Shown here in pieces: positions 1-62,120 of a stretch of DNA of 62,120 nucleotides. Origin of the DNA: an uncultured Desulfosporosinus sp. (GTDB lineage Bacteria > Bacillota > Desulfitobacteriia > Desulfitobacteriales > Desulfitobacteriaceae); the NCBI GenBank assembly GCA_927405585.1, contig CAKMJS010000047.1, positions 1 to 62,120 of the forward strand, in the 5' to 3' direction. Under the pieces are notes generated by a model. The model worked only from the letters and a program-made list of their open reading frames with translations. It made no database searches and had not been told where the DNA came from. The translations under genes were made by a program, and so were the position numbers. Each line of letters opens with the position of its first letter. The first letter of the stretch is position 1.

Positions 1-186
1 AACGAGGATGATATGGATCATGAAGGCCTAGCTATGAGGCATCTAGGCGAGGGTATGCTCAAGGAACGTGCAGGAGAACTGCATCAAGCTTTTAATGAGT
101 ACATGATGGCTAATGTTCTAGATCCTTGCTTAGAAGTAGCCCAGACGAAACTCGCAGAACTTAAACAGAAGCTAGGAAGTGAATAG
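1..186 (+). CDS. C-terminal end of an unidentified protein
   Basis: The window opens inside a reading frame that runs 61 codons to a TAG stop. The visible tail is strongly helical and charged (it ends in TKLAELKQKLGSE) and has one Cys; I recognise no motif. It ends 37 bp before the first MaoC-type gene on the same strand, so it is probably the preceding gene of the same operon. Function unknown because the N-terminus lies outside the window. Confidence 0.5.
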   Translation, partial: NEDDMDHEGLAMRHLGEGMLKERAGELHQAFNEYMMANVLDPCLEVAQTKLAELKQKLGSE

Positions 187-223
187 GTCAGATTGATCTG
201 CTTGAAGAGGAAGGCGGTGGCTT

Positions 224-622
224 ATGATTGGGAAAGAATTAATTGGCCTAGAGAGTGAACCAGTCCTCTTGAAGATAAGGCCCGAGGTCGTGCAAAGGTT
301 TGCTGAGGCAACGGGTATTCCGTTTGATGAACGAGTGCCTCCGACCTTTGTGGGAACGTTAATGCAGGCAAACATTGCTGGGCTAGAATTGCCGATTATC
401 GGCTTGATCCACGGAGAACAGAAATTTACCTATTATCGGCAACTTTATCTAGGAGACAGTGTTACCTATAAACGGCGCATTAACGATGTTTATGAACGCG
501 TGGGTAAACTGGGAAATATGACGTTTATGGTACTCGAGACCACCGGGTATGATTTGATGGGCGAATTAGTCTTTTCCAGTAGTTCAACCTTAATTGCCCC
601 AGAAAAGGGGGAAAATGTATGA
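224..622 (+). CDS. MaoC-like (HadA-type) dehydratase subunit, copy 1
   Basis: A 132-residue FAS1/HadA-type single hot-dog protein, the non-catalytic partner in two-subunit (R)-specific enoyl-CoA hydratases and 3-hydroxyacyl dehydratases. The family pattern seen is the N-terminal IGKELIG segment, a central PPTFV, and a C-terminal hot-dog strand with the ETTGYDLMGELVF block. It lacks the D-x4-H catalytic loop. The ATG follows a GAGGAAGGCGGTGG ribosome site. Its stop overlaps the next ATG (ATGA), so the two subunits are translationally coupled. A close paralogue lies at 10876. Its acyl-CoA substrate is unknown. Confidence 0.8.
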   Translation: MIGKELIGLESEPVLLKIRPEVVQRFAEATGIPFDERVPPTFVGTLMQANIAGLELPIIGLIHGEQKFTYYRQLYLGDSVTYKRRINDVYERVGKLGNMTFMVLETTGYDLMGELVFSSSSTLIAPEKGENV

Positions 623-1023
623 AAAGGTTGGTACAGTACGAGGTCTCCGATCGACTGCCTGTGCGAAAATGGGTTCCGAATGACATCCAAATTCGTCAGT
701 ACGCCGAGGCTTCGGGGGATTTTAATCCCATTCACCTGGATGACAACTATGCACGCCTTGCGGGTCTGGGAGGAGTAATTGCGCATGGTATGCTAACTAT
801 GGCTCAAATGGCGGCTATGCTTACTGATTGGATGGGAAAAGAGGGAGAACTTAGTAAATTTAATGTGAGGTTCGAACATATGGTCCGCCCGGGCGATACG
901 ATAAAGTGCTCAGGATATATCAGAGAGCGCTCGGAAAACACCTTAGTTTGCGATTTAGAGGCGTTGAACCACAAAGAAGAGAGAGTGTTATCGGGCCTCG
1001 CCCTCATAACAATTCAACTCTAA
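619..1023 (+). CDS. MaoC-like (HadB-type) catalytic dehydratase subunit, copy 1
   Basis: A 134-residue MaoC hot-dog protein with the hydratase-2 motif: YAEASGDFNPIHLDD supplies the catalytic Asp and His, followed by GLGGVIAHGMLTMAQM. It should reversibly hydrate or dehydrate a 3-hydroxyacyl-CoA (R-specific in most relatives) together with the preceding HadA-like subunit, whose stop it overlaps by 4 bp. A crotonase follows 44 bp downstream. The near copy at 11270 has the same motif. The family call is firm; substrate and stereochemistry are inferred. Confidence 0.85.
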   Translation: MKRLVQYEVSDRLPVRKWVPNDIQIRQYAEASGDFNPIHLDDNYARLAGLGGVIAHGMLTMAQMAAMLTDWMGKEGELSKFNVRFEHMVRPGDTIKCSGYIRERSENTLVCDLEALNHKEERVLSGLALITIQL

Positions 1024-1067
1024 TCAAGTTTCCATGGTTATAATGGGAGAGGGGAAGATTATATATA

Positions 1068-1859
1068 ATGGATGAACAAATTTTAGTAAAATTAAATAAA
1101 GAAAACGGTATAGCGATTATCACGATCGAGAACGGACCAATGAATGTCTTAAGTCAGGAAGTTGTCCGCCAACTAGATGGAGTATGTGATGATATTGAAG
1201 AAGATTCTGAGATAGTGGTTGCCATAGTCACGGGGAGCGGAGAACGGGCCTTTATGGCGGGAGCGGACATCAAAGAATTTCCTGATTCCATGAAGCTTAC
1301 TGAGGAAGAAATGCTGGTTAGTTCTTTAAAGGGTCATGCAATCTTCAATAAGTTTGATTTCCTCAAAAAGCCCACCATTGCAGCAATAAATGGTTTGGCA
1401 TTTGGCGGTGGATGCGAGCTGGCTATGCTTTGTGATATTAGAATCGCTGAAGAACAAGCCTTGTTAGGATTTCCGGAAATCAAACTGGGACTCTTCCCGG
1501 GCGGTGGTGGTACACAACGATTGCCCCGTCTGGTCGGTGAGGCGAAAGCTAAGGAACTAATGTTTACTGGGGATCCTATTACTGCCCTGATGGCCAAGGA
1601 AATAGGCTTGGTAAATCAAGTTGTCTCCAAGGGGGAAGCACTCCCCGCTGCTATAAAAATGGCTCAAACCATTGCCCAGCGCTCGCTACCTGCGCTTAGT
1701 CTTATTAAAGAGGCTGTAGACAAAGGAACCCAGTTATCCCTGGAGGAGGGATTAAGCCTTGAGGCAAAACTCTTCGCTAAAGTGTTTCAGACCGAGGATA
1801 TTAGAGAAGGAGTAGCAGCTTTTATAGAAAAAAGGAAGGCTAATTTCAAACATCGCTAA
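1068..1859 (+). CDS. Enoyl-CoA hydratase/isomerase (crotonase), copy 1
   Basis: A 263-residue crotonase. The oxyanion-hole segments AFMAGADIKEF and INGLAFGGGCELAM are present. Both catalytic glutamates of true hydratases are visible, one in GGGCELAM and one in GFPEIKLGLFPGGGGTQRLPR. It most likely hydrates trans-2-enoyl-CoA during beta-oxidation in the cytoplasm. Start ATG follows GAGGGGAAG. It closes the first operon fragment: a hairpin with a T-run follows 20 bp after the stop. A second crotonase is at 12222 and a truncated third at 32104. Confidence 0.92.
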   Translation: MDEQILVKLNKENGIAIITIENGPMNVLSQEVVRQLDGVCDDIEEDSEIVVAIVTGSGERAFMAGADIKEFPDSMKLTEEEMLVSSLKGHAIFNKFDFLKKPTIAAINGLAFGGGCELAMLCDIRIAEEQALLGFPEIKLGLFPGGGGTQRLPRLVGEAKAKELMFTGDPITALMAKEIGLVNQVVSKGEALPAAIKMAQTIAQRSLPALSLIKEAVDKGTQLSLEEGLSLEAKLFAKVFQTEDIREGVAAFIEKRKANFKHR

Positions 1860-1879
1860 ATCACTCAATTTAGGATAAG

Positions 1880-1917
1880 AACTCTCAAAACTGGTCTAAC
1901 AGTTTAGAGGGTTTTTT
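1880..1917 (+). terminator. Rho-independent terminator after crotonase 1
   Basis: An imperfect 14-bp stem (AACTCTCAAAACTG against CAGTTTAGAGGGTT, two mismatches) around a 6-base loop, followed by TTTTTTATTTT. Confidence 0.8.
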
Positions 1918-2029
1918 ATTTTCGCATAGGCCTGATGCACAACAAAGTTTGAATATAGTCTTTTTCAAAGTAGGAACTATTCCTTGGCATGGCTAAGCCT
2001 AAACTACGTTATTGTAAAATTAAGATGAT

Positions 2030-2075
2030 ATACAAAGTAAACACTGCATAGAACATTGTGTATGCAATTTAAACA
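2030..2075 (+). promoter_or_regulatory. Enhancer-type upstream element, site 1
   Basis: Direct repeat ATACAAAGTAAACA (2030-2043) and ATGCAATTTAAACA (2062-2075), 11 of 14 bases identical, 32 bp start to start (about three helical turns). It lies 85 bp upstream of the -24/-12 promoter at 2115. The same pair recurs at 6327, 11948 and 26288, each time ahead of a sigma-54 promoter. It is the likely binding site of the activator encoded at 4651; binding is inferred, the repeat is seen. Confidence 0.75.
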
Positions 2076-2114
2076 CTATCGGGTTGTACAACGTCCTTGG
2101 GCAGAAATATAGTC

Positions 2115-2130
2115 TGGCATGGTTCTTGCA
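2115..2130 (+). promoter_or_regulatory. Sigma-54 promoter for the ABC binding protein
   Basis: TGGCATGGTTCTTGCA matches the -24/-12 consensus with the GG and GC elements at the required spacing. Transcription would start near 2141, giving a leader of about 180 nt before the GTG at 2320. Confidence 0.88.
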
Positions 2131-2145
2131 ATCTTTTTAATTAGA

Positions 2146-2179
2146 ATTTTCAAAATAATGAATATATTATTTTGAAAAT
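2146..2179 (+). repeat. Perfect 14-bp inverted repeat at the 5' end of the transcript
   Basis: ATTTTCAAAATAAT and ATTATTTTGAAAAT flank a 6-base loop. It begins about 5 nt after the predicted sigma-54 start, so the mRNA should begin with a long AU hairpin. It may stabilise the message or be a protein site; no T-run follows, so it is not a normal terminator. Confidence 0.75.
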
Positions 2180-2319
2180 CACTCTTAACCAATACACGTA
2201 GAAATGCAGAATGAGATTTAGCAATTGCTAGAAAGGGGGAATGAGTATAGCAAATGTTGGATGACCGTAGAGATCGGTTGGAGAAGAGTTAATGAAATAG
2301 AAAGAGGTGCATATAAAAA

Positions 2320-3537
2320 GTGAAACGAGAGAAAAATTTATGGCTAGTGCTTGCTTTAATCCTTATTCTGGTGGTCTCAGGTTGCGGTACGAAACCTACT
2401 GCAAGTCCTTCCGAACCTGCAGCTGCGGCGAGTACTGAGGTCAAATCTATAAACATTGGTTATACCGGACCTTTGAGTGGTGGAGGCGCTTTATATGGCA
2501 AAGATGTAACCGATGGATTAGATATGGCCGTCGATGAGATTAATGCTAAAGGACTCATGGTCAACGGTCAAAAGTATAAAATCAACTTTGTGAAACTAGA
2601 TGACCAGTACCTGCCGGATAAAGCTGCAACGAATGCGCGTAGACTAAAGGCAGAGCACAATGCTCCTGTAATTTTTATTCCTCATAGTGGTGGCGCCTTC
2701 GCCCTTCAACAATTCAACGAAACCGATGGATTTTTGATGATGGCCTACACAAGTGAGCCGAAGATAACCGAAACAGGTAATAAGTTGACCCTCCGGATTC
2801 CCCCTCCGTACAACCTTTATCCCGAGGAATTCTCCAAACGTGTTATGGAGAAGTATGGTAAGAAAGTAGCGCTCGTACCTACAACAAGCCAATACGGTAA
2901 GGACTGGAGCGCAGTATTTATTCCGGCTTGGGAAAAACTGGGCGGTACTGTTGTCTCGAATACCCCGGTGGATTATAACAAAGAAGCGGACTTCAATACC
3001 TATCTAAGCAAAGCCCTAGCAGCAAAACCAGATGTTTTGTTTGTGGGAGGTCCATCCCAACCGACTGCCCTGGTGATCAAACAAGCCCGACAACTCGGCT
3101 TCAATGGTGGATTTGTGGTCATGGACCAAGCAAAGGTTGAACAAATGGCGCAAACTGTACCTTTGTCAGATTTGAACGGAGTAGTGGGTGTAGTACCTGT
3201 CTACCTATACGACAGTCCAGGAGCAACGCCGTTCGTGGAGCGGTTCAAAGCAAAATACAACGGAAAAGTACCAGCTTGGGAGTCGGCTTGGAACTATGAA
3301 TATATGATGTTGTTAGCAAAAGGAATCGAAAAAGCTGGAAATGTTACCGATGCTACAAAGATATTTGAGGGAATAAAAGCAGTCACTCCCTTTAATGATC
3401 CAAGCCTGGTTGTTCCCCTTCCTGGAGTCGACAGCAAGGGCGGTTCGATGGTGGATGCCACAGGAATTATGGTAGTAGACGGGAAATACACTAAGCCGTT
3501 CGCGATTAAGAACCCAGCCAATCCAGCAAACAAGTAA
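2320..3537 (+). CDS. ABC transporter substrate-binding lipoprotein (Leu/Ile/Val-binding family)
   Basis: A 405-residue periplasmic-binding-type protein. A lipoprotein signal peptide (hydrophobic stretch of about 15 residues, then SGCG) would anchor it outside the membrane. The type I fold is seen in IGYTGPLSGGGALYGKDVTDGLDMAVDEIN and later FVGGPSQPTALVIKQARQLGF. It should deliver ligand to LivHMGF at 6682-10022, although the activator gene and a pseudogene lie between. The operon content suggests the ligand may be an organic or aromatic acid rather than leucine. GTG start behind AGAGGTG. A terminator hairpin follows at 3594. Confidence 0.88.
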   Translation: MKREKNLWLVLALILILVVSGCGTKPTASPSEPAAAASTEVKSINIGYTGPLSGGGALYGKDVTDGLDMAVDEINAKGLMVNGQKYKINFVKLDDQYLPDKAATNARRLKAEHNAPVIFIPHSGGAFALQQFNETDGFLMMAYTSEPKITETGNKLTLRIPPPYNLYPEEFSKRVMEKYGKKVALVPTTSQYGKDWSAVFIPAWEKLGGTVVSNTPVDYNKEADFNTYLSKALAAKPDVLFVGGPSQPTALVIKQARQLGFNGGFVVMDQAKVEQMAQTVPLSDLNGVVGVVPVYLYDSPGATPFVERFKAKYNGKVPAWESAWNYEYMMLLAKGIEKAGNVTDATKIFEGIKAVTPFNDPSLVVPLPGVDSKGGSMVDATGIMVVDGKYTKPFAIKNPANPANK

Positions 3538-3593
3538 GTAGAAGTTCAAAGACCGTCAAAGGACAGAAACAGAAGCAGATTCCTAAGATCAGT

Positions 3594-3622
3594 AAGGGCC
3601 GGAAATACCCATAACGGCCCTT
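3594..3622 (+). terminator. Hairpin after the binding-protein gene
   Basis: AAGGGCCG pairs with CGGCCCTT around a 13-base loop, 57 bp after the stop. Only a short T-containing stretch follows, so strength is uncertain. Confidence 0.55.
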
Positions 3623-3909
3623 CTAGATCTCTTCAAATCTAGGGTCGAATAGCATCCACGACTTAATTGACTGTAGAGCACCGCAGGGTTGGAAAAGATG
3701 ACTCTAAGGATTAATCGATTCAGTAAATAGTCTACGGATGCACATTAGAAAGCATATATTGCCTGGTCGCGTTCGAACGTGTCGTTAATATTCGATGCGG
3801 AACGCCCCAAGCTCCAATAATTCAGGCCGCAGGTGAGGAGTGACCGGGACGCCTGATTGGCCGAGTTTTTATTGTGGTAAAGAACAGGAAGTATAACGAA
3901 TGAGTAATT
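3623..3909. other. Non-coding stretch without recognisable content
   Basis: No open frame with a ribosome site, no promoter consensus and no repeat shared with the other intergenic regions was found. It is probably decayed sequence next to the pseudogene that follows. Confidence 0.4.
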
Positions 3910-4340
3910 CGATATTTACTAAATAAATGTCAAATATTTTTTTTATCCGGTGAGCAAGATGGGAAATTTCCATATAGCAACGGGTTGATGATCGATAGTG
4001 CACAAACGGTACTCGTGGATACGGGATTTGGGCGCAGTCGAAGGGAGGCTATACTTCAAAACGGCGAGGTGGATGTTATTATCAATACTCATTTCCATCT
4101 CGACCATGCTTATGGTAACAAGTTCTTGAACTAAGAGACGAACAAATCCTACAGCATCTACATGTTCCCAAGACTTTAGCAGAGCTACTTGATTCGAGAA
4201 TTATCTTTCGTCTGTATCCTGAACCCCAAGGCGTTTACCGTTATTTCGAAAAGACTATGCTTGTGAAACACCTACAACGTTTTATGCAGGAGGGAAAAGT
4301 ATTTATCAAACCCGATGGAAGGTACAAGGCATATACTTGA
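3910..4340 (+). pseudogene. Metallo-beta-lactamase-fold hydrolase, deleted and frameshifted
   Basis: One frame gives an N-terminal MBL segment: GKFPYSNGLMIDSAQTVLVD, then TGFG, and the zinc motif NTHFHLDHAYGNKF. It stops at 4132-4134. The next frame from 4131 continues with a C-terminal winged-helix-like tail (DEQILQHLHVPKTLAELLD ... FIKPDGRYKAY) ending at 4338-4340. The central third of a normal MBL protein of about 300 residues is missing. No intact start with a ribosome site is visible. It cannot make a working enzyme. Confidence 0.75.
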
Positions 4341-4650
4341 GGGGTTATCATGCTATTGTCTCGACTGATGATCGATTGGCAAGGGGAATAAATAAAGTAT
4401 TGTTAACCCCAGATGGCTGTGGATGCAGTGAAGAGTGGTCTTAACCGAATTAACCCTCAACAGACGACTATCAAAGACTTTGAGCAATTGTACTTGAAGG
4501 CGATGTCTTGAGAGAGGCATTTAATGAAGTGCATGTCCGCAAAATTTATATATTATTAGGAATTAATTGAATATTATGTCAACTATCTTTACTTCAATAC
4601 ATATGTCCCGTATACTGTTTACATAAGATACAAAAAAATGAGGGATAAAC

Positions 4651-6054
4651 ATGAGTGCAGGGGCTCACGCTGTCACAACTAGTATTATTCCGCAATGGAA
4701 TCGTGAACTCTTATTTGAGATCTTGGATAATATCCATGATGTTGTACTTGTTATTGATTCGGATACTACCATTGTTTACGCCAACGACGCCTACGCAAGG
4801 ATTCTAGGAGTACCCGTTGCCAAAGTTTTGGGCAGAAGACTAGACATCATCGAACCCAATTCGGCGACTATTAATGTGCTCCGTACAGGAAAGGGTAGTC
4901 GAGGCGGAGATTATTTAGATTCTCTAAAAATTGATGTAGTAGGGAGTTCTTTTCCACTTTATAATGGAAAAAACATCATCGGAGCCGTATCAATCTTTAA
5001 AAATATTACTGAAGTTGTAGAACTAAATCGCGAGTTACAGCAGACCAAGGGTGTAGCAGACTATTTGAAGGAGCAGTTAGAGCAATGGCAGAACCTGCCT
5101 AAGTCCTTCAAAGAATATGTGGGACAGAACAGTCGTTTGAAGGAAACTTTAGTGTTAGCAGCCAAAGTCGCTCGAACAGATAGTACTGTGTTGATTCTCG
5201 GTGAAAGTGGCGTTGGCAAAGAGGTTTTGGCTAGAGCTGTACATAATTGTAGCCGTCGTAAAGATAAGCCCATGATTAAAGTGAATTGTGCTGCGATACC
5301 AGAGGACTTGATAGAAAGTGAACTCTTTGGCTATGAAGATGGGGCTTTTACAGGTGCAAAAAAGGGAGGAAAACTTGGTAGGTTCGAACTGGCGCATAGC
5401 GGTACAATTTTTCTGGACGAAATAGGTGACATGAGCCTTACTATGCAGGCTAAACTGTTACGTGTGCTGCAAGAAAAGGAGTTTGAACGTGTTGGTGGTA
5501 CGAAGACTGTCAAAGTTAATATACGAGTTATCGCTGCCACTAATAGGGATTTAGTAAGTATGATCGAAAAAGGTTCCTTTCGGCGCGACCTGTATTATCG
5601 GTTAAATATCGTTCCTCTCAACCTAACCCCACTACGAGAGCGGAAAGATGACATATTAGAACTGTCCAAAACATTTCTGCGTAAATTCTCTCAAGAAGTG
5701 GGGCATGAGTTGATTCTGTCTCCCCACGTAGTAAGGTTTCTCCAAGCCTATGATTGGCCTGGTAATATTAGGGAATTGCAAAGTGTACTAGAACATGCAA
5801 GTATCGTCTGCAGTGGCATATCCATAGAAATTCATCATTTCCCTGCGCATATAATACCTGCTGCTGACGACGACAACTCAAGGATTAAGGAAAAACCTTA
5901 TGATGTAAAAGAAATTGTAGGTAGGATGGAAAAAGAATTGATTCTATCTGCGTTAGCCTCCTATAACAATAACCGTACCCAAGCCATGAAGGCGTTAGGG
6001 ATTTCAAGGCGTGCATTTTATGATAAGTTACGGAGATATGGAATCGAAGAGTAA
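4651..6054 (+). CDS. Sigma-54-dependent transcriptional activator (PAS-AAA+-Fis)
   Basis: A 467-residue NtrC-family enhancer-binding protein. Residues 20-125 form a PAS sensor domain ([20 protein letters not shown]). A coiled linker follows. The AAA+ domain has Walker A GESGVGKE (184-191), the sigma-54 contact loop GAFTGA (231-236) and Walker [11 protein letters not shown]. The C-terminus is a Fis-type helix-turn-helix ([25 protein letters not shown]). There is no receiver domain, so the PAS domain probably senses a metabolite or redox signal directly. It is the only sigma-54 activator in the window and is surrounded by seven -24/-12 promoters, so it very likely controls the island. The sequence just upstream contains CTGTTTACATAAG, a possible degenerate half-site for self-control. 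Confidence 0.93.
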
Positions 6055-6109
6055 GAAATCAGCCGTCTATTATATCTATATCGTGTCCACCTGAGTTCTG
6101 TTTTAATTA

Positions 6110-6151
6110 AGATAAGAGGGTGTGTTTGTTTTTGAACACCCCCTCTTATCT
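6110..6151 (+). terminator. Long hairpin after the activator gene
   Basis: AGATAAGAGGGTGT pairs almost perfectly with ACACCCCCTCTTATCT around a T-rich loop, 56 bp after the stop. A T-run after the stem is weak, so it may act as a bidirectional or mRNA-end structure. Confidence 0.65.
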
Positions 6152-6326
6152 ATTAGTCTCTATAATTCGAGCAACTGGTCAGGCACCATTCCGTACGTAG
6201 ATTTTTTGGCATTAATATTGCAATTATTAAATAAATTTATCTTTATTAATTGTGGAACGAGGTGGAATGGTGAAAAGCAATAATTCGTGCGGAGGGAACT
6301 TTTAATCAACCTGCTTTGAAATTGAT

Positions 6327-6372
6327 ATACAAAGTAAACAAATTTATAAAACATATGTATGCAAACTATACA
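6327..6372 (+). promoter_or_regulatory. Enhancer-type upstream element, site 2
   Basis: ATACAAAGTAAACA (6327-6340) is identical to site 1; the second copy ATGCAAACTATACA (6359-6372) is again 32 bp downstream. It lies 98 bp upstream of the promoter at 6425. Confidence 0.75.
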
Positions 6373-6424
6373 TTAGTAGTTCCAGAAGAACTAGTACAAT
6401 GGTTGTAAGCAACTCAAATTTGAG

Positions 6425-6440
6425 TGGCATTATTTTTGCA
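6425..6440 (+). promoter_or_regulatory. Sigma-54 promoter for livHMGF
   Basis: TGGCATTATTTTTGCA carries the -24 GG and -12 GC at correct spacing. A short inverted repeat (AATGTA/TACATT, 6470-6485) follows within the predicted leader, and the block GCAATTAGAGAGGGGGAA (from 6504) resembles one in the leader of the binding-protein gene. Confidence 0.85.
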
Positions 6441-6681
6441 TTAGTATTTAAAGAATATTCAAATTATTAAATGTAATACTACATTATTGCTTATTAGTTT
6501 TTTGCAATTAGAGAGGGGGAAGAACTAACAAATTGCATGCAGGAGTGAAAGACGACATTGAAAAGGAATGTCAGAGTATCGAATAGCCCATAAAGTTGTA
6601 CTTATGGTTTATTAATTAGTGTCAAAACATCCAGGATCTACGCTCTGTCGTGTTCTGGAGAGGAATGGAAGGGGTGGCTCT

Positions 6682-7545
6682 ATGAATTTATTAATACAGC
6701 AGACGGTTAACGGATTGACGTTAGGCAGCATTTATTGCTTAGTCGCGTTAGGACTCACTCTCATCTATGGCATCATGGAAGTGCCTAATTTCGCCCATGG
6801 GCATTTTTACATGATCGGAGGATACGTTACCTTTTTCATGATGACTCTGTACGGCATCAACTACTGGGTGTCGGCCCTCATTTCGGGCCTAGTATTAGCT
6901 GTATGTGGTATTTTATTAGAAAGATTAGTATTCAATCCTATGCGTCATACCCCGCACTCCAATCAATTCATTGCGGCAGTGGGAGCTATGCTGTTTCTTG
7001 AAGCCTCTGCGCGGGTTCTCTGGGGTTCCGATTTCCGGAGTATTCCAGCAATTTATGACAAAGTGCTTGTGTTTGGTGGGGTTAGACTTACCGAACAACG
7101 GCTGATTATCATTGCAGGAGCGGTCGTCTTAATGGTAGTACTGTATATATTCCTAAAACACACCATGATTGGATCGACGATTGAGGCCATGGCACAAAAC
7201 AGAGACGGCGCCAGTTTAGTTGGAATTGACGTCAATCGAGTGGCGATGTTGACTTTTGCCGTTGCCTCCATTCTGGCTTCAGCTGCCGCCTCCTTAGCAG
7301 GACCAATCTTCCTAGTGTATCCCGCCATGGGATCGCTGATCATCATGAAGGCCTTCGTGATCATCGTCATCGGGGGAATGGGAAGTATTCCGGGAGCTGT
7401 CCTCGGGAGCTTCATCTTGGGCATGACGGAAAGTCTCGGCGCGACGTATATTTCGAGTAGCTATAAAGATGTCATCGCTTTTGCTATTTTGGTTTTGATC
7501 CTCTCGTTAAAACCATCGGGTCTTTTTGCAAAGGGGGCAAGATAA
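6682..7545 (+). CDS. livH: Branched-chain amino acid-type ABC permease LivH
   Basis: A hydrophobic 287-residue inner-membrane permease with about eight helices. The family opening MNLLIQQTVNGLTLGSIYCL and the GIMEVPNFAHGHFYMIGGY loop are present, as is the C-terminal EAA-like GGMGSIPGAVLGSFILGMTE. The ATG at 6682 is chosen over an upstream GTG at 6619 because it has GGAAGGGGTGG before it and matches the usual LivH N-terminus. It is immediately followed by livM and belongs to the sigma-54-driven transporter operon. Confidence 0.93.
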   Translation: MNLLIQQTVNGLTLGSIYCLVALGLTLIYGIMEVPNFAHGHFYMIGGYVTFFMMTLYGINYWVSALISGLVLAVCGILLERLVFNPMRHTPHSNQFIAAVGAMLFLEASARVLWGSDFRSIPAIYDKVLVFGGVRLTEQRLIIIAGAVVLMVVLYIFLKHTMIGSTIEAMAQNRDGASLVGIDVNRVAMLTFAVASILASAAASLAGPIFLVYPAMGSLIIMKAFVIIVIGGMGSIPGAVLGSFILGMTESLGATYISSSYKDVIAFAILVLILSLKPSGLFAKGAR

Positions 7546-8580
7546 GTGTTTGTTTTTTTAAAAAAACCAAAATTTTGGGCCTATCTTGTGCTTCTAGCCG
7601 TTGCCATCGTGTTTCCCTTCATAAGCCCCAATCGATACTACTTGACCGTCGTGACCCTGAGCTTCATCTATGCCATCGCGGTCTATGGACTTAACCTCAT
7701 TGTTGGGTATTTGGGTCAGTTATCGCTTGCCCAAGCCGGATTTTTTGGGCTAGGCGCCTATGTGTCGGGCTTACTCAGTCTGAAGCTCCACATGTCATTT
7801 TGGTTAACAATGCCGCTAGCCGCCGTGGCAACCACTGTGGTCGCCTTAATGGTTGGATTAATCTCCTTTCGTACTCGAGGGCATTATTTTGTAATTCTCA
7901 CCCTATGCATAGGCGTCATTATCCACTTGGTCATTGAAAAATGGGACGATTTAACCGGAGGTGTACGGGGTTTAATAGGAATTCCTAGGCCCACCAGCAT
8001 CGGGCCCATTGATTTCATATCGCTGGAATCTCAGTATTACCTAGTCCTTGCCTTCCTGATGCTAACGATCTTTGTCATGAGTCGGATCGCTTCGTCTCTG
8101 GTGGGTAGAACCTTTAAATCCATTCGTAACAGTGAAGAACTAGCGGCAACCTTGGGCATTAATGTTATGAATAACAAACTACTGGCCTTTGGTATTGCCG
8201 CCTTTTTTACCGGTATAGCGGGCGCGTTGTTTGCAGGATATATACGGTTTATAGGTCCGGATATTTGCAATCCCAATCTCACCTTTGAATTTCTGTTATT
8301 TCTATTAATAGGAGGCCAGGCGACAATAGCGGGACCTCTAGTGGGGACCCTTGTAGCCAACGGACTGACAGAAAGCCTCCAGTTTATGCAGGAATATCGC
8401 ATGGTCGTCTTCGGGATCCTGTTGATACTAATTGTTAGGTTCTTCCCAGGGGGGCTTGCTGGGGAAACAAGAATCCTTATCACAAAGCTTGAAAACCGGT
8501 TCAACAAAAGAAAGAAGTCGAGAACAAACGCGCCGTCGAAAGGAGAAAGCCATGCTACTAAAGACCAAGGCTTTAACTAA
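7546..8580 (+). CDS. livM: Branched-chain amino acid-type ABC permease LivM
   Basis: A 344-residue membrane permease starting with GTG directly after the livH stop. The family segments YGLNLIVGYLGQLSLAQAGFF and GGQATIAGPLVGT are clear. About ten membrane segments are followed by a basic cytoplasmic tail of some 35 residues that overlaps the start of livG by 29 bp. It forms the heteromeric channel with LivH. Confidence 0.93.
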   Translation: MFVFLKKPKFWAYLVLLAVAIVFPFISPNRYYLTVVTLSFIYAIAVYGLNLIVGYLGQLSLAQAGFFGLGAYVSGLLSLKLHMSFWLTMPLAAVATTVVALMVGLISFRTRGHYFVILTLCIGVIIHLVIEKWDDLTGGVRGLIGIPRPTSIGPIDFISLESQYYLVLAFLMLTIFVMSRIASSLVGRTFKSIRNSEELAATLGINVMNNKLLAFGIAAFFTGIAGALFAGYIRFIGPDICNPNLTFEFLLFLLIGGQATIAGPLVGTLVANGLTESLQFMQEYRMVVFGILLILIVRFFPGGLAGETRILITKLENRFNKRKKSRTNAPSKGESHATKDQGFN

Positions 8581-9316
8581 GAACTTCGGAGGATTGACCG
8601 CCTTAAACAAGGTGGACTTTGAAATCGAAGAGGGCGAAATCGTAGCCATAATCGGGCCTAATGGCGCCGGAAAGTCCACATTTTTCAATTTGATCAGTGG
8701 CTATTATCCGTCCTGTTCTGGAAATATCAGTTTTATGGGTAAGGATATGACTCGCACTCCGACGCACAAGTTCGCTTGTATGGGGATAGGCAGGACCTTT
8801 CAGACCACGAATTTATTTACGGACAGTACGGTACTTGACAATTTGATCATTGGCTATCGCTCCAAAACCAAAATGGGAATGTTTGATGCCATCTTTAATA
8901 CGTCGCGCGCGCGCCGAGACGAAGGGGCAAGCCGAGAAAAGGCGGAGGAGGTCTTAGACTTTATTGGACTAACAGCGGCGAAGTGGCAACCTGTAGGCAA
9001 CATTTCCCAAGAAGCCGCCAAACGATTAGCGATCGGATTGGCCTTGGTAGCTGAACCACGTTTACTGCTCCTAGACGAGCCCGCCGCTGGCGTAAATCAT
9101 GGAGAAACCAGTGAACTCGCCGGGTTAATCAAGAAAATACAACAAACCGGGATTACCGTGTGCTTAATCGAACACAAGATGCAGATGGTCATGAATTTGG
9201 CACACAGAATTATGGTTTTGAACTACGGTAGTAAAATTGCGGAAGGGACCCCCAAAGAAATTAGCAACAACGAACGAGTTATCGCAGCATATTTAGGGGG
9301 GAGAGCGAATGCTTAA
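8552..9316 (+). CDS. livG: ABC transporter ATPase LivG, with a variant signature motif
   Basis: A 254-residue ATPase. Walker A is GPNGAGKST, Walker B is [16 protein letters not shown], and the LIEHKM switch region and C-terminal VIAAYLGG match LivG. The signature motif is unusual: [16 protein letters not shown] sits where LSYGQQRRLEIARAL is usual, so the signature glycine is absent. The ATG at 8552 has AAAGGAG ahead of it and lies inside the end of livM. It pairs with LivF, which has a normal LSGGQQQ, so one composite ATP site would be degenerate. Confidence 0.92.
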
Positions 9317-10022
9317 AATATCCGGAATAAACGTGTCCTACGGCAGTTACCTCGCTCTACGTGATGTTAGCATAGAGGTCAAAAAGGGAGAATTTGTGGT
9401 CTTGCTGGGGGCCAATGGAGCTGGCAAATCAACTTTATTTCGAACGATCAGCGGTTTGCTAAAGGCGACGGGTGGAACCATCGAGTTTAAGGGACAAAAA
9501 ACAAATCAATTACCAGCTTTTAAAATGGTCAAGTTGGGGATATCGCAGTGCTTGGAAGGGCGAGCCCTTTTTCCATATATGTCAGTGAAACAGAATTTAC
9601 TCTTAGGTGCATATGTAAGGCGCCACGACAAAGACGGGATGAAGAAGAGTTTGGCCCTGGTCTATGATTTATTCCCCGTGCTTAAAGAAAAAGAAAACGA
9701 TTTGGCTGGTTCCCTGAGTGGAGGACAGCAACAGATGGCAGCGATCGGAAGGGCTCTCATGTCGGAACCCGAGCTATTACTGCTAGATGAACCTTCGGTC
9801 GGTCTAGCTCCCTTAGTGGTCCAACAGGTCTTCGATGCAGTAAAGCTCGTCAATGAAGCCGGAACTACAGTGCTGTTGGCGGAACAAAATGCTCATTTGG
9901 CCTTAAAGGTATCTCACCGGGGGTATGTGCTAGAAAATGGTCGGGTTGTGATGCACGATCGCAGTGATGTACTGGCTGGAAACGAAGAAGTGAGAAAGGC
10001 CTATATTGGGGTTAGTGATTAG
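9309..10022 (+). CDS. livF: ABC transporter ATPase LivF
   Basis: A 237-residue ATPase with Walker [10 protein letters not shown], signature [16 protein letters not shown] and Walker [14 protein letters not shown], then [11 protein letters not shown], typical of LivF. Its start overlaps the livG stop by 8 bp. It completes the transporter that also needs the lipoprotein at 2320. Confidence 0.94.
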
Positions 10023-10081
10023 CGTTAAGAGGAAAAGTAGAAGCCAGTATTATTTTTAGATTTCACCGAAGGGTTGGTATT

Positions 10082-10735
10082 ATGAGCATGGAATTTGACT
10101 TGCACACCCATTCCAGTCAGGGTTCTGCTTGCAGTCGTATGCTCGTCTGGGATCTGGTTCAGGCGGCGTGCAAGAAAGGCTTAGATGGGGTCTGCATAAC
10201 TGATCATGACTTCTGCTGGGACCCACGTGAGTTGGCTAAGTTATACAGTGAGAGTGGGGTACAAGTTTATAGTGGAATTGAATTAAGTACTCCAGTAGGT
10301 GAGATCTTGGTCTATGGTGTTCACCAGTCCTTACTTCACCTCAGGGGTGACTTACCTAAATTAGCTTTACGAGTCAAAGAATTGGGAGGGGTAATGGTTG
10401 TCGCTCATCCTTTTCGCATTGAGTTTGGATTGTCGATGCTCTCAAGGGAAGAACGTGGTATGAAAGCAATAGATGTGGAGGAAATGTGTAAGAGATCAGT
10501 ATTTAGCTATGCTGACACATTAGAGATTTACAATGGACGTAGCAGTTGGAGGGAAATCAAGGCGGCGCAAAAGGCAGCTGAAATTTTGAACAAAAAGGGA
10601 ACTGGGGGGAGTGATGCCCATAGCACACTCAGCGTTGGCGCCTGTGTTACCGTATTTGATTACCCGATCGTGAACGAGACTCAACTGATAACTCAATTAC
10701 GTAATGGAAGCTACCATGCCAAGAAGAGGCTATAG
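10082..10735 (+). CDS. PHP-domain metal-dependent phosphoesterase-like protein
   Basis: A 217-residue PHP-superfamily protein. Metal ligands are seen in DLHTHSSQG, ITDHDFCWD, AHPFR and GGSDAHS, in the order of the family. It is a stand-alone PHP hydrolase; relatives act on phosphoesters such as nucleotides, but the substrate here is unknown. It sits between livF and the second dehydratase pair, probably in the same transcript. A second in-frame ATG lies two codons in and could be the real start. Confidence 0.8.
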   Translation: MSMEFDLHTHSSQGSACSRMLVWDLVQAACKKGLDGVCITDHDFCWDPRELAKLYSESGVQVYSGIELSTPVGEILVYGVHQSLLHLRGDLPKLALRVKELGGVMVVAHPFRIEFGLSMLSREERGMKAIDVEEMCKRSVFSYADTLEIYNGRSSWREIKAAQKAAEILNKKGTGGSDAHSTLSVGACVTVFDYPIVNETQLITQLRNGSYHAKKRL

Positions 10736-10737
10736 TA

Positions 10738-10787
10738 GATCGAGAAAAATGTACTGGCTGCAAAAGTTGTTTAGGATTTAACGGGGG
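10738..10787 (+). pseudogene. Possible Fe-S tail fragment (IorA/ferredoxin-like)
   Basis: Directly after the PHP stop, one frame reads DREKCTGCKSCLGFNG, which resembles the first Fe-S motif at the C-terminus of IorA or of 2[4Fe-4S] ferredoxins. It is only 16 residues long, so it may be chance, but similar fossils are common in this island. Confidence 0.3.
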
Positions 10788-10875
10788 AAGTTCATACTTA
10801 ACTCGCAAAACTCCCAGACGCTGGGTTTCAGTTAGGTTGAAGCGAGTTGATGGATGAGAAAGGAGCTTGCGTCGC

Positions 10876-11286
10876 ATGATTGGGAAAGAATTGATTGGTC
10901 GGGAAAGTGAATCTGTCTTGTTAAAGATCAGGCAAGAGGATGTACGTAGGTTCGCTGAGGCTGCCGAGATACCATTTGAAGATCGGGTACCAACAACCTA
11001 TGTGGAAAGTTTAATCAAAGCTAATATTGATGGCTTCGAATTGACAATTCCTAGTTTGATCCTCGGAGAACAAAAAATTTCTTATCGCCGTCTGCTCGAA
11101 GTGGGCGATCGCATCACCTATAAGCGACGCATAAAGGACGTCTATGGACGTATCGGCAAACAGGGAAAAATAACGATTATACTTATTGAGACGACTGGGT
11201 ACGATTTTAGTGGCGAGTTGGTATTTTCTAGCACAGCAACTTTTATTGCCCCGGAAAAGGGGGTAGATGATGACAAGTCTGCATAA
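10876..11286 (+). CDS. MaoC-like (HadA-type) dehydratase subunit, copy 2
   Basis: A 136-residue paralogue of the gene at 224, alike over its full length (MIGKELIGRESESVLLKIR against MIGKELIGLESEPVLLKIR). The ATG at 10876 aligns with the start of copy 1 and has AGGAG upstream, so it is preferred to an in-frame TTG nine bases earlier. It lacks the catalytic motif and should be the structural partner of the next gene, which it overlaps by 17 bp. Confidence 0.8.
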   Translation: MIGKELIGRESESVLLKIRQEDVRRFAEAAEIPFEDRVPTTYVESLIKANIDGFELTIPSLILGEQKISYRRLLEVGDRITYKRRIKDVYGRIGKQGKITIILIETTGYDFSGELVFSSTATFIAPEKGVDDDKSA

Positions 11287-11674
11287 TTATGAAGTCTCTG
11301 ATCGACTACCTGTTCGGGAGTGGGTACCCAGTCATATTCAGATGCGCCAGTATGCAGAAGCCACGGGCGATTTTAATCCTATTCATATAGATGACAACTA
11401 TGCTCGTCAAGCTGGTTTAGGAGGTGTGATCGCTCATGGCATGCTCACGATGGCTCAAATGGCTGCCATGTTGAGTGATTGGATCAGCATTGAAGGGGGG
11501 ATTGCTAAGCTAAATGTACGCTTTGAGGGAATGGTGAGACCCGGCGATACGATTAGTTGCACTGGATTTATTAGAGCTCGATCGGAAAAAACCTTAGTAT
11601 GTGATTTAGAAGCATTCAATGATAAAAATGAGAGAGTTTTGTCAGGTATAGCCCACATCAATCTAAAACCCTGA
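11270..11674 (+). CDS. MaoC-like (HadB-type) catalytic dehydratase subunit, copy 2
   Basis: Paralogue of the gene at 619 with the same hydratase motif (YAEATGDFNPIHIDD, then GLGGVIAHGMLTMAQM). Two adjacent ATGs (11267 and 11270) are possible. Having two such pairs suggests related substrates or dosage rather than different chemistry, as the catalytic loops are the same apart from conservative changes. A terminator follows at 11893. Confidence 0.83.
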   Translation: MTSLHNYEVSDRLPVREWVPSHIQMRQYAEATGDFNPIHIDDNYARQAGLGGVIAHGMLTMAQMAAMLSDWISIEGGIAKLNVRFEGMVRPGDTISCTGFIRARSEKTLVCDLEAFNDKNERVLSGIAHINLKP

Positions 11675-11745
11675 ATGGGAAACCACTAGTCTTCCTAAAA
11701 CTTATTGTTATCCAGTGGCCGTTATTACTTAAAAAAATCTCTTGT

Positions 11746-11856
11746 TGTTGGCATCTCTCGTCGGAACTGTCTGCTGCAGCGGCGAATGTATCCATAGAAT
11801 TGGAACAAGTAAACCAACTCATGTTGACCTTAATGAAAATGCCGAACGATAGCTGA
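11746..11856 (+). pseudogene. Short coding-like tail, perhaps of a chemoreceptor
   Basis: One frame reads SELSAAAANVSIELEQVNQLMLT and a few more residues to a TGA at 11854. It has the heptad look of a methyl-accepting chemotaxis protein tail, but has no start and no ribosome site. Weak evidence. Confidence 0.25.
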
Positions 11857-11892
11857 TGGGGTTGCCATTTACAGTAAAAATAAATATGATTC

Positions 11893-11930
11893 AGGGCCTT
11901 GGTCATCAGTAATCAATGACTAGGTCCTTT
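11893..11930 (+). terminator. Terminator hairpin after the second dehydratase pair
   Basis: AGGGCCTTGGTCAT pairs with ATGACTAGGTCCT (one bulge) and is followed by TTTATTTGTT. It separates the transporter/dehydratase operon from the next enhancer site. Confidence 0.7.
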
Positions 11931-11947
11931 ATTTGTTCTCATCCAAT

Positions 11948-11992
11948 ATACAAAGTAAACATTAACAAACGATAATGTATGCATAGTAGACA
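11948..11992 (+). promoter_or_regulatory. Enhancer-type upstream element, site 3
   Basis: ATACAAAGTAAACA (11948-11961) is identical to sites 1 and 2; the second copy ATGCATAGTAGACA (11979-11992) is 31 bp downstream. It lies 72 bp upstream of the promoter at 12020. Confidence 0.72.
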
Positions 11993-12019
11993 TTTTTTAT
12001 GAATCAATGACATTTAAAA

Positions 12020-12035
12020 TGGCATAGTTCTTGCA
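12020..12035 (+). promoter_or_regulatory. Sigma-54 promoter, proximal to enhancer site 3
   Basis: TGGCATAGTTCTTGCA matches the -24/-12 consensus. It would start transcription near 12046, 176 nt before the crotonase start. Confidence 0.82.
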
Positions 12036-12104
12036 ATAGTAGATTCTAGCAGTCAAACCAGACGTGTTAGGTGATTTCAGTTTTATTTATTCTTTTGTAG
12101 TATT

Positions 12105-12120
12105 TGGCATGGTTCTTGTA
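12105..12120 (+). promoter_or_regulatory. Second sigma-54 promoter in tandem
   Basis: TGGCATGGTTCTTGTA shares eleven leading bases with the promoter at 2115 and differs only at the penultimate base of the -12 block. It lies 85 bp after the first, also 157 bp from enhancer site 3, so both can be reached by looping. Its start near 12131 rules out the in-frame ATG at 12135 as a normal start. Confidence 0.65.
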
Positions 12121-12221
12121 TAAGAAGAGTATGTATGCTTTTTAGAGTAATCAGGAAAGAGTTGAGTTCAAGGAACTACCGATTTTGCGAGACAGAAATA
12201 GCATTTGGGGAGGGTGAAAAA

Positions 12222-13001
12222 TTGGCTTACGAAACAATCATTGTGGAAGTTGAAGAGGGAATAGCCACGGTAACCTTAAATCGACCAGAGGTATTAAATG
12301 CTCTGAATAGTCTGGTCTTCATCGAGTTGGGCGAGGCGTGCGCAAATGTAGGTGCCGATGATTCCGTTCGAGTAGTGATTATCACAGGTGGCGAAAAGGT
12401 ATTTGCAGCAGGAGCCGACATCAAACAGATGGCCTTATCAACTGCAGTGAATGTTGCGACAAGTGTAAGACCCTCACAAGCAACTTTTAATCTCATCGAG
12501 AACTTGAATAAGCCAGTTATCGCTGCTATCGCTGGTTATGCATTGGGCGGTGGATGTGAACTAACTTTAGTAGCTGATGTACGCATTGCAGCAGAGAATG
12601 CTCAGTTCGGCTTTCCAGAAATAAAACTGGGTATTTTGCCAGGTGGTGGGGGGACCCAACGTCTGCCACGACTGATTGGTGCTGGTAAGGCAAAAGAGTT
12701 AATCTTCAGCGGGGATTTTATTTCTGCAGAGGAAGCTTTGCGGATCGGGCTTGTGAATAAAGTTGTGCCTGCTGATCAATTATTAATTGAAGCTAAGAAA
12801 ATGGCGAAGAAATTTGCAGCTCGTGGCGCAGTAGCTATTCAAATGGCTAAAACGTGTGTTAACGAAGGGCTACGAATGGATTTGAATATGGGCCTGCAAT
12901 ATGAGCATAAATGTTTTTCGCTTCTGTTTGCAACTGAGGATCAAAAAGAAGGTATGAAGGCCTTTCTTGAAAAACGCAAACCTAACTTTCGAGGAAGATA
13001 A
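12222..13001 (+). CDS. Enoyl-CoA hydratase (crotonase), copy 2
   Basis: A 259-residue crotonase. Oxyanion-hole segments KVFAAGADIKQM and IAGYALGGGCELTLVADVRIA are present, and both catalytic Glu residues are kept (GGGCELT and FGFPEIKLGILPGGGGTQRL). The start is placed at TTG 12222 because GGGGAGGGTG lies just before it and the protein then begins with the usual crotonase strand (YETIIVEVEEGIATVTLNRP). The upstream in-frame extension of 29 residues has no homology look. It opens an operon with acyl-CoA dehydrogenase and thiolase. Confidence 0.92.
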   Translation: MAYETIIVEVEEGIATVTLNRPEVLNALNSLVFIELGEACANVGADDSVRVVIITGGEKVFAAGADIKQMALSTAVNVATSVRPSQATFNLIENLNKPVIAAIAGYALGGGCELTLVADVRIAAENAQFGFPEIKLGILPGGGGTQRLPRLIGAGKAKELIFSGDFISAEEALRIGLVNKVVPADQLLIEAKKMAKKFAARGAVAIQMAKTCVNEGLRMDLNMGLQYEHKCFSLLFATEDQKEGMKAFLEKRKPNFRGR

Positions 13002-13046
13002 TACATCTAAAACTTATAGGACGACAAAATCTTTATACAAGAGGAA

Positions 13047-14870
13047 GTGTATATCGTGGGCAGTAACTATCTATATAGCACCCGAGATCATAAATTTATT
13101 ATCAAAGAATGGCTAGATGGAAAAAAAATTCTTGACTTGAAACGCTTTCGAGATGTATTCAGTGTTGAGGATGTCGATGGTATTCTCGACCAATCCTTAA
13201 GAGTTTGTAAAGACATTGTTGCGCCGACTAATGATGATGGAGACACGATTAGAGCAGTCTTTAAGGATGGGAAAGTAACGGTTCCCCCTTCCTTCCATAA
13301 TGCTTTCAAGTTTGTAGCAGAAAACGGTTGGGGTGCTAGTAACAAGGACGTCGACGGTGAGGACTCCCTTCCTTCGCTTTTGTATGGAGCAGTCCATGAG
13401 TATATGATCGCTGCAAACCCAGCGTTCGTAGCGTATCTGGGTCTGCCCGGCGGCGTCGGGTCCATTATCAAACAGTTCGGGTCCAAGGAACAAATCGACT
13501 TCTTCACCCCTAAAATGTTCGAGGCAGTGTGGGGAGGAACGATGTGTATCACTGAACCTGGTGGTGGTTCCGATGTGGGGGACATGTTAAGCAAGGCCTA
13601 TCCTACTGAGGACCCTTTAATTTATAATCTAAAAGGAACTAAATGTTTTATCACCTGCGGGGATCACGACCTGACAGAAAACATCATTCACTTGGTTTTG
13701 GCCAGAATCGATGGGGCAGTTCCCGGCACCAAAGGTTTGTCGCTCTTCATTGTCCCTAAAATCTGGGTAAATGAAGATGGTAGTCTTGGAGAGCGAAACG
13801 ATGTTGCGACAGTAGGAATCGAGCATAAGATGGGGCTTCAGGGATCTGCCACAGCGGTCCTTAACTTTGGGGAAGAGGGTTTGTGTCGCGGCTTTCTGTT
13901 AGGTCTACCACTGGACGAAAAAGGGTTTGGGCAGGGTATGGCCCAAATGTTTAGAATGATTAATGGATCCCGAGTAGACACAGGACACTGCGCTTTGGCC
14001 GTGGCAACTGTGGCGTATAATAACGCGGTTGCGTATGCCAAAGATCGTGTTCAGGGTCGTCCCATTGACAATCCTAGAGGAAGTCGGGTACCTCTCATCC
14101 AACACGAAGATATTCGACGAATGTTGCTTACTCAAAAGGCCACACTTGAAGCTATGCGAGCGATGATTTTTAAAGGGTACTACTATTTGGATATGATAGC
14201 ATTTGGAGATGAGCCGGAAGATGTTCGGAAAGCCAAACGTAATATTGAACTAATCACGCCCTTAATTAAAGCATACTGCTCTGATCAAGCGTGGCTGATG
14301 ATTACGGAAGCCATTCAAGTCCATGGAGGATATGGGTATACCGAGGAGTACCCGATTGCTCGTCAAGCGAGGGATGTTAAGATTTATTCCATCTGGGAAG
14401 GCACAAACTTCATCCAGTCCTTGGATTTAGTTTTCCGCAAATGGGGATTGGATAAGGGTAGTGTTTTCAAGGAATGGCTACAGGATATTGCTGTATTTGT
14501 TCAGGAAAATTCAGCAAATGTTGAATTCCCTCGCGAGATGGCTTTACTGAGCCAAGCCTTGAAGGCATATCAGGAACTCATGGGAACTGTGTTTGGATAT
14601 ATGAAGGAAAATATTCGCTTAGTTCCACTGTATAGCACGAGAATTTTAAGAGTGACTGCCGAACTCTATTGCGCCTTTTTGCTAATGCAACAAGCCTTAG
14701 TTGCTCAGCAAAAACTGGCTCACGGAATGGGTGATACAGACTTCTATAAAGGCAAGATTAACTCAGCACAATTCTATTTGCGCAATATTGTGCCGGATGT
14801 GATGATGACTGCCAAGATTATTCAAGATTATGATACATCGGCTATGGAAGTTCCAGAAAGCGCATTTTAA
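13047..14870 (+). CDS. Acyl-CoA dehydrogenase, long (DmdC/FadE5-like) type
   Basis: A 607-residue FAD enzyme of the long acyl-CoA dehydrogenase class with an extra C-terminal helical domain. Seen: the CITEPGGGSDVGDM FAD-loop, KCFITCGDHDL, the HKMGLQGSATAVLNF strand, the QVHGGYGYTEEYPIARQARD region and the catalytic-base segment IYSIWEGTNFIQS. Relatives oxidise short or modified acyl-CoAs such as 3-methylthiopropionyl-CoA; the substrate here is unknown. An in-frame GTG at 13056 behind GAGGAAG is an alternative start. No ETF genes are in the window. Fragments of a second copy lie at 16243 and 19772. Confidence 0.9.
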   Translation: MYIVGSNYLYSTRDHKFIIKEWLDGKKILDLKRFRDVFSVEDVDGILDQSLRVCKDIVAPTNDDGDTIRAVFKDGKVTVPPSFHNAFKFVAENGWGASNKDVDGEDSLPSLLYGAVHEYMIAANPAFVAYLGLPGGVGSIIKQFGSKEQIDFFTPKMFEAVWGGTMCITEPGGGSDVGDMLSKAYPTEDPLIYNLKGTKCFITCGDHDLTENIIHLVLARIDGAVPGTKGLSLFIVPKIWVNEDGSLGERNDVATVGIEHKMGLQGSATAVLNFGEEGLCRGFLLGLPLDEKGFGQGMAQMFRMINGSRVDTGHCALAVATVAYNNAVAYAKDRVQGRPIDNPRGSRVPLIQHEDIRRMLLTQKATLEAMRAMIFKGYYYLDMIAFGDEPEDVRKAKRNIELITPLIKAYCSDQAWLMITEAIQVHGGYGYTEEYPIARQARDVKIYSIWEGTNFIQSLDLVFRKWGLDKGSVFKEWLQDIAVFVQENSANVEFPREMALLSQALKAYQELMGTVFGYMKENIRLVPLYSTRILRVTAELYCAFLLMQQALVAQQKLAHGMGDTDFYKGKINSAQFYLRNIVPDVMMTAKIIQDYDTSAMEVPESAF

Positions 14871-14895
14871 TAGAATTCTATCAGCACTTGCTCAA

Positions 14896-14947
14896 GAAGC
14901 CTTGTTTCTCGCAGAAGACTAAAAAGGGCTATTACACTTACGAGTGA
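14896..14947 (+). pseudogene. Fused remnant of 3-hydroxyacyl-CoA dehydrogenase
   Basis: One frame gives EALFLAED, matching HEALFLADMG inside the intact enzyme at 17136. A shifted frame then gives KTKKGYYTYE and a stop, matching its last residues KTKKGFYTYD. About 80 residues between the two are deleted. It lies directly before the thiolase ribosome site. Confidence 0.65.
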
Positions 14948-14970
14948 TTAAAAAGTAGGGGGTATTCTTC

Positions 14971-16140
14971 ATGATTAGAGAAGCAGTTATTGTATCCGCA
15001 GTTCGAAGTCCCATTGGTCGGGCAGGGGGAGCCTTGGGTAAAATTTCTCCCGACTATTACGGTGCGGAAGTAATCAAAGAAGCGATCAATCGCGTAGGTT
15101 TGGATCCCACTCTGATCGAAGATGTGTTCTTTGGAAACTGTTTAAATGCAGGTGGTAACATCGCACGTTTATGTGCTCTACAGGCGGGTCTACCTGTGGA
15201 GACTCCTGGACTTACGATTGATCGGCAGTGCGGCTCTGGTTTAAACGCTGTGAATTTGGCGGCTCAAGCGATAATGGCTGGAATGGGTGACGTCTTTATT
15301 GCGGGTGGCACTGAGAGCTGTTCTCTCAAGCCGTATATTATGGAACATATGGAGTTTTTCAGTAAGACTCAGCCTCAATTCCGAAGCGGCTTTCAACTCT
15401 CGACTAACGAAATCGGTAATCCACCAATGGGGATCACAGCAGAGAATTTAGCGGAAAAATATCAGATTAGCCGTTTAGAACAGGACGAATTCTCAGTTTC
15501 CAGTCAACAAAAAATGGGTAAGGCCATGGAGGCTGGTTTTTTTAAGAACCAAATTGTCTCTCTAACCATTCCTTTAGGCAAGAACAAGACGCTGGTTTTT
15601 GATACGGATGAACATCCGCGTCCGCTGACAACCCTCGAGGGATTGAGTAAACTTTCTCCTGCCTTTAAAGCGAACGGATCAGTCACGGCAGGAAACAGTT
15701 CTGGCTTAAATGATGCAGCAGCAGCAGTTGTGGTAATGTCAGCTGAGAAAGCTAAGGCCTTAGGTCTTAAACCTTTAGCTAAAATTCGCACATTTGCAGT
15801 AGCGGGTGTTGATCCGAACATCATGGGAATTGGACCAGTGCCTGCGACAAGAAAGGCCTTAGCCCAGGCAGGTCTTTCCTTAGACAATATCGATCTCATT
15901 GAATTGAATGAGGCTTTCGCCGCTCAAGTGTTAGCAGTGGATCGGGAGCTTCATTTCAACATGGATAAAGTGAACGTAAATGGTGGGGCTATCGCCCATG
16001 GTCATCCAATCGGTGCAACCGGAGCAATACTCACTACAAAGTTAGTTCATGAGATGAACCGTAGGGATGTTCAATTCGGTTTAATCACAGCTTGTATTGG
16101 TGGCGGACAAGGTATTGCTACTATCTTTGAGAGAGTCTAA
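14971..16140 (+). CDS. Acetyl-CoA acyltransferase (thiolase)
   Basis: A 389-residue thiolase. The nucleophilic Cys is in TIDRQCGSGLNAV, the His in NGGAIAHGHPIGATGA, and the second Cys in TACIGGGQG. It cleaves 3-oxoacyl-CoA with CoA to acetyl-CoA and a shorter acyl-CoA, or condenses acetyl-CoA. ATG behind AGGGGG. A strong hairpin follows 28 bp after the stop. Confidence 0.95.
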   Translation: MIREAVIVSAVRSPIGRAGGALGKISPDYYGAEVIKEAINRVGLDPTLIEDVFFGNCLNAGGNIARLCALQAGLPVETPGLTIDRQCGSGLNAVNLAAQAIMAGMGDVFIAGGTESCSLKPYIMEHMEFFSKTQPQFRSGFQLSTNEIGNPPMGITAENLAEKYQISRLEQDEFSVSSQQKMGKAMEAGFFKNQIVSLTIPLGKNKTLVFDTDEHPRPLTTLEGLSKLSPAFKANGSVTAGNSSGLNDAAAAVVVMSAEKAKALGLKPLAKIRTFAVAGVDPNIMGIGPVPATRKALAQAGLSLDNIDLIELNEAFAAQVLAVDRELHFNMDKVNVNGGAIAHGHPIGATGAILTTKLVHEMNRRDVQFGLITACIGGGQGIATIFERV

Positions 16141-16168
16141 CTGAGGCTTTAGCTCAAATTTATCTAGA

Positions 16169-16197
16169 TCTCCCCTGACCCGAAGGGTTGGGGGAGA
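16169..16197 (+). terminator. Hairpin after the thiolase gene
   Basis: TCTCCCCTGACCC pairs with GGGTTGGGGGAGA around GAA. There is no long T-run, so read-through into the nitroreductase gene is possible. Confidence 0.65.
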
Positions 16198-16242
16198 CTT
16201 ACCTTAAGCAATTACGGCAAGAGCTATATTGCAAAGGTGGTA

Positions 16243-16390
16243 AATCATCTATATAACTTCTACACCGGTAAAATTGAAACTGTCAAGTTTTATGTCCGCA
16301 ATATATTGCCTGCCTGATGTGATAGCTACCGTCAAGATTATCAAAGAAGCGGATACCTCGGCCATCGATATGCCCGAAGAAGCGTTTTAA
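16243..16390 (+). pseudogene. C-terminal remnant of a second long acyl-CoA dehydrogenase
   Basis: The frame from 16243 gives NFYTGKIETVKFYVRNILP, and after a frameshift near 16315 the next gives DVIATVKIIKEADTSAIDMP with EEAF and a stop. Together they match the last 45 residues of the enzyme at 13047 (FYKGKINSAQFYLRNIVP ... TSAMEVPESAF) but with many substitutions, so this is an old diverged copy. Confidence 0.8.
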
Positions 16391-16505
16391 GGAGTCAGTT
16401 TGCTCTCTAAGCTCTAGAGTAGGTAAATGCAGGGGAAGGTTCTCGACTTGAATTAAACAAAATTGTGAATAGAGGCTTAGGCCAAAAGAAAGGTGGTTAA
16501 GGGTC

Positions 16506-17120
16506 TTGGATGTAAAGACAGCAATGCTCGAGAGGCACAGTATCCGTAAATACAAATCAGATCCAGTTTCGGATGATCTGCTTCAGGAATTACTAGAGGC
16601 AGCCCGTTTGGCTCCTTCAGGCACCAATCATCAACCCTGGCGTTTTATCGTCGTCAAGAACCAAGGTGTTAAAGAAAAGATCCAAGCAGCGGCATTTAAT
16701 CAAAAATTCCTGAGCGAGGCGCCCGTTTTACTAGTCTGCTGCGCAGATCTTTTAACCTATGCAACCAATACTCGGAAGAGAATTCAGGAGCTGATTGACT
16801 CGGGGGTTTTCGGGCCGGAAGCCTTCAATAGTTATCCGGACGTTGATAAACCCATCGAGCCAAGTGCGTTAAAGGCATTTATCCCTCATGCTATGTTGAA
16901 TGTGGCGATTGCGGTTGAGCACATTGCTTTACGCGCTGTGTCTTTGGGATTGGGTACCTGTTGGGTTCAAGCAATGAAAGCGAAACAAATAGCACAGATT
17001 TTGGAGTTGCCGGAAAACCTCGTGATTACTGCGTTATTACCCGTGGGTTATCCAAATCAAAGCCCCACACTTCGCCCTCGGGTGGGGATTCAGGATATCG
17101 TTTATAAAGTGGTTGAGTAG
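16506..17120 (+). CDS. Nitroreductase-family FMN oxidoreductase
   Basis: A 204-residue nitroreductase-fold flavoprotein. FMN contacts are seen in ERHSIRKYKSDPVS and LAPSGTNHQPWRF, and the C-terminal GLGTCWVQAM and LLPVGYP blocks are typical. It probably reduces an electron-poor double bond, quinone or nitro group with NAD(P)H. TTG start with GAAAGGTGG upstream. It lies 15 bp before the next gene, suggesting it acts on the same intermediates. Confidence 0.85.
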   Translation: MDVKTAMLERHSIRKYKSDPVSDDLLQELLEAARLAPSGTNHQPWRFIVVKNQGVKEKIQAAAFNQKFLSEAPVLLVCCADLLTYATNTRKRIQELIDSGVFGPEAFNSYPDVDKPIEPSALKAFIPHAMLNVAIAVEHIALRAVSLGLGTCWVQAMKAKQIAQILELPENLVITALLPVGYPNQSPTLRPRVGIQDIVYKVVE

Positions 17121-17135
17121 GAGGGAGTGTTTAGG

Positions 17136-18002
17136 ATGAGAGTTGAGGATATCAAAAAGATTTGTGTAATCGGGGCCGGAAATATGGGCCATCAGATTGC
17201 TTTGTGTGCTGCGTTGGCTGGATATCAAGTGACCTGTACGGATATTAGCCAAGAGATGCTGGACAAAGCAGAAGGTTTTGCACGGAAATATTTGCCGGAA
17301 CGTGTAGCTAAAGGAAAAATGAAGCAGGAACAAGCGGACAAAGCCTTGGCGAATCTTAGCTTTACTCAGAGCTTAGAGGATGCCGCCGGGGATACTGATT
17401 TTGTAATCGAGGCAGCCGTCGAGAAAATGAACATTAAGCGCAAGCTTTTTGCGGATTTGGACAGGATTACTCCTGCTCATGCTATTTTGGCTACCAACAG
17501 TTCATTTATCGTAAGCTCACTGGTCTCTGATGCCACAAAGCGGCCAGATAAGGTTTGCAACATGCACTTCTTTAATCCAGCCCTGGTTATGAAACTAGTG
17601 GAGGTTGTGCAAGGAACGCATACTTCCCCGGAAACTGCCCAAGTAACGATGGATTTAGCCGCTAAGCTCGGTAAAAGCGGAGTTTTGCTCAAGAAAGAAA
17701 TCTATGGTTTCCTCGTCAATCGAATTCTTGCAGCTCTCAATCATGAGGCACTGTTTCTCGCGGACATGGGAATTGCTACTCCAGAAGAGATTGACATGGC
17801 GGTCACAAATGCTTTGGGTCATCCGATGGGACCATTCCGTTTAATGGATTTCACAGGGATTGATCTGGCCTACTATATAGGGATGGAACACTACCAGGAT
17901 ACCCGCGATCCGAAAGACAAACCCTCACCGATATTGGTTGAGAAATTTACTAGGGGAGAATATGGCTTTAAGACGAAAAAGGGTTTCTACACGTATGACT
18001 GA
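17136..18002 (+). CDS. 3-hydroxyacyl-CoA dehydrogenase (HBD family), copy 1
   Basis: A 288-residue NAD(P)-dependent enzyme. The Rossmann motif is GAGNMGHQIALCAALAGYQV (Asn replaces the usual Thr). Catalytic Ser (TNSSFIVSS), His (NMHFFNPALVMKLVEVV) and Asn (GFLVNRI) are present. It oxidises a 3-hydroxyacyl-CoA to 3-oxoacyl-CoA. The ATG at 17136 is preferred to a GTG at 17127 because GGAGGGAG is 8-10 bases upstream and the start then matches copy 2 at 38278, of equal length. The two copies are very similar. Confidence 0.93.
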   Translation: MRVEDIKKICVIGAGNMGHQIALCAALAGYQVTCTDISQEMLDKAEGFARKYLPERVAKGKMKQEQADKALANLSFTQSLEDAAGDTDFVIEAAVEKMNIKRKLFADLDRITPAHAILATNSSFIVSSLVSDATKRPDKVCNMHFFNPALVMKLVEVVQGTHTSPETAQVTMDLAAKLGKSGVLLKKEIYGFLVNRILAALNHEALFLADMGIATPEEIDMAVTNALGHPMGPFRLMDFTGIDLAYYIGMEHYQDTRDPKDKPSPILVEKFTRGEYGFKTKKGFYTYD

Positions 18003-18158
18003 AGACCCCGAAAGAGATAAACAGCTCTTGGATGTGAAGTCACGTCTAAGGGCTGTTTTCAATTATAGAATCGAGATTATATCACAACCCACGCTTGAAA
18101 AGTGTCTTATTGAGTGCAGGTGTTAACAAACTAGGCATTGGGTCAATAAATATTCCAA

Positions 18159-18174
18159 TGGCACAGTAATTGCA
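18159..18174 (+). promoter_or_regulatory. Sigma-54 promoter for the dehydratase/IorAB operon
   Basis: TGGCACAGTAATTGCA is a perfect -24/-12 element, starting transcription near 18185, 115 nt before the ATG at 18300. The ATACAAAGTAAACA enhancer repeat is not found in the 150 bp upstream, which overlap the end of the dehydrogenase gene. Confidence 0.85.
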
Positions 18175-18299
18175 TTACGGTAATAGGTACATTATTTAAT
18201 GCCGCCCCCAGCGCGACTACCTAATAAAGGGAGTTCGACCGAGGATCGGCTCTTGACCTTATACGCCTTATACGAAATCTAAAAGAATGAGGTGCCAGA

Positions 18300-19772
18300 A
18301 TGACATTAAAAACGCCACAACAATATATCAATGACATCCGCAAAATGAAAATTGACCTCTATATGTATGGGGAAAAAGTTGAAAACTATGTAGATCACCC
18401 TATGGTTCGTCCTTCAATCAACGCAATGGCCATGACCTATAAGTTAGCTTTGGAGCCAGAGCATGAAGACGTCATGCTCGCGACCTCGAATCTATCGGGA
18501 GAGAAGGTCAACCGTTTCACTCATCTCCACCAAAGTTCAGGAGACTTGGTGAAAAAAGTGAAGATGCAGCGACTATTAGGGCAGAAAACGGGCTGTTGCT
18601 TTCAACGTTGCGTTGGAATGGACGCGTTCAACGCGGTTTTTAACACCACGTTTGAGATCGACGCAAAACACAACACTGAATATCATCTGCGCTTTAAGCA
18701 GTACCTGAAATACGTGCAAGAAAACGATCTGGCAGTCGATGGTTGCATGACGGATTCGCGTGGAGATCGTTCGAAGAGCCCTGGCGAACAACCTGACCCA
18801 GATTCGTATCTGCATATCGTGGAACGTAACGAGTCCGGTATCATCGTCAGAGGATGTAAAATGCACCAGACGGGCATGATTAACTCTCATGAAATCCTGG
18901 TAATGCCCAATAACTCACTTAAAGGGAACGAGAAAGAGTGGGCTGTTAGCTTTGCGGTGCCTCTCGATGTACCAGGCATTATTTTTGTTTATGGACGCCA
19001 ATCCTGCGACACCCGTAAACTGGAGGGTGGAAACATTGATGTCGGCAACCAAAATTTCGGTGGTCAGGAGATTATGACCATTTTTAATGATGTGTTCGTG
19101 CCCTGGGGCAGGGTATTCATGGCTGGAGAAACCGATTTTACCACGATGCTTGTGGAGAGATTCGCCTCCTATCATCGTCAAAGCTATGGGGGCTGTAAGG
19201 TAGGGGTCGGTGACGCGCTGATCGGGGCATCTCAAGCTATGGCAGAGTACAATGGTGTTTCTCGCGCGTCCCATATTAAGGACAAGATTGTTGAAATGTG
19301 CCATCTGAACGAAACTCTCTATTCCTGTGGGATCGCTTGTTCTGCAGAGGGCAGTAAAACAGCAGCTGGTAATTACCTAGTCGATATTTTACTAGCCAAT
19401 ATCTGCAAACAGAATGTGACTCGCTTCCCCTACGAAATGGCGAGATTGGCGCAAGACATTGCGGGCGGGGCGTTTGTTACTATGCCGTCAGAGAAAGATT
19501 TTGCCCATCCAGTTGTCGGGCCGTTCATCAAGAAATATACAGCTGGCAAGGCCGATGTACCTATAGAGCATCGTCAACGGATGCTGAGGTTGATAGAGAA
19601 CCTTACTATGGGTACCGCAGCTGTAGGATATTTAACCGAATCCATGCATGGCGCAGGTTCTCCTCAGGCGCAACGGATTATGATCAGTCGTCAGGTCAAT
19701 TTGGAACACCGCAAAAACCTTGCCGAGAAACTTGCGGGTGTTCAGGAAAACAAGGATGTGGATTGGCAATAA
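18300..19772 (+). CDS. abfD: 4-hydroxybutyryl-CoA dehydratase / vinylacetyl-CoA isomerase family enzyme
   Basis: A 490-residue FAD and [4Fe-4S] enzyme of the AbfD family, which dehydrates 4-hydroxybutyryl-CoA to crotonyl-CoA by a ketyl-radical route. Cluster ligands are C100 and C104 (CFQRC) and H292 and C299 (YHRQSYGGCK), matching C99, C103, H292 and C299 of the Clostridium aminobutyricum enzyme. E257 (GGQE), Y296, K300 and a Glu in YLTESMHGAGSP, all active-site positions in that enzyme, are also kept. ATG behind GAGGTG. It heads an operon with FrhB-like, IorAB and GlcDF proteins. Activity is likely; the true substrate may be a 4-hydroxyacyl-CoA other than the C4 one. Confidence 0.9.
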   Translation: MTLKTPQQYINDIRKMKIDLYMYGEKVENYVDHPMVRPSINAMAMTYKLALEPEHEDVMLATSNLSGEKVNRFTHLHQSSGDLVKKVKMQRLLGQKTGCCFQRCVGMDAFNAVFNTTFEIDAKHNTEYHLRFKQYLKYVQENDLAVDGCMTDSRGDRSKSPGEQPDPDSYLHIVERNESGIIVRGCKMHQTGMINSHEILVMPNNSLKGNEKEWAVSFAVPLDVPGIIFVYGRQSCDTRKLEGGNIDVGNQNFGGQEIMTIFNDVFVPWGRVFMAGETDFTTMLVERFASYHRQSYGGCKVGVGDALIGASQAMAEYNGVSRASHIKDKIVEMCHLNETLYSCGIACSAEGSKTAAGNYLVDILLANICKQNVTRFPYEMARLAQDIAGGAFVTMPSEKDFAHPVVGPFIKKYTAGKADVPIEHRQRMLRLIENLTMGTAAVGYLTESMHGAGSPQAQRIMISRQVNLEHRKNLAEKLAGVQENKDVDWQ

Positions 19773-19834
19773 ATGATTTAGTTTTTCGTAAATGGAGTTT
19801 GGACAAAGGCAGTGTTTCTGCGGAATGGAAGGGA
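19772..19834 (+). pseudogene. Internal remnant of a long acyl-CoA dehydrogenase
   Basis: The 75-bp gap after the dehydratase reads NDLVFRKWSLDKGSVSAEWK, matching LDLVFRKWGLDKGSVFKEWL in the enzyme at 13047. It ends at the ribosome site of the next gene. It comes from the middle of the protein, while the fossil at 16243 comes from its end. Confidence 0.75.
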
Positions 19835-19847
19835 GGAAAAGGTGGGA

Positions 19848-20957
19848 ATGATGGAACAATCCAAGATGCCCTTAAGGTTAAGGCAAGAGGTGATGGAAAG
19901 CGGTAACTGTGCCCGCTGTGGTCTGTGTGTCGGGCTTTGTCCCTATATTAAGACCATGAATGAGCGCATCGCATTCATCCATGATTGTAATCGCGAAGAT
20001 GGAACTTGTTACAGAGTTTGTCCTCGCACACCGACCAATTTGTCTGATCTCGATAAGCAAGTGTTTGGCAAAGAACGTGCTGACCATGGTTTAGGCAATT
20101 ATCTCGAAATACTCTATGCTCGCTCTCTGAATAAAGATCTTGCCCAAGCTGGTCAGTACGGTGGAGTAGTGAGTACATTAGCTGCCTATATGGTCGAGAG
20201 TGGCGAATCTCAAGCAGCGGTTCTAACAAAAAGGCAGAACAATAGTCCTCCTACGCCCTGCTTAGCTCGTAACCGGGAGGAAGTGCTTTCTTGTTCTGGT
20301 TCTAATTACAGTGCCAGTCCGACACTCTCCATTCTTAATGCCGGAGTACGTTCGGGGCTGGAGAAGCTGACAATTGTGGGTCGCCCTTGTCAGATTCTGG
20401 GGCTCAGAAAAATGCAGGCTTTGACTGAGAGATCAGAACACAACATGAGTGCCAAAAAGGTTGATTTTTTGATTGGACTTTTTTGCTTTTGGTCTTTGGA
20501 AACTGAAATTTACACATATCTGCGAGGCAAAACTGGGAGCGCTAGACTTCTTAGAATGGATATCCCTCAGAACTACGGCGTCGTAACAACGGAAAACGGG
20601 GAGATTCAGATACCAATCGATGAATTAAGGGCTTTTATCCGCCCAACTTGCCAGAGCTGTTTTGATCCAACTTCGGAATTCGCTGACGTTTCGGTCGGCT
20701 CCACAGAGTATGACCCTGAATGGAGTACTTTAATCATCAGAAGTACACGAGGGCAAGAAATCGTGAACAAGGTTTGTAACGCGGGGCATCTGGAGACGAA
20801 ACCTTACCCGGAAGAACGCTTACCCTTACTTCTTAACGCAGTTATTAACAAAAAGAAGCGCGTCTTAGAAAGTTTATCGAACGGTAAAGGATATGAGTAT
20901 TTAGAATTAAGTTCAGACTATACCCAAGGGATTGAGGAAGGAGGCGTCGGTAGATGA
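19848..20957 (+). CDS. FrhB/FpoF-like flavin and Fe-S oxidoreductase subunit
   Basis: A protein of about 369 residues. The N-terminus has a ferredoxin-type motif (NCARCGLCVGLCPY) plus further cysteines (GTCYRVCPR), then the coenzyme F420 hydrogenase/dehydrogenase beta-subunit fold (GQYGGVVSTLAAYMVESG, TIVGRPCQILGLRKM, GLFCFWS and CQSCFDPTSEFADVSVGS). Firmicutes of this type are not known for F420, so it probably moves electrons between ferredoxin and a flavin or partner subunit. The start is set at 19848 behind GGAGG; the stop overlaps iorA by 4 bp, so it is likely a partner of IorAB. Confidence 0.8.
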   Translation: MMEQSKMPLRLRQEVMESGNCARCGLCVGLCPYIKTMNERIAFIHDCNREDGTCYRVCPRTPTNLSDLDKQVFGKERADHGLGNYLEILYARSLNKDLAQAGQYGGVVSTLAAYMVESGESQAAVLTKRQNNSPPTPCLARNREEVLSCSGSNYSASPTLSILNAGVRSGLEKLTIVGRPCQILGLRKMQALTERSEHNMSAKKVDFLIGLFCFWSLETEIYTYLRGKTGSARLLRMDIPQNYGVVTTENGEIQIPIDELRAFIRPTCQSCFDPTSEFADVSVGSTEYDPEWSTLIIRSTRGQEIVNKVCNAGHLETKPYPEERLPLLLNAVINKKKRVLESLSNGKGYEYLELSSDYTQGIEEGGVGR

Positions 20958-22879
20958 GTTTTATGAGCTTACAGGTCAATGAACCCGGACGCTCCGTCCT
21001 CATGACTGGAAATGAAGCGATAACTCGAGGAGCGATTGAAGCGGGATTAAGTTTTGCTGCTTCGTATCCAGGATCACCCACCTCAGAAATTTTGGCGCAC
21101 TTAGGACGTTTGGCGAACGAGCATAATTTATATGCCGAATGGTCTGTTAACGAAAAAGTGGCGATTGAGGAAGCGGCAGCAGCGTCGTTTGCGGGGCTGC
21201 GTTCTCTCTGCATTGTCAAGCAAAATGGGTTGAATGTCGCCTTAGATAGTTTGGTGAGTATAGCTATATCGGGAATTAAAGCGGGCATGGTTTTGGTGGT
21301 AGGAGATGATCCGGGGGCACACTCCAGTACGAATGAAGAGGATTCCCGCTTGCTTTCCAAAGTGGTTCATATCCCGATTTTCGAACCGAGTACTCCAGAG
21401 GAAGCAAAGCAAATGACCCTTGCCGCTTATGAATTATCGGAGAACCTCAAGCTTCCAGTGACTTTGCGCTGTGTGACGCGTATATCACACGCCAGTGGAA
21501 ATGTAACCCTTGGCGAGCTTCAGAACGTGAACAAACAAGCAATCTTTGCCAAAAAAGACCGTTATGTCACGAACGCCGCTTTACATCAATTACAGGAAGT
21601 CAAGTTAGCCAAAATACGACAAATAGCAGATACTCTACCATTTAATACTTATAAAGGACCTCAGAACGCAAAGACAGTGATCATTGCTTCTGGACCCAGC
21701 GCCCTGTATGCTCCGGAAGCAGTTAATGCTTTAGGACTCGACAATGAAGTTGGGGTTCTAAAACTAGGGATGACTTGGCCATTACCGGAAAAATTCCTTT
21801 TAGAACATATGAAGCATGCTGAAAGGGTTATATTTATCGAAGAAATCGAATCATTTAATGAAGATAATGTTATGGCTCTGGCTGCCCAGCATATTTCGGA
21901 AATTTATCCGCTAGAGTTTTACGGGCAGAAATCGGGGCATGTGACTGGGCCAAAAGGACCGGGAGTCGGAGAAATGGATCCCGACAAGGTGAAACAATCC
22001 ATCGCTAGAGTATTAGGGGTAGAAAATAATCAAGCGGCTGAGAAGCCTAGCCTAAAGTTGGAAACGCCTGATGTTCCAGTTCGAGAAATGGCTTTCTGTG
22101 CTGGCTGCCCACACCGAGCCTCATTCTGGGCTATGAAGTCCGCTGTTGCTCTGGACGGACGTAATGCTGTGGTATTGGGGGACATCGGTTGTTACTCTTT
22201 AGCTTTGCGACGGACCGGTTGGGCTCTGCCTCAAACCATGCACGCTATGGGCTCAAGTGCAGGGATTGCTAATGGACTGGGCAAACTGGAGAGGTTTGGC
22301 TTTAAACAACCAGTTATCGCCGTAGTTGGGGACTCTACATTCTTTCACTCCACGATCCCTGCTTTAGTGAATGCGCGTTATACCAGGGCTAACTTCCTTC
22401 TTGTCGTACTAGACAATGAGACTACGGCCATGACGGGGCATCAACCCCATCCAGGGATGAGCAAGAATGCCATGGGTGAAATTGTAGAAGGGCTACAAAT
22501 CGAAGAGGTTGTTAAGGGGCTCAAACTCCCAGTCGTGATCCAGGACCCCTATGATGTCAAAGGGACTACCGAAGTAGTGTATAAGCTCCTTCAGTCAGAG
22601 GGTACGAAAGTTTTGGTGCTCAGTCAAGCCTGTGCGCTGGTGGCTGCCAAAGCTTCAACTCGACCTAGGGTCTATATCGATCAAGAACAGTGCATCGGGG
22701 ATAGCTGCGGTTGCAACCGCTTCTGCAGTGCTACCTTCACCTGCCCGGCTACAATCTGGGATCCAAAAAAAGGGAAGGCACTGATTGATGAAGTGGTCTG
22801 CAATCGCTGTCAGGTATGTGTGAGTCTGTGCCCTCAAGGGGCTATTAAGGTTGAAGGAGGGGCTAACCTTGACCGCTAA
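20954..22879 (+). CDS. iorA: Indolepyruvate-type 2-oxoacid:ferredoxin oxidoreductase, alpha subunit
   Basis: A 641-residue IorA homologue, which with IorB oxidatively decarboxylates 2-oxoacids (aryl pyruvates in known members) to acyl-CoA and reduced ferredoxin. Seen: the N-terminal TGNEAITRGAIEAG and YPGSPTSEI blocks, the TPP-binding region GDIGCYSLA ... GSSAGIANGLGK ... VVGDSTFFHS, and a C-terminal two-cluster ferredoxin domain (CIGDSCGCNRFC and CNRCQVCVSLCPQGAI). The first cluster motif is irregular compared with common IorA. It could serve an aryl- or branched 2-oxoacid made by the downstream GlcDF pair. Confidence 0.92.
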   Translation: MSFMSLQVNEPGRSVLMTGNEAITRGAIEAGLSFAASYPGSPTSEILAHLGRLANEHNLYAEWSVNEKVAIEEAAAASFAGLRSLCIVKQNGLNVALDSLVSIAISGIKAGMVLVVGDDPGAHSSTNEEDSRLLSKVVHIPIFEPSTPEEAKQMTLAAYELSENLKLPVTLRCVTRISHASGNVTLGELQNVNKQAIFAKKDRYVTNAALHQLQEVKLAKIRQIADTLPFNTYKGPQNAKTVIIASGPSALYAPEAVNALGLDNEVGVLKLGMTWPLPEKFLLEHMKHAERVIFIEEIESFNEDNVMALAAQHISEIYPLEFYGQKSGHVTGPKGPGVGEMDPDKVKQSIARVLGVENNQAAEKPSLKLETPDVPVREMAFCAGCPHRASFWAMKSAVALDGRNAVVLGDIGCYSLALRRTGWALPQTMHAMGSSAGIANGLGKLERFGFKQPVIAVVGDSTFFHSTIPALVNARYTRANFLLVVLDNETTAMTGHQPHPGMSKNAMGEIVEGLQIEEVVKGLKLPVVIQDPYDVKGTTEVVYKLLQSEGTKVLVLSQACALVAAKASTRPRVYIDQEQCIGDSCGCNRFCSATFTCPATIWDPKKGKALIDEVVCNRCQVCVSLCPQGAIKVEGGANLDR

Positions 22880-23471
22880 AGTGTTAAACATTATCGTCAC
22901 CGGGGTTGGTGGGCAGGGCAATGTTTTAGCGTCGCAAGTGATTGCCACAGCCGCAGTAGACAGTGGATATTTTGTGTCAGTCGGTGAGACCTTTGGCGCT
23001 TCACAGCGTGGTGGTTCTGTCACGAGCCACATCAGAGTTTCCAAAGTGAGTGCCTATGGCCCGCTGATTCCGCAAGGGGAGGCCGACTTCATCTTGGGAT
23101 TTGAGCCACTTGAGACTTTGCGGACCTTTAGGGACTATGGAAATTCGTCGACTCAGGTCATTATGAATGTTCGTCCTAATTATCCCTTGGGAGTTTTGCT
23201 CAACGAAGATCAATACCCAGACATTCCAGTTTTGACGGGTAACCTTAGGGTACAATCACAAAAGCTCTGGGCTCTGGAAGCGACGAATCTTGCAGTGGAC
23301 GTTGGCGTACCCGTCGGAACGAATATGGTAATGACCGGAGCTTTTGCAGGAGTGCAATTCCTTCCTATCTCATTTTTGGCCTATGAAACAGTGCTGAAAG
23401 GGATGTTCGCCGGGGAAATCCTGGATTTGAACTTAGCAGCTTTCCAGGTAGGGGTGAAGGCGGTTAGTTAG
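22869..23471 (+). CDS. iorB: Indolepyruvate-type 2-oxoacid:ferredoxin oxidoreductase, beta subunit
   Basis: A 200-residue IorB/gamma-type subunit with the family opening NIIVTGVGGQGNVLASQVIA and the CoA/TPP-domain block VGETFGASQRGGSVTSHIRVS. The start is placed at TTG 22869, 11 nt after GGAGG, overlapping iorA by 11 bp; an ATG at 22851 is in frame but less well placed. It works only as a heteromer with IorA. Confidence 0.92.
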   Translation: MTAKVLNIIVTGVGGQGNVLASQVIATAAVDSGYFVSVGETFGASQRGGSVTSHIRVSKVSAYGPLIPQGEADFILGFEPLETLRTFRDYGNSSTQVIMNVRPNYPLGVLLNEDQYPDIPVLTGNLRVQSQKLWALEATNLAVDVGVPVGTNMVMTGAFAGVQFLPISFLAYETVLKGMFAGEILDLNLAAFQVGVKAVS

Positions 23472-23513
23472 GCCCAAAGGCAAGAACGGACCGCTAGAAA
23501 GAATTGGGAGTTG

Positions 23514-24911
23514 ATGGAGATGCCTGGATTGGTTCGGGACTTAGAAGCCCTGCTTGATCCCCGGCGGGTTTTTTCCCACCCAGAAGATTTACTTGCTTAT
23601 ATGAATGATGCTACCCACAAACGGGTCATGCCCGCTGTGGTAGTCCAACCCATGACCCCGGCAGAAATCTCCCGTGTTTTGTGCTATGCCAATCAGAACC
23701 AGATTCCTGTTGTGCCGCGAGGAGCGGGAACTGGTTTAGCGGGGGGGGCGACCCCAGGGATAGGAAGTATCGTCGTCGATTTAAAGCGTTTGCAGCAGGT
23801 TATTGAGGTTGATAGGCAAAACTTGACGGCTACGTTAGAATGTGGGGTTGTGACCCAGAAGTTTCACACTTTAGTGGAGTCTATGGGCTTGTTTTATCCA
23901 CCAGATCCGCAGAGTATGTTGGTTTGCACTATGGGCGGAAACGTAGCTACACGGGCTGGTGGACCGCGTGGTGTTAAGTATGGAACAACCAAGGATTATG
24001 TCTTAGGTGTGGAAGCGGTTTTGCCGGATGGTGAGATTATCCGATATGGAGGTAAATCCGTCAAAATGTCCTCAGGGTATGATTTGGCCAGACTTCTGAC
24101 GGGTTCTGAAGGTACCTTGGGAATTATTACGAAAGTAACCGTCAAGTTGTTGACCCTGCCAGCGTACCGCCGGACAATGGTCGCAGTCTTTGCTGAGTTA
24201 GAGGCAGCTGCAGAGGCAGTCTCAGCGATCATAGCAGCTGGGGCAGTGCCTTCAAGGCTGGAATTGCTGACCAAAAGTTCCCTAGAAACGATTGAAGCGT
24301 TCATACCACTAGGACTGCCAAAAGATGCGGAAGCATTCTTATTAATTGAGCTTGATGGTCATGAAGGCAAAGTGAATGAAGAAACCCAACAAATCATTGC
24401 AATCTGTCGGCAAAATGGGGTAAGGGAGACAACAATTGCTCGCGATGCCGCAGAAGCTGAACGAATGTGGCTGGCTCGCAGGGTGCTCTTTCCGGCTACT
24501 GCTCGCCGTGCTCCTACCATCTTGATCGAGGATGCTACAGTTGCCCGTTCACAAGTTCCGGCGATGATCAGAGAGATTAAGAGAATTGCCGAACTTAACC
24601 AGCTGGTGATTGGAGTATCCGGTCATGTCGGGGACGGGAATTTGCATCCTGGGATCTTGACGGATAAAAGTGATCCAGAACTTATGCGCCGTGCGGAAAA
24701 AGCAATGGGGGAAATCGCCAAGGAGGCGTTACGCTTAGGGGGTACCTTATCTGGGGAACATGGCATCGGGTATTTAAAGGCACCGTATCTAGAATGGGAG
24801 TTTAAAAGTGCCGGCGTCAACCTCATGCGGCGGATCAAACAGGCTTTCGACCCCAACGGGATCATGAATCCCGGTAAGATCTGGGTAGATGGTGGTGAAG
24901 CCCATGTATAG
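23514..24911 (+). CDS. FAD-linked 2-hydroxyacid dehydrogenase (GlcD family)
   Basis: A protein of about 465 residues of the VAO/PCMH flavoprotein family. The FAD-binding segment PVVPRGAGTGLAGGA and GGNVATRAGGPRGVKYGTTKDYVLG are seen, then GSEGTLGIITKVT and the C-terminal SGHVGDGNLHPG, GTLSGEHGIG and FDPNGIMNPGK. It oxidises a D- or L-2-hydroxyacid (glycolate, lactate, or an aryl lactate) to the 2-oxoacid and passes electrons to the Fe-S subunit that overlaps its end. That would supply the IorAB substrate; this link is inferred from position. Confidence 0.9.
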   Translation: MEMPGLVRDLEALLDPRRVFSHPEDLLAYMNDATHKRVMPAVVVQPMTPAEISRVLCYANQNQIPVVPRGAGTGLAGGATPGIGSIVVDLKRLQQVIEVDRQNLTATLECGVVTQKFHTLVESMGLFYPPDPQSMLVCTMGGNVATRAGGPRGVKYGTTKDYVLGVEAVLPDGEIIRYGGKSVKMSSGYDLARLLTGSEGTLGIITKVTVKLLTLPAYRRTMVAVFAELEAAAEAVSAIIAAGAVPSRLELLTKSSLETIEAFIPLGLPKDAEAFLLIELDGHEGKVNEETQQIIAICRQNGVRETTIARDAAEAERMWLARRVLFPATARRAPTILIEDATVARSQVPAMIREIKRIAELNQLVIGVSGHVGDGNLHPGILTDKSDPELMRRAEKAMGEIAKEALRLGGTLSGEHGIGYLKAPYLEWEFKSAGVNLMRRIKQAFDPNGIMNPGKIWVDGGEAHV

Positions 24912-26199
24912 AATCGAAGATTACGTTAAAGAGATCAACCGCTGTATCCAGTGCAACTTTTGCTTGGAACATTGCCCGGTCTACATTGAAGATGGAGTGG
25001 AATCCAGTGTAGCCCGGGGTCGATTGAATTTGATTCAAGCGCTACTCGTGGAAAAAACTTTAGTTCCGAGTGACCGGGCCGGAGTGCTTCTGAATCGTTG
25101 TCTTCTCTGTACCAATTGCACCCAAGGGTGCCCAAGTGGAATCCCAGTCGATGATATCGTGATTACTGCCCGGGCCGATCTGCAAAAGAAATACGGTTTA
25201 GGGAAGGGGAAGAGGTTTCTTTTACGACAAGTGGTCAACCGCAGCAATACGACAAATCTTGCTACCTGGACCTTGTCTATTGCCAGACGCTTAAATATGG
25301 TACCTGATGAGTTCCCCGAAGTTGCCAGCCGATCGTTCGAACAGCGGGTGCCAACAAATGTTAAGCCAACTGGAGAAGTTCGCGGTAGGGTAGGTTACTT
25401 CATTGGGTGTGCTACGAATTATCTATATCCCGAGATAGGAGATGCCGTGATTAAAGTCTTGACGGCTAAGGGGTATGAGGTTGTAATCCCTGCAAACCAG
25501 CATTGCTGCGGCATACCGGCTCTGGCCCACGGCGAACTTGGGGCAGCTCAAGAGGCCGTGAGTTGGAATGCAGAGCTATTTGCCAAGTTGGACGTCGAGG
25601 CGGTCATCACAGATTGTACTTCGTGTGGGTATATGCTGAAAGTTAAAGCAGCTAAAACCCTGGACAAAGACGACCCATCCCAAAGCAAAGTGGCGGCGGT
25701 AGCGGAAAAAGTGGTTGAGATTACGGAGTTCATTACCCGAGAAGGCCTATGGCATGATCCCACAATAGTCCTTGGGGATTCTCAGGAGACTGTTAAGGTT
25801 GATGTGGATAGTGCAGAAAATAACATTGATATAGCTGATACAGCTGAAAAAAAACTGAAGGTAACCTATCATGTACCTTGTCATCGGGCTTGGAATTCGA
25901 ATCTTATTCAGGCACCACATAAACTGGTTTCCATGCTTCCGGCGGTCAGCCTCGTGGAGATGAGCGAGCCCCAACGATGTTGTGGAGCCGGCGGATCCTT
26001 TTTCGTGGACCATGAGGAATTAGCAGAGTCCATCAGAGTGCGTAAATTGAAAGATATTCAAAGTACAAAAGCAGATGCGGTTATTACCCAGTGCCCTGCT
26101 TGCCGTTATTATTTGAGGAGTGGCTTAGAGAAAAAGATGCCTGTGTTACATCCAATCGAGTTATTGGCGAACGCGATTTACCCTTCTGTAAGGGCATGA
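24904..26199 (+). CDS. Fe-S oxidoreductase subunit with CCG domains (GlcF family)
   Basis: A protein of about 431 residues. The N-terminus holds two [4Fe-4S] motifs (CIQCNFCLEHCP and CLLCTNCTQGCP). Two CCG cysteine-rich domains follow, ending in HCCGIPALAHGE and RCCGAGGSFFVDH. Such proteins pass electrons from GlcD-type flavoproteins to quinones or other carriers at the membrane face. The ATG at 24904 lies 7 nt after GGTGGTG and overlaps glcD by 8 bp; an ATG at 24889 is in frame but lacks a ribosome site. Confidence 0.88.
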   Translation: MYRIEDYVKEINRCIQCNFCLEHCPVYIEDGVESSVARGRLNLIQALLVEKTLVPSDRAGVLLNRCLLCTNCTQGCPSGIPVDDIVITARADLQKKYGLGKGKRFLLRQVVNRSNTTNLATWTLSIARRLNMVPDEFPEVASRSFEQRVPTNVKPTGEVRGRVGYFIGCATNYLYPEIGDAVIKVLTAKGYEVVIPANQHCCGIPALAHGELGAAQEAVSWNAELFAKLDVEAVITDCTSCGYMLKVKAAKTLDKDDPSQSKVAAVAEKVVEITEFITREGLWHDPTIVLGDSQETVKVDVDSAENNIDIADTAEKKLKVTYHVPCHRAWNSNLIQAPHKLVSMLPAVSLVEMSEPQRCCGAGGSFFVDHEELAESIRVRKLKDIQSTKADAVITQCPACRYYLRSGLEKKMPVLHPIELLANAIYPSVRA

Positions 26200-26202
26200 G
26201 AG

Positions 26203-26298
26203 TGTTGCGGCTACCCGATGCAGGCCGCCGGGGAACTGGAGTTGGCACAGGAGATTAGTGAAAAGGTACAGGATGTCTTTGAAATGTATACAAAGTAA
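26203..26298 (+). pseudogene. CCG-domain remnant running into enhancer site 4
   Basis: Right after the GlcF-like gene a frame reads CCGYPMQAAGELELAQEISE and on to FEMYTK and a stop. This matches the C-terminal CCG block of HdrB/GlcF-like Fe-S proteins. The TAA stop is formed by bases of the enhancer repeat (ATACAAAGTAAACA). It shows deletion of the rest of a gene. Confidence 0.6.
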
Positions 26299-26334
26299 AC
26301 ACATTGTCCGATCATTGTGTATGTTAATTAAACA
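26288..26334 (+). promoter_or_regulatory. Enhancer-type upstream element, site 4
   Basis: ATACAAAGTAAACA (26288-26301) is identical to the other three sites; the second copy ATGTTAATTAAACA (26321-26334) is 33 bp downstream. It lies 87 bp upstream of the promoter at 26375. Confidence 0.75.
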
Positions 26335-26374
26335 AAGTCACTATACAGGCGTTTAAGGACCAGGGATTTTCATA

Positions 26375-26390
26375 TGGCACATTTATTGCA
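26375..26390 (+). promoter_or_regulatory. Sigma-54 promoter for the Fe-S/amidase/dehydrogenase operon
   Basis: TGGCACATTTATTGCA is a full -24/-12 match. Transcription would start near 26401, leaving a leader of about 240 nt that contains a 14-bp perfect palindrome AAATATTAATATTT (26419-26432). Confidence 0.87.
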
Positions 26391-26639
26391 TTTATGAATC
26401 ATATATTTTAAATTTTCTAAATATTAATATTTCTAAATTTTTATTGAATATGGTGGTTCTTGGCTGTTCCTGGTCGGAAGGGGGCGGACGGATTTATTGT
26501 TATAGACCAACTAAACTTGACTGTTCAAGTGCAGATTTCCACTAATAATTAACTCCCTCTGAAGTTTAGCTGAACTTATCCGATCGAATAGAAAGCAATT
26601 TCCCCCAACAATTCAAGTCATAGTAAGGAGAGAAGAATT

Positions 26640-27761
26640 ATGGGACATTTGACATTGGCAAAAAACGAAGTCTATTTAGCCCTTGCTCAGCGTCTGGACA
26701 AGAATCCAGTGGGGGCTCCGCTAAACTCGACTCTCATGGAAATCCTCCATATCATTTACTCAGAAACTCAGGCCATAATCGGGAGCAAGTTCCCATTGGG
26801 AATAACTTCAGTAGATCAGTTGACAACCCTCACAGGCCTTAATCCCATCGAACTTGGGGAACACTTGAATGCCATGGCCGACAAAGGGCTTGTCATTGAT
26901 TTTTCGCGAAATGGAGTCAACTACTACATGTTATCGCCCCTAGTGGTCGGCTTTTTTGAATACACGTTTATGCGAGTCAACGATACGTTACCAATGCAGG
27001 AGTTGGCCCAACTTTTTCATGCCTATCACAATGAACCGGGTGTTGTCCAGGAGTTCTTCGGCGCTTCTACGAAGTTTTTCCAGACGATGGCCTATGAAAG
27101 TTTTTTGCCAGAGGACGTTGAAACGGAAATCTTATCTTATGAAAAAGCTTCTCAAATAATCAGGGACTCAGGTGGTGGTTCTCTGACAATGTGTTATTGT
27201 CGCCATCAAGCGGCCCACTTAGGCACAAAAAAGTGTGAGGCACCTATTGACGATGTGTGCACCTCTTTGGGTAACGCCTCTGAATGGTTGATTAAAAGAG
27301 GATTTGCGCGTCCGGCCAGTGTGGATGAATTGCTTAGGGTTTTGGATAAGACGGAACAACTGGGTCTAGTGCATATGGCCGATAATGTCCAAAAGAACCC
27401 AGCCTATATCTGTCATTGTTGCGGGTGTTGTTGTGGGGTGTTGAAAGCAGCTAAGGAGCACCGTTTTCTAACCACTCAACCCAGCAATTTCATTCCTCAG
27501 ATCAACGAAGATCTATGTAACGGATGCGGAACGTGTGCTAAGAACTGTCATATTGAGGCGATTCAGGTAACGGAAAGGGTCCCAGGGGACAAGAAGAGCA
27601 AGAAGGCGACCGTGATTGCGGACCTTTGCCTGGGGTGTGGAGTATGTGTGAAGAGCTGTAAACAGAACGCTTTAACCTTGGTACAGCGTAAGACCATTTA
27701 TGTACCCCCGAAGAATAAAAAGGAACAAATGCTGAGAATCGCACTGGAAAAGGGCAAGTGA
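26640..27761 (+). CDS. Cysteine-rich 4Fe-4S protein with winged-helix-like N-terminus
   Basis: A 373-residue protein. Residues 1-110 look like a winged-helix/helical domain without clear DNA-binding proof. The middle has a Cys/His segment (MCYCRHQAAHLGTKKCEAP, DDVC) and CHCCGCCCG. The C-terminus is a 2[4Fe-4S] ferredoxin domain (CNGCGTCAKNCHIEAI and CLGCGVCVKSCKQNAL). It is probably a cytoplasmic electron carrier or a redox-sensing adaptor. It is first in the operon starting at 26375, with two more Fe-S or radical-type proteins after it. I know no assigned function. Confidence 0.75.
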   Translation: MGHLTLAKNEVYLALAQRLDKNPVGAPLNSTLMEILHIIYSETQAIIGSKFPLGITSVDQLTTLTGLNPIELGEHLNAMADKGLVIDFSRNGVNYYMLSPLVVGFFEYTFMRVNDTLPMQELAQLFHAYHNEPGVVQEFFGASTKFFQTMAYESFLPEDVETEILSYEKASQIIRDSGGGSLTMCYCRHQAAHLGTKKCEAPIDDVCTSLGNASEWLIKRGFARPASVDELLRVLDKTEQLGLVHMADNVQKNPAYICHCCGCCCGVLKAAKEHRFLTTQPSNFIPQINEDLCNGCGTCAKNCHIEAIQVTERVPGDKKSKKATVIADLCLGCGVCVKSCKQNALTLVQRKTIYVPPKNKKEQMLRIALEKGK

Positions 27762-27828
27762 ACTCACGTGGTCATCAGCCGTGTTAAGTGTCCACGTTGA
27801 GTATCTAGGACTGACGCGAAGAAAATAG

Positions 27829-29037
27829 GTGGGAAAATTGATTACCAAACGTGAGGTTATAGAACAGGCAAAGAAACTTGGTTTTGATGACATTGGCTTT
27901 ACTACTGCCGATTCCTTCGAAGCACAGCAAAAAGTACTTAGTGAGAGACATGAAAATTATTCGTGGCTCAACGAAAAGGGGATGGACCTGATGCAAGGTA
28001 CTGACCCCAAAAATTCGTTTCCTGAGGCTAGGTCAATTATCGTATTAGTGAATAACTTTTTCCACCATTCTTTTCCAGCTTCTCTGGTTGGAAAGTTCGG
28101 ACGGTGCTACCTTGACGACGATCGGGTTACTAGAGGTGACCTGTATCGGCGTACGAAAGCGTTTTGCAAATTTTTATTAGAGAATGGGATTGAGACAAAA
28201 ATTCCATCCAACTTACCTCACCGCCTGGCGGCGGCACGCGCCGGACTGGGAACCTACGGTAAGAATTGTCTGTTATATTCGAACAAGGTCGCACGATTAA
28301 GTTCCTGGATCATCGTTATGGGAGTCGTTGTCAATCATGAATTTGAGCCTGATCAGCCCACTTCAGTGGAGGATTGTCCTAAATGGTGTAAATCCACCTG
28401 TATTGTTGCTTGTCCTACCAATGCGTTGACTCGCAACCGAACCATAGACCCTCGCAAATGTATTTCCTTTCTCAGTTATTACGGTGAAGGAATTACCCCA
28501 CTCGAACTTCGAGAACCGATGGGCATGTGGGTCTATGGCTGCGATCGGTGTCAAAACGTATGTCCGCGTAACGAGGCTTGGTTAGCTCAGGATCTTCCAG
28601 CTGATAAAGCGATCGAGGAACGAGCGAAGGATTTTGAATTAACAAAGCTATTACACATGGACGTGGAATATTTTAAGAAACGAATCTGGCCCCATATGTT
28701 CTACATTTCAGCGGATGAGCTTTGGCGCTGGAAAATGAACGTAGCGCGGGTAATGGGTAACAGCCATGATTCCATGTATATTCACGACCTAGTCAGGGCT
28801 TTCTCTGAGAATGACGACGTTCGTGTTAAAGGAATGACAGCTTGGGCTATAGGGCAGATCGGTGGCTCTAAATCAGTTGAAGCGTTGAACAAGATTCTAA
28901 AAAATAGTGTAGGAATGCCTCGTGAAGAGGTTCTACTGGCTTTAAGAACAATTGGGCCCTTACCAACACGCCATGCGACCTTAAACAGAAAAAACATGAT
29001 TATGCGAAAGGCATATTCTCTTAGGGTTCTTTCTTGA
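27829..29037 (+). CDS. QueG-like (epoxyqueuosine reductase-related) Fe-S protein
   Basis: A 402-residue relative of epoxyqueuosine reductase and reductive-dehalogenase-like proteins. Seen: the LGFDDIGFTTAD opening, AARAGLGTYGKNCLLYS, a two-cluster region (CPKWCKSTCIVACPTNAL and CDRCQNVCPRNEAW), and a HEAT-repeat-like C-terminus (VKGMTAWAIGQIGG). True QueG acts on tRNA; this one lies in a catabolic operon, lacks other queuosine genes nearby, and has a longer Fe-S spacing, so a corrinoid-linked or other reductive role is as likely. Either GTG 27829 or TTG 27838 could be the start. Confidence 0.78.
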   Translation: MGKLITKREVIEQAKKLGFDDIGFTTADSFEAQQKVLSERHENYSWLNEKGMDLMQGTDPKNSFPEARSIIVLVNNFFHHSFPASLVGKFGRCYLDDDRVTRGDLYRRTKAFCKFLLENGIETKIPSNLPHRLAAARAGLGTYGKNCLLYSNKVARLSSWIIVMGVVVNHEFEPDQPTSVEDCPKWCKSTCIVACPTNALTRNRTIDPRKCISFLSYYGEGITPLELREPMGMWVYGCDRCQNVCPRNEAWLAQDLPADKAIEERAKDFELTKLLHMDVEYFKKRIWPHMFYISADELWRWKMNVARVMGNSHDSMYIHDLVRAFSENDDVRVKGMTAWAIGQIGGSKSVEALNKILKNSVGMPREEVLLALRTIGPLPTRHATLNRKNMIMRKAYSLRVLS

Positions 29038-29111
29038 ATTTAGCTTAAGTCGAAATTTATAGAACAGGCAGTCGAAAAATATCGAAGATTGTGAGAATTG
29101 AGGGGAGTAAT

Positions 29112-30413
29112 ATGGGAAAAGCACCCGTATCGATCGTAAAAGTGACTGATGTCTACCAATCCTTACAAGAGAGCTTGAAATTAAGTGATGGGCTTGCCGG
29201 ATTAAATGCCAACGACCGAATCCTCATCAAACCGAACATTGTAAGCTGGGATTTTGATTTACCATTTCCTCCCTTTGGCGTCGTTACAACAAGCGCCGTC
29301 ATTAGTGCCTTAGTACGTATTCTAATTGAACAAGGTTTCAAAGATTTAACGATCGGTGAAGGTGCAGTTACCAACGGAAAGTCTCAAGGCGATGCTGTTT
29401 ACGAAGCGTTGGGTTATAAAACCTTGCAAGAGCGTTACGGAGTTAAATTAGTGGATTTTAATCAGGATGAGTTTATATCGACGGATTATGGCGACGGGTT
29501 TAAACTTAACATCGCCAAAAAGGCTTTAGAGGCTGATAAAATCATCAATGTGCCCGTGTTAAAGTCGCACAATCAGGCTAAGGTATCCCTAGGCATTAAG
29601 AACCTTAAAGGGTGTATTAATAAAAAATCTAAACAATTTTGTCACGGACTCGCGGACGAAGATCTCAGTCAAACCTTCCCACGCATCATAGAAAAGCTCC
29701 CTGTGGCTTTAACGATTATCGATGGTCTCTATACTCTAGAAAAGGGACCTGGACCGACTGGTAAGGCGTTTAGAAAAGACCTTCTCATAGTTTCTCGTGA
29801 TCCCTTAGCCTGTGATCTTGTGGGTGCCGCCATCCTAGGCTATCCAGCGGAGGACGTGGTTCATCTAACGAACTATGCCAAACGGCATGGGTATAGTTTG
29901 GATCTTGCGGATTATGAGGTAAAGGGAGAATGCATTGCTGATCATCAAGAATATGTCAATTATGACTGGGAGTGGACAGAAGAAGACACTGGCCCTGTAG
30001 GATTTAAAAAGCGTGGAATTACCGGGTTGGCAATCCGTAAATATGACAGCAGCTTGTGTACAGGTTGTTCTGCCCAATATAATCCCATGTTAATTCTTTT
30101 TTCCTCTGCTTTTAAGGGAAAGCCCTTCCCCAATGTGGAGGTAGTCACCGGGAAAAAACAGTTGGCCAGCGCCGATTTTGATAACTCAATTCTTTTTGGC
30201 AAATGCGCTTGCCACCTAAATAGGGATAATCCCGCAATTAAAAAGTCGATCCCGATTTGGGGATGTCCTCCGGATATGGAAAAGTTCGTTGAGGTGTTAG
30301 CAGAAGAGGGGATCGAGTGCGATTATAAAGAGTATGTGCGTTTTCGGCACTATCTATTTGACAGATACAAGGATGTTGAGGGTTTTAAGCTTGCCGATTG
30401 GTCGGTTGAATAG
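29112..30413 (+). CDS. DUF362-family protein
   Basis: A protein of about 433 residues with the DUF362 pattern: RILIKPNIVSW near the N-terminus, LKSHNQAKVSLGIKNLKGCI, and DPLACDLVGAAILG. A C-terminal cysteine set (LCTGCSAQYNP, GKCACHL, WGCPPD) could bind an Fe-S cluster, although the common ferredoxin CxxCxxCxxxC is absent. DUF362 proteins have no firmly known reaction. The ATG at 29112 behind GAGGGGAG is preferred over GTG 29091. It follows the QueG-like gene, and the pair likely works together. Confidence 0.78.
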   Translation: MGKAPVSIVKVTDVYQSLQESLKLSDGLAGLNANDRILIKPNIVSWDFDLPFPPFGVVTTSAVISALVRILIEQGFKDLTIGEGAVTNGKSQGDAVYEALGYKTLQERYGVKLVDFNQDEFISTDYGDGFKLNIAKKALEADKIINVPVLKSHNQAKVSLGIKNLKGCINKKSKQFCHGLADEDLSQTFPRIIEKLPVALTIIDGLYTLEKGPGPTGKAFRKDLLIVSRDPLACDLVGAAILGYPAEDVVHLTNYAKRHGYSLDLADYEVKGECIADHQEYVNYDWEWTEEDTGPVGFKKRGITGLAIRKYDSSLCTGCSAQYNPMLILFSSAFKGKPFPNVEVVTGKKQLASADFDNSILFGKCACHLNRDNPAIKKSIPIWGCPPDMEKFVEVLAEEGIECDYKEYVRFRHYLFDRYKDVEGFKLADWSVE

Positions 30414-30449
30414 ATTATTGGGGACAAGACTAAATCTCAGGAGGAAAAT

Positions 30450-30623
30450 GTGAATAGCAAGATTACCCTTGATGCCATTAGAAGCGATGCCTGAAAAAAC
30501 CCGCAATTTGATTTCAGAAAATCTCAACTGAGTGTCTTAAATATTAACAAAATGATCCTAACGATTGGCTTTTATAATATGGTGGCCCGATTTTTAGAAA
30601 ATACAGGGGTGGAGATCGAGTGA
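30450..30623 (+). pseudogene. Carboxymuconolactone decarboxylase-family remnant
   Basis: A single frame begins NSKITLDAIRSDA behind GGAGG, hits a TGA, continues, and ends with MILTIGFYNMVARFLENTGV. That end matches CMD/AhpD-like proteins, whose C-terminus typically reads FYNMVARF. The central CxxC-bearing part is deleted. The TGA at its end overlaps the amidase GTG. Confidence 0.65.
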
Positions 30624-32053
30624 ATGCGCAAGATATTTGCTATGCATCCGTAGTGACACTTGCTCAATGGATGCGTCAAAAAACTGTATCCCCAAGTGAG
30701 GTCGTGCAAGCCTTTTTGGACAGGATCGAGAAATATAACCCAGTATTAAATGCTTATTGCACCGTAGCGTCAGTGCAAGCTCTTCAAGCAGCAAGGGATG
30801 CGGAACAGAAGATAATGAAGGGCGGTGATCTGCCCCCTTTGCTGGGTGTTCCTGTCGCGATCAAAGATCTGGTTTTGACCAAAGGGATTCGAACAACGTT
30901 TGGTTCACATATTTATGCTGACTTTATACCGGATCATGACTCTGCGATTGTCAGTCGATTGAAAGCGGCAGGGGCCATCATATTGGGTAAAACCAACACT
31001 CCGGAATTTGGCTATACCGGAATCACGGATAATTTATTATTTGGCCGTACGAACAATCCTTGGGATCTCACAAGAACGTCTGGTGGCTCCAGCGGTGGCT
31101 CCGCAGTGGCTGTAGCGGCCGGTTTAGCTCCAGCCGCCCAAGGTAATGACGGAGGAGGCTCGATCAGAATTCCTGCCAGTTGCTGCGGAGTATACGGTTT
31201 AAAACCGAGTTTCGGGCGTATTCCTTTTGATTCTGCGCGCACAAGCTTTTCGGCTAGTGTACCGTTTTTGCATGAGGGGTTCCTGACCCATTCTGTCGAG
31301 GATGCCGCCCTGCTTCTTACTTCGACTCAAGGTCCGCATAGCCGCGATCCCTTCTCAGTGCCGATCAGTCGTGAATCCTATTGCCCAGTGGAGAGGATGG
31401 ACATGAGTATGGTCAGGATCGCCCATTGCCCTGATCTGGATTTTTTTCCTCTTGATCCGGAAGTCAAAAAGGCAGCCGATCGGGCAATACAATCTTTAGC
31501 GAGGCTCGGAGCTCAGGTCGAGCTTGTCAGTCTTGGGTTTACTAATTACCAAGCAGAGGTCAGTAATCCCTTTGTTGGGATGTGGACAGCGAATTTAGGG
31601 GCTCATTATTCTGAATTGTTGTCTACATGGGAGACTAAAATGACCAAGGGCCTTGTGGTCAGCATAAAAGCCGGTCATACTATGTCGTCTATGGAGTATA
31701 AACAATTGGAAAGAGCGCGTTCTCAGGCCTATCGCAAAGTGGAAGCGATCTTGGCCAACTATGATCTTCTAGTTACTCCGACCTTGGCTGTTACAGCGTT
31801 TCCCCATGCACCGGGTCCGACTGAAATCGATGGTCTGCCCATCGACCCATACACAGGTTGGATGTTAACGCCCTTATTTAATCTGACCGGTCACCCAGCA
31901 GCTTCAATTAACTGTGGGTACTCTAAACAAGGTTTGCCAATTGGCCTCCAGCTAATTGGGCCAAGATATCGGGAAGACATAGTCTTGCAAATTTCGAAAC
32001 AGTACCAGGAAGCAACTCCGGAACATTTTTTGCGACCAGATTTGGAGAATTGA
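30620..32053 (+). CDS. Amidase (amidase-signature family)
   Basis: A 477-residue amidase-signature enzyme. The Ser-cisSer-Lys triad is visible: Lys in VPVAIKDLV, the Ser pair in TSGGSSGGSAVAVAAGLAP, with GNDGGGSIRIPASCCGVYGLKPS following. It hydrolyses a carboxamide to acid and ammonia, so the pathway may start from or pass through an amide; a GatA role is unlikely because gatB and gatC are absent. GTG start with GGAG upstream. Confidence 0.9.
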   Translation: MNAQDICYASVVTLAQWMRQKTVSPSEVVQAFLDRIEKYNPVLNAYCTVASVQALQAARDAEQKIMKGGDLPPLLGVPVAIKDLVLTKGIRTTFGSHIYADFIPDHDSAIVSRLKAAGAIILGKTNTPEFGYTGITDNLLFGRTNNPWDLTRTSGGSSGGSAVAVAAGLAPAAQGNDGGGSIRIPASCCGVYGLKPSFGRIPFDSARTSFSASVPFLHEGFLTHSVEDAALLLTSTQGPHSRDPFSVPISRESYCPVERMDMSMVRIAHCPDLDFFPLDPEVKKAADRAIQSLARLGAQVELVSLGFTNYQAEVSNPFVGMWTANLGAHYSELLSTWETKMTKGLVVSIKAGHTMSSMEYKQLERARSQAYRKVEAILANYDLLVTPTLAVTAFPHAPGPTEIDGLPIDPYTGWMLTPLFNLTGHPAASINCGYSKQGLPIGLQLIGPRYREDIVLQISKQYQEATPEHFLRPDLEN

Positions 32054-32103
32054 TGGTTTATCGAGTATGGTCAAATCTAGGAAGGATGTTCGAAGGAGGA
32101 TGA

Positions 32104-32271
32104 ATGACCATGGATTATTCAAACATTGTCTTTACAAAGGAATCAGGAGTTGCCACGATTAAGTTTAATAGGCCGCAAGTACTTAACGCCCTTGATCGTG
32201 CGATGGGGAAAGACGTATCAACGATCCGGCAACTAGTCAAACAGCGTGACCGGACATTCATAAGAAGTTAA
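32104..32271 (+). pseudogene. Truncated crotonase, copy 3
   Basis: A 55-codon frame behind GAAGGAGG opens with MDYSNIVFTKESGVATIKFN, RPQVLNALDR, the N-terminal strand pair of enoyl-CoA hydratases, then changes to unrelated sequence and stops. All catalytic segments are missing. Confidence 0.75.
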
Positions 32272-32305
32272 GAGAAGAAGGCAATTGAAGAGAGGGGATT
32301 TTTAA

Positions 32306-32596
32306 TTGAAAACTATTATTGCTGTTTTAAAAGCCCAACCAGGTAAAGAAACCGAATTAGCCGAAGCCTGCGCCCAACTGGCCAATGAGGTCAGGACTAA
32401 AGAAGAAGGCAATACCATGTACATTGCCCATGTTACAGCAAATGACCCTACCGAAATTGTTTTTGTAGAGAAATATAAAGATGATCAAGCTATGGCTGAT
32501 CATCGGCATTCGGCACATTACAAAGCGGCTGGATCTAGGTTTAAGGATTTGCTGGCCGCACCGCCCGTCATAAAAATCTTAAACGAATTGGAATAA
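32306..32596 (+). CDS. Antibiotic biosynthesis monooxygenase (ABM)-fold small protein
   Basis: A 96-residue ferredoxin-like-fold dimeric protein of the ABM/YgiN type: an N-terminal strand (IIAVLKAQPGKETELAEAC), NTMYIAHVTANDPTEIVFVEKY, and a final AHSAHYKA-type helix (HRHSAHYKAAGSRFKDLL). In an anaerobe it is unlikely to use oxygen; relatives act on quinones or protect reactive intermediates. TTG start with GAGGGG upstream. Confidence 0.82.
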   Translation: MKTIIAVLKAQPGKETELAEACAQLANEVRTKEEGNTMYIAHVTANDPTEIVFVEKYKDDQAMADHRHSAHYKAAGSRFKDLLAAPPVIKILNELE

Positions 32597-32625
32597 GTAT
32601 TAAACAACCAAGGAGGGTTAAAGAA

Positions 32626-33834
32626 GTGAACTTAACAATGAATCCAGATGATCAAGCTTACCGAGCGAAATTTCTGAATTGGTTGAGCGAAAATATCCCT
32701 GCAGAAGGTACTTCGGCAGAGGCCAAAATCTCCGGCGACTGGTGTGCTCAGGCTGAAATTTTCCGAAAATTCCAAAGGAAACTTTTTGATGCTGGATACG
32801 CGGGCATACATTGGTCTAAGGAGTACGGTGGACAAAGTGGAACCCTGATGCAGCATATTATCGTAACGGAGGAGTTAAGTACTAATTATCCTTGGAAAAT
32901 GTTCGATGGTCTTTCTGTGGGACTCGTAGCGCCGACTTTGCTTTCACGCGGAACCGAAGAACAAAAAAAAGAGTTCATTCCCAAGATCCTCTCCGGTGAG
33001 CACATCTGGTGCCAGGGATTTTCAGAACCTAATGCCGGGTCTGATTTGGCTAATTTAAGTACTTCTGCAGTTCGAATAGGTGAACGATATGTTGTCAATG
33101 GTCAAAAGGTATGGACAAGTATCGGACATTTGGCAGATTTCTGCATTTTGGTAGTAAGAACGGACCCTACGGTAGGCAAACATAAAGGCTTAAGCTATCT
33201 GTTGGTCGATATGAAGAGTCCTGGCGTGACCGTTAGGCCCATAAAACAAATTACTGGAGAAGCTGAATATAACGAGATTTTCTTTGACGATGTGGAAGTT
33301 CCTTTCGATAGACTCGTGGGGAAAGAAAACGAGGGTTGGTTAATCGCGATTACAACCTTGATGTTTGAACGGATCATGAATGAGATTAGTATCGTGCCAA
33401 AGCTCCAACAAACCCTCGACCGGCTCATCGATCTTACGAGTAATACGACCCGATATGGTCAAGCGATGATTAAAGACCCTGTCTATCGACAGAAAATAGC
33501 CCTTTTACAAGTAGAGTTAGAAGTTATGCGGCTTAACCAGTACAGGAATCTAGCGACACTTCTAAAAGGAGAAATGCCCGGTCCAGAAGGTAGCATTGGC
33601 AAAATCTTCTGGAGTGAGCTAAACCAACGGATGCAGGAGACCGCCATGGAGATTATGGGTCCCTACAGTCAATTGCTCAAAGGATCCAAGTATGCCGAAG
33701 ATAACGGTAAGTGGGCTTTCGACTTTTTGCGAGCTAGAGGTAACACCATTGAAGGCGGTACAACAGAAATTCAAAAGAATATTATTGGTGAAAGGGTGCT
33801 CGGCCTACCTAAAGATACTGTTCGAAGAAATTAA
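32626..33834 (+). CDS. Acyl-CoA dehydrogenase, large subunit of a heteromeric pair
   Basis: A 402-residue acyl-CoA dehydrogenase. FAD-binding CQGFSEPNAGSDLANL, VNGQKVWTSIGHLADFC and the C-terminal catalytic-base segment NTIEGGTTEIQKNIIGERVLG are all present, so this subunit carries the catalytic Glu. It is followed 15 bp later by a subunit that lacks it, as in heterotetrameric PimCD- or ChsE-type enzymes acting on dicarboxyl, cyclic or branched acyl-CoAs. GTG behind AAGGAGGG. Confidence 0.9.
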   Translation: MNLTMNPDDQAYRAKFLNWLSENIPAEGTSAEAKISGDWCAQAEIFRKFQRKLFDAGYAGIHWSKEYGGQSGTLMQHIIVTEELSTNYPWKMFDGLSVGLVAPTLLSRGTEEQKKEFIPKILSGEHIWCQGFSEPNAGSDLANLSTSAVRIGERYVVNGQKVWTSIGHLADFCILVVRTDPTVGKHKGLSYLLVDMKSPGVTVRPIKQITGEAEYNEIFFDDVEVPFDRLVGKENEGWLIAITTLMFERIMNEISIVPKLQQTLDRLIDLTSNTTRYGQAMIKDPVYRQKIALLQVELEVMRLNQYRNLATLLKGEMPGPEGSIGKIFWSELNQRMQETAMEIMGPYSQLLKGSKYAEDNGKWAFDFLRARGNTIEGGTTEIQKNIIGERVLGLPKDTVRRN

Positions 33835-33849
33835 GGAGGGAGAAAACCT

Positions 33850-34995
33850 GTGGATTTTACCTTGACGTCTGAACAAGAAATGTTAAAAAATAGTGCCCGC
33901 AAATTCTTAAATAACAACTTTACCAGTGACTATGTTCGGAAGATGTGGGAAAACTCCCAAGGCTATGAACCCGAGATGTGGGCGCAAATAGCTGAATTAG
34001 GGTGGATGGGACTGACTATCCCAGAAGAGTACGGCGGCTTAGGTCTTACGTTTCGGGACTTAGGTTTAATTTTGCACGAAATGGGACGGGTCGTCATGCC
34101 AGGACCTTTTTTTTCAACGGTAGTTTTGGCGACAGAATTGATCAAAACAGCAGGAAGTGAAGAGCAAAAGGCCAATTACTTAGAAAGAATTGCTTCAGGC
34201 AAGCTTATAGCCACTGTGGCCTTGTATGAAGAAGGTGTGGAGTGGGGAGCAGAAGGAATCAAACTGACTTCCACCCGAAAGGGTGATAACTATTCTTTAC
34301 TGGGAAAGAAACTTTTTGTTCCAGATGCTTATAGTGCCGATCTAATCATAGTCGCAGTGAGGACTGAAAATCAGGTTGAAGCAGGGGAGGGAATTTCTCT
34401 ATTTCTCGTTGACCCGCAGACTGAAGGAGTCGAAATCGAACTATTGCCGACTATGGACCAAGGTAGGAAACTCTGCGCAGTATCCTTTTTAAATGCAATT
34501 TTTTCTAGTACAGAGGTACTGGGTGAGGTTGGAAAAGGTTGGTCGGCAATTGAAACCATGTTGATTCGGGCAAATATTGGGTTGAGTCTGGAAATGTTGG
34601 GAGGCGGCGAGAAAGTCTTAGAAATAGCAACTGAATATGCCAAAATTAGGATTCAATTTGGACAGCCCATTGGTTCGTATCAAGCAATAAAACATAAATG
34701 TGCTGAGATGCTTTTGCAAGTTGAAAGCTCAAGATCCATCGCAGAGTATGCAGCATGGACCGTAGACGGTAATCCACAGGAAGTAAGTAAGGCAGCATCT
34801 ATCGCTAAAACTTATGTAGGGAACATGTATCGCAAAGCAGCCGCCGCCACTCTACAGATACTCGGGGGAATAGGCTTTAGCTGGGAGCATGATATTCACT
34901 TATATTACAAACGGGCGCTTGCGTCAGAAGCAATGTTCGGTGACACCGTGTTTCATCTTGAACTTTTGGCTAGTCGGTGGGAGAGGAAACTTTGA
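33850..34995 (+). CDS. Acyl-CoA dehydrogenase, small subunit without catalytic base
   Basis: A 381-residue acyl-CoA dehydrogenase-fold protein (GWMGLTIPEEYGGLGLTFRD; QFGQPIGSYQAIKHKCAEM; LGGIGFSWEHDIHLYYKRA). The EGT segment with the catalytic Glu is replaced (ASEAMFGDTVFHLELLA). It should be the partner of the preceding gene in an alpha2beta2 enzyme. GTG start behind AAGGAGGG, same style as its neighbour. Confidence 0.88.
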   Translation: MDFTLTSEQEMLKNSARKFLNNNFTSDYVRKMWENSQGYEPEMWAQIAELGWMGLTIPEEYGGLGLTFRDLGLILHEMGRVVMPGPFFSTVVLATELIKTAGSEEQKANYLERIASGKLIATVALYEEGVEWGAEGIKLTSTRKGDNYSLLGKKLFVPDAYSADLIIVAVRTENQVEAGEGISLFLVDPQTEGVEIELLPTMDQGRKLCAVSFLNAIFSSTEVLGEVGKGWSAIETMLIRANIGLSLEMLGGGEKVLEIATEYAKIRIQFGQPIGSYQAIKHKCAEMLLQVESSRSIAEYAAWTVDGNPQEVSKAASIAKTYVGNMYRKAAAATLQILGGIGFSWEHDIHLYYKRALASEAMFGDTVFHLELLASRWERKL

Positions 34996-35100
34996 ACGTT
35001 TTATTAAAAGGAAAGCCAATTTATTGTATATAAGCAACCAAGGATAACAACGATAATCTCAGAAGCAGTTGATCTAGGGCTGAAATGGAGAGAATTTGCC

Positions 35101-36228
35101 ATGACGAAGTTACTTTTTACTCCGACTACTTTCGTGGGTATGGATCTACGAAATAGAATTGTCTATCCCCCAATCACTACGGGACTTGCCGAACCGGACG
35201 GTAAAGTTAGTGACCGGATGGTGGAATTTTATCGCCAGCGGGCCGCCGGTGGTGTTGGTTTGATAATTTTAGAGCCAGGCGTTGTTCATCAACAAGCAAA
35301 ACTAGCAAAGTTCTCTGCCGGGGCATGGGCAGATGATCAAATTCCTGGTATGACGAGGCTCGCCAAAACGATTCAAAATGAAGGCGCCAGGGTCTTTCTA
35401 CAGCTCTGCCACGCTGGACCGAAAGCACATCCACGTATTAACGGTGTACCACCATCCTCTGCCTCAGATAAACCCTTTTTCTTCAAAATGCCCACCGTGG
35501 CATTGTCCCAGATTGAAATTAAATCAGTAGTCAATGATTTTACTTTGGCGTCTGCAAGGGCAAGAGAGGCTGGGTTTGACGGTGTGGAATTGCATGCCGC
35601 TCATTTTTATTTGTTAAGTGCCTTTTTGTCACCGGTGATTAATCATCGGACAGACGCATACGGAGGAGACAACCAAGGGCGGGCAAGGATTATCCGTGAA
35701 ATAGTGATAGCAATTAAACAGATGGTGGGAAAGGATTTCCCCGTAACGGTCCGTTTCCATGGCTACGAAGAAGGGGCGCAAGGCCTAAAACCCTGTGATG
35801 CTATAGAAATTGCTCAGATTTTCGCAGAGGCTGGCGCAGATGGCTTGCATGTCTCAGCCTACGGCGTGCCAATACCCGAACTAGTTGGAATTGCCTCGGT
35901 AGCATCCAGTCCGATACCTGCTAAGGAACATCCGCAAGCTCCATTCGTTGATTATGCTGCGAATGTCAAACGGGCTATAAATCTTCCCGTCATTGCTGTT
36001 GGCAAAATAACAGATCCAGAGATCGCAGAACAAAGCTTGCAGGAGGGGAAATGCGATTTGGTAGCGGTTGGCAGAGCAATCTTGGTGGATCCTCAGTGGC
36101 CGAATAAGATTGCTGCCGGCAAAAAGGTTATTCGCTGTGTAGGGTGTTTAGACTGTATTAATTCTTTGGCAAAAGGGGAGCTAGTTTGTCGAGTCAATCG
36201 AGAATTAGTAAGAGTATGCCCTAGCTGA
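35101..36228 (+). CDS. Old Yellow Enzyme/2,4-dienoyl-CoA reductase-type flavoenzyme, short form
   Basis: A 375-residue FMN TIM-barrel: LRNRIVYPPITTG, FLQLCHAGPKA, ARAREAGFDGVELHAAHFYLLSAFLSP, DAYGG and LVAVGRAILVDPQWPNKI. A C-terminal Cys set (CVGCLDC ... C) can hold a [4Fe-4S] cluster, with C-x2-C-x2-C spacing rather than the common C-x2-C-x3-C. The FAD/NAD(P)H domain of dienoyl-CoA reductase is missing, so electrons must come from another protein, perhaps the Fe-S proteins at 26640-30413. It ends the operon; a terminator follows. Confidence 0.88.
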   Translation: MTKLLFTPTTFVGMDLRNRIVYPPITTGLAEPDGKVSDRMVEFYRQRAAGGVGLIILEPGVVHQQAKLAKFSAGAWADDQIPGMTRLAKTIQNEGARVFLQLCHAGPKAHPRINGVPPSSASDKPFFFKMPTVALSQIEIKSVVNDFTLASARAREAGFDGVELHAAHFYLLSAFLSPVINHRTDAYGGDNQGRARIIREIVIAIKQMVGKDFPVTVRFHGYEEGAQGLKPCDAIEIAQIFAEAGADGLHVSAYGVPIPELVGIASVASSPIPAKEHPQAPFVDYAANVKRAINLPVIAVGKITDPEIAEQSLQEGKCDLVAVGRAILVDPQWPNKIAAGKKVIRCVGCLDCINSLAKGELVCRVNRELVRVCPS

Positions 36229-36377
36229 TCGTCGATCTTGAAATCATTTCAAGTGGATGCAACCCAACAGAGGAGCACTGTTCAAAATATCGGAGGAAGA
36301 GTGTGTACTTTATATACTAAATCGCATGAATAAATCGCTATTTGTGTATCAATATCATACAAGCTTAATTACTTTCA

Positions 36378-36406
36378 CCAGATTGTATTTCAGTCTGGTT
36401 TTTTTT
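36378..36406 (+). terminator. Rho-independent terminator of the Fe-S/amidase/dehydrogenase operon
   Basis: CCAGATTG pairs with CAGTCTGG around TATTT and is followed by eight T residues. Strong. Confidence 0.88.
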
Positions 36407-36521
36407 GTTCCAGATCAGAGGGAATTTTCTAGTTCAAAATACCTTAGGTTTCAGTGCCCAAAGACTTTGTATATAGGTTCTACATTCGTACGTTTTAACA
36501 AAATCCTTAACTTTCGTTTAT

Positions 36522-36537
36522 TGGCATGCTTTTTGCA
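36522..36537 (+). promoter_or_regulatory. Sigma-54 promoter for the second dehydratase operon
   Basis: TGGCATGCTTTTTGCA matches the -24/-12 consensus. Start near 36548, about 100 nt before the ATG. An 8-bp AT inverted repeat (AATATTTA/TAAATATT, 36561-36578) follows at once. The enhancer repeat of the other operons is not recognisable upstream. Confidence 0.85.
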
Positions 36538-36646
36538 AATAAAATAAATAGATATTTTTGAATATTTAAATAAATATTTATTTTGCATTCTAAGATTATC
36601 GGTACTATTTGTAGAAATGAAAACTATGAGTTAGGAGGAGATGAAT

Positions 36647-38125
36647 ATGAGAACCAGATCTCAGTATATCGAACGGTTAGGAAAGATGAATCGTAACCTC
36701 TATTTTAATGGTCAGAAGCTTGATAGGCTTGATGAGCTTCAAGAAGGTGCGATCAACGTCATGGGCTTGACCTTTGACGCTGCTTGGGATCCAGCTAGCA
36801 AAGACCTCTGTACGGCCACGTCACACATTACGGGAGAAACTATCAACCGCTTTAACCACATTCACCAGAACATAGAGGACCTACATAAGAAGCAAGACAT
36901 GACTCGTTTCATGTGCAACAAAGTTGGGCAGTGTATCCAACGGTGTATGGGAGTCGATGCTGCTAACGCGATTCACGCGGTGTCTTATGAAGCACAGAAG
37001 TCCCCCAAGGCTAAAACAACTTACCATGACAACTGGTTAAAGTGGTTAGAACGTTTTCAGACTGAAGATCTTGTGGCTAGCTGCGCACAGACCGATGTCA
37101 AGGGTGAGCGACTTAAACGGCCATCCGAACAAACTGACCCTGATATGTATGTACACGTGGTAGAGGAGCGGAGTGATGGTATCATCGTCCGCGGAGCTAA
37201 GGTTCACATTTCTGAAGCCTCGATCTCCGATGAGATCCTTGTCGTACCGAACAGAGCCCTTAAAAAAGGGGAAGAAGCCTATGCACTATGCTTTGCTGTA
37301 CCATCGGACTATGAGGGAATTAAACAGGTTGTCCATTTACACAGAAACCGCAAGCGCGATCACTTTCAAAGGGGAATTGAATACGGTTACACGGACTCAT
37401 ATATCATATTTGATGACTGTTTTGTTCCCTGGGAACGCGTGTTTCTGTGTGGAGAGACCCAGCACGGCGGGATTGCAGCGCTTCTGTTCGCCTTATTTCA
37501 CCGGCATTCCTATTCAGGTTGTAAGCCTGCTATGCTCGACTATGTTATCGGTATGGGTGCTCTAGCTGCAGAAATTAATGGCATTGAAAAGACCCCGCAC
37601 GTGCGTGAATTGCTGTCTAAGCTGATCATGACCGGAGAATTAGGCTATGCAGCTGGTTACACGGCTTCCGATCTCGGTAAGCCCGAAGTCTACATGCCTG
37701 GAATGGGTCTTGTACCGTATGGTCCTGGTAGCTATATTCCAAATTCCATATATGCCAACGTCGGAAGATGCCTGTCGGGTGAAGCGGTGTTTCACGAACA
37801 AGAGATTCTGTGCAACATCGCCGGTGGGATGCCCGCAACCTTCCCTTATGAAAAGGATCTGACCCACCCTGATACCAAACATTTACTGGAGAAGTACCTC
37901 AATCGAAACCCGAAAATTCCCATAGAGGAGCAAATTAAGTTTTGGATGAACTTCATCGATTTCGGTCTCTCCGGCTCCACTGGCTCCATGCAGTACGGTG
38001 CCTACCACGGCGGTGGCTCACCCATTATGGAGCAAATTGCCATCACTTCACAATATGACTTGGAGGCCAAAAAGGACATCGTCAGGGCAATCGCTGGAAT
38101 GACACCTAGGCTGAAAAATAAATAG
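36647..38125 (+). CDS. 4-hydroxybutyryl-CoA dehydratase-family paralogue with altered active site
   Basis: A 492-residue AbfD-family protein, clearly diverged from the one at 18300. The four cluster ligands are kept (CIQRC, and FHRHSYSGCK giving His and Cys seven apart), as are the Tyr and Lys of that segment. However, the Glu corresponding to E257 is Asp (YTDSYIIFDD), and the Glu in the TESMHGAGSP block is Gly (QYGAYHGGGSP). It therefore probably binds FAD and [4Fe-4S] but acts on another substrate or catalyses another reaction. ATG 36647 is 7 nt after GGAGGAG; the ATG at 36641 is too close. A 3-hydroxyacyl-CoA dehydrogenase follows. Confidence 0.85.
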   Translation: MRTRSQYIERLGKMNRNLYFNGQKLDRLDELQEGAINVMGLTFDAAWDPASKDLCTATSHITGETINRFNHIHQNIEDLHKKQDMTRFMCNKVGQCIQRCMGVDAANAIHAVSYEAQKSPKAKTTYHDNWLKWLERFQTEDLVASCAQTDVKGERLKRPSEQTDPDMYVHVVEERSDGIIVRGAKVHISEASISDEILVVPNRALKKGEEAYALCFAVPSDYEGIKQVVHLHRNRKRDHFQRGIEYGYTDSYIIFDDCFVPWERVFLCGETQHGGIAALLFALFHRHSYSGCKPAMLDYVIGMGALAAEINGIEKTPHVRELLSKLIMTGELGYAAGYTASDLGKPEVYMPGMGLVPYGPGSYIPNSIYANVGRCLSGEAVFHEQEILCNIAGGMPATFPYEKDLTHPDTKHLLEKYLNRNPKIPIEEQIKFWMNFIDFGLSGSTGSMQYGAYHGGGSPIMEQIAITSQYDLEAKKDIVRAIAGMTPRLKNK

Positions 38126-38277
38126 GTATTGAAGTGGTTTCATGGTTGGGAATTTCACAATACTGGTCCTCTAAAGAATATCTATTATCGTGAAATTGTG
38201 AACGATGGGGATAACTTGGACCGAATAAATTCAAATATATAACTATAATTGTTATGTAATATTTTAGGAGGTAGTTC

Positions 38278-39144
38278 ATGAATATCGAGGATGTAAAAAA
38301 GATTTGTGTGATTGGGGCAGGCAACATGGGACATCAGATAGCCCTGTGTGCCGCATTGGCGGGCTATCAGGTCAGATGTACTGATATAAGCCAAGAGATG
38401 CTGAACAAAGCAGAAGGCTTTGCAAAAACTTACTTGCCAGAGCGGGTAGCCAAAGGGAAATTATCGCAGGAACAAGCTGACCAAGCTCTGAGGAACATTT
38501 CGTTTATTCAAAATTTAGAGGAGGCCGCAGCTGACGTTGATTTTGTGATAGAGGCAGCGGTTGAGAAAATTGACATTAAGCGCAAGCTATTTGCAGAGCT
38601 AGATCGGATTACTCCCCCCCACGCAATTTTGGCAACGAATAGTTCCTTTATTGTCAGCTCGAAGATCGCCGATGCCACCAATCGACCGGATAAAGTGTGC
38701 AACATGCACTTCTTCAATCCTGCCTTGGTTATGAAACTAGTTGAGGTCGTGCAGGGTCCACATACTTCCACCGAAACGGCTCAAATAACCATGGACTTGA
38801 GCAAAAAAATGGGCAAAAATGGCGCCTGGCTTAAAAAAGAAATCTATGGTTTCCTTGTGAATAGGATTTTGGCTGCGCTCCATAATGAGGCACTATTCCT
38901 CGTCGACATGGGAATTGCTAGTCCTGAAGAAATTGATATGGCGGTGACTAATGCTCTGGGCCATCCAATGGGGCCGTTCCGTTTAATGGATTTCACTGGT
39001 ATTGACCTTTCTTACTATATCGGCATGGAACGTTACCAGGAAACGCGGGACCAGAAAGACAAACCCTCTCCTTTAATCATTGAGAAATTTGTCAAGGGAG
39101 AATGGGGTAAAAAGACTAAAAAAGGCTTTTATTCTTACGACTGA
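38278..39144 (+). CDS. 3-hydroxyacyl-CoA dehydrogenase (HBD family), copy 2
   Basis: A 288-residue paralogue of the gene at 17136 with the same Rossmann motif (GAGNMGHQIALCAALAGYQ) and the same Ser, His and Asn catalytic residues. Differences lie mainly in the surface helices. ATG behind TAGGAGG. It is paired with the second dehydratase-family gene, as copy 1 precedes the first, which suggests two parallel modules. Confidence 0.93.
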   Translation: MNIEDVKKICVIGAGNMGHQIALCAALAGYQVRCTDISQEMLNKAEGFAKTYLPERVAKGKLSQEQADQALRNISFIQNLEEAAADVDFVIEAAVEKIDIKRKLFAELDRITPPHAILATNSSFIVSSKIADATNRPDKVCNMHFFNPALVMKLVEVVQGPHTSTETAQITMDLSKKMGKNGAWLKKEIYGFLVNRILAALHNEALFLVDMGIASPEEIDMAVTNALGHPMGPFRLMDFTGIDLSYYIGMERYQETRDQKDKPSPLIIEKFVKGEWGKKTKKGFYSYD

Positions 39145-39271
39145 GGCATAAGCATCTTTTCTTGTGAGGTCTAACATTATTTTTAGTCCTTTACAGAATA
39201 GAAGAAGACAATTGACCTATTCTGCAGCTAAATCGACTTGTGAGGAAAAGTAATAAGGAGGAGATTCTAGC

Positions 39272-40921
39272 ATGAAGAAAAAAGAAAGACCATGGTTGAA
39301 AAGCTACCCTGCAAATGTTCGGTACCAAATTGATTATCCTTATAAGACACTTGGGCAAATGTTTGATGAGACGGTCGCAAAAATGCCTGACACACTAGCG
39401 ATGATATTTGGGGACCAGAGGATTACTTATAAACAGTTTGGAAATCGCGTCGACCGTTTTGCAGGAGCATTACAGGATATCGGTATTGTTAGAGGGGACC
39501 GAGTGGGACTGATGGGCCCGAATTGTCCCCAATGGGAAATTGCCTTCTTTGCCTTGCTCAAGTTAGGTGCAATTGTTGTGCAAACAAACCCCATGTACAT
39601 TGAACGAGAGATTGCGTACCAAATGAATGATTCCGGAGCGACAACCATCATCGTCCTTGAAATGTTGTATCCTAGGGTAAGAAATATCTTGGAGGAAACC
39701 TCCTTGGAACGTGTGGTTGTCTTCAACTTTATGGGACCGGTTGAGCCGGCTGAAGGCCTCTATTCATATGATGAACTGATGAAACATGAGCCTGTTTATC
39801 AAAGGGTATCAATTAACCCCATAGAAGACCTCGCAGTCTTGCAGTACACGGGTGGCACAACGGGTGTATCCAAAGGGGTCATGCTTACACACCATAATCT
39901 AATTGCCAATACACTTCAAGTTCTCGAATGGGACTGTTACAAGGAATATGGAAAAGAACGGATTCTCACGATCCTACCGGTATTTCACGTCTATGGTATG
40001 ACCAACTGCATGAATTATGCGGTGTGTCTTGCAGCTACTCAAATAATTTTGCCGCGCTTTGACGTAGATCAAGTGCTAGAAACCATTCGCATCCATAAAC
40101 CGACTTTCTTCCCTGGCGCGCCAACCATGTTTATGGCATTGAACAGTCATCCTCGGATCGATGAATATCTCGAGAGCCTAGTTGCGATCAAAGCCTGTAC
40201 CAGTGGCTCCGCACCGTTGCCCCTGGAGGTAGCTCAAAAGTTTCTTGTAGTGACACAAGGTAAAGGCGTTTTAGTCGAAGGATATGGTTTGTCAGAAGCT
40301 TCTCCTGTAACGCATTGCAACCCGCTCGATCGTCCTACACGATCTGGTTCCATCGGGCTCCCACTTCCGGATACCGATTTTGTGATCATGGATTTGGAGA
40401 CGGGCGACAGGGAAGTCCCCTTTGGTGAAATAGGGGAATTATGTGTCCGTGGCCCTCAAGTAATGAAAGGTTATTGGGAAAAGCACTTAGAGACGGCTGA
40501 AACCTTGCGCAACGGTTGGTTGCATACGGGTGACATAGGAAGAATGGACGAAGACGGTTTCTGCTTTATTATCGACCGCAAGAAGGACATCATTATCGCA
40601 GGCGGATTCAACATCTATCCCCGTGATATTGAGGAAGTTCTGTATGAACATCCTAAAGTTAAAGAGGTTGTAGTAGCCGGGGTACCGGACAGTTACCGTG
40701 GAGAAACTGTCAAGGCTTATATTGTATTGTGGCCCGGAGTAGTTGCTACCGAGCAGGAAATGATCGCTTTTTGCAAGACAAAGATGGCTACTTTTAAGGT
40801 TCCGCGCCACGTGGAGTTCAGGGGCGAATTACCTAGGACAATTGTCGGGAAAGTCTTGCGCCGCAAGCTGGTTGAAGAGGAAAAAGCCAAACTCCAAACG
40901 GCTGCCACGACGGAAACCTGA
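39272..40921 (+). CDS. Acyl-CoA ligase (AMP-forming)
   Basis: A 549-residue ANL-superfamily ligase. AMP-binding motifs: YTGGTTGVSKGVMLTHHN, GYGLSEASPVTHCNP, LHTGDIGRMDEDGFCFIIDRKKD, and the C-terminal catalytic Lys in PRTIVGKVLRRKL. It activates a carboxylic acid with ATP and CoA, and is the only such activator seen in the island. Closest in length and motif style to long-chain/medium-chain FadD-like ligases, but substrate is open. ATG behind AAGGAGGAG. Confidence 0.92.
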   Translation: MKKKERPWLKSYPANVRYQIDYPYKTLGQMFDETVAKMPDTLAMIFGDQRITYKQFGNRVDRFAGALQDIGIVRGDRVGLMGPNCPQWEIAFFALLKLGAIVVQTNPMYIEREIAYQMNDSGATTIIVLEMLYPRVRNILEETSLERVVVFNFMGPVEPAEGLYSYDELMKHEPVYQRVSINPIEDLAVLQYTGGTTGVSKGVMLTHHNLIANTLQVLEWDCYKEYGKERILTILPVFHVYGMTNCMNYAVCLAATQIILPRFDVDQVLETIRIHKPTFFPGAPTMFMALNSHPRIDEYLESLVAIKACTSGSAPLPLEVAQKFLVVTQGKGVLVEGYGLSEASPVTHCNPLDRPTRSGSIGLPLPDTDFVIMDLETGDREVPFGEIGELCVRGPQVMKGYWEKHLETAETLRNGWLHTGDIGRMDEDGFCFIIDRKKDIIIAGGFNIYPRDIEEVLYEHPKVKEVVVAGVPDSYRGETVKAYIVLWPGVVATEQEMIAFCKTKMATFKVPRHVEFRGELPRTIVGKVLRRKLVEEEKAKLQTAATTET

Positions 40922-41010
40922 GTTAGTCATTCATGTCGTGTGTTCGCGATTGGTTCGTGATTCATGCCCCAGGACTTATGACTATTTATTACAATGTGAG
41001 AAAAACTAGT

Positions 41011-41085
41011 TCGTCTTCCCCCAACAAGATCGTCAACAAGTTCGTTGAGAAAAAGTGGGGACGGAAAAAGGGCAAAGGATTTTCG
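41011..41085 (+). pseudogene. C-terminal remnant of a third 3-hydroxyacyl-CoA dehydrogenase
   Basis: A frame between the ligase and the hydrolase reads SPNKIVNKFVEKKWGRKKGK with GFS after it, matching SPLIIEKFVKGEWGKKTKKGFYSYD at the end of the enzyme at 38278. The rest of the gene is gone. Confidence 0.65.
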
Positions 41086-41154
41086 ATAGTACCGAAAAGT
41101 AGAAGGTGTAAGAATACATCTCCTAGAAAGGAGTATTAGAGAGGAGAGGTTCAA

Positions 41155-41910
41155 GTGCCTTACGTAACTTTTAAAGGTATTAACATTTACTATGAGAGTA
41201 CGATTGGTAATTCATTGCCAATCGTACTCGTCCATGGTGCTGGAGGGTCCAGTCAGGTTTGGTCCGAACAATTGTCGAGCTTTGATGGTCAAGTCAACTC
41301 ATGGGCGATGGACTTACCTGGGCATGGAAAATCAGAAGGGAGCTTGCTCTCAAGTGTTTTGGATATGGCCGAGTTCATTAATGACTTTATTGAGGAATTA
41401 TCCTTGGGGAAATTCGTCTTAGTTGGTCATTCGATGGGTGGTGCCATTGCGCAGGAGTTTGCTCTACACTATCCAGAAAAATTAATGGGTCTCATTTTAA
41501 TTGGGTCGGGCGCTCGCTTAAAAGTAAACCCGAAAATCATAGGCGCCCTCGCAGCAGGACAATTGCCCTTTAAGGATGTCCATCATTTGTATGGCTCTTC
41601 AACACCCGGCCATAAACAGGAAGAAGCAATGCGAGAAATGAATAAGATTTCTCCGGCAGTGTACTTGGCAGACTTTGAGGCTTGCAATCAGTTCGATAGG
41701 GTATTAAGTGTAGAAGACATCAAAGTTCCTAGTTTAATTATTGTTGGAGACGAAGATGTCATGACTCCATTGAAGTATTCCGAGTTCTTAAGGAGCAAAC
41801 TTCCAAATTCTCATTTGAACATCATTAAGGGTGCTGGGCACATGTGTATGCTTGAAAAACCGACTGAAGTCAATGCGGAGATTGGGGGTTTCCTAGAACA
41901 ATTATTCTGA
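41155..41910 (+). CDS. Alpha/beta-hydrolase
   Basis: A 251-residue alpha/beta-hydrolase. The nucleophile elbow is GHSMGGA, the oxyanion region VLVHGAGGSSQVW, the acid in VGDEDVMTP, and the His in GAGHMCMLEKP. It could be a C-C bond hydrolase, an esterase/lactonase or an acyl-CoA thioesterase; position after the ligase suggests the last option or ring/lactone opening. GTG behind GAGAGGAGAGG. It shares a terminator with the converging MFS gene. Confidence 0.85.
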   Translation: MPYVTFKGINIYYESTIGNSLPIVLVHGAGGSSQVWSEQLSSFDGQVNSWAMDLPGHGKSEGSLLSSVLDMAEFINDFIEELSLGKFVLVGHSMGGAIAQEFALHYPEKLMGLILIGSGARLKVNPKIIGALAAGQLPFKDVHHLYGSSTPGHKQEEAMREMNKISPAVYLADFEACNQFDRVLSVEDIKVPSLIIVGDEDVMTPLKYSEFLRSKLPNSHLNIIKGAGHMCMLEKPTEVNAEIGGFLEQLF

Positions 41911-41926
41911 TAAGTTAAAGTGCCAA

Positions 41927-41968
41927 AAGCAAGACCTGTTTCTCGTAATTGGGAACCAGGCCTTGCTT
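41927..41968. terminator. Bidirectional terminator between converging genes
   Basis: AAGCAAGACCTG pairs with CAGGCCTTGCTT in a stem with one mismatch; the loop region adds TTTC/GGAA pairing. It sits between the hydrolase (+) and the MFS gene (-) stops and has A/T tracts on both sides. Confidence 0.75.
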
Positions 41969-41983
41969 AATTAATGACGTTAA

Positions 41984-43195
41984 TTAGAGAAGAGACTTAG
42001 ACTGCGGCTTCTTTATCGGGCAGTGCGCAAACGTTTTCATTCGGGTCGTTAAGAGCAGATTAAGTGCGGCAATTACTGCTCCAAAGATAAAGACATATTC
42101 ATAGCCCATAAAAGTCCAGACAAATCCCCCCAGCCACGGCATGAACATGGAGACGATGTGATCAATTGTCATTCCCATGGACAAAGTCGGAGAAACATCA
42201 TCGTCGCATAAGGCGATTTTCTTAAGATAGGTTGCCCTGGCCATGCTCACAGACACGAGAACCTGATCTAGAACAAACAGAGCACAGATCACATAGATCG
42301 TAATTCTGCCTAGACCTAAATTAGCGAGTAAACCTTCGGTAAAGGCATATCCTAGGCAGATGAAGATTAAAGACACCGCTTCACCTGCCAAGATAAATCG
42401 CTCTCCGATAGTATCGATTAGATGACCAATAAAGGGTTTGAAGACTATTCCGATTCCGGCAATTATGAAGCTTAAGATGGCAAAAGTAGCAACACCCTGC
42501 CCGAATACTTTGATGAGTACCCACGGTCCGAACGTAATAAAGATCTGTTTTCTAGCACCATACAGGACATTCAGTCCATAAAAAAGGTTATATTCTTTGC
42601 GTAAGACAAAGCGTTTCCCGATTCTTTTCCCAGATTGAGGGGTCATACAGAGAATAAGTACGGCAGCTAGGAAGAAGGCCGCTGCCGAAATGGAAAAAGC
42701 TAATTTATAGTCAATTTCTATAAACCTAAACAGGAAAGCAGTAGCCAAACTGGTGACTAGAAATACCGCTGTATTTACCGCGTTGATCTGTCCTAATCGC
42801 CTGCCCATATGGCCATCGGCCGCTAGATTCATGCCAATACTGCTGGACATGGGCATGAACAAATGCTGGCCCATGCTGTAGACGGTTAGCCAGGCAATCA
42901 TCGGGAGATATTCGGGCGACCAGTAAGCCAAACCAAGAGCACCTAGCCCGCCAAGCAGGTTCGCCACGGCGGCCGTCTTAACATCTCCAAAGGCAAATAA
43001 AAGACCCGTCACAAAAACAACCGCAAACCCCGGAAATTCACGAGGAATCTCTAAGAATGTTCTCTGGGCTATGGTTAGTTGATAAGTATCACTCAGAAAA
43101 TTATTAAAAAAAGCAATATCAATGCTTTGGGTAATCCCTATCACTCCACTGGCCAACAAAAATAATACAAAATCCCTTTTACCTAATCCCCACAT
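41984..43195 (-). CDS. MFS transporter
   Basis: A 403-residue protein with about twelve membrane helices in two halves joined by a basic loop. The usual MFS loop signature between helices 2 and 3 is weak (GDVKTAAVANLLGGLGALGL), as in divergent drug or metabolite exporters. It is the only - strand gene next to the island and may move a pathway acid or product. An ATG and an 8-bp inverted repeat upstream (43235-43270) suggest its own regulated promoter. Confidence 0.8.
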   Translation of the reverse strand: MWGLGKRDFVLFLLASGVIGITQSIDIAFFNNFLSDTYQLTIAQRTFLEIPREFPGFAVVFVTGLLFAFGDVKTAAVANLLGGLGALGLAYWSPEYLPMIAWLTVYSMGQHLFMPMSSSIGMNLAADGHMGRRLGQINAVNTAVFLVTSLATAFLFRFIEIDYKLAFSISAAAFFLAAVLILCMTPQSGKRIGKRFVLRKEYNLFYGLNVLYGARKQIFITFGPWVLIKVFGQGVATFAILSFIIAGIGIVFKPFIGHLIDTIGERFILAGEAVSLIFICLGYAFTEGLLANLGLGRITIYVICALFVLDQVLVSVSMARATYLKKIALCDDDVSPTLSMGMTIDHIVSMFMPWLGGFVWTFMGYEYVFIFGAVIAALNLLLTTRMKTFAHCPIKKPQSKSLL

Positions 43196-43234
43196 CGTTA
43201 TTACCCTCGACTTTTTACAAATGATAATATATAG

Positions 43235-43270
43235 TTCGACTAAAATGTTGGCATTCCTGCGGTAGTCGAA
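43235..43270 (-). promoter_or_regulatory. Inverted repeat ahead of the MFS gene
   Basis: TTCGACTA and TAGTCGAA, perfect 8-bp arms 20 bases apart, 40 bp upstream of the MFS start. A TATATT -10-like element lies between it and the gene. It may be an operator for an unknown repressor. Confidence 0.5.
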
Positions 43271-43353
43271 ATTTTATCTTAATTACAAGGATCACCTCAC
43301 TAGCCTGTGAACTCGTTCTACTCAAGTTGAGTGCTGAATAGAAATAGGTAGAG

Positions 43354-43391
43354 AAAGCCCTTTATGTTTTGTTATAAACGTGAAGGGCTTT
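43354..43391. terminator. Terminator-like hairpin between divergent genes
   Basis: AAAGCCCTTTATGTTT pairs with AAACGTGAAGGGCTTT (14 of 16). It lies where neither neighbouring gene should end, so it may be left from a lost gene or block stray transcription. Confidence 0.55.
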
Positions 43392-43521
43392 ATCAATTCG
43401 CTACCCTTTTTGCGTTTATGCGAGGGATTCAATCCTAAGACACTACCCGATATACAACTTTCGTTGAACGAGTTAGCGAGATTGAGTTGGAGAAATCGAG
43501 TGAGTTAATACCCGTTGAATG

Positions 43522-43537
43522 TGTGACCTAGTTCACA
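43522..43537 (+). promoter_or_regulatory. CRP/FNR-type box and promoter of the molybdoenzyme operon
   Basis: TGTGACCTAGTTCACA is a perfect TGTGA-N6-TCACA palindrome. A TGTAAT -10-like element (43559-43564) would put the start near 43571, so the box centre lies at -41.5, the position of a class II activator. A similar box stands before hcp. Confidence 0.75.
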
Positions 43538-43597
43538 ACATGCTGACTTGACTTATGGTGTAATTATACAAATCAGACAATTTAGCGGAGGTGTCCA

Positions 43598-46168
43598 ATG
43601 GAAAAAAAGAGTGTTAAGCTTACGCGTCGACAATTTCTTAAAGTGTCAGCGGCAGCCGGGGTGTTAGTAGGAACCGCCGGTACAGCCTCATTTATTCATA
43701 AAGCAGAGGCCGCGCCCAAAGAGGTTGGACCGAATATCTCCTCAGTGCGCACGACCTGTTCTCCGAACTGCACCGGGGCCTGTGGGATGAAAGCCCTTGT
43801 CGAGGACGGTCAGATCAAGTCCATAATCCAAGCAGCAGATTATCCGGAACCAGAATACAATCCTCGTGGTTGCCTAAAAGGGCTTTCCATGACCAACCTA
43901 ATCTACGGTCCCGATCGCTTGAAGACCCCCCTGATCTTAAAAGGTAAGCCAGGCTCAGGCGATTTTAAAGAAGCTTCTTGGAACGAGTCGTTAGATTTCA
44001 CGGCAGGAAGATTAAAAGAAATCGCTGATAAATACGGTCCGGAATCGATCGGGGTGCTCTTCCAGGTAGGGGGAACCGGATACGTTCAGAAGGGGGCAGT
44101 GAGCAGACTAGCGACATTAGCAGGCTGGACTATGCATCATGCTTATGACCAAAATGGTGACTTGCCGATGTTTTGGCCAATGACCTTCGGGGTCCAGAGC
44201 GAAGAACTTGAACCTCGCGAATGGCTTAATACCCGTTATGTGATGGTCTTTGGTTCCAATATCTTGGCAACTCGGATTCCAGATGCTCATTTTCTCCTCG
44301 AGGCCAGGAATAACGGCGCTAAGATCATGGTTTTCGACCCTAACTTTAGCCCTACCGCAGCCAAAGCGGATGAATGGGTTCCGATTAAGGCGAGTAGCGA
44401 CGCAGCGGTTGGTTTAGGTATGGCGCGGGTACTCATTGAAGAGAAACTTTACGACTCAGAATTTATTAAAACCTTTACCGATCTACCGCTTCTCGTGCGT
44501 GTCGACAATGGCAAACGTTTAAAAGCTGATGAAGTTAAAAGTCTTGTTAAACCTGCGGATATTCCAGCTTATCGGGAAGCTTATGTGGCCTATAATGGTC
44601 AGTTCATCGCGGTACATCCAGAAAAACTCGATCTGCCTTCCGATGTCATGATCGAGGGTGATGTGGAAGTGTCCCTAAAAACGGGCGAAATTGTGAATGC
44701 CAAACCTGCCTTCCAACTTCTGAAAGAAAGCCTCGCAGATTACACCCCGGAAGAAGTCGAGAAACTAGCAGGCATACCAGCAGACGATTTGGTGCGTATT
44801 GCCCGTGAAATGGCCGGCAGCAAACCGCTGCACATCATCTATGGGGCTGGTAATTATCAGTGGTATCATGGCGATCTGAAGGGGCGAGCCTTAGCCTTAC
44901 TTCCTGTTTTGACCGGAAATATCGGCAAACCTGGTGCAGGGATTTCTACCTATGCCGGTCAGTACCGAATTCGCTTTAAAGTTGCAGAGTGGTGGGTTCC
45001 GGAAGGCAAAAAGCAAAACTGGCTTCCTTTTCTTTATGTCCTGCACGGTCCAACCAAAACCATGAAAGCGAAGTGGCCCACACATGGGATTAAAGCTCTC
45101 GTGATCGGGTGGGGAAATCCATTTGACCAGCATAATATGGCCAATAAACTCCGGGAAATGGTGGAACAAGAGGACTTGGAATTTGTCGTCACCACCGATT
45201 TCCAAATGACGACCACCTGCCAGTATAGCCATGCTGTCCTACCAGCTGTGTCTTGGTATGAAAAAACAGATCTTGTGGCCACTCCGGTTCATCCCTACCT
45301 ACAATTACAACAACCGGCTGTGAAACCGATTTATGAAGGGCAACCGGAGTTTTGGATTATAAGAGAACTTGCGAAGCGGCTGAATCCGGAGTTTGAAAAG
45401 TACTTCTATCCAGGACTTGAGCCGGATCAGGCGGCGCAGAAAGTCATCGAACTCCTGCTCAAAACCGGAGGACCTGAAGTCGAGGGTATTACCCTAGAAC
45501 AACTCCAAAAAGGTCCTGTCCGCTTAAAGTCCGATGTTCCAGGAGGGCGACAAATTCCCTTCTATGATCAAGTTCAACATAAGAAGCCGTTTCCGCCTGT
45601 CAGTTTGCCGGCCAAGCTCGAACAAACCGCTCAGTTTGTAAAAAGCGGGCGGATCGAGTTTTACAAAGACGAAGATATCATGCTGCAGATGGGCGAGGCA
45701 CTGCCGGTTCATAAACCGCCTTTTGAGGAAAGCGAGTTTGCCTTGAATCCTATGGCCAGAGAAAAGTATCAATTTAGCTATGTGACTCGCAATGCCATTT
45801 ACCGAGTACACTCAACGCATTCTAACAATGTTTGGATGAATGAACTCCAAGAAGGGAAGCCGAGAGTGTGGCTCAGCCCTAAGGATGGGCAAGAAAAGGG
45901 GATCAAAGAAGGGGATGCAGTAGAAATTTTCAATGATCGTGGAAAAGTCACGGCTTATGCGATTATTGATCCGGGCGTGGGGGTGAAGCAGGCGGTCTTC
46001 GAGCAGGGTTGGTGGAGCCGCTATACCAATGGAGAATCTTACAACACCCTAACGTATCCCTTCATTAAACCGACCCACGAAATATACTTCGTTCCCGGTA
46101 TGTGGGCCCCAAACACGGCCTGGAACGAATGCCTCTGTGATGTGAGAAAGGTGGGTGATGCTCTATGA
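43598..46168 (+). CDS. Tat-exported molybdopterin oxidoreductase, catalytic subunit
   Basis: An 856-residue DMSO-reductase-family enzyme. The N-terminus is a Tat signal (LTRRQFLKVSAAAGVLVGTA ending AEA). A [4Fe-4S] motif follows (TCSPNCTGACGM ... PRGCLKG). Molybdopterin-binding blocks include VMVFGSNILATRIPD, IIYGAGNYQWYHGDLKGRA and a C-terminal VWLSPKDGQEKGIKEGDAVEI. With the FeS and NrfD subunits it forms a complex acting outside the membrane as a terminal reductase (or dehydrogenase) linked to quinones. The substrate (S-, N- or As-oxide, polysulfide) is unclear. ATG behind GCGGAGGTG. Confidence 0.92.
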   Translation: MEKKSVKLTRRQFLKVSAAAGVLVGTAGTASFIHKAEAAPKEVGPNISSVRTTCSPNCTGACGMKALVEDGQIKSIIQAADYPEPEYNPRGCLKGLSMTNLIYGPDRLKTPLILKGKPGSGDFKEASWNESLDFTAGRLKEIADKYGPESIGVLFQVGGTGYVQKGAVSRLATLAGWTMHHAYDQNGDLPMFWPMTFGVQSEELEPREWLNTRYVMVFGSNILATRIPDAHFLLEARNNGAKIMVFDPNFSPTAAKADEWVPIKASSDAAVGLGMARVLIEEKLYDSEFIKTFTDLPLLVRVDNGKRLKADEVKSLVKPADIPAYREAYVAYNGQFIAVHPEKLDLPSDVMIEGDVEVSLKTGEIVNAKPAFQLLKESLADYTPEEVEKLAGIPADDLVRIAREMAGSKPLHIIYGAGNYQWYHGDLKGRALALLPVLTGNIGKPGAGISTYAGQYRIRFKVAEWWVPEGKKQNWLPFLYVLHGPTKTMKAKWPTHGIKALVIGWGNPFDQHNMANKLREMVEQEDLEFVVTTDFQMTTTCQYSHAVLPAVSWYEKTDLVATPVHPYLQLQQPAVKPIYEGQPEFWIIRELAKRLNPEFEKYFYPGLEPDQAAQKVIELLLKTGGPEVEGITLEQLQKGPVRLKSDVPGGRQIPFYDQVQHKKPFPPVSLPAKLEQTAQFVKSGRIEFYKDEDIMLQMGEALPVHKPPFEESEFALNPMAREKYQFSYVTRNAIYRVHSTHSNNVWMNELQEGKPRVWLSPKDGQEKGIKEGDAVEIFNDRGKVTAYAIIDPGVGVKQAVFEQGWWSRYTNGESYNTLTYPFIKPTHEIYFVPGMWAPNTAWNECLCDVRKVGDAL

Positions 46169-46863
46169 GACTAGGAATGGTTATAGACCTTGATCGGTGC
46201 ATTGGTTGCCGTTCCTGTGCAGTAGCCTGTAAATCCCATAATGCGCAACCGCCTGGGACCTGGTGGAATAGGGTGTTTACTCCGGGGAGTTCCTTTCATC
46301 AGGCTGCCGTCGGCAAAGATGGCGGTTTGCAAATGGAAGCACTGCCAGTCTCTTGTCAAATGTGCGATAATGCGCCCTGCCAAAAGGTTTGTCCGACTGG
46401 CGCCACTTATACTGATGAACGAGGTGTGGTCTTAATTGACTACGAACGCTGTATCGGCTGTCGCTACTGTATGGCAGCCTGTCCCTACGGAGTTCGTCAA
46501 TTTAACTGGGAAGATGCCAAAGAGGTTAAGGCACGGGTCGGCTACGAAGCGGGGTATGAGTATGGATACCCTGTTGACTTCCGAGATAAGGATGGAAGAT
46601 TAGTTTTCACACCGAATCGGCCAGCAGGTGTTGTTGAAAAGTGTACCTTCTGTGCGCAGTACCTCGCAGAAGGAGAACTACCGGCCTGTATTAGAGGTTG
46701 TCCAGGAAAGGTTCGAACGTTTGGAGATCTTGATGATCCAAATTCCGAAGTCAGTAAACTAATTCGAAAACGGCAAACAGTTCGCTTGAAGGAAGAACTG
46801 GGTACCTCGCCCAAAGTCTACTATATAGCGCCTGCTAAACCGATACGCCTGGAGGTGGATTGA
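46165..46863 (+). CDS. Four-cluster Fe-S subunit of the molybdoenzyme (DmsB/PhsB-like)
   Basis: A 232-residue ferredoxin-like subunit with four Cys groups: CIGCRSCAVACK, CQMCDNAPCQKVCP, CIGCRYCMAACPYG and CTFCAQYLAEGELPACIRGCPG, the set that carries electrons between the Mo site and the membrane anchor. It overlaps the catalytic gene by 4 bp (ATGA). Confidence 0.93.
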   Translation: MRLGMVIDLDRCIGCRSCAVACKSHNAQPPGTWWNRVFTPGSSFHQAAVGKDGGLQMEALPVSCQMCDNAPCQKVCPTGATYTDERGVVLIDYERCIGCRYCMAACPYGVRQFNWEDAKEVKARVGYEAGYEYGYPVDFRDKDGRLVFTPNRPAGVVEKCTFCAQYLAEGELPACIRGCPGKVRTFGDLDDPNSEVSKLIRKRQTVRLKEELGTSPKVYYIAPAKPIRLEVD

Positions 46864-46864
46864 C

Positions 46865-48139
46865 GTGAAAAAAAGTAATGCCTTGTTAGGCCTAGCGGGT
46901 GCCATAATTCTAATCAGTTTAATCGCTTGGGGATATCAAGTGAATAATGGCTTAATCGTCACAAATATGAGAAATCCTTTTAGTTGGGGCTTATATATTG
47001 CGACCTTTGCTTTTTTTGTAGGAGTAGCGGCTGGAGGGTTGATTGTTTCCTCTTCTGTCTATCTCTTTAATATTGAAGTACTCAAGCCATTTACGCGCAT
47101 TGCATCCCTTTCAGCGTTTGCTAGTATTCTAGGAGCCGGAGCCATGATTCTCCCGGATATGGGCCGGGTCGAGAGGGTTTGGAAGGTTTTTCTGCATCCA
47201 AATTTTCAATCCCCGCTGGTTTGGGATGTCGTCGTGATCACGGCTTACCTGATCATCACGTTCTTAAGCGTTTATGTTCAGCTTTTGCCCGATTGGAAGA
47301 AGGAAGGGCACGGTTTCTTGAATGGATGGACAAGAAAACGCTCCCAAGAGGATATAAACTCCTTCTCTAAAAAATGGTCTAAACGCGTTGCGCTGGTTGG
47401 ATTGCCCGTGGCCATCTTGATTCACACAGTGACGGCCTTGATCTTTGCAACCCAGGCCTCTAGAGGGTGGTGGAACACGGCGGCGTTGCCCCCAGACTTT
47501 GTCTCCGTGGCAGTCGCCTCTGGAACAGCCCTTGTCCTCGTGATTTCTCTACTCGCAGTGGGAAAAGAACAGTTCGAAGAGTATCGAGGAGCGTTTCGTA
47601 CAATGGCCTTGATTGTAGCCGGCTCCCTAGTTATTCACTTTTTCTTCCTCTCAGTTGACCTTATTGTCCATGGCTGGTGGGGAAACTCCGAAGCTGAGGA
47701 AATCCATGCCCTTATCTTCGGTCGCTATGGTTTTCTCTATGGCCTAGAAATACTACTACCAGCCTTTACGATGATTTTCTTCTTCACCGAGAAAGGGAGA
47801 AGTAGTTTTAAGGCTCTGATGATCGGAAGTGTACTGCTATTTATCGGGGTTTTTGCCCACCGAATGATGCTGATGTTCCCAGCCTTTAATGTGATCCCGC
47901 TGTCTTTATCCCTTTCGGGGGCCGGAATTGAAAGTTGGGCCTATCCAGTCGCTTTGGGGCAACTGCGAGAAGGCCTGCCAGTCTTTGTCAGCTCGTGGGA
48001 TTACTCGCCAACGCTAGTGGAGTACGCTGTGGCATTGTTGCCGTTCGGTCAAGTACTCTTCGTTGTGACTGGAGCGATGAAAATGTATAATTTTCTACCG
48101 CAGAAGCGCATTGAGAGTCCACCTACTAATGAGAAATGA
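46865..48139 (+). CDS. NrfD/PsrC-type membrane anchor subunit
   Basis: A 424-residue protein with about nine to ten membrane helices (MRNPFSWGLYIATFAFFVG opening; ASRGWWNTAALPPDFVSVA, typical of NrfD-like subunits). It binds menaquinol and links the Fe-S subunit to the membrane. GTG behind GGAGGTGG, two bases after the Fe-S gene. No TorD-like chaperone gene follows in the window. Confidence 0.9.
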   Translation: MKKSNALLGLAGAIILISLIAWGYQVNNGLIVTNMRNPFSWGLYIATFAFFVGVAAGGLIVSSSVYLFNIEVLKPFTRIASLSAFASILGAGAMILPDMGRVERVWKVFLHPNFQSPLVWDVVVITAYLIITFLSVYVQLLPDWKKEGHGFLNGWTRKRSQEDINSFSKKWSKRVALVGLPVAILIHTVTALIFATQASRGWWNTAALPPDFVSVAVASGTALVLVISLLAVGKEQFEEYRGAFRTMALIVAGSLVIHFFFLSVDLIVHGWWGNSEAEEIHALIFGRYGFLYGLEILLPAFTMIFFFTEKGRSSFKALMIGSVLLFIGVFAHRMMLMFPAFNVIPLSLSLSGAGIESWAYPVALGQLREGLPVFVSSWDYSPTLVEYAVALLPFGQVLFVVTGAMKMYNFLPQKRIESPPTNEK

Positions 48140-48171
48140 TATTATCCCTCTCTATACTTGGCTTATTGAAA

Positions 48172-48605
48172 TCATGGAACAATTTCAAAAACAGTACCTT
48201 GGTTAAAATCAGTCACTTTCATAGAGCCATAAACCCCTAAATATAGTCTGGTTTGGTCCAGATTCGTTCCCAAACTAACATAAAAGGCTGATTGAGACCC
48301 AAAATTATAATCGGTTTCAATAACACTAAAATCATTTAGTTTACAATCTGTTCTTACCCTGGTATAAGCTAAAACCCCTCTAACTGGAGGTAGGGATTTA
48401 TCATCCCGAGCTAGATCGGTAAACACAACGCTTCCAGAGAGCAGTCTCTTATTATCGAAGTAGGAAAAGCACCTTCCCACCCTCGCCAGCCAAAGTTAAT
48501 AAATCCTTCTTGGTCAGGTTCAGCTTTCATTACAGAAGCATGAATAAGCTGAGTAACCGGTATTGCTTTATAATGAACAAATGAAAAAATTGACTCCATA
48601 ACAAC
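48172..48605 (-). pseudogene. Sugar dehydrogenase-like (PQQ-type beta-propeller) gene, broken
   Basis: Two overlapping - strand frames give consecutive pieces: EGFINFGWRGWEGAFPTSI, then a frameshift near 48440, then FDNKRLLSGSVVFTD ... YVSLGTNLDQTRLYLGVYGS and TDFNQGTVFEIVP. They resemble the C-terminal blades of PQQ-dependent sugar dehydrogenase-like proteins. The N-terminal two thirds is missing. Confidence 0.6.
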
Positions 48606-48840
48606 TGGTTGTCGGCTTCTGATAAGATAAATGAGCAATATAAGGATGTGTCTTTTCACAATTGTAATCGCTTTAGTAATAACTACAGTAATTATAAAGA
48701 TTCTTATGAATGTTACAAATCATTTTGGTACTCACTCGGGAAATGCATTATGCCAGAAATGGCTGGAACGGTCGTCTGCCTTGGATTATATTTTTTTAGA
48801 TATTAGAAAAAACTATGGTAACTTGAAGGGAGTTGTCACA

Positions 48841-49164
48841 GTGAGCAGTATCATTCCTGTCGTAGATAAACTCGAAATAGTAAAGTCCAATATTAAAGAG
48901 ATCGATGAACTAGTGAAATCACACATAGAGAGCCTTTCATACCCTATGGATTCATGGCTTGAAGACAGGTTGCTTGAATCTGACATATACAATCTTATGT
49001 TTGAAAGTAACTGTATCGGATATGCAGGACTGATTAAGGATACATTGCAGTTTTTTTATGTTAGGAAAGACTGTTTCAGGTATGCACCAGTTATACTTGA
49101 GAAGATTGTATCGGAAAAAGCAATAAAGCGAGTGTACAGGAAGCCTTTGTCAGGTCGTTTTTAG
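48841..49164 (+). CDS. Small protein resembling the start of a GNAT/stress protein, possibly truncated
   Basis: From GTG 48841 (behind AAGGGAG) a 107-residue protein reads KSNIKEIDELVKSHIESLSY, then DSWLEDRLLESDIYNLMFES and CIGYAGLIKD, like the N-terminal half of a GNAT-type acetyltransferase family. It stops inside a terminator hairpin and has no acetyl-CoA-binding part, so it is probably truncated. A longer frame from ATG 48631 would add a membrane helix, but has no good ribosome site. Confidence 0.4.
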   Translation: MSSIIPVVDKLEIVKSNIKEIDELVKSHIESLSYPMDSWLEDRLLESDIYNLMFESNCIGYAGLIKDTLQFFYVRKDCFRYAPVILEKIVSEKAIKRVYRKPLSGRF

Positions 49165-49172
49165 ACGGCCTG
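49151..49172 (+). terminator. Terminator overlapping the stop codon
   Basis: CAGGTCGTT pairs with GACGGCCTG (with G-U pairs) across the TAG stop; a T-rich stretch follows 13 bases on. Confidence 0.5.
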
Positions 49173-49460
49173 GCCTTTCTAATTTTTCGGATTATAATTG
49201 TTATCTTGGAGGAAATGAAACAAAAGGGTGGAAAGTATTTAGATGTGAATTTGTGTATAAATTGGATAATGAAAACGCCAATCGTCACTTACTGTCAAAT
49301 TGGTTAAAAACGAGGAATTGGTTTATAAATAAGTGCACTTAATGTAAGTTGTATCGAACCCAAAAGGGGATTTAATTAACAGGAATCATGAACACCTTGT
49401 GTCTAGAAGCACTAATGAAAGATATGGTAGAACATGAATTTAATAAGGTGGAACAATGTG

Positions 49461-49535
49461 ATGAAATTAGAAACTAAACGATTAGATTTATTACCTTTAC
49501 AAGCACCTCCTTACATTTTAAAAATTGAAGCGTAG
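49461..49535 (+). pseudogene. N-terminal fragment of a GNAT acetyltransferase
   Basis: Twenty-four codons reading KLETKRLDLLPLQAPPYILK, the usual first strand of GNAT acetyltransferases, then a TAG. Nothing else of the gene remains. The surrounding 49,173-49,635 shows no other feature beyond decayed sequence. Confidence 0.5.
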
Positions 49536-49635
49536 GGTAAGGGTGAGTACACCATACAATGAGGTGGTTAAACATGATAAAGAGAAGAGCAATATATCCT
49601 GTATAGAAAATCTATTCGCAAAAGGGGATCATGAA

Positions 49636-50136
49636 ATGAGCTTGAAGAAATATTTACTATCTATTTTAACGGTAATTTCGATTATTGTAATTGCAACAGG
49701 ATGTAGCGAAAAAACGTTTGCAACGAATGAGATTAATCCAATTGAAAAGAATAAGATCAATGCAGTTAGAATTTCTAGGACTAATCTTCAGAAAGAATTT
49801 ATCGAAAAAGACCTTATTGCTAAAATCGTCGATGATCTAAACAATGTGACAGTTAATAAGCTTAGTTCTAAGGAAGATAATAGCGTTATGGATAATGGGA
49901 ATGTACTTAAGAAAGACACAACGGCAACCTTAGAACTTTTAAATGTTATAAAGGGGGATGCAATATCTTTTGCCTTCCTGCTTTCGGATCGTGAATTGTA
50001 CTTATGTGATGTTAAGTCCATGCAAAGTGGTAAGCGTACTGTTTCGTATTTAAGCAGTAATGACGAAAAAACATTAAAAGCTGTAAAGAAACTGTATTCA
50101 TTACTTAACGCAACTGCGGACGCGGTTAATCAGTGA
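49636..50136 (+). CDS. Small secreted lipoprotein, function unknown
   Basis: A 166-residue protein with a lipoprotein signal (KKYLLSILTVISIIVIATGC). The mature part is hydrophilic; blocks INAVRISRTNLQKEF and DRELYLCDVKSMQSGKRTVS suggest a small beta-rich domain like those seen in Firmicute surface lipoproteins. The ATG at 49636 behind AAGGGG is chosen over an in-frame TTG at 49525 because only it starts a signal peptide. No partner gene is evident. Confidence 0.65.
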   Translation: MSLKKYLLSILTVISIIVIATGCSEKTFATNEINPIEKNKINAVRISRTNLQKEFIEKDLIAKIVDDLNNVTVNKLSSKEDNSVMDNGNVLKKDTTATLELLNVIKGDAISFAFLLSDRELYLCDVKSMQSGKRTVSYLSSNDEKTLKAVKKLYSLLNATADAVNQ

Positions 50137-50303
50137 GACGTCACTCATCCGTAAAAAATGGTCGTGATATGTCGAGATAATCGGCATAAATCCTTAATCA
50201 AAAGCACTATGCCTATCCTGCGATCGATGCTTTACCTCTCTAATACATGAACGCCAGATATCATTGTAATGTGGAACGTGTTTATTAGGAGTAATTAACT
50301 GTA

Positions 50304-50328
50304 AAAGCGACCAATAAGGTCGCTTTCG
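50304..50328. terminator. Bidirectional terminator between lipoprotein and azlD
   Basis: AAAGCGACC pairs perfectly with GGTCGCTTT around AATAA; A- and T-rich on both sides. Confidence 0.75.
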
Positions 50329-50359
50329 TTGTTGTAGGGCATATGAAGAAAGGTTTTAT

Positions 50360-50677
50360 CTAAAATAACTTTAGGATAAACATAATTGACATTCCGATAC
50401 CCAAGGTGGCAATAATATTACGGCTCTTATAAGCCACAAAAGCAGCAACAATGCCCGCAATTAGGTAGTGATTGTTTAAACTAATATCCAAGTATCCCTT
50501 GGGCAAAAGTAATGATGGTACGATTAAGGCTGTCAATATGGAAACTGGGACATATTTTAACCATCGGTTTAACCAAGTTGGTACCCCTATGAACCGGAAC
50601 AAGGCTAGAGCTCCGATTCTGGTAAAATAAGTTACTAAGGCCATCCCCAGTATGATATAGAATACTTCATTACGCAT
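50360..50677 (-). CDS. azlD: AzlD-type branched-chain amino acid exporter small subunit
   Basis: A 105-residue protein with about four membrane helices, with the AzlD pattern (TYFTRIGALALFRFIGVP, WLKYVPVSILTALIVPSLLLP). It forms an exporter with AzlC. Its ATG lies inside the end of azlC (8-bp overlap), so the two are coupled. Confidence 0.88.
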   Translation of the reverse strand: MRNEVFYIILGMALVTYFTRIGALALFRFIGVPTWLNRWLKYVPVSILTALIVPSLLLPKGYLDISLNNHYLIAGIVAAFVAYKSRNIIATLGIGMSIMFILKLF

Positions 50678-51389
50678 GTTCGCTAGCCCCCTCTAATAAG
50701 CCACCTATTAAACTGGCTGTTAGGCAGGCGATAACAATATACCACTTACCGGGTAAATACAGGGCGGCAACCACCGAAACCACTGCAGCCATACCGAATA
50801 CAATTAGAGATTTGCGTTCTGCCAAAAGCGGTATCAGCAATACCAGAAACGTTGCCGGCATTGCAAAATCAAGCCCCCAAGTTAAGGGGTCGGATATGTA
50901 GCTGCCTAAAACTACCCCGACTACAGTAGCCAAAACCCAAACTAAATAAAGCACAGTACTCACAGTCAATTGATAGAGCACACTGTAATTGGCCTTGTGA
51001 ATTCGGCTAATGGTCATGGCATAGGCTTCATCCGTCAAAAAGAATGCCAGGAATGCTTGGAGTGGAAACGGTAGTCTAATCATATAAGTTGCCATGGATG
51101 ATCCCAGAATCAAGTGACGCAAGTTAACCAGTAAGGTAGTAAGAATAATAATTCCCCAGCCCATACCTGCGCCCAGCATGGTAATGCCAATGAACTGTGA
51201 CGCACCAGCAAAAACCAAAACAGACATTAGAATAGTTTCTAATCCTGACATGTTTGCTGTAAGCCCCATTATCCCGCAGGTGATACCAAAGGGCACTACT
51301 CCAATCACCACTGGAGTGCACTCGCGGAGTGCCACCCATGCTTCTTCCTCTAGTTCTTTCTTATCTGAGAGGAGATTTGCTAGCTTCAT
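50670..51389 (-). CDS. azlC: AzlC-type branched-chain amino acid exporter large subunit
   Basis: A 239-residue inner-membrane protein: ALRECTPVVIGVVPFGITCGI, NMSGLETILMSVLVFAGASQ, FLTDEAYAMT and GLDFAMPATFLVLLIPLL are typical of AzlC. It exports branched-chain or related amino acids. The divergent MocR gene next to it, with a palindrome between them, suggests control by that protein. Confidence 0.9.
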   Translation of the reverse strand: MKLANLLSDKKELEEEAWVALRECTPVVIGVVPFGITCGIMGLTANMSGLETILMSVLVFAGASQFIGITMLGAGMGWGIIILTTLLVNLRHLILGSSMATYMIRLPFPLQAFLAFFLTDEAYAMTISRIHKANYSVLYQLTVSTVLYLVWVLATVVGVVLGSYISDPLTWGLDFAMPATFLVLLIPLLAERKSLIVFGMAAVVSVVAALYLPGKWYIVIACLTASLIGGLLEGASEHA

Positions 51390-51442
51390 GATTAATCCAC
51401 CTACCTCTAATATTTCTTAAATCTTAACGAGTAGGAGGGACA

Positions 51443-51484
51443 TTGTAAATATCCAATTATGCTTATATAATAAGAATTGGATAT
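51443..51484 (+). promoter_or_regulatory. SigA promoter with flanking operator palindrome
   Basis: TTGTAA (51443-51448), 17 bp, TATAAT (51466-51471). The -10 is framed by ATATCCAATT (51449-51458) and AATTGGATAT (51475-51484), perfect 10-bp inverted arms 26 bp apart. A regulator bound there, probably the MocR protein itself, would block or bend this promoter and could also govern azlCD on the other strand. Confidence 0.7.
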
Positions 51485-51504
51485 AAAATAAGGAGGAATG
51501 CTAA

Positions 51505-53016
51505 ATGGACATATCCAAACATCTGAATAGTGCAGAGTTGGATACCTTGAGTAAGCAACCGCTCTATCTGCAAATTGCCTTACTTATTGCTGACAAAATC
51601 CATAAGCAAATCCTGCTTTCAGGCACTAAGCTGCCCCCTGAGCGGGAATTAGCTGACCTCTTTGCTGTAAGCCGAACAACTGCAATCAATGCCTATCGCA
51701 AGTTGGAGCAACAAGGTTTGGTATGGACAAAAGGGGGGAGCGGGACTTATGTAGCACAAGAACATGATGTTGAGTCCCAATCCGAAGTTCCCTGGCCCCA
51801 ACTCTTTACCTCCTACCCTCAAAACCCGTCGGCATCTATCTTAAGGGATATGCTTTCTACTCCTGCGCCAGGAACTATATCTCTGGCTGCAGGCATGCCG
51901 GATCCGGCCCTTTATCCCTTGAAGACCTTTACCGAGTTGTTTAACCGCAATATTGGTAGGGCTGCCCCAAGTGATTTTGGCCATATCGCTATAGAAGGTT
52001 ATAACCCGTTGAGAAGGGCAATTGCCGCAATGTTGAGCGAGAAGGGCATACCGGTTTCGACGGAGAACATACTCACTCTCTCGGGGTCCCAACAAGGCCT
52101 ATATTTACTTAGTAAAGTCTTATTAGAGCCAGGCGACTATGTTGTGATGGAAGCGCCAACGTTTATTGGTGCTATTCAGGTTTTCCAAGCTGCAAGGGCG
52201 AAGATTTTAAGCCTTCCTTGCTCAGGAAAATTATCATTTGAGCTGCTGGAGGACTTTATAATTCGCTACCGGCCAAAATTGTTATATATGATACCGACTT
52301 ATCAAAACCCGACCGGCAGGGTGATGCCTGCACAAGAGCGTCACGATTTGATAAAACTAGCAAAACGTCATCGGCTAGTGATCGTTGAAGATGATCCTTA
52401 TAGCGATTTGTGCTATGGCGAACTGCCCCCGCAGTCTCTTAAAGCTTTAGACTCCTACGGAGGAGTAGTTTATCTGGGGACTTTCTCGAAAATTCTATTC
52501 CCAGGTTTACGTACTGGCTATCTTGTCGGTCCGCCTGTTTTAATCAATCGGCTTGCCCTGGAAAAACAATTTATTGATTTGCATTCCAACAACATAGCCC
52601 AATGGCTGGTGACGATGTTCTTAAATGAAGGAATGCTTGCAGAGCATCTGACCACGGTGCGGAGGGAATATAAAAAACGCCGGGACATGATGGCTAAAGC
52701 TCTCCAGCGTTTGTGTGCGAACGATATTGAATTTAACGTACCCGAGGGAGGATTTTACTTTTGGTGTAAGTTAAAACAAGCGGGCACTTCCCAGCGACTC
52801 CTCCAAGAAGCTGCAAAAAACCGAATTTCCTTTGTGCCTGGCGAAGCTTTCCATACAGTGCCCACCCTTGATAAAGAGTTTCGCCTCTGTTTTACGTCCC
52901 ACAATGAAGCAGTTTTGCTTGAAGGCGTAAAACGCTTGGCCAAAACCTTGACACAAAGAACAAAAAAGAATAAGGATAACGATGTACCGCCTTGTTCGGT
53001 ATGGCCGATTATTTAA
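51505..53016 (+). CDS. MocR-family regulator (GntR HTH plus aminotransferase domain)
   Basis: A 503-residue fusion. Residues 20-95 are a GntR winged helix (KLPPERELADLFAVSRTTAINAYRKLEQQG). Residues 130 on are a class I aminotransferase fold with SGSQQGLYLLSK, PTYQNPTGRVMPAQER and the PLP lysine in GTFSKILFPGLRTGYLVGP. It likely binds PLP plus an amino acid and regulates the divergent azlCD exporter and itself. An enzymatic aminotransferase role is less likely given the HTH. ATG behind AAGGAGG. Confidence 0.9.
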   Translation: MDISKHLNSAELDTLSKQPLYLQIALLIADKIHKQILLSGTKLPPERELADLFAVSRTTAINAYRKLEQQGLVWTKGGSGTYVAQEHDVESQSEVPWPQLFTSYPQNPSASILRDMLSTPAPGTISLAAGMPDPALYPLKTFTELFNRNIGRAAPSDFGHIAIEGYNPLRRAIAAMLSEKGIPVSTENILTLSGSQQGLYLLSKVLLEPGDYVVMEAPTFIGAIQVFQAARAKILSLPCSGKLSFELLEDFIIRYRPKLLYMIPTYQNPTGRVMPAQERHDLIKLAKRHRLVIVEDDPYSDLCYGELPPQSLKALDSYGGVVYLGTFSKILFPGLRTGYLVGPPVLINRLALEKQFIDLHSNNIAQWLVTMFLNEGMLAEHLTTVRREYKKRRDMMAKALQRLCANDIEFNVPEGGFYFWCKLKQAGTSQRLLQEAAKNRISFVPGEAFHTVPTLDKEFRLCFTSHNEAVLLEGVKRLAKTLTQRTKKNKDNDVPPCSVWPII

Positions 53017-53120
53017 CCGTTACGATATATTACTATTACCACTTAATGCACATAAATAATATGAAAAGAGTCTGAACTTTTTACTAGACGTAGGATGAGC
53101 ATATCGCTTTAAAGTTCTTA

Positions 53121-53594
53121 CTAATCTTGGCGAACTATGACACGTGTACCTTCTACAGCAACCACCTTTATCCTTGAACCACTGGTTACAAACGCTCCTT
53201 CAGTCACAACATCAAGTCGTACGCCACTAAAATCAGCCGTTCCTGCCGGGCGTAACTGACTAAGTGCAATCCCTTGTTTGTCCAAGAAGGAATCAAAGCA
53301 TTGTTTCGGTGCTACATACCCTTCATTTTGAGTTTGGCAGGTTTTCAAAGTGAGTCTTTCCCACATAAAGCGGGTTTGGGGCATACGAAAACTTAATGCG
53401 AATAATCCTGCTAGAGTAATTAGTAAAAGACTTACGTAAAAAACGCCTTGGGCTATAGTATCAACCGTTAGCATGATCCCTGTGATCAGGGCAATAATGC
53501 CAAAAAAGCCGAGAATTCCTCCAGGAACAAAAATTTCCAGAATTAAGAGGACAATTCCGAGAACGAATAATGCAACGACTAATCCTGTCCCCAT
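53121..53594 (-). CDS. NfeD-like membrane protein, short form
   Basis: A 157-residue protein with an N-terminal membrane region of three to four helices (GLVVALFVLGIVLLILEIFV, PGGILGFFGIIALITGIML) and a C-terminal OB-fold domain (GIALSQLRPAGTADFSGVRLDVV, GSRIKVVAVEGTRVIVRQ). Short NfeD proteins usually pair with an SPFH/flotillin-type gene, but none is adjacent here. The ATG at 53594 behind AAGGGGG is preferred to one 12 codons upstream. Confidence 0.85.
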   Translation of the reverse strand: MGTGLVVALFVLGIVLLILEIFVPGGILGFFGIIALITGIMLTVDTIAQGVFYVSLLLITLAGLFALSFRMPQTRFMWERLTLKTCQTQNEGYVAPKQCFDSFLDKQGIALSQLRPAGTADFSGVRLDVVTEGAFVTSGSRIKVVAVEGTRVIVRQD

Positions 53595-53782
53595 CTTCTT
53601 CCCCCTTATTATAATTTTAGTAACCTTCACTAGTATATAACACGTTTTGGTTCCTTTAACAATTAAACCCTCGTAGATGTATCATTATCCATAGGCTGTG
53701 ACAAATCTGTAGGATTAGCGTTATGCAGTGTTTTGATTGAACTTTCTAATGGCCGTAGATAACTTAAGCGAGGAGATCAGAT

Positions 53783-54334
53783 ATGGAGGATAAAGAGAAA
53801 ATCTACTATGAACGGGGCACAGAGTAATTAAGAAAGAAAACCATCCGTGCCCAAAAACTTGTCCAAGAATTCAACAGTTGCGAGGCTGAAGAAGAAGTAA
53901 GAAAAGAGGAAATCATTAAGGGCTTGTTTGGAAGCGTAGGAATAAACCCTAGTATTGAACATAACTTCCATTGTGACTTAGGTTATAACATTCGCGTAGG
54001 TGATAATTTCTACGCAGGTTATAACTGTACAATCTTAGATATGGCAGAAGTAAGAATTGGTGACAATTGTAGGATAGGTCCAAATGTAGGAATATATACT
54101 TCGGGTCATTCAAATGAACCTAAAGATAGGAACAAGAGTGGACATGCAGTACCAATTGTTATTGGCAACGAGGTGTGGATTGGAGGAAGTTGTGCACTCT
54201 TGCCTGGAGTCACAATTGGTGATAATTCAGTTATTGCTGCAGGTTCGGTTGTTACTAGGGATGTACCTTCCAATTCATTAGTGGCGGGAAATCCAGCTAA
54301 AACACTAAAACATATTAATCTAAAGGGCATATAA
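53783..54334 (+). pseudogene. Maltose/galactoside O-acetyltransferase-like gene with in-frame stop
   Basis: The frame starts EDKEKIYYERGTE, meets a TAA at 53825, then continues in the same frame through KTIRAQKLVQEFN and the left-handed beta-helix (NCTILDMAEVRIGDNCRIGP, VIGNEVWIGGSCALLPGVTI, AAGSVVTRDVPSNSLVAGNP). The catalytic His (TSGH) is present. The single nonsense codon in the N-terminal cap makes it a recent pseudogene, unless translation restarts downstream. A strong terminator overlaps its stop. Confidence 0.75.
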
Positions 54335-54376
54335 ACTGTGATGACCGCCTACTATTGTTGGCGGTCATCACAGTTT
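54333..54376 (+). terminator. Terminator after the acetyltransferase pseudogene
   Basis: A perfect 17-bp stem (AAACTGTGATGACCGCC with its complement) around a 10-base loop. Few T residues follow. Confidence 0.75.
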
Positions 54377-54443
54377 GACCGGTCAGGAAACCGGAAAATT
54401 AACCTATTAGAGGTTATCTATGATATAGTTGCCAAGCGCGGGG

Positions 54444-54459
54444 TGTGATTTTTCTCACA
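54444..54459 (+). promoter_or_regulatory. CRP/FNR-type box upstream of hcp
   Basis: TGTGATTTTTCTCACA, a TGTGA-N6-TCACA palindrome extended by GG/CC outside. A TATACT -10-like element (54504-54509) puts the box near -64. Same arms as the box at 43522, which implies a common FNR/HcpR-like regulator. Confidence 0.72.
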
Positions 54460-54566
54460 CCAAAAGAAGAGTCACAATCACAGAATCACGAATGGAACTG
54501 GAATATACTTAGCGTAGTTGAAGTTGAGGTACAAAAATTTTAAATAAAAATTAGGGGGAAACAAGA

Positions 54567-56210
54567 ATGAGTATGTTTTGTTATCAGTGTCAGGAAACAG
54601 CCAAAGGAACCGGTTGTACGGTTAAAGGGGTTTGCGGGAAACCCGAAAATGTTGCCAAATTGCAAGACCTTCTGATTTACACCTTAAAAGGAATCGCAGT
54701 TTACGCGGTTCAAGCGCGTGAACTTGGGATAGTGCGCCCGGATGTTGATAAGTTCATCATGGAAAGCCTCTTTAGTACGATTACTAACGCAAACTTCGAT
54801 GCAAGTCGTTTCGTAGATCGAATTCAAGACGGTCTCAAACTCCGCGAAGAACTCAAACAAGAAATCCTTAAAGCAGGGGGCACAATCTCAGAAAATCAAA
54901 ATGATGCAACAACTTGGACAGCACCTGCCGCTGAGTTCGAAGCGAAAGCCGCTCTCGTTGGAATCTTAGCAACTGAAAATGAAGATGTTCGCTCCCTCAG
55001 AGAACTGATCACTTATGGTTTAAAAGGAATTGCCGCATATGCTGAGCATGCATATACTTTGGAATATCAAGAACCAGGCATCTTCGCCTTCATTGAGAAA
55101 GCCTTGGCAGCCACACTGGATGACACACTAGCGGCCGGTGATCTCGTTGCCCTTACCTTAGAGGCAGGAAAATACGGTGTTGAAGTGATGGCCCTACTCG
55201 ATAAAGCCAACACGACCTCCTACGGAAACCCAGAACTCACTAAAGTAAACATCGGGGTTCGGAATAACCCAGCTATTCTGATCAGTGGTCACGATCTAAA
55301 AGATCTCGAAGAGTTATTGATCCAAACTCAAGGATCCGGCGTGGATGTCTATACACACGGGGAAATGCTCCCAGCCCATTACTACCCAGCCTTTAAGAAA
55401 TATGATAATTTTGTCGGTAACTACGGAAATGCTTGGCATAAACAAGTCCAAGAATTCGATTCCTTTAACGGTCCAATTTTCTTAACGACCAACTGCCTTG
55501 TTCCGCCGAAAGATTCCTACAAAGATCGTGTCTACACCACTGGAGTGGTCGGCTTCGAAGGCGTCAAGCACATCGCGGACCGTGCAGATGGTAAGCCGAA
55601 AGATTTCTCAGCACTTATCGCCCATGCCAAGGCTTGCCCAGCACCGACGGAAATCGAGACCGGTGAAATCGTAGGAGGATTTGCCCATAATCAAGTCCTG
55701 GCACTCGCTGACAAAGTTGTCGATGCGGTAAAAACCGGAGCCATTAAACGTTTCTTCGTCATGGCTGGCTGTGACGGTCGAATGAAGAGTCGTAGCTACT
55801 ATGCTGACTTCGCACAAGCACTACCAAAAGATACCGTGATCCTGACGGCAGGGTGTGCTAAATACCAGTACAATAAGTTGGACCTCGGAGACATCGGTGG
55901 CATTCCAAGAGTGCTCGATGCAGGACAATGCAATGACTCTTACTCCTTGGCTGTGGTTGCACTGAAACTGAAAGAAGTCTTTGGCCTTGAGGACATTAAT
56001 CAACTTCCAATCTCCTACAACATCGCTTGGTACGAGCAAAAAGCGGTCATCGTTTTACTAGCTCTACTCTCCCTTGGCGTAAAGAATATTCACTTAGGAC
56101 CGACACTACCAGGCTTCTTGTCTCCGAATGTCGTAAACGTGTTAGTTGAAAACTTTGGCATTGCAGGGATTTCCACTGTTGAAGAAGATGTCAAAATGTT
56201 CATGGCGTAA
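54567..56210 (+). CDS. hcp: Hydroxylamine reductase / hybrid-cluster protein
   Basis: A 547-residue Hcp of the anaerobe class. The N-terminal cluster motif is [19 protein letters not shown] (C-x2-C-x8-C-x5-C). Hybrid-cluster ligands are visible in [60 protein letters not shown] and [10 protein letters not shown]. It reduces hydroxylamine or nitric oxide under nitrosative stress. ATG behind AGGGGG. No hcr reductase follows. Confidence 0.96.
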
Positions 56211-56223
56211 GAGTATCCTCTAA

Positions 56224-56260
56224 AAGACCCCCGTTGCTGAAACTCAGTAACGGGGGTCTT
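56224..56260 (+). terminator. Rho-independent terminator after hcp
   Basis: A 17-bp nearly perfect stem (AAGACCCCCGTTGCTGA with TCAGTAACGGGGGTCTT) around AAC, followed by a short T-containing run. Confidence 0.85.
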
Positions 56261-56364
56261 GCTTGGTGTTGAAGGGTAGCGTTGAAAGGTGAGTTGAATT
56301 ATAGATAAGTTGAATTATATTCCCAAGACGTGTAATGTGTATTATAATACATATTGACAATATA

Positions 56365-56530
56365 ACCGATGAGATGAGGTTATAATACAAAAATACACTA
56401 CTGCCTTGTACTATCGAGAGATTCTAAAGGGTCAGCAGTCTACATCCGCTTAAAGTGTTACATATTGTAGCATAGGAGAATCCTTCATGTTATATAGAAC
56501 CAAAACTGTCGTGAAGGGCTGAATTCTGAC
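56365..56530 (+). ncRNA. M-box (ykoK) magnesium riboswitch
   Basis: The leader of mgtE carries the M-box conserved blocks in order: GATGAGGTTATAAT, AATACACTACTGCC, AAAGGGTCAGCAG, and later GCATAGGAGAATCC. High Mg2+ folding normally stops expression of the transporter below. A -10-like TATAAT at 56343-56348 fits a start near 56355. The conserved blocks are seen; the fold was not computed. Confidence 0.75.
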
Positions 56531-56544
56531 TTGGAGGAATTGGT

Positions 56545-57876
56545 ATGGATTTTGATAGAATTAATGATTTATTATTGGCTAAGAAGTACTCACTGCTCAA
56601 AGAAGAGTTACTTAAGGAACAAAATGCAGATATTGCCGAGTTTATCGATGAATTAGACCCTAAGACTACCCTTTTGGTCTATAGATTACTGCCAAAAGAA
56701 ATTGCAGCTGATGTCTTTGCTAACCTGTTTCCGGAGAGTCAGTCACAGCTATCGATGCAGATTAATGAGAAGGAACTTCATGATATTTTAGAAGACCTTT
56801 CCTTCGACGATAAAATCGACTTTTTAGAAGAAATGCCTGCTAATATGGTTAAGAGGATTCTTAAAAACGCTCCGGAATCCGAGAGAAAGCTTATCAACCA
56901 GTTTCTTAATTATCATGAAGATTCTGCAGGGAGCTTAATGACCATTGAGTTGGTAAATTTAAAAAAGGAAATGTCGGTTCAAGACGCTTTAGATAAAATT
57001 AGAAGAAACGCACTGGATAAAGAGACGATCTATACCTGTTATGTTACGGATGCTAGCCGTCACTTAGAAGGGATTGTTTCTTTAAGAGATTTGGTTATCG
57101 CCGCTCCTACAAAAAAAGTTGAAGAAATCATGCGCAAGGAAATGATTTCTGTTACTACCTCAGAGGATAAAGAGTATGTTGCTGAACTAATCAGTAAATA
57201 TGACTTATTAGCGATTCCCGTAACAGATAACGAAAATCGATTAGTAGGCATCATCACCGTCGATGATATTGTCGACGTCATTGAAGACGAGAATACAGAA
57301 GACTTTCATAAAATGGCTACGGTTGGAAAGATTGACATAAACCTGTTGGATGCTAGCCCCTTCTTACTCATCAAAAAACGACTCCCGTGGTTGATGGTGT
57401 TGATATTTATGAATATTCTTTCTGGAGCGGGCATCGCACACTATGAAAAAACCATTCATGCAGTGATCGCGCTAGTATTCTTTATGCCATTATTAATAGG
57501 TAGTGCCGGTAACGCAGGTTCTCAATCCTCTACCCTGATGATACGGTCTTTAGCTATTGGCGATGTCGAAATTAGTGACTGGTTTAGTTTACTCAGAAAA
57601 GAAATTGTGGTTGCAATTCTGTTAGGCTTGGTAATGGCAGTTGCGGTCTCAATCATTGGAATGTTCAGGGGAGGACCTGATGTGGCAATAATCGTCGCTT
57701 TATCGATGGTAGTTGTAGTATTAGTCGGTTGTACCATTGGAATGTCCCTGCCATTTTTACTTAGCAAACTAAAGATGGACCCCGCGACGGCAAGCGGGCC
57801 TCTGGTGGCATCGATTGCTGACATTGCAGGGATATTAATTTACTTCTCGATAGCTACTTGGTATTTAGGGCTCTGA
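56545..57876 (+). CDS. mgtE: Magnesium transporter MgtE
   Basis: A 443-residue channel-type transporter: an N-terminal helical domain (LPKEIAADVFANLFPESQSQ), two CBS domains (GIVSLRDLVIAAP; LVGIITVDDIVDVIEDENTEDFHKMA) that sense Mg2+, and five C-terminal membrane helices (GSAGNAGSQSSTLMIRSLA is the pore signature). ATG behind TTGGAGG. It is under the M-box and ends at a strong terminator. Confidence 0.96.
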   Translation: MDFDRINDLLLAKKYSLLKEELLKEQNADIAEFIDELDPKTTLLVYRLLPKEIAADVFANLFPESQSQLSMQINEKELHDILEDLSFDDKIDFLEEMPANMVKRILKNAPESERKLINQFLNYHEDSAGSLMTIELVNLKKEMSVQDALDKIRRNALDKETIYTCYVTDASRHLEGIVSLRDLVIAAPTKKVEEIMRKEMISVTTSEDKEYVAELISKYDLLAIPVTDNENRLVGIITVDDIVDVIEDENTEDFHKMATVGKIDINLLDASPFLLIKKRLPWLMVLIFMNILSGAGIAHYEKTIHAVIALVFFMPLLIGSAGNAGSQSSTLMIRSLAIGDVEISDWFSLLRKEIVVAILLGLVMAVAVSIIGMFRGGPDVAIIVALSMVVVVLVGCTIGMSLPFLLSKLKMDPATASGPLVASIADIAGILIYFSIATWYLGL

Positions 57877-57961
57877 TTCTCTACGCAAATCCTGGAGGCC
57901 CAGATTTCAAACAGTAATAAGGGGAAATAATGTTCTATTGTAGAATTTTAAAAAGATTCAT

Positions 57962-57995
57962 AAAGGTGTCGGTATTTTACCGGTGCCTTTTTGTT
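57962..57995 (+). terminator. Rho-independent terminator after mgtE
   Basis: AAAGGTGTCGGTA pairs with TACCGGTGCCTTT around TTT (G-U pairs included), followed by TTTTTGTTATT. Confidence 0.8.
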
Positions 57996-58220
57996 ATTGC
58001 ATTTCTAAGAAGGAATGTTTCATGTCTTTGGAGGGTTTATAAATTGCCAGAAATTAAAAACAAAAGAAAGGAACTTTTTCACGTTAGCATGCATCTAGAG
58101 GATAGAAGTAGACGGGAAGGGATAATAAATGGATATAGACCCAAGCTGAGACTAAAACAAAACTAAAACTACAAAGACTAAGACTAAGAGAAAATTGAGG
58201 GTGGAAGGAGTGCGAGAAAA

Positions 58221-58427
58221 ATGAGTGCGGAGTTAGCGAACATTCCATGGAGTTTGGTTATACCGATTATTATTATTCAAGTAATGCTACAAGTGGCTTC
58301 TTTGATCAGCCTGGTGCGAAGTGATGGAGTTCAGAGAGGAAATAAGATTATTTGGGCAATTATCATCGTGGTATTTAGTTTAATGGGTCCTGTACTATAC
58401 TGGACTCTCGGGAGAGAAGCCCAATGA
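58221..58427 (+). CDS. YxlE-like small membrane protein (PLD N-terminal-type)
   Basis: A 68-residue protein with two membrane helices (SLVIPIIIIQVMLQVASLISL; IIWAIIIVVFSLMGPVLYWTLGR), the PLDc_N/YxlE form. In Bacillus subtilis YxlE belongs to the sigY operon and affects SigY activity. Its stop overlaps the next ATG by 4 bp. ATG behind GGAAGGAG. Confidence 0.85.
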   Translation: MSAELANIPWSLVIPIIIIQVMLQVASLISLVRSDGVQRGNKIIWAIIIVVFSLMGPVLYWTLGREAQ

Positions 58428-59329
58428 TTGAATGCAAAAGAGTTAGTAAGAAGTTTGGAACGTTCAAGGCCTTGGAAAACGTCAGTTTTCGCATACCAAG
58501 TGAGAAGTGCTATGGTTTCTTGGGCCAAAATGGAGCAGGTAAGACAACAGTTTTGCGTATGTTGGTGGGTTTGCTCCGGCCGGATCAAGGGGAAATATTC
58601 GTTGCTGGACAGTCTCTTCTTACCGAACGGCAGAAGGTTCAGAAGCTCTGCGGATATCTTCCACAACGTCCTGAGTTTTATCCGTGGTTAAGTGGTGAGG
58701 AGTTCCTTAGGCTTAGCGCGGAATTAGTGGGTGTGCCAGCACGCCAGGCGAAAAAAGCTGCGGGCAAGTATTTGGATACGGTTGGTTTGTCGGAATTTGC
58801 TCGCCGTCGTGTGGGTAAATACTCGGGTGGCATGCAGCAACGCTTAGGTTTAGCCTCTGCGTTGATCGGAGACCCCCCGGTGCTCTTATTGGATGAGCCG
58901 GTGTCAGCGCTTGATCCGCAAGGGCGAGATGAAGTGTTTTCCTTATTAAAAAAACTAAAACAGGAAAAAACCATCTTTTTATCCAGCCATATCCTACACG
59001 ATATTGAGCAGGTGTGTGATGGGGTGGTCATCATCCATAAGGGACAAATCAAGGCACAGGGAACTATGCCTGAGTTATTAAAGCAAAGTGGAGAAAGCAT
59101 AGTTAGGACTCAGGTGCACTTCGAAGTGGACAGTCGCCTGATGAACCAGTTGCAGGCCGGATTTAGCGGTGCCCTGCAGGGTGTTGGGGTTCCAGTCAGC
59201 AATGTAGCTTGGCAGGAACAGGGATTGGAACAATTTTTCTATAAGGTTGTCAAGCAGGCTGAAGAAGAACAACGTCAAAATTCAAGTTCGGGTCAAGGAG
59301 GGGCTAAAGATGGCAATATGGCTCGCTAA
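58424..59329 (+). CDS. ABC transporter ATPase (YxlF-like)
   Basis: A 301-residue ATPase: Walker A GQNGAGKTT, signature KYSGGMQQRLGLASAL, Walker B VLLLDEPVSALDPQG, and H-switch SSHILHDIE. A C-terminal extension of about 80 residues is present. It powers the permease encoded next and is translationally coupled to both neighbours. Substrate unknown; relatives export peptides or help immunity and stress response. Confidence 0.92.
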   Translation: MIECKRVSKKFGTFKALENVSFRIPSEKCYGFLGQNGAGKTTVLRMLVGLLRPDQGEIFVAGQSLLTERQKVQKLCGYLPQRPEFYPWLSGEEFLRLSAELVGVPARQAKKAAGKYLDTVGLSEFARRRVGKYSGGMQQRLGLASALIGDPPVLLLDEPVSALDPQGRDEVFSLLKKLKQEKTIFLSSHILHDIEQVCDGVVIIHKGQIKAQGTMPELLKQSGESIVRTQVHFEVDSRLMNQLQAGFSGALQGVGVPVSNVAWQEQGLEQFFYKVVKQAEEEQRQNSSSGQGGAKDGNMAR

Positions 59330-60077
59330 AGAGGCCCGAGAGATGGTTAGGCTGGGACGTTGGATACCGTTGGTCGCGGTTTACCTGTTCCTAGGGGTCT
59401 TACAACCAATCACATTTAAACTAATGCCGTTAATTTTGAGCTCGGCCAGCAACTTGCCAGAAGGCACAGTGATTCATATTCCTCCGCCCACAGTGGATCA
59501 GGTGCTTTATAGTATCATTGGCCAATATAACCAATTAGGTATTCTTGCTCTTATCCTAGTAGGAATGGGCTTGATTGCAGGTGAGCGTAAACTTGTTGGG
59601 GAATGGTTATGGAGTAAACCCGTCAACATCACTCACTACGTTTTGGCCAAGTATAGCGTGTTTTTCCTGGTGGCTGCTCTCTCCTCGTTGGTGGGACTAG
59701 GAATCGGGGCCTATTACACTGTCGAATTGATCGGTCCCGTAAATTGGAGTGCCCTATGTCAAGGAGCCCTTCTCTATGTTTTATATCAAGCGTTTCTGAT
59801 TAGCTTGATCCTGTTGGCCAGTGCTCTTGTCACGAGTACGACCTTGGCTGGTGGATTAGCTTTGATTAGTATTGTGTTAGTGAACCTACTTTTACCGATG
59901 GTGTGGCAGGGTCATTTTGTTTCTGGGCTTTTAGAGTTAATTCAAGCGACCCTGAGTCAAACCGCCTGGTCACGCTCTACGCCTTTCTGGGAACCGATTG
60001 TCACCACATTGATGGGGACTGCACTTCTGATAGGTTTACAAATTCCTTTATTGGCTTGGAGGAAAACCTCCCATTAG
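59310..60077 (+). CDS. ABC transporter permease (YxlG-like)
   Basis: A 255-residue membrane protein with six helices (PLVAVYLFLGVLQPITFKLM; LGILALILVGMGLIAGERKL; ALVTSTTLAGGLALISIVLV), the ABC-2 permease pattern with the GERKLVGEWLWSKPV loop. ATG 59310 is chosen because GGAGG precedes it; it overlaps the ATPase gene by 20 bp. Confidence 0.88.
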   Translation: MAIWLAKEAREMVRLGRWIPLVAVYLFLGVLQPITFKLMPLILSSASNLPEGTVIHIPPPTVDQVLYSIIGQYNQLGILALILVGMGLIAGERKLVGEWLWSKPVNITHYVLAKYSVFFLVAALSSLVGLGIGAYYTVELIGPVNWSALCQGALLYVLYQAFLISLILLASALVTSTTLAGGLALISIVLVNLLLPMVWQGHFVSGLLELIQATLSQTAWSRSTPFWEPIVTTLMGTALLIGLQIPLLAWRKTSH

Positions 60078-60100
60078 GAAAGAAGTAGGGCAGAAAGACG

Positions 60101-60112
60101 TTGAGTACTCAA
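60101..60112. promoter_or_regulatory. Palindrome between permease and sigma gene
   Basis: TTGAGTACTCAA, a perfect 12-bp palindrome 42 bp before the sigma gene. It might be an operator or part of an autoregulated promoter; no clear -10/-35 pair fits. Confidence 0.35.
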
Positions 60113-60153
60113 TACTAATATAAGATAAATTTCTCATTTAGGAGCTGTTTCGA

Positions 60154-61878
60154 GTGATTGAACGAAATGAACTAATTAAGAAGGCTCAAGCGGGGGATTT
60201 AGTGGCCTGGGAGTCATTGCTAGCTCAGGTTTATCCTCTGGCCTTGCGTCAAGCGCGGGCAATGTTGCGTGATTCGGACCTCGCTGGGGATGCCGTGCAA
60301 AATGCTTTGCTTAAAATGCATACTCACCTGCATACTCTCGTCGAGATTGCGGCCTTTTCTGCTTGGTGGCGTCGAATTGTTACGAACGAAGTCTACATGA
60401 TTCTCCGGCTGAAACAACGGGAAACAGAAGGCTTTGAGCAAGGAATTCTACAACAAATCGGCCTTGCGGTGGATGAGTTGGTCGTGATGCGTTGCGAACT
60501 GGCTCGAGCGCTCCAGCTATTACCCATTGATCAACAACAGGTCGTGATTGACGTGGATTTGTTGGGAGTTAGTTTGCTGGAAGTCGCTGAACGGAACCAG
60601 ATACCCGTTGGAACCGTTAAATCTCGATTGTTTCGTGCTCGGGAACGGCTTCAACATCATCTCGAGGTATTTCGGGAAGTACGAAAGGAGAAAAAGAAAA
60701 TGGAAGATAAAATGGCGATTAACTTAACTGACCTGTTTTATAGCTATTTGGAAGAAACTATGAACGGAGCAGAGAGGGCGAAGTTTGAACTGGATTTGGC
60801 TAAACACCCGGAGTGGGCGAAGGAACTTCGACGCCACAAGGATTTTCTAACCTTGCTCCATACGCTGACAGGTAAAATGACACTCAGTTCAACAGAAATC
60901 ATGGAAAAAATTCAGATTGTAACGGCCCAACTTAAGGATTATGAGCAAATAGTTGACGACACCTACTTTGAGCAAGGTACCCCCCAAACTTTGACATCGC
61001 ATAGTTGGTTTCTGACTCCAGACTTGTACCGAGTGGAATCACGTCATCCCTTAATGGGTGAAGTTGTCGTTGTGGTCAAAGGAGTTGAGGCCCTAACCTA
61101 TATGGAAGATGCCAAACAAGCAGTGAAAATTAAGGTTAGTGAGGACTTTAGGAAACAAATGGGTCTCGATTTTACTGATTCTCTGAAGTTGATGGCTGCT
61201 GATCGAAATAGTCGTACGCTGGGGACTGAATACGTTAATGGGCGCCCAACTCTGCATCTTCAATTCAATCAGAAAGTCAGTGGCAAAGAGGATATGGTGA
61301 CTCATTTGTGGATGGACAAAGACACTTGGATGCCGCTGGTGACGGAATTGTACAATGCCAACCATGAATTGGTGCAACGCAAAGTGGTTCGGGAACTTCG
61401 TTTAAATCAAGGTTTATCCAATGAACTGTTTAATTTACTCTTACCATCTGATATTCAAGTGTTGGATAACACTCAGGAGATTATTCAACCGATCGAGGAA
61501 ATTACGCTTCAAGAGGTGAAGGAACGCTTGGGTGAGCAACCCTATCTTTCGGACGGGGAATTCCAGACTATGCATCAGTGGATGAAAATGCCGGGTGGCG
61601 AAGGGGTATTGTTAACTCAATACTTCGTATCTGGGGACCCGATAGCGAAACTAACCGTGTCACAGGGCAAAGTTGCGCATGCTAATATACCGCCGCAATT
61701 AGAGTTAACTCCGGTGAGCTTTGAGTTTGCTAGTGCAAAGATTGAAGGCTCTTACTTGGAATTAGGTTTGAAACCATTTAAAGTATTCCTTGTATGGAGT
61801 TATGCAGATCGATACTATACGGCGGGAGGCGATTTTGATCAGAAAGGACTTTTATTGGCGGTGAGTAAACTTTCCTAG
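60154..61878 (+). CDS. ECF sigma factor fused to anti-sigma-like and LolA-like domains
   Basis: A 574-residue protein. Residues 1-70 are sigma region 2 (AQAGDLVAWESLLAQVYPLA; DSDLAGDAVQNALLKMH) and 110-170 region 4 (LPIDQQQVVIDVDLLGVSLL; RNQIPVGTVKSRLFRARERL). From residue 183 comes an anti-sigma-like helical bundle (YSYLEETMNGAERAKFELDL) without the H-x3-C-x2-C zinc ligands. Residues about 245-440 look like a LolA/MucB-type beta domain, then a further beta domain. No membrane helix is visible, so all domains would stay in the cytoplasm. An internal in-frame ATG at 60700 has AAAGGAG nine bases upstream, so a separate C-terminal protein of 392 residues may also be made. Confidence 0.8.
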   Translation: MIERNELIKKAQAGDLVAWESLLAQVYPLALRQARAMLRDSDLAGDAVQNALLKMHTHLHTLVEIAAFSAWWRRIVTNEVYMILRLKQRETEGFEQGILQQIGLAVDELVVMRCELARALQLLPIDQQQVVIDVDLLGVSLLEVAERNQIPVGTVKSRLFRARERLQHHLEVFREVRKEKKKMEDKMAINLTDLFYSYLEETMNGAERAKFELDLAKHPEWAKELRRHKDFLTLLHTLTGKMTLSSTEIMEKIQIVTAQLKDYEQIVDDTYFEQGTPQTLTSHSWFLTPDLYRVESRHPLMGEVVVVVKGVEALTYMEDAKQAVKIKVSEDFRKQMGLDFTDSLKLMAADRNSRTLGTEYVNGRPTLHLQFNQKVSGKEDMVTHLWMDKDTWMPLVTELYNANHELVQRKVVRELRLNQGLSNELFNLLLPSDIQVLDNTQEIIQPIEEITLQEVKERLGEQPYLSDGEFQTMHQWMKMPGGEGVLLTQYFVSGDPIAKLTVSQGKVAHANIPPQLELTPVSFEFASAKIEGSYLELGLKPFKVFLVWSYADRYYTAGGDFDQKGLLLAVSKLS

Positions 61879-62120
61879 CGGAGTCGGATTAAGATAAGTG
61901 CGTGTCAAGTGTGATCATGGAAGTGGGGGCGGTTGGTGTAACCTCCCCCCAGACAATCCATGCAGGGGTGGAGGAAAACAACCACAACGACCCTGTCGCC
62001 TCCATGAAGGATGGTTTCGCCATGCGGAACACTGACCTCTTAGCCATGAATTAAGGCTCCGACCAAGGAGTTGCGAGGAAATTTTAGGTCCTTGAGTCTT
62101 TTACCAGCTATTTGGCAATT
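61879..62120. other. Region after the sigma gene
   Basis: A G/C-rich segment (GGGGGCGG ... CCTCCCCCC, 61924-61951) could form a hairpin. A 45-codon frame from 61918 has no ribosome site. Nothing else is recognised. Confidence 0.3.

What the first reader, a model, noticed from the sequence alone, without database searches (positions are those of the whole stretch)
60154..61878. Sigma factor, anti-sigma-like domain and LolA-like domain in one soluble protein
LolA/MucB-type domains normally sit outside the membrane on anti-sigma factors. Here one is joined to an ECF sigma through an anti-sigma-like bundle that lacks zinc ligands, with no membrane helix. An internal ATG with AAAGGAG allows a separate 392-residue regulator to be made from the same gene. 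This would be a self-inhibited sigma that senses a cytoplasmic lipid or hydrophobic ligand, or a way to make sigma and anti-sigma in fixed ratio.
Basis: partly seen in the sequence, partly recalled or inferred. Interest (0 to 1): 0.7.

Follow-up and report, generated by a model that had tools for sequence, protein, structure and literature searches.

The report
Sigma factor fused to its inhibitor
In Desulfosporosinus and relatives one gene encodes both a gene-switching sigma factor and, joined to it, a soluble inhibitor of a type normally found outside the cell; a conserved second start site inside the gene probably makes the inhibitor alone as well, and the gene sits in an operon with a drug-exporter-like transporter behind a promoter it probably controls itself.

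Summary
The 574-aa ORF (60154-61878) is an ECF sigma (residues 1-172) joined to a zinc-free anti-sigma-like bundle and a LolA/RseB-like region, with no membrane helix. The same single-frame architecture occurs in 24 full-length genes in 21 genomes (three genera, down to 34-36% identity), so it is no sequencing error.

The internal start is the strongest part. AAAGGAG-N9-ATG in a fast-changing linker is kept at nucleotide level in 20/20 homologues of the main clades. Two deeper lineages carry a different Shine-Dalgarno/GTG pair at the same junction. By Shine-Dalgarno strength it ranks first of 61 in-frame starts in the window gene.

New here: a promoter motif, GGAAC[TC]TTT-N14-ATC, precedes every testable full-length fusion gene or its operon (window 58070-58095), implying autoregulation. 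In the window it heads PLDc_N, ABC ATPase, ABC-2 permease and the fusion, a gene set like B. subtilis sigY-yxlCDEFG (from memory).

Best reading: a self-inhibited, autoregulated cytoplasmic sigma whose gene also makes extra free inhibitor and which controls an exporter. Release by a hydrophobic ligand is plausible but untested; both structure predictions failed. New variant of a known kind.

The parts
58070..58095 (+). Predicted ECF-type promoter of the operon, GGAACTTTT-N14-ATC (-35 GGAACTTTT, -10 around TGCATC)
   Evidence: The only match in the window, 0.02 expected by chance. Same motif with the same spacing upstream of the fusion gene or its operon in 25 loci examined.
58221..58427 (+). 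68-aa membrane protein, PLDc_N family
   Evidence: PF13396 E 1.8e-9, above cut-off. A PLDc_N-like ORF also lies between fusion and ABC ATPase in L087, with a similar ORF in L086.
58424..59329 (+). ABC transporter ATPase, closest NCBIfam model DrrA-type
   Evidence: PF00005 3.6e-33; TIGR01188 drrA 5e-65, below that model's cut-off.
59307..60077 (+). ABC-2 type permease
   Evidence: ABC2_membrane_3 5e-7. Relatives of at least 40% identity occur in 7 genomes of the order, all beside the fusion gene.
60154..61878 (+). Fusion gene, 574 aa, GTG start
   Evidence: single-frame homologues.
60220..60420 (+). Sigma-70 region 2 (residues 23-89)
   Evidence: PF04542 1.8e-8
60499..60651 (+). Sigma-70 region 4 (residues 116-166)
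   Evidence: PF08281 5.3e-11
60684..60690 (+). Internal Shine-Dalgarno AAAGGAG, 9 nt before the internal ATG
   Evidence: AAG-GAG kept in 19/20 homologues (the other AGG-GAG); GAG is the only invariant codon among 25 invariant K/E/Q columns. Anti-SD energy -12.9 kcal/mol, rank 1 of 61 in-frame starts. Region unstructured.
60700..61878 (+). Predicted second product: free 392-aa regulator from the internal ATG
   Evidence: ATG in 20/20 homologues inside a variable linker; equivalent GTG starts in L024/L025 and L064/L065.
60724..60939 (+). Anti-sigma-like helical bundle without zinc ligands (about residues 191-262)
   Evidence: In-register alignment with zf-HC2 domains, P 6e-4; helices in low-confidence models only.
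61093..61410 (+). LolA_like / MucB_RseB-like domain (residues 314-419)
   Evidence: PF17131 in 22/22 members, best 8e-7; window 8e-6.
61492..61875 (+). C-terminal part, DUF4367-like in half of the homologues (boundaries inferred)
   Evidence: PF14285 in 11/22 members, best 1.5e-5. The window's own copy does not reach E 0.01.

Best explanation
The gene makes a cytoplasmic ECF sigma factor with a built-in inhibitor. The helical bundle after the linker folds back on the sigma's regions 2 and 4 and keeps it from RNA polymerase. A second ribosome-binding site in the linker makes the same inhibitor as a separate 392-aa protein, so inhibitor is always in excess over sigma and the off state is tight. 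The LolA/RseB-like part is the sensor: a hydrophobic ligand (a lipid, a peptide or an antibiotic) or a partner protein changes it and loosens the bundle. The freed sigma then reads the promoter GGAAC[TC]TTT-N14-ATC in front of its own operon, raising the exporter-like ABC transporter, the PLDc_N protein and itself. Shown by sequence: architecture, its conservation, the internal start signal, the promoter and the operon. Inferred: the second protein is made, the bundle inhibits, the sigma uses this promoter, and the nature of the signal.
For: 24 full-length single-frame fusions in 21 genomes, three genera. Internal SD/start kept at nucleotide level across 44-50% identical clades and re-encoded in two deeper lineages, in an unstructured stretch (197/200 shuffles fold better). 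Bundle in register with anti-sigma zf-HC2 domains. Promoter motif at 23 of 23 testable full-length genes, including sites that were not used to find it (window, L091, L035, L041). Every relative of the permease of at least 40% identity sits beside the fusion. Nearest unfused relative of the regulator is a predicted lipoprotein, E 1.9e-28.
Against: Many lineages (all of type B; L037, L092) have no such ABC operon beside the fusion, and the permease is absent from those genomes, so the exporter is not the only use. Homology of the bundle to anti-sigma domains is weak. Both AlphaFold runs are unusable. No ligand evidence. In one type B gene the internal SD is only fourth best. Some copies have decayed (G001, G029).
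Confidence: 0.55

Rival explanations
1. Only the full-length fusion is made. AAAGGAG-N9-ATG is a remnant of a former separate anti-sigma gene, or an in-gene SD that slows ribosomes so that the sigma domain can fold. Regulation is purely intramolecular.
For: In-gene SD-like sequences are common (other in-frame starts in the window gene reach -12.2 kcal/mol), and K-E-rich linkers make AAGGAG easily: synonymous recoding matches the observed energy in 2-34% of draws per gene.
Against: A remnant would have eroded in lineages 44-50% identical, yet ATG is 20/20 and GAG 20/20 while neighbouring residues vary, and one gene (L006) changes the amino acid but keeps the SD. The deepest lineages keep a strong SD with correct spacing to an in-frame start made of other codons. 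Pausing alone does not need a start codon at the right spacing.
Confidence: 0.2
2. The sigma is released by proteolysis in the basic linker or the bundle, as proposed for fused anti-sigma sigmas such as IutY, rather than by a ligand-driven change of shape.
For: Fused anti-sigma ECFs are thought to be activated by proteolysis (PMC8999054). The linker is basic and variable in length.
Against: IutY-type and ECF48/52/53 fusions are membrane-anchored and use regulated intramembrane proteolysis; here there is no membrane helix.
Confidence: 0.15
3. The LolA-like region is not a sensor but a scaffold or docking surface, for example for the PLDc_N or ABC membrane proteins, which report transporter load to the sigma.
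For: PLDc_N and ABC genes travel with the fusion in two distant lineages.
Against: Most type B genomes keep the LolA-like region without these genes.
Confidence: 0.15
4. Sequencing or assembly artefact: two genes run together, or a membrane helix lost through an error.
For: None found.
Against: 24 independent single-frame genes without a membrane helix, several in one-contig genomes.
Confidence: 0.01

Closest known systems
ECF sigmas with a fused anti-sigma part: IutY (ECF243), ECF48, ECF52 (SCO4117), ECF53; ECF115 in Bacillus
   Same: Sigma and anti-sigma-like domain in one chain; the review says some extensions came from a translational fusion with the anti-sigma (PMC8999054).
   Different: IutY and ECF48/52/53 are membrane-anchored, and ECF48/52/53 have a zinc finger; here soluble, zinc-free, LolA/RseB-like, and with an internal start for the free inhibitor. 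ECF115 details could not be read.
Bacillus subtilis sigY-yxlC-yxlD-yxlE-yxlF-yxlG operon
   Same: Recalled from memory: autoregulated ECF sigma with a separate anti-sigma YxlC, a PLDc_N protein and an ABC transporter in one operon. SigY is the second-best NCBIfam model for the sigma part (1.6e-17, below cut-off).
   Different: Sigma and anti-sigma are separate genes there; here fused, with a LolA-like part. Best NCBIfam model is SigM, not SigY. No direct sequence comparison with the yxl proteins was possible.
RseA/RseB (MucA/MucB) control of sigma-E
   Same: LolA-fold-like sensor domain acting on a sigma through an anti-sigma; RseA is also a zinc-free anti-sigma domain (PMC7406223).
   Different: RseB acts outside the inner membrane on a membrane anti-sigma; here everything is in one cytoplasmic chain.
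ECF41 (SnoaL-like extension)
   Same: Soluble sigma inhibited by its own C-terminal ligand-binding-type domain (PMC8999054).
   Different: Unrelated extension; the separate internal start is not part of the published description read here.

Membership tests
ECF sigma factor | Regions 2 and 4 only, no region 3 | tested here: met
   PF04542 and PF08281 over cut-off, TIGR02937 56.3 bits over its 42.9 cut-off
ECF sigma factor | Recognises a GGAAC-type -35 promoter, usually its own | tested here: inconclusive
   Motif conserved upstream of 23/23 testable genes; binding not tested
Class I anti-sigma domain | Three-helix bundle plus helix 4 that fits around the sigma | tested here: inconclusive
   In-register weak profile match; models too poor
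Class I anti-sigma domain | Hx3Cx2C zinc motif (present in about 56% of class I domains, so not required; PMC7406223) | tested here: not met
   Ligands replaced in all lineages
LolA_like / RseB superfamily | Profile match | tested here: met
   PF17131 in 22/22 members, one genomic match over cut-off, the rest just under
LolA_like / RseB superfamily | Extracytoplasmic location | tested here: not met
   N-terminal sigma domain, no signal peptide or membrane helix
SigY-type operon | Sigma with PLDc_N, ABC ATPase and ABC-2 permease in one autoregulated operon | tested here: met
   in two lineages only
SigY-type operon | Sigma is the SigY equivalog | tested here: not met
   PRK09638 63.8 bits against a 194 cut-off
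Membrane-anchored fused ECF (IutY, ECF48/52/53) | Transmembrane helix | tested here: not met

The most novel reading that the evidence does not exclude
A single gene encodes, by two in-frame starts, both a sigma factor covalently joined to its inhibitor and an excess of the free inhibitor, with a LolA/RseB-type sensor moved into the cytoplasm, as an all-in-one autoregulated switch for an exporter.
Probability: 0.55. Interest if true: 0.75.

Novelty: new variant of a known kind. Interest (0 to 1): 0.62.

Why it matters
Sigma and anti-sigma are usually two genes and their ratio sets the switch. Here evolution has kept them in one frame and also kept a start site that gives the inhibitor alone, so the ratio would be written into one mRNA. 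It would show how a membrane-linked, outside-sensing module becomes a one-piece cytoplasmic sensor, and it comes with its own promoter, so it can be tested in a laboratory host with very few parts. The literature searches made here found no report of a sigma/anti-sigma gene with an internal start, though the main ECF classification paper itself could not be read.

Tried and rejected
Artefact (frameshift, missing stop): rejected by 24 single-frame homologues. Hidden membrane helix: none in the homologues; the 2.37 peak in L025 lies upstream of the plausible start. Ubiquitin matches of the profile are sums of repeated sub-threshold matches in polyubiquitin and are spurious. A promoter pattern with one base too many found no fusion gene and as many hits as its control; it serves as a negative control for the spacing. 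Genome-wide promoter search for further targets: one other hit in the own genome, the same as the control, so no other target is claimed. Extra motif copies in G035, G010 and G048 belong to truncated sigma fragments or to places without the operon. Synonymous-recoding test: the set-level gap is large, but genes are related and per-gene values for type B are 0.03-0.34, so the rank and codon-invariance tests are relied on instead. Search for unfused ancestors in the order: nearest unfused sigmas are 30-35% identical with ordinary zinc-type, membrane-linked partners.

Full report
What is there. The window is contig C47 of a 4.48-Mb draft genome. The nearest named relatives are Desulfosporosinus. 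The ORF at 60154-61878 is open throughout, starts with GTG after AGGAG, and encodes 574 aa. Residues 1-172 are an ECF sigma: Sigma70_r2 at 23-89, Sigma70_r4 at 116-166, and the general ECF model over its cut-off. Residues 314-419 match LolA_like weakly (8e-6) and MucB_RseB more weakly (0.004). Taken over the family the match is firm: 22 of 22 regulators hit LolA_like and 11 hit DUF4367.

Is it an artefact? No. A search of 46 genomes of the family and 74 of the order gives, with the window, 24 full-length single-frame fusions in 21 genomes, from three genera of two families, with pairwise identity down to 34-36%. Outside the order, 398 genomes of the phylum contain no fusion. The best outside relative of the regulator is an unfused predicted lipoprotein with signal peptide and lipobox (L071, E 1.9e-28); weaker ones are lipoproteins or membrane-linked proteins. 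A search of the whole class adds nothing. So the architecture arose once in this order and was kept, and a region whose relatives are extracytoplasmic has become cytoplasmic. No membrane helix is seen in the homologues.

The bundle. Between the sigma and the LolA-like part lies LTDLFYSYLEETMNGAERAKFELDLAKHPEWAKELRRHKD. A profile comparison with 29 zinc-type anti-sigma domains from the same bacterial family aligns this stretch in register (P 6e-4, probability 29%), with D, H and W where the zinc ligands H, C and C stand; in other clades the positions are E/N/W and Q/D/L. Zinc-free class I anti-sigma domains are common (about 44%, PMC7406223). This is good evidence by position and pattern, not proof of function. 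The structure predictions that should have settled it failed for lack of permitted diverse sequences.

The internal start. AAAGGAG at 60684-60690 stands nine bases before ATG at 60700. Across 20 homologues of the two main clades and L013 (44-50% identical) the ATG is invariant although the linker around it changes in sequence and length. The codon GAG is invariant, the only such case among 25 columns where K, E or Q is invariant. AAG is kept in 19, and in the twentieth (L006) it is AGG, which changes the residue but keeps the SD. The preceding wobble base is A in 19 of 20 although the residue is P, R or L. Two deeper lineages solve it differently: L024/L025 have a GGGGAG followed by an in-frame GTG, and L064/L065 have a GGAGGAG six bases before an in-frame GTG. 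By pairing energy with the anti-SD the site is first of 61 in-frame starts in the window gene (-12.9 against -7.4 for the gene's own start), first in six of the other eight genes tested, third in L024 and fourth in L022; combined over five lineages p is about 1e-4, with the caution that lineages share ancestry. The RNA there is less folded than 197 of 200 shuffles. I conclude that the free regulator is very probably made.

The promoter and the operon. Upstream regions of fusion genes from different clades share GGAAC[TC]TTT, 14 bases, ATC. The window's site had not been in view when the motif was noticed; the motif then matched once in 62 kb, at 58070-58095, with 0.02 expected, and also at the heads of the L091, L035 and L041 operons. 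In all, 25 of 26 loci examined carry it exactly: 23 of 23 testable full-length genes plus two partial ones. The odd one, L040 (a broken copy next to a run of N), has a one-base variant. The motif is an ECF-type -35 at constant spacing from a -10, so autoregulation is the natural reading. In the window it is followed by a 68-aa PLDc_N protein (1.8e-9), an ABC ATPase of DrrA type, an ABC-2 permease and the fusion. In G047/G048 the order is fusion, PLDc_N-like, ATPase, permease. Relatives of this permease of at least 40% identity occur in seven genomes of the order, in each beside the fusion. This gene set recalls the B. subtilis sigY operon (from memory). Elsewhere the fusion stands without the transporter; in two type B genomes it faces a divergent ABC-F-like gene.

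How it most likely works. The inhibitor is in the same chain as the sigma and is also made free from the same mRNA, so the off state is tight. A signal at the LolA-like part, most likely a hydrophobic molecule given what such domains bind elsewhere and what DrrA-type exporters carry, loosens the bundle; the sigma then fires its own operon. Shown: anatomy, conservation, start signal, promoter, operon. Inferred: inhibition, signal, second protein. The fact that several clades keep the fusion without the exporter means that its other targets are unknown.

Comparison with the known. Sigmas with fused anti-sigma parts are known (IutY; ECF48, 52, 53), and soluble self-inhibited sigmas are known (ECF41) (PMC8999054). 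This protein differs by being soluble, zinc-free and LolA/RseB-like, and above all by the internal start. I found no report of the last, but the 2021 ECF classification itself was not in the library, and groups such as ECF115, ECF262, ECF264 or ECF265 may hold similar extensions. I therefore rate it a new variant of a known kind.

Noticed in passing
L091 5345-5435; window 58151-58189: The leader between promoter and PLDc_N gene holds short six-base tandem repeats (AAGACT / CTAAGTCTTAGT type) whose number differs between species, a possible variable-length leader.
   Followed up: partly
L090 (G001), L094 (G029), L095/L096 (G024), L263 (G035:C73), L264 (G010:C37), L265 (G048:C127): Broken or truncated copies of the fusion or its sigma part, some with the promoter motif still in front; the system is often duplicated and decays.
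   Followed up: partly
L081 8479-10404, L088 8239-10191: An ABC-F-like protein of 641-650 aa faces the type B fusion gene divergently in two genomes; such proteins can protect ribosomes from antibiotics.
   Followed up: partly
G019:C59 and G019:C46; G016:C95; G020:C16 and C72: Some genomes carry two fusion genes, one of type A and one of type B or two of type B.
   Followed up: no
window 54567-56210 and 56545-57876: Hydroxylamine reductase (hybrid-cluster protein) and an MgtE magnesium transporter lie just upstream and look ordinary.
   Followed up: no
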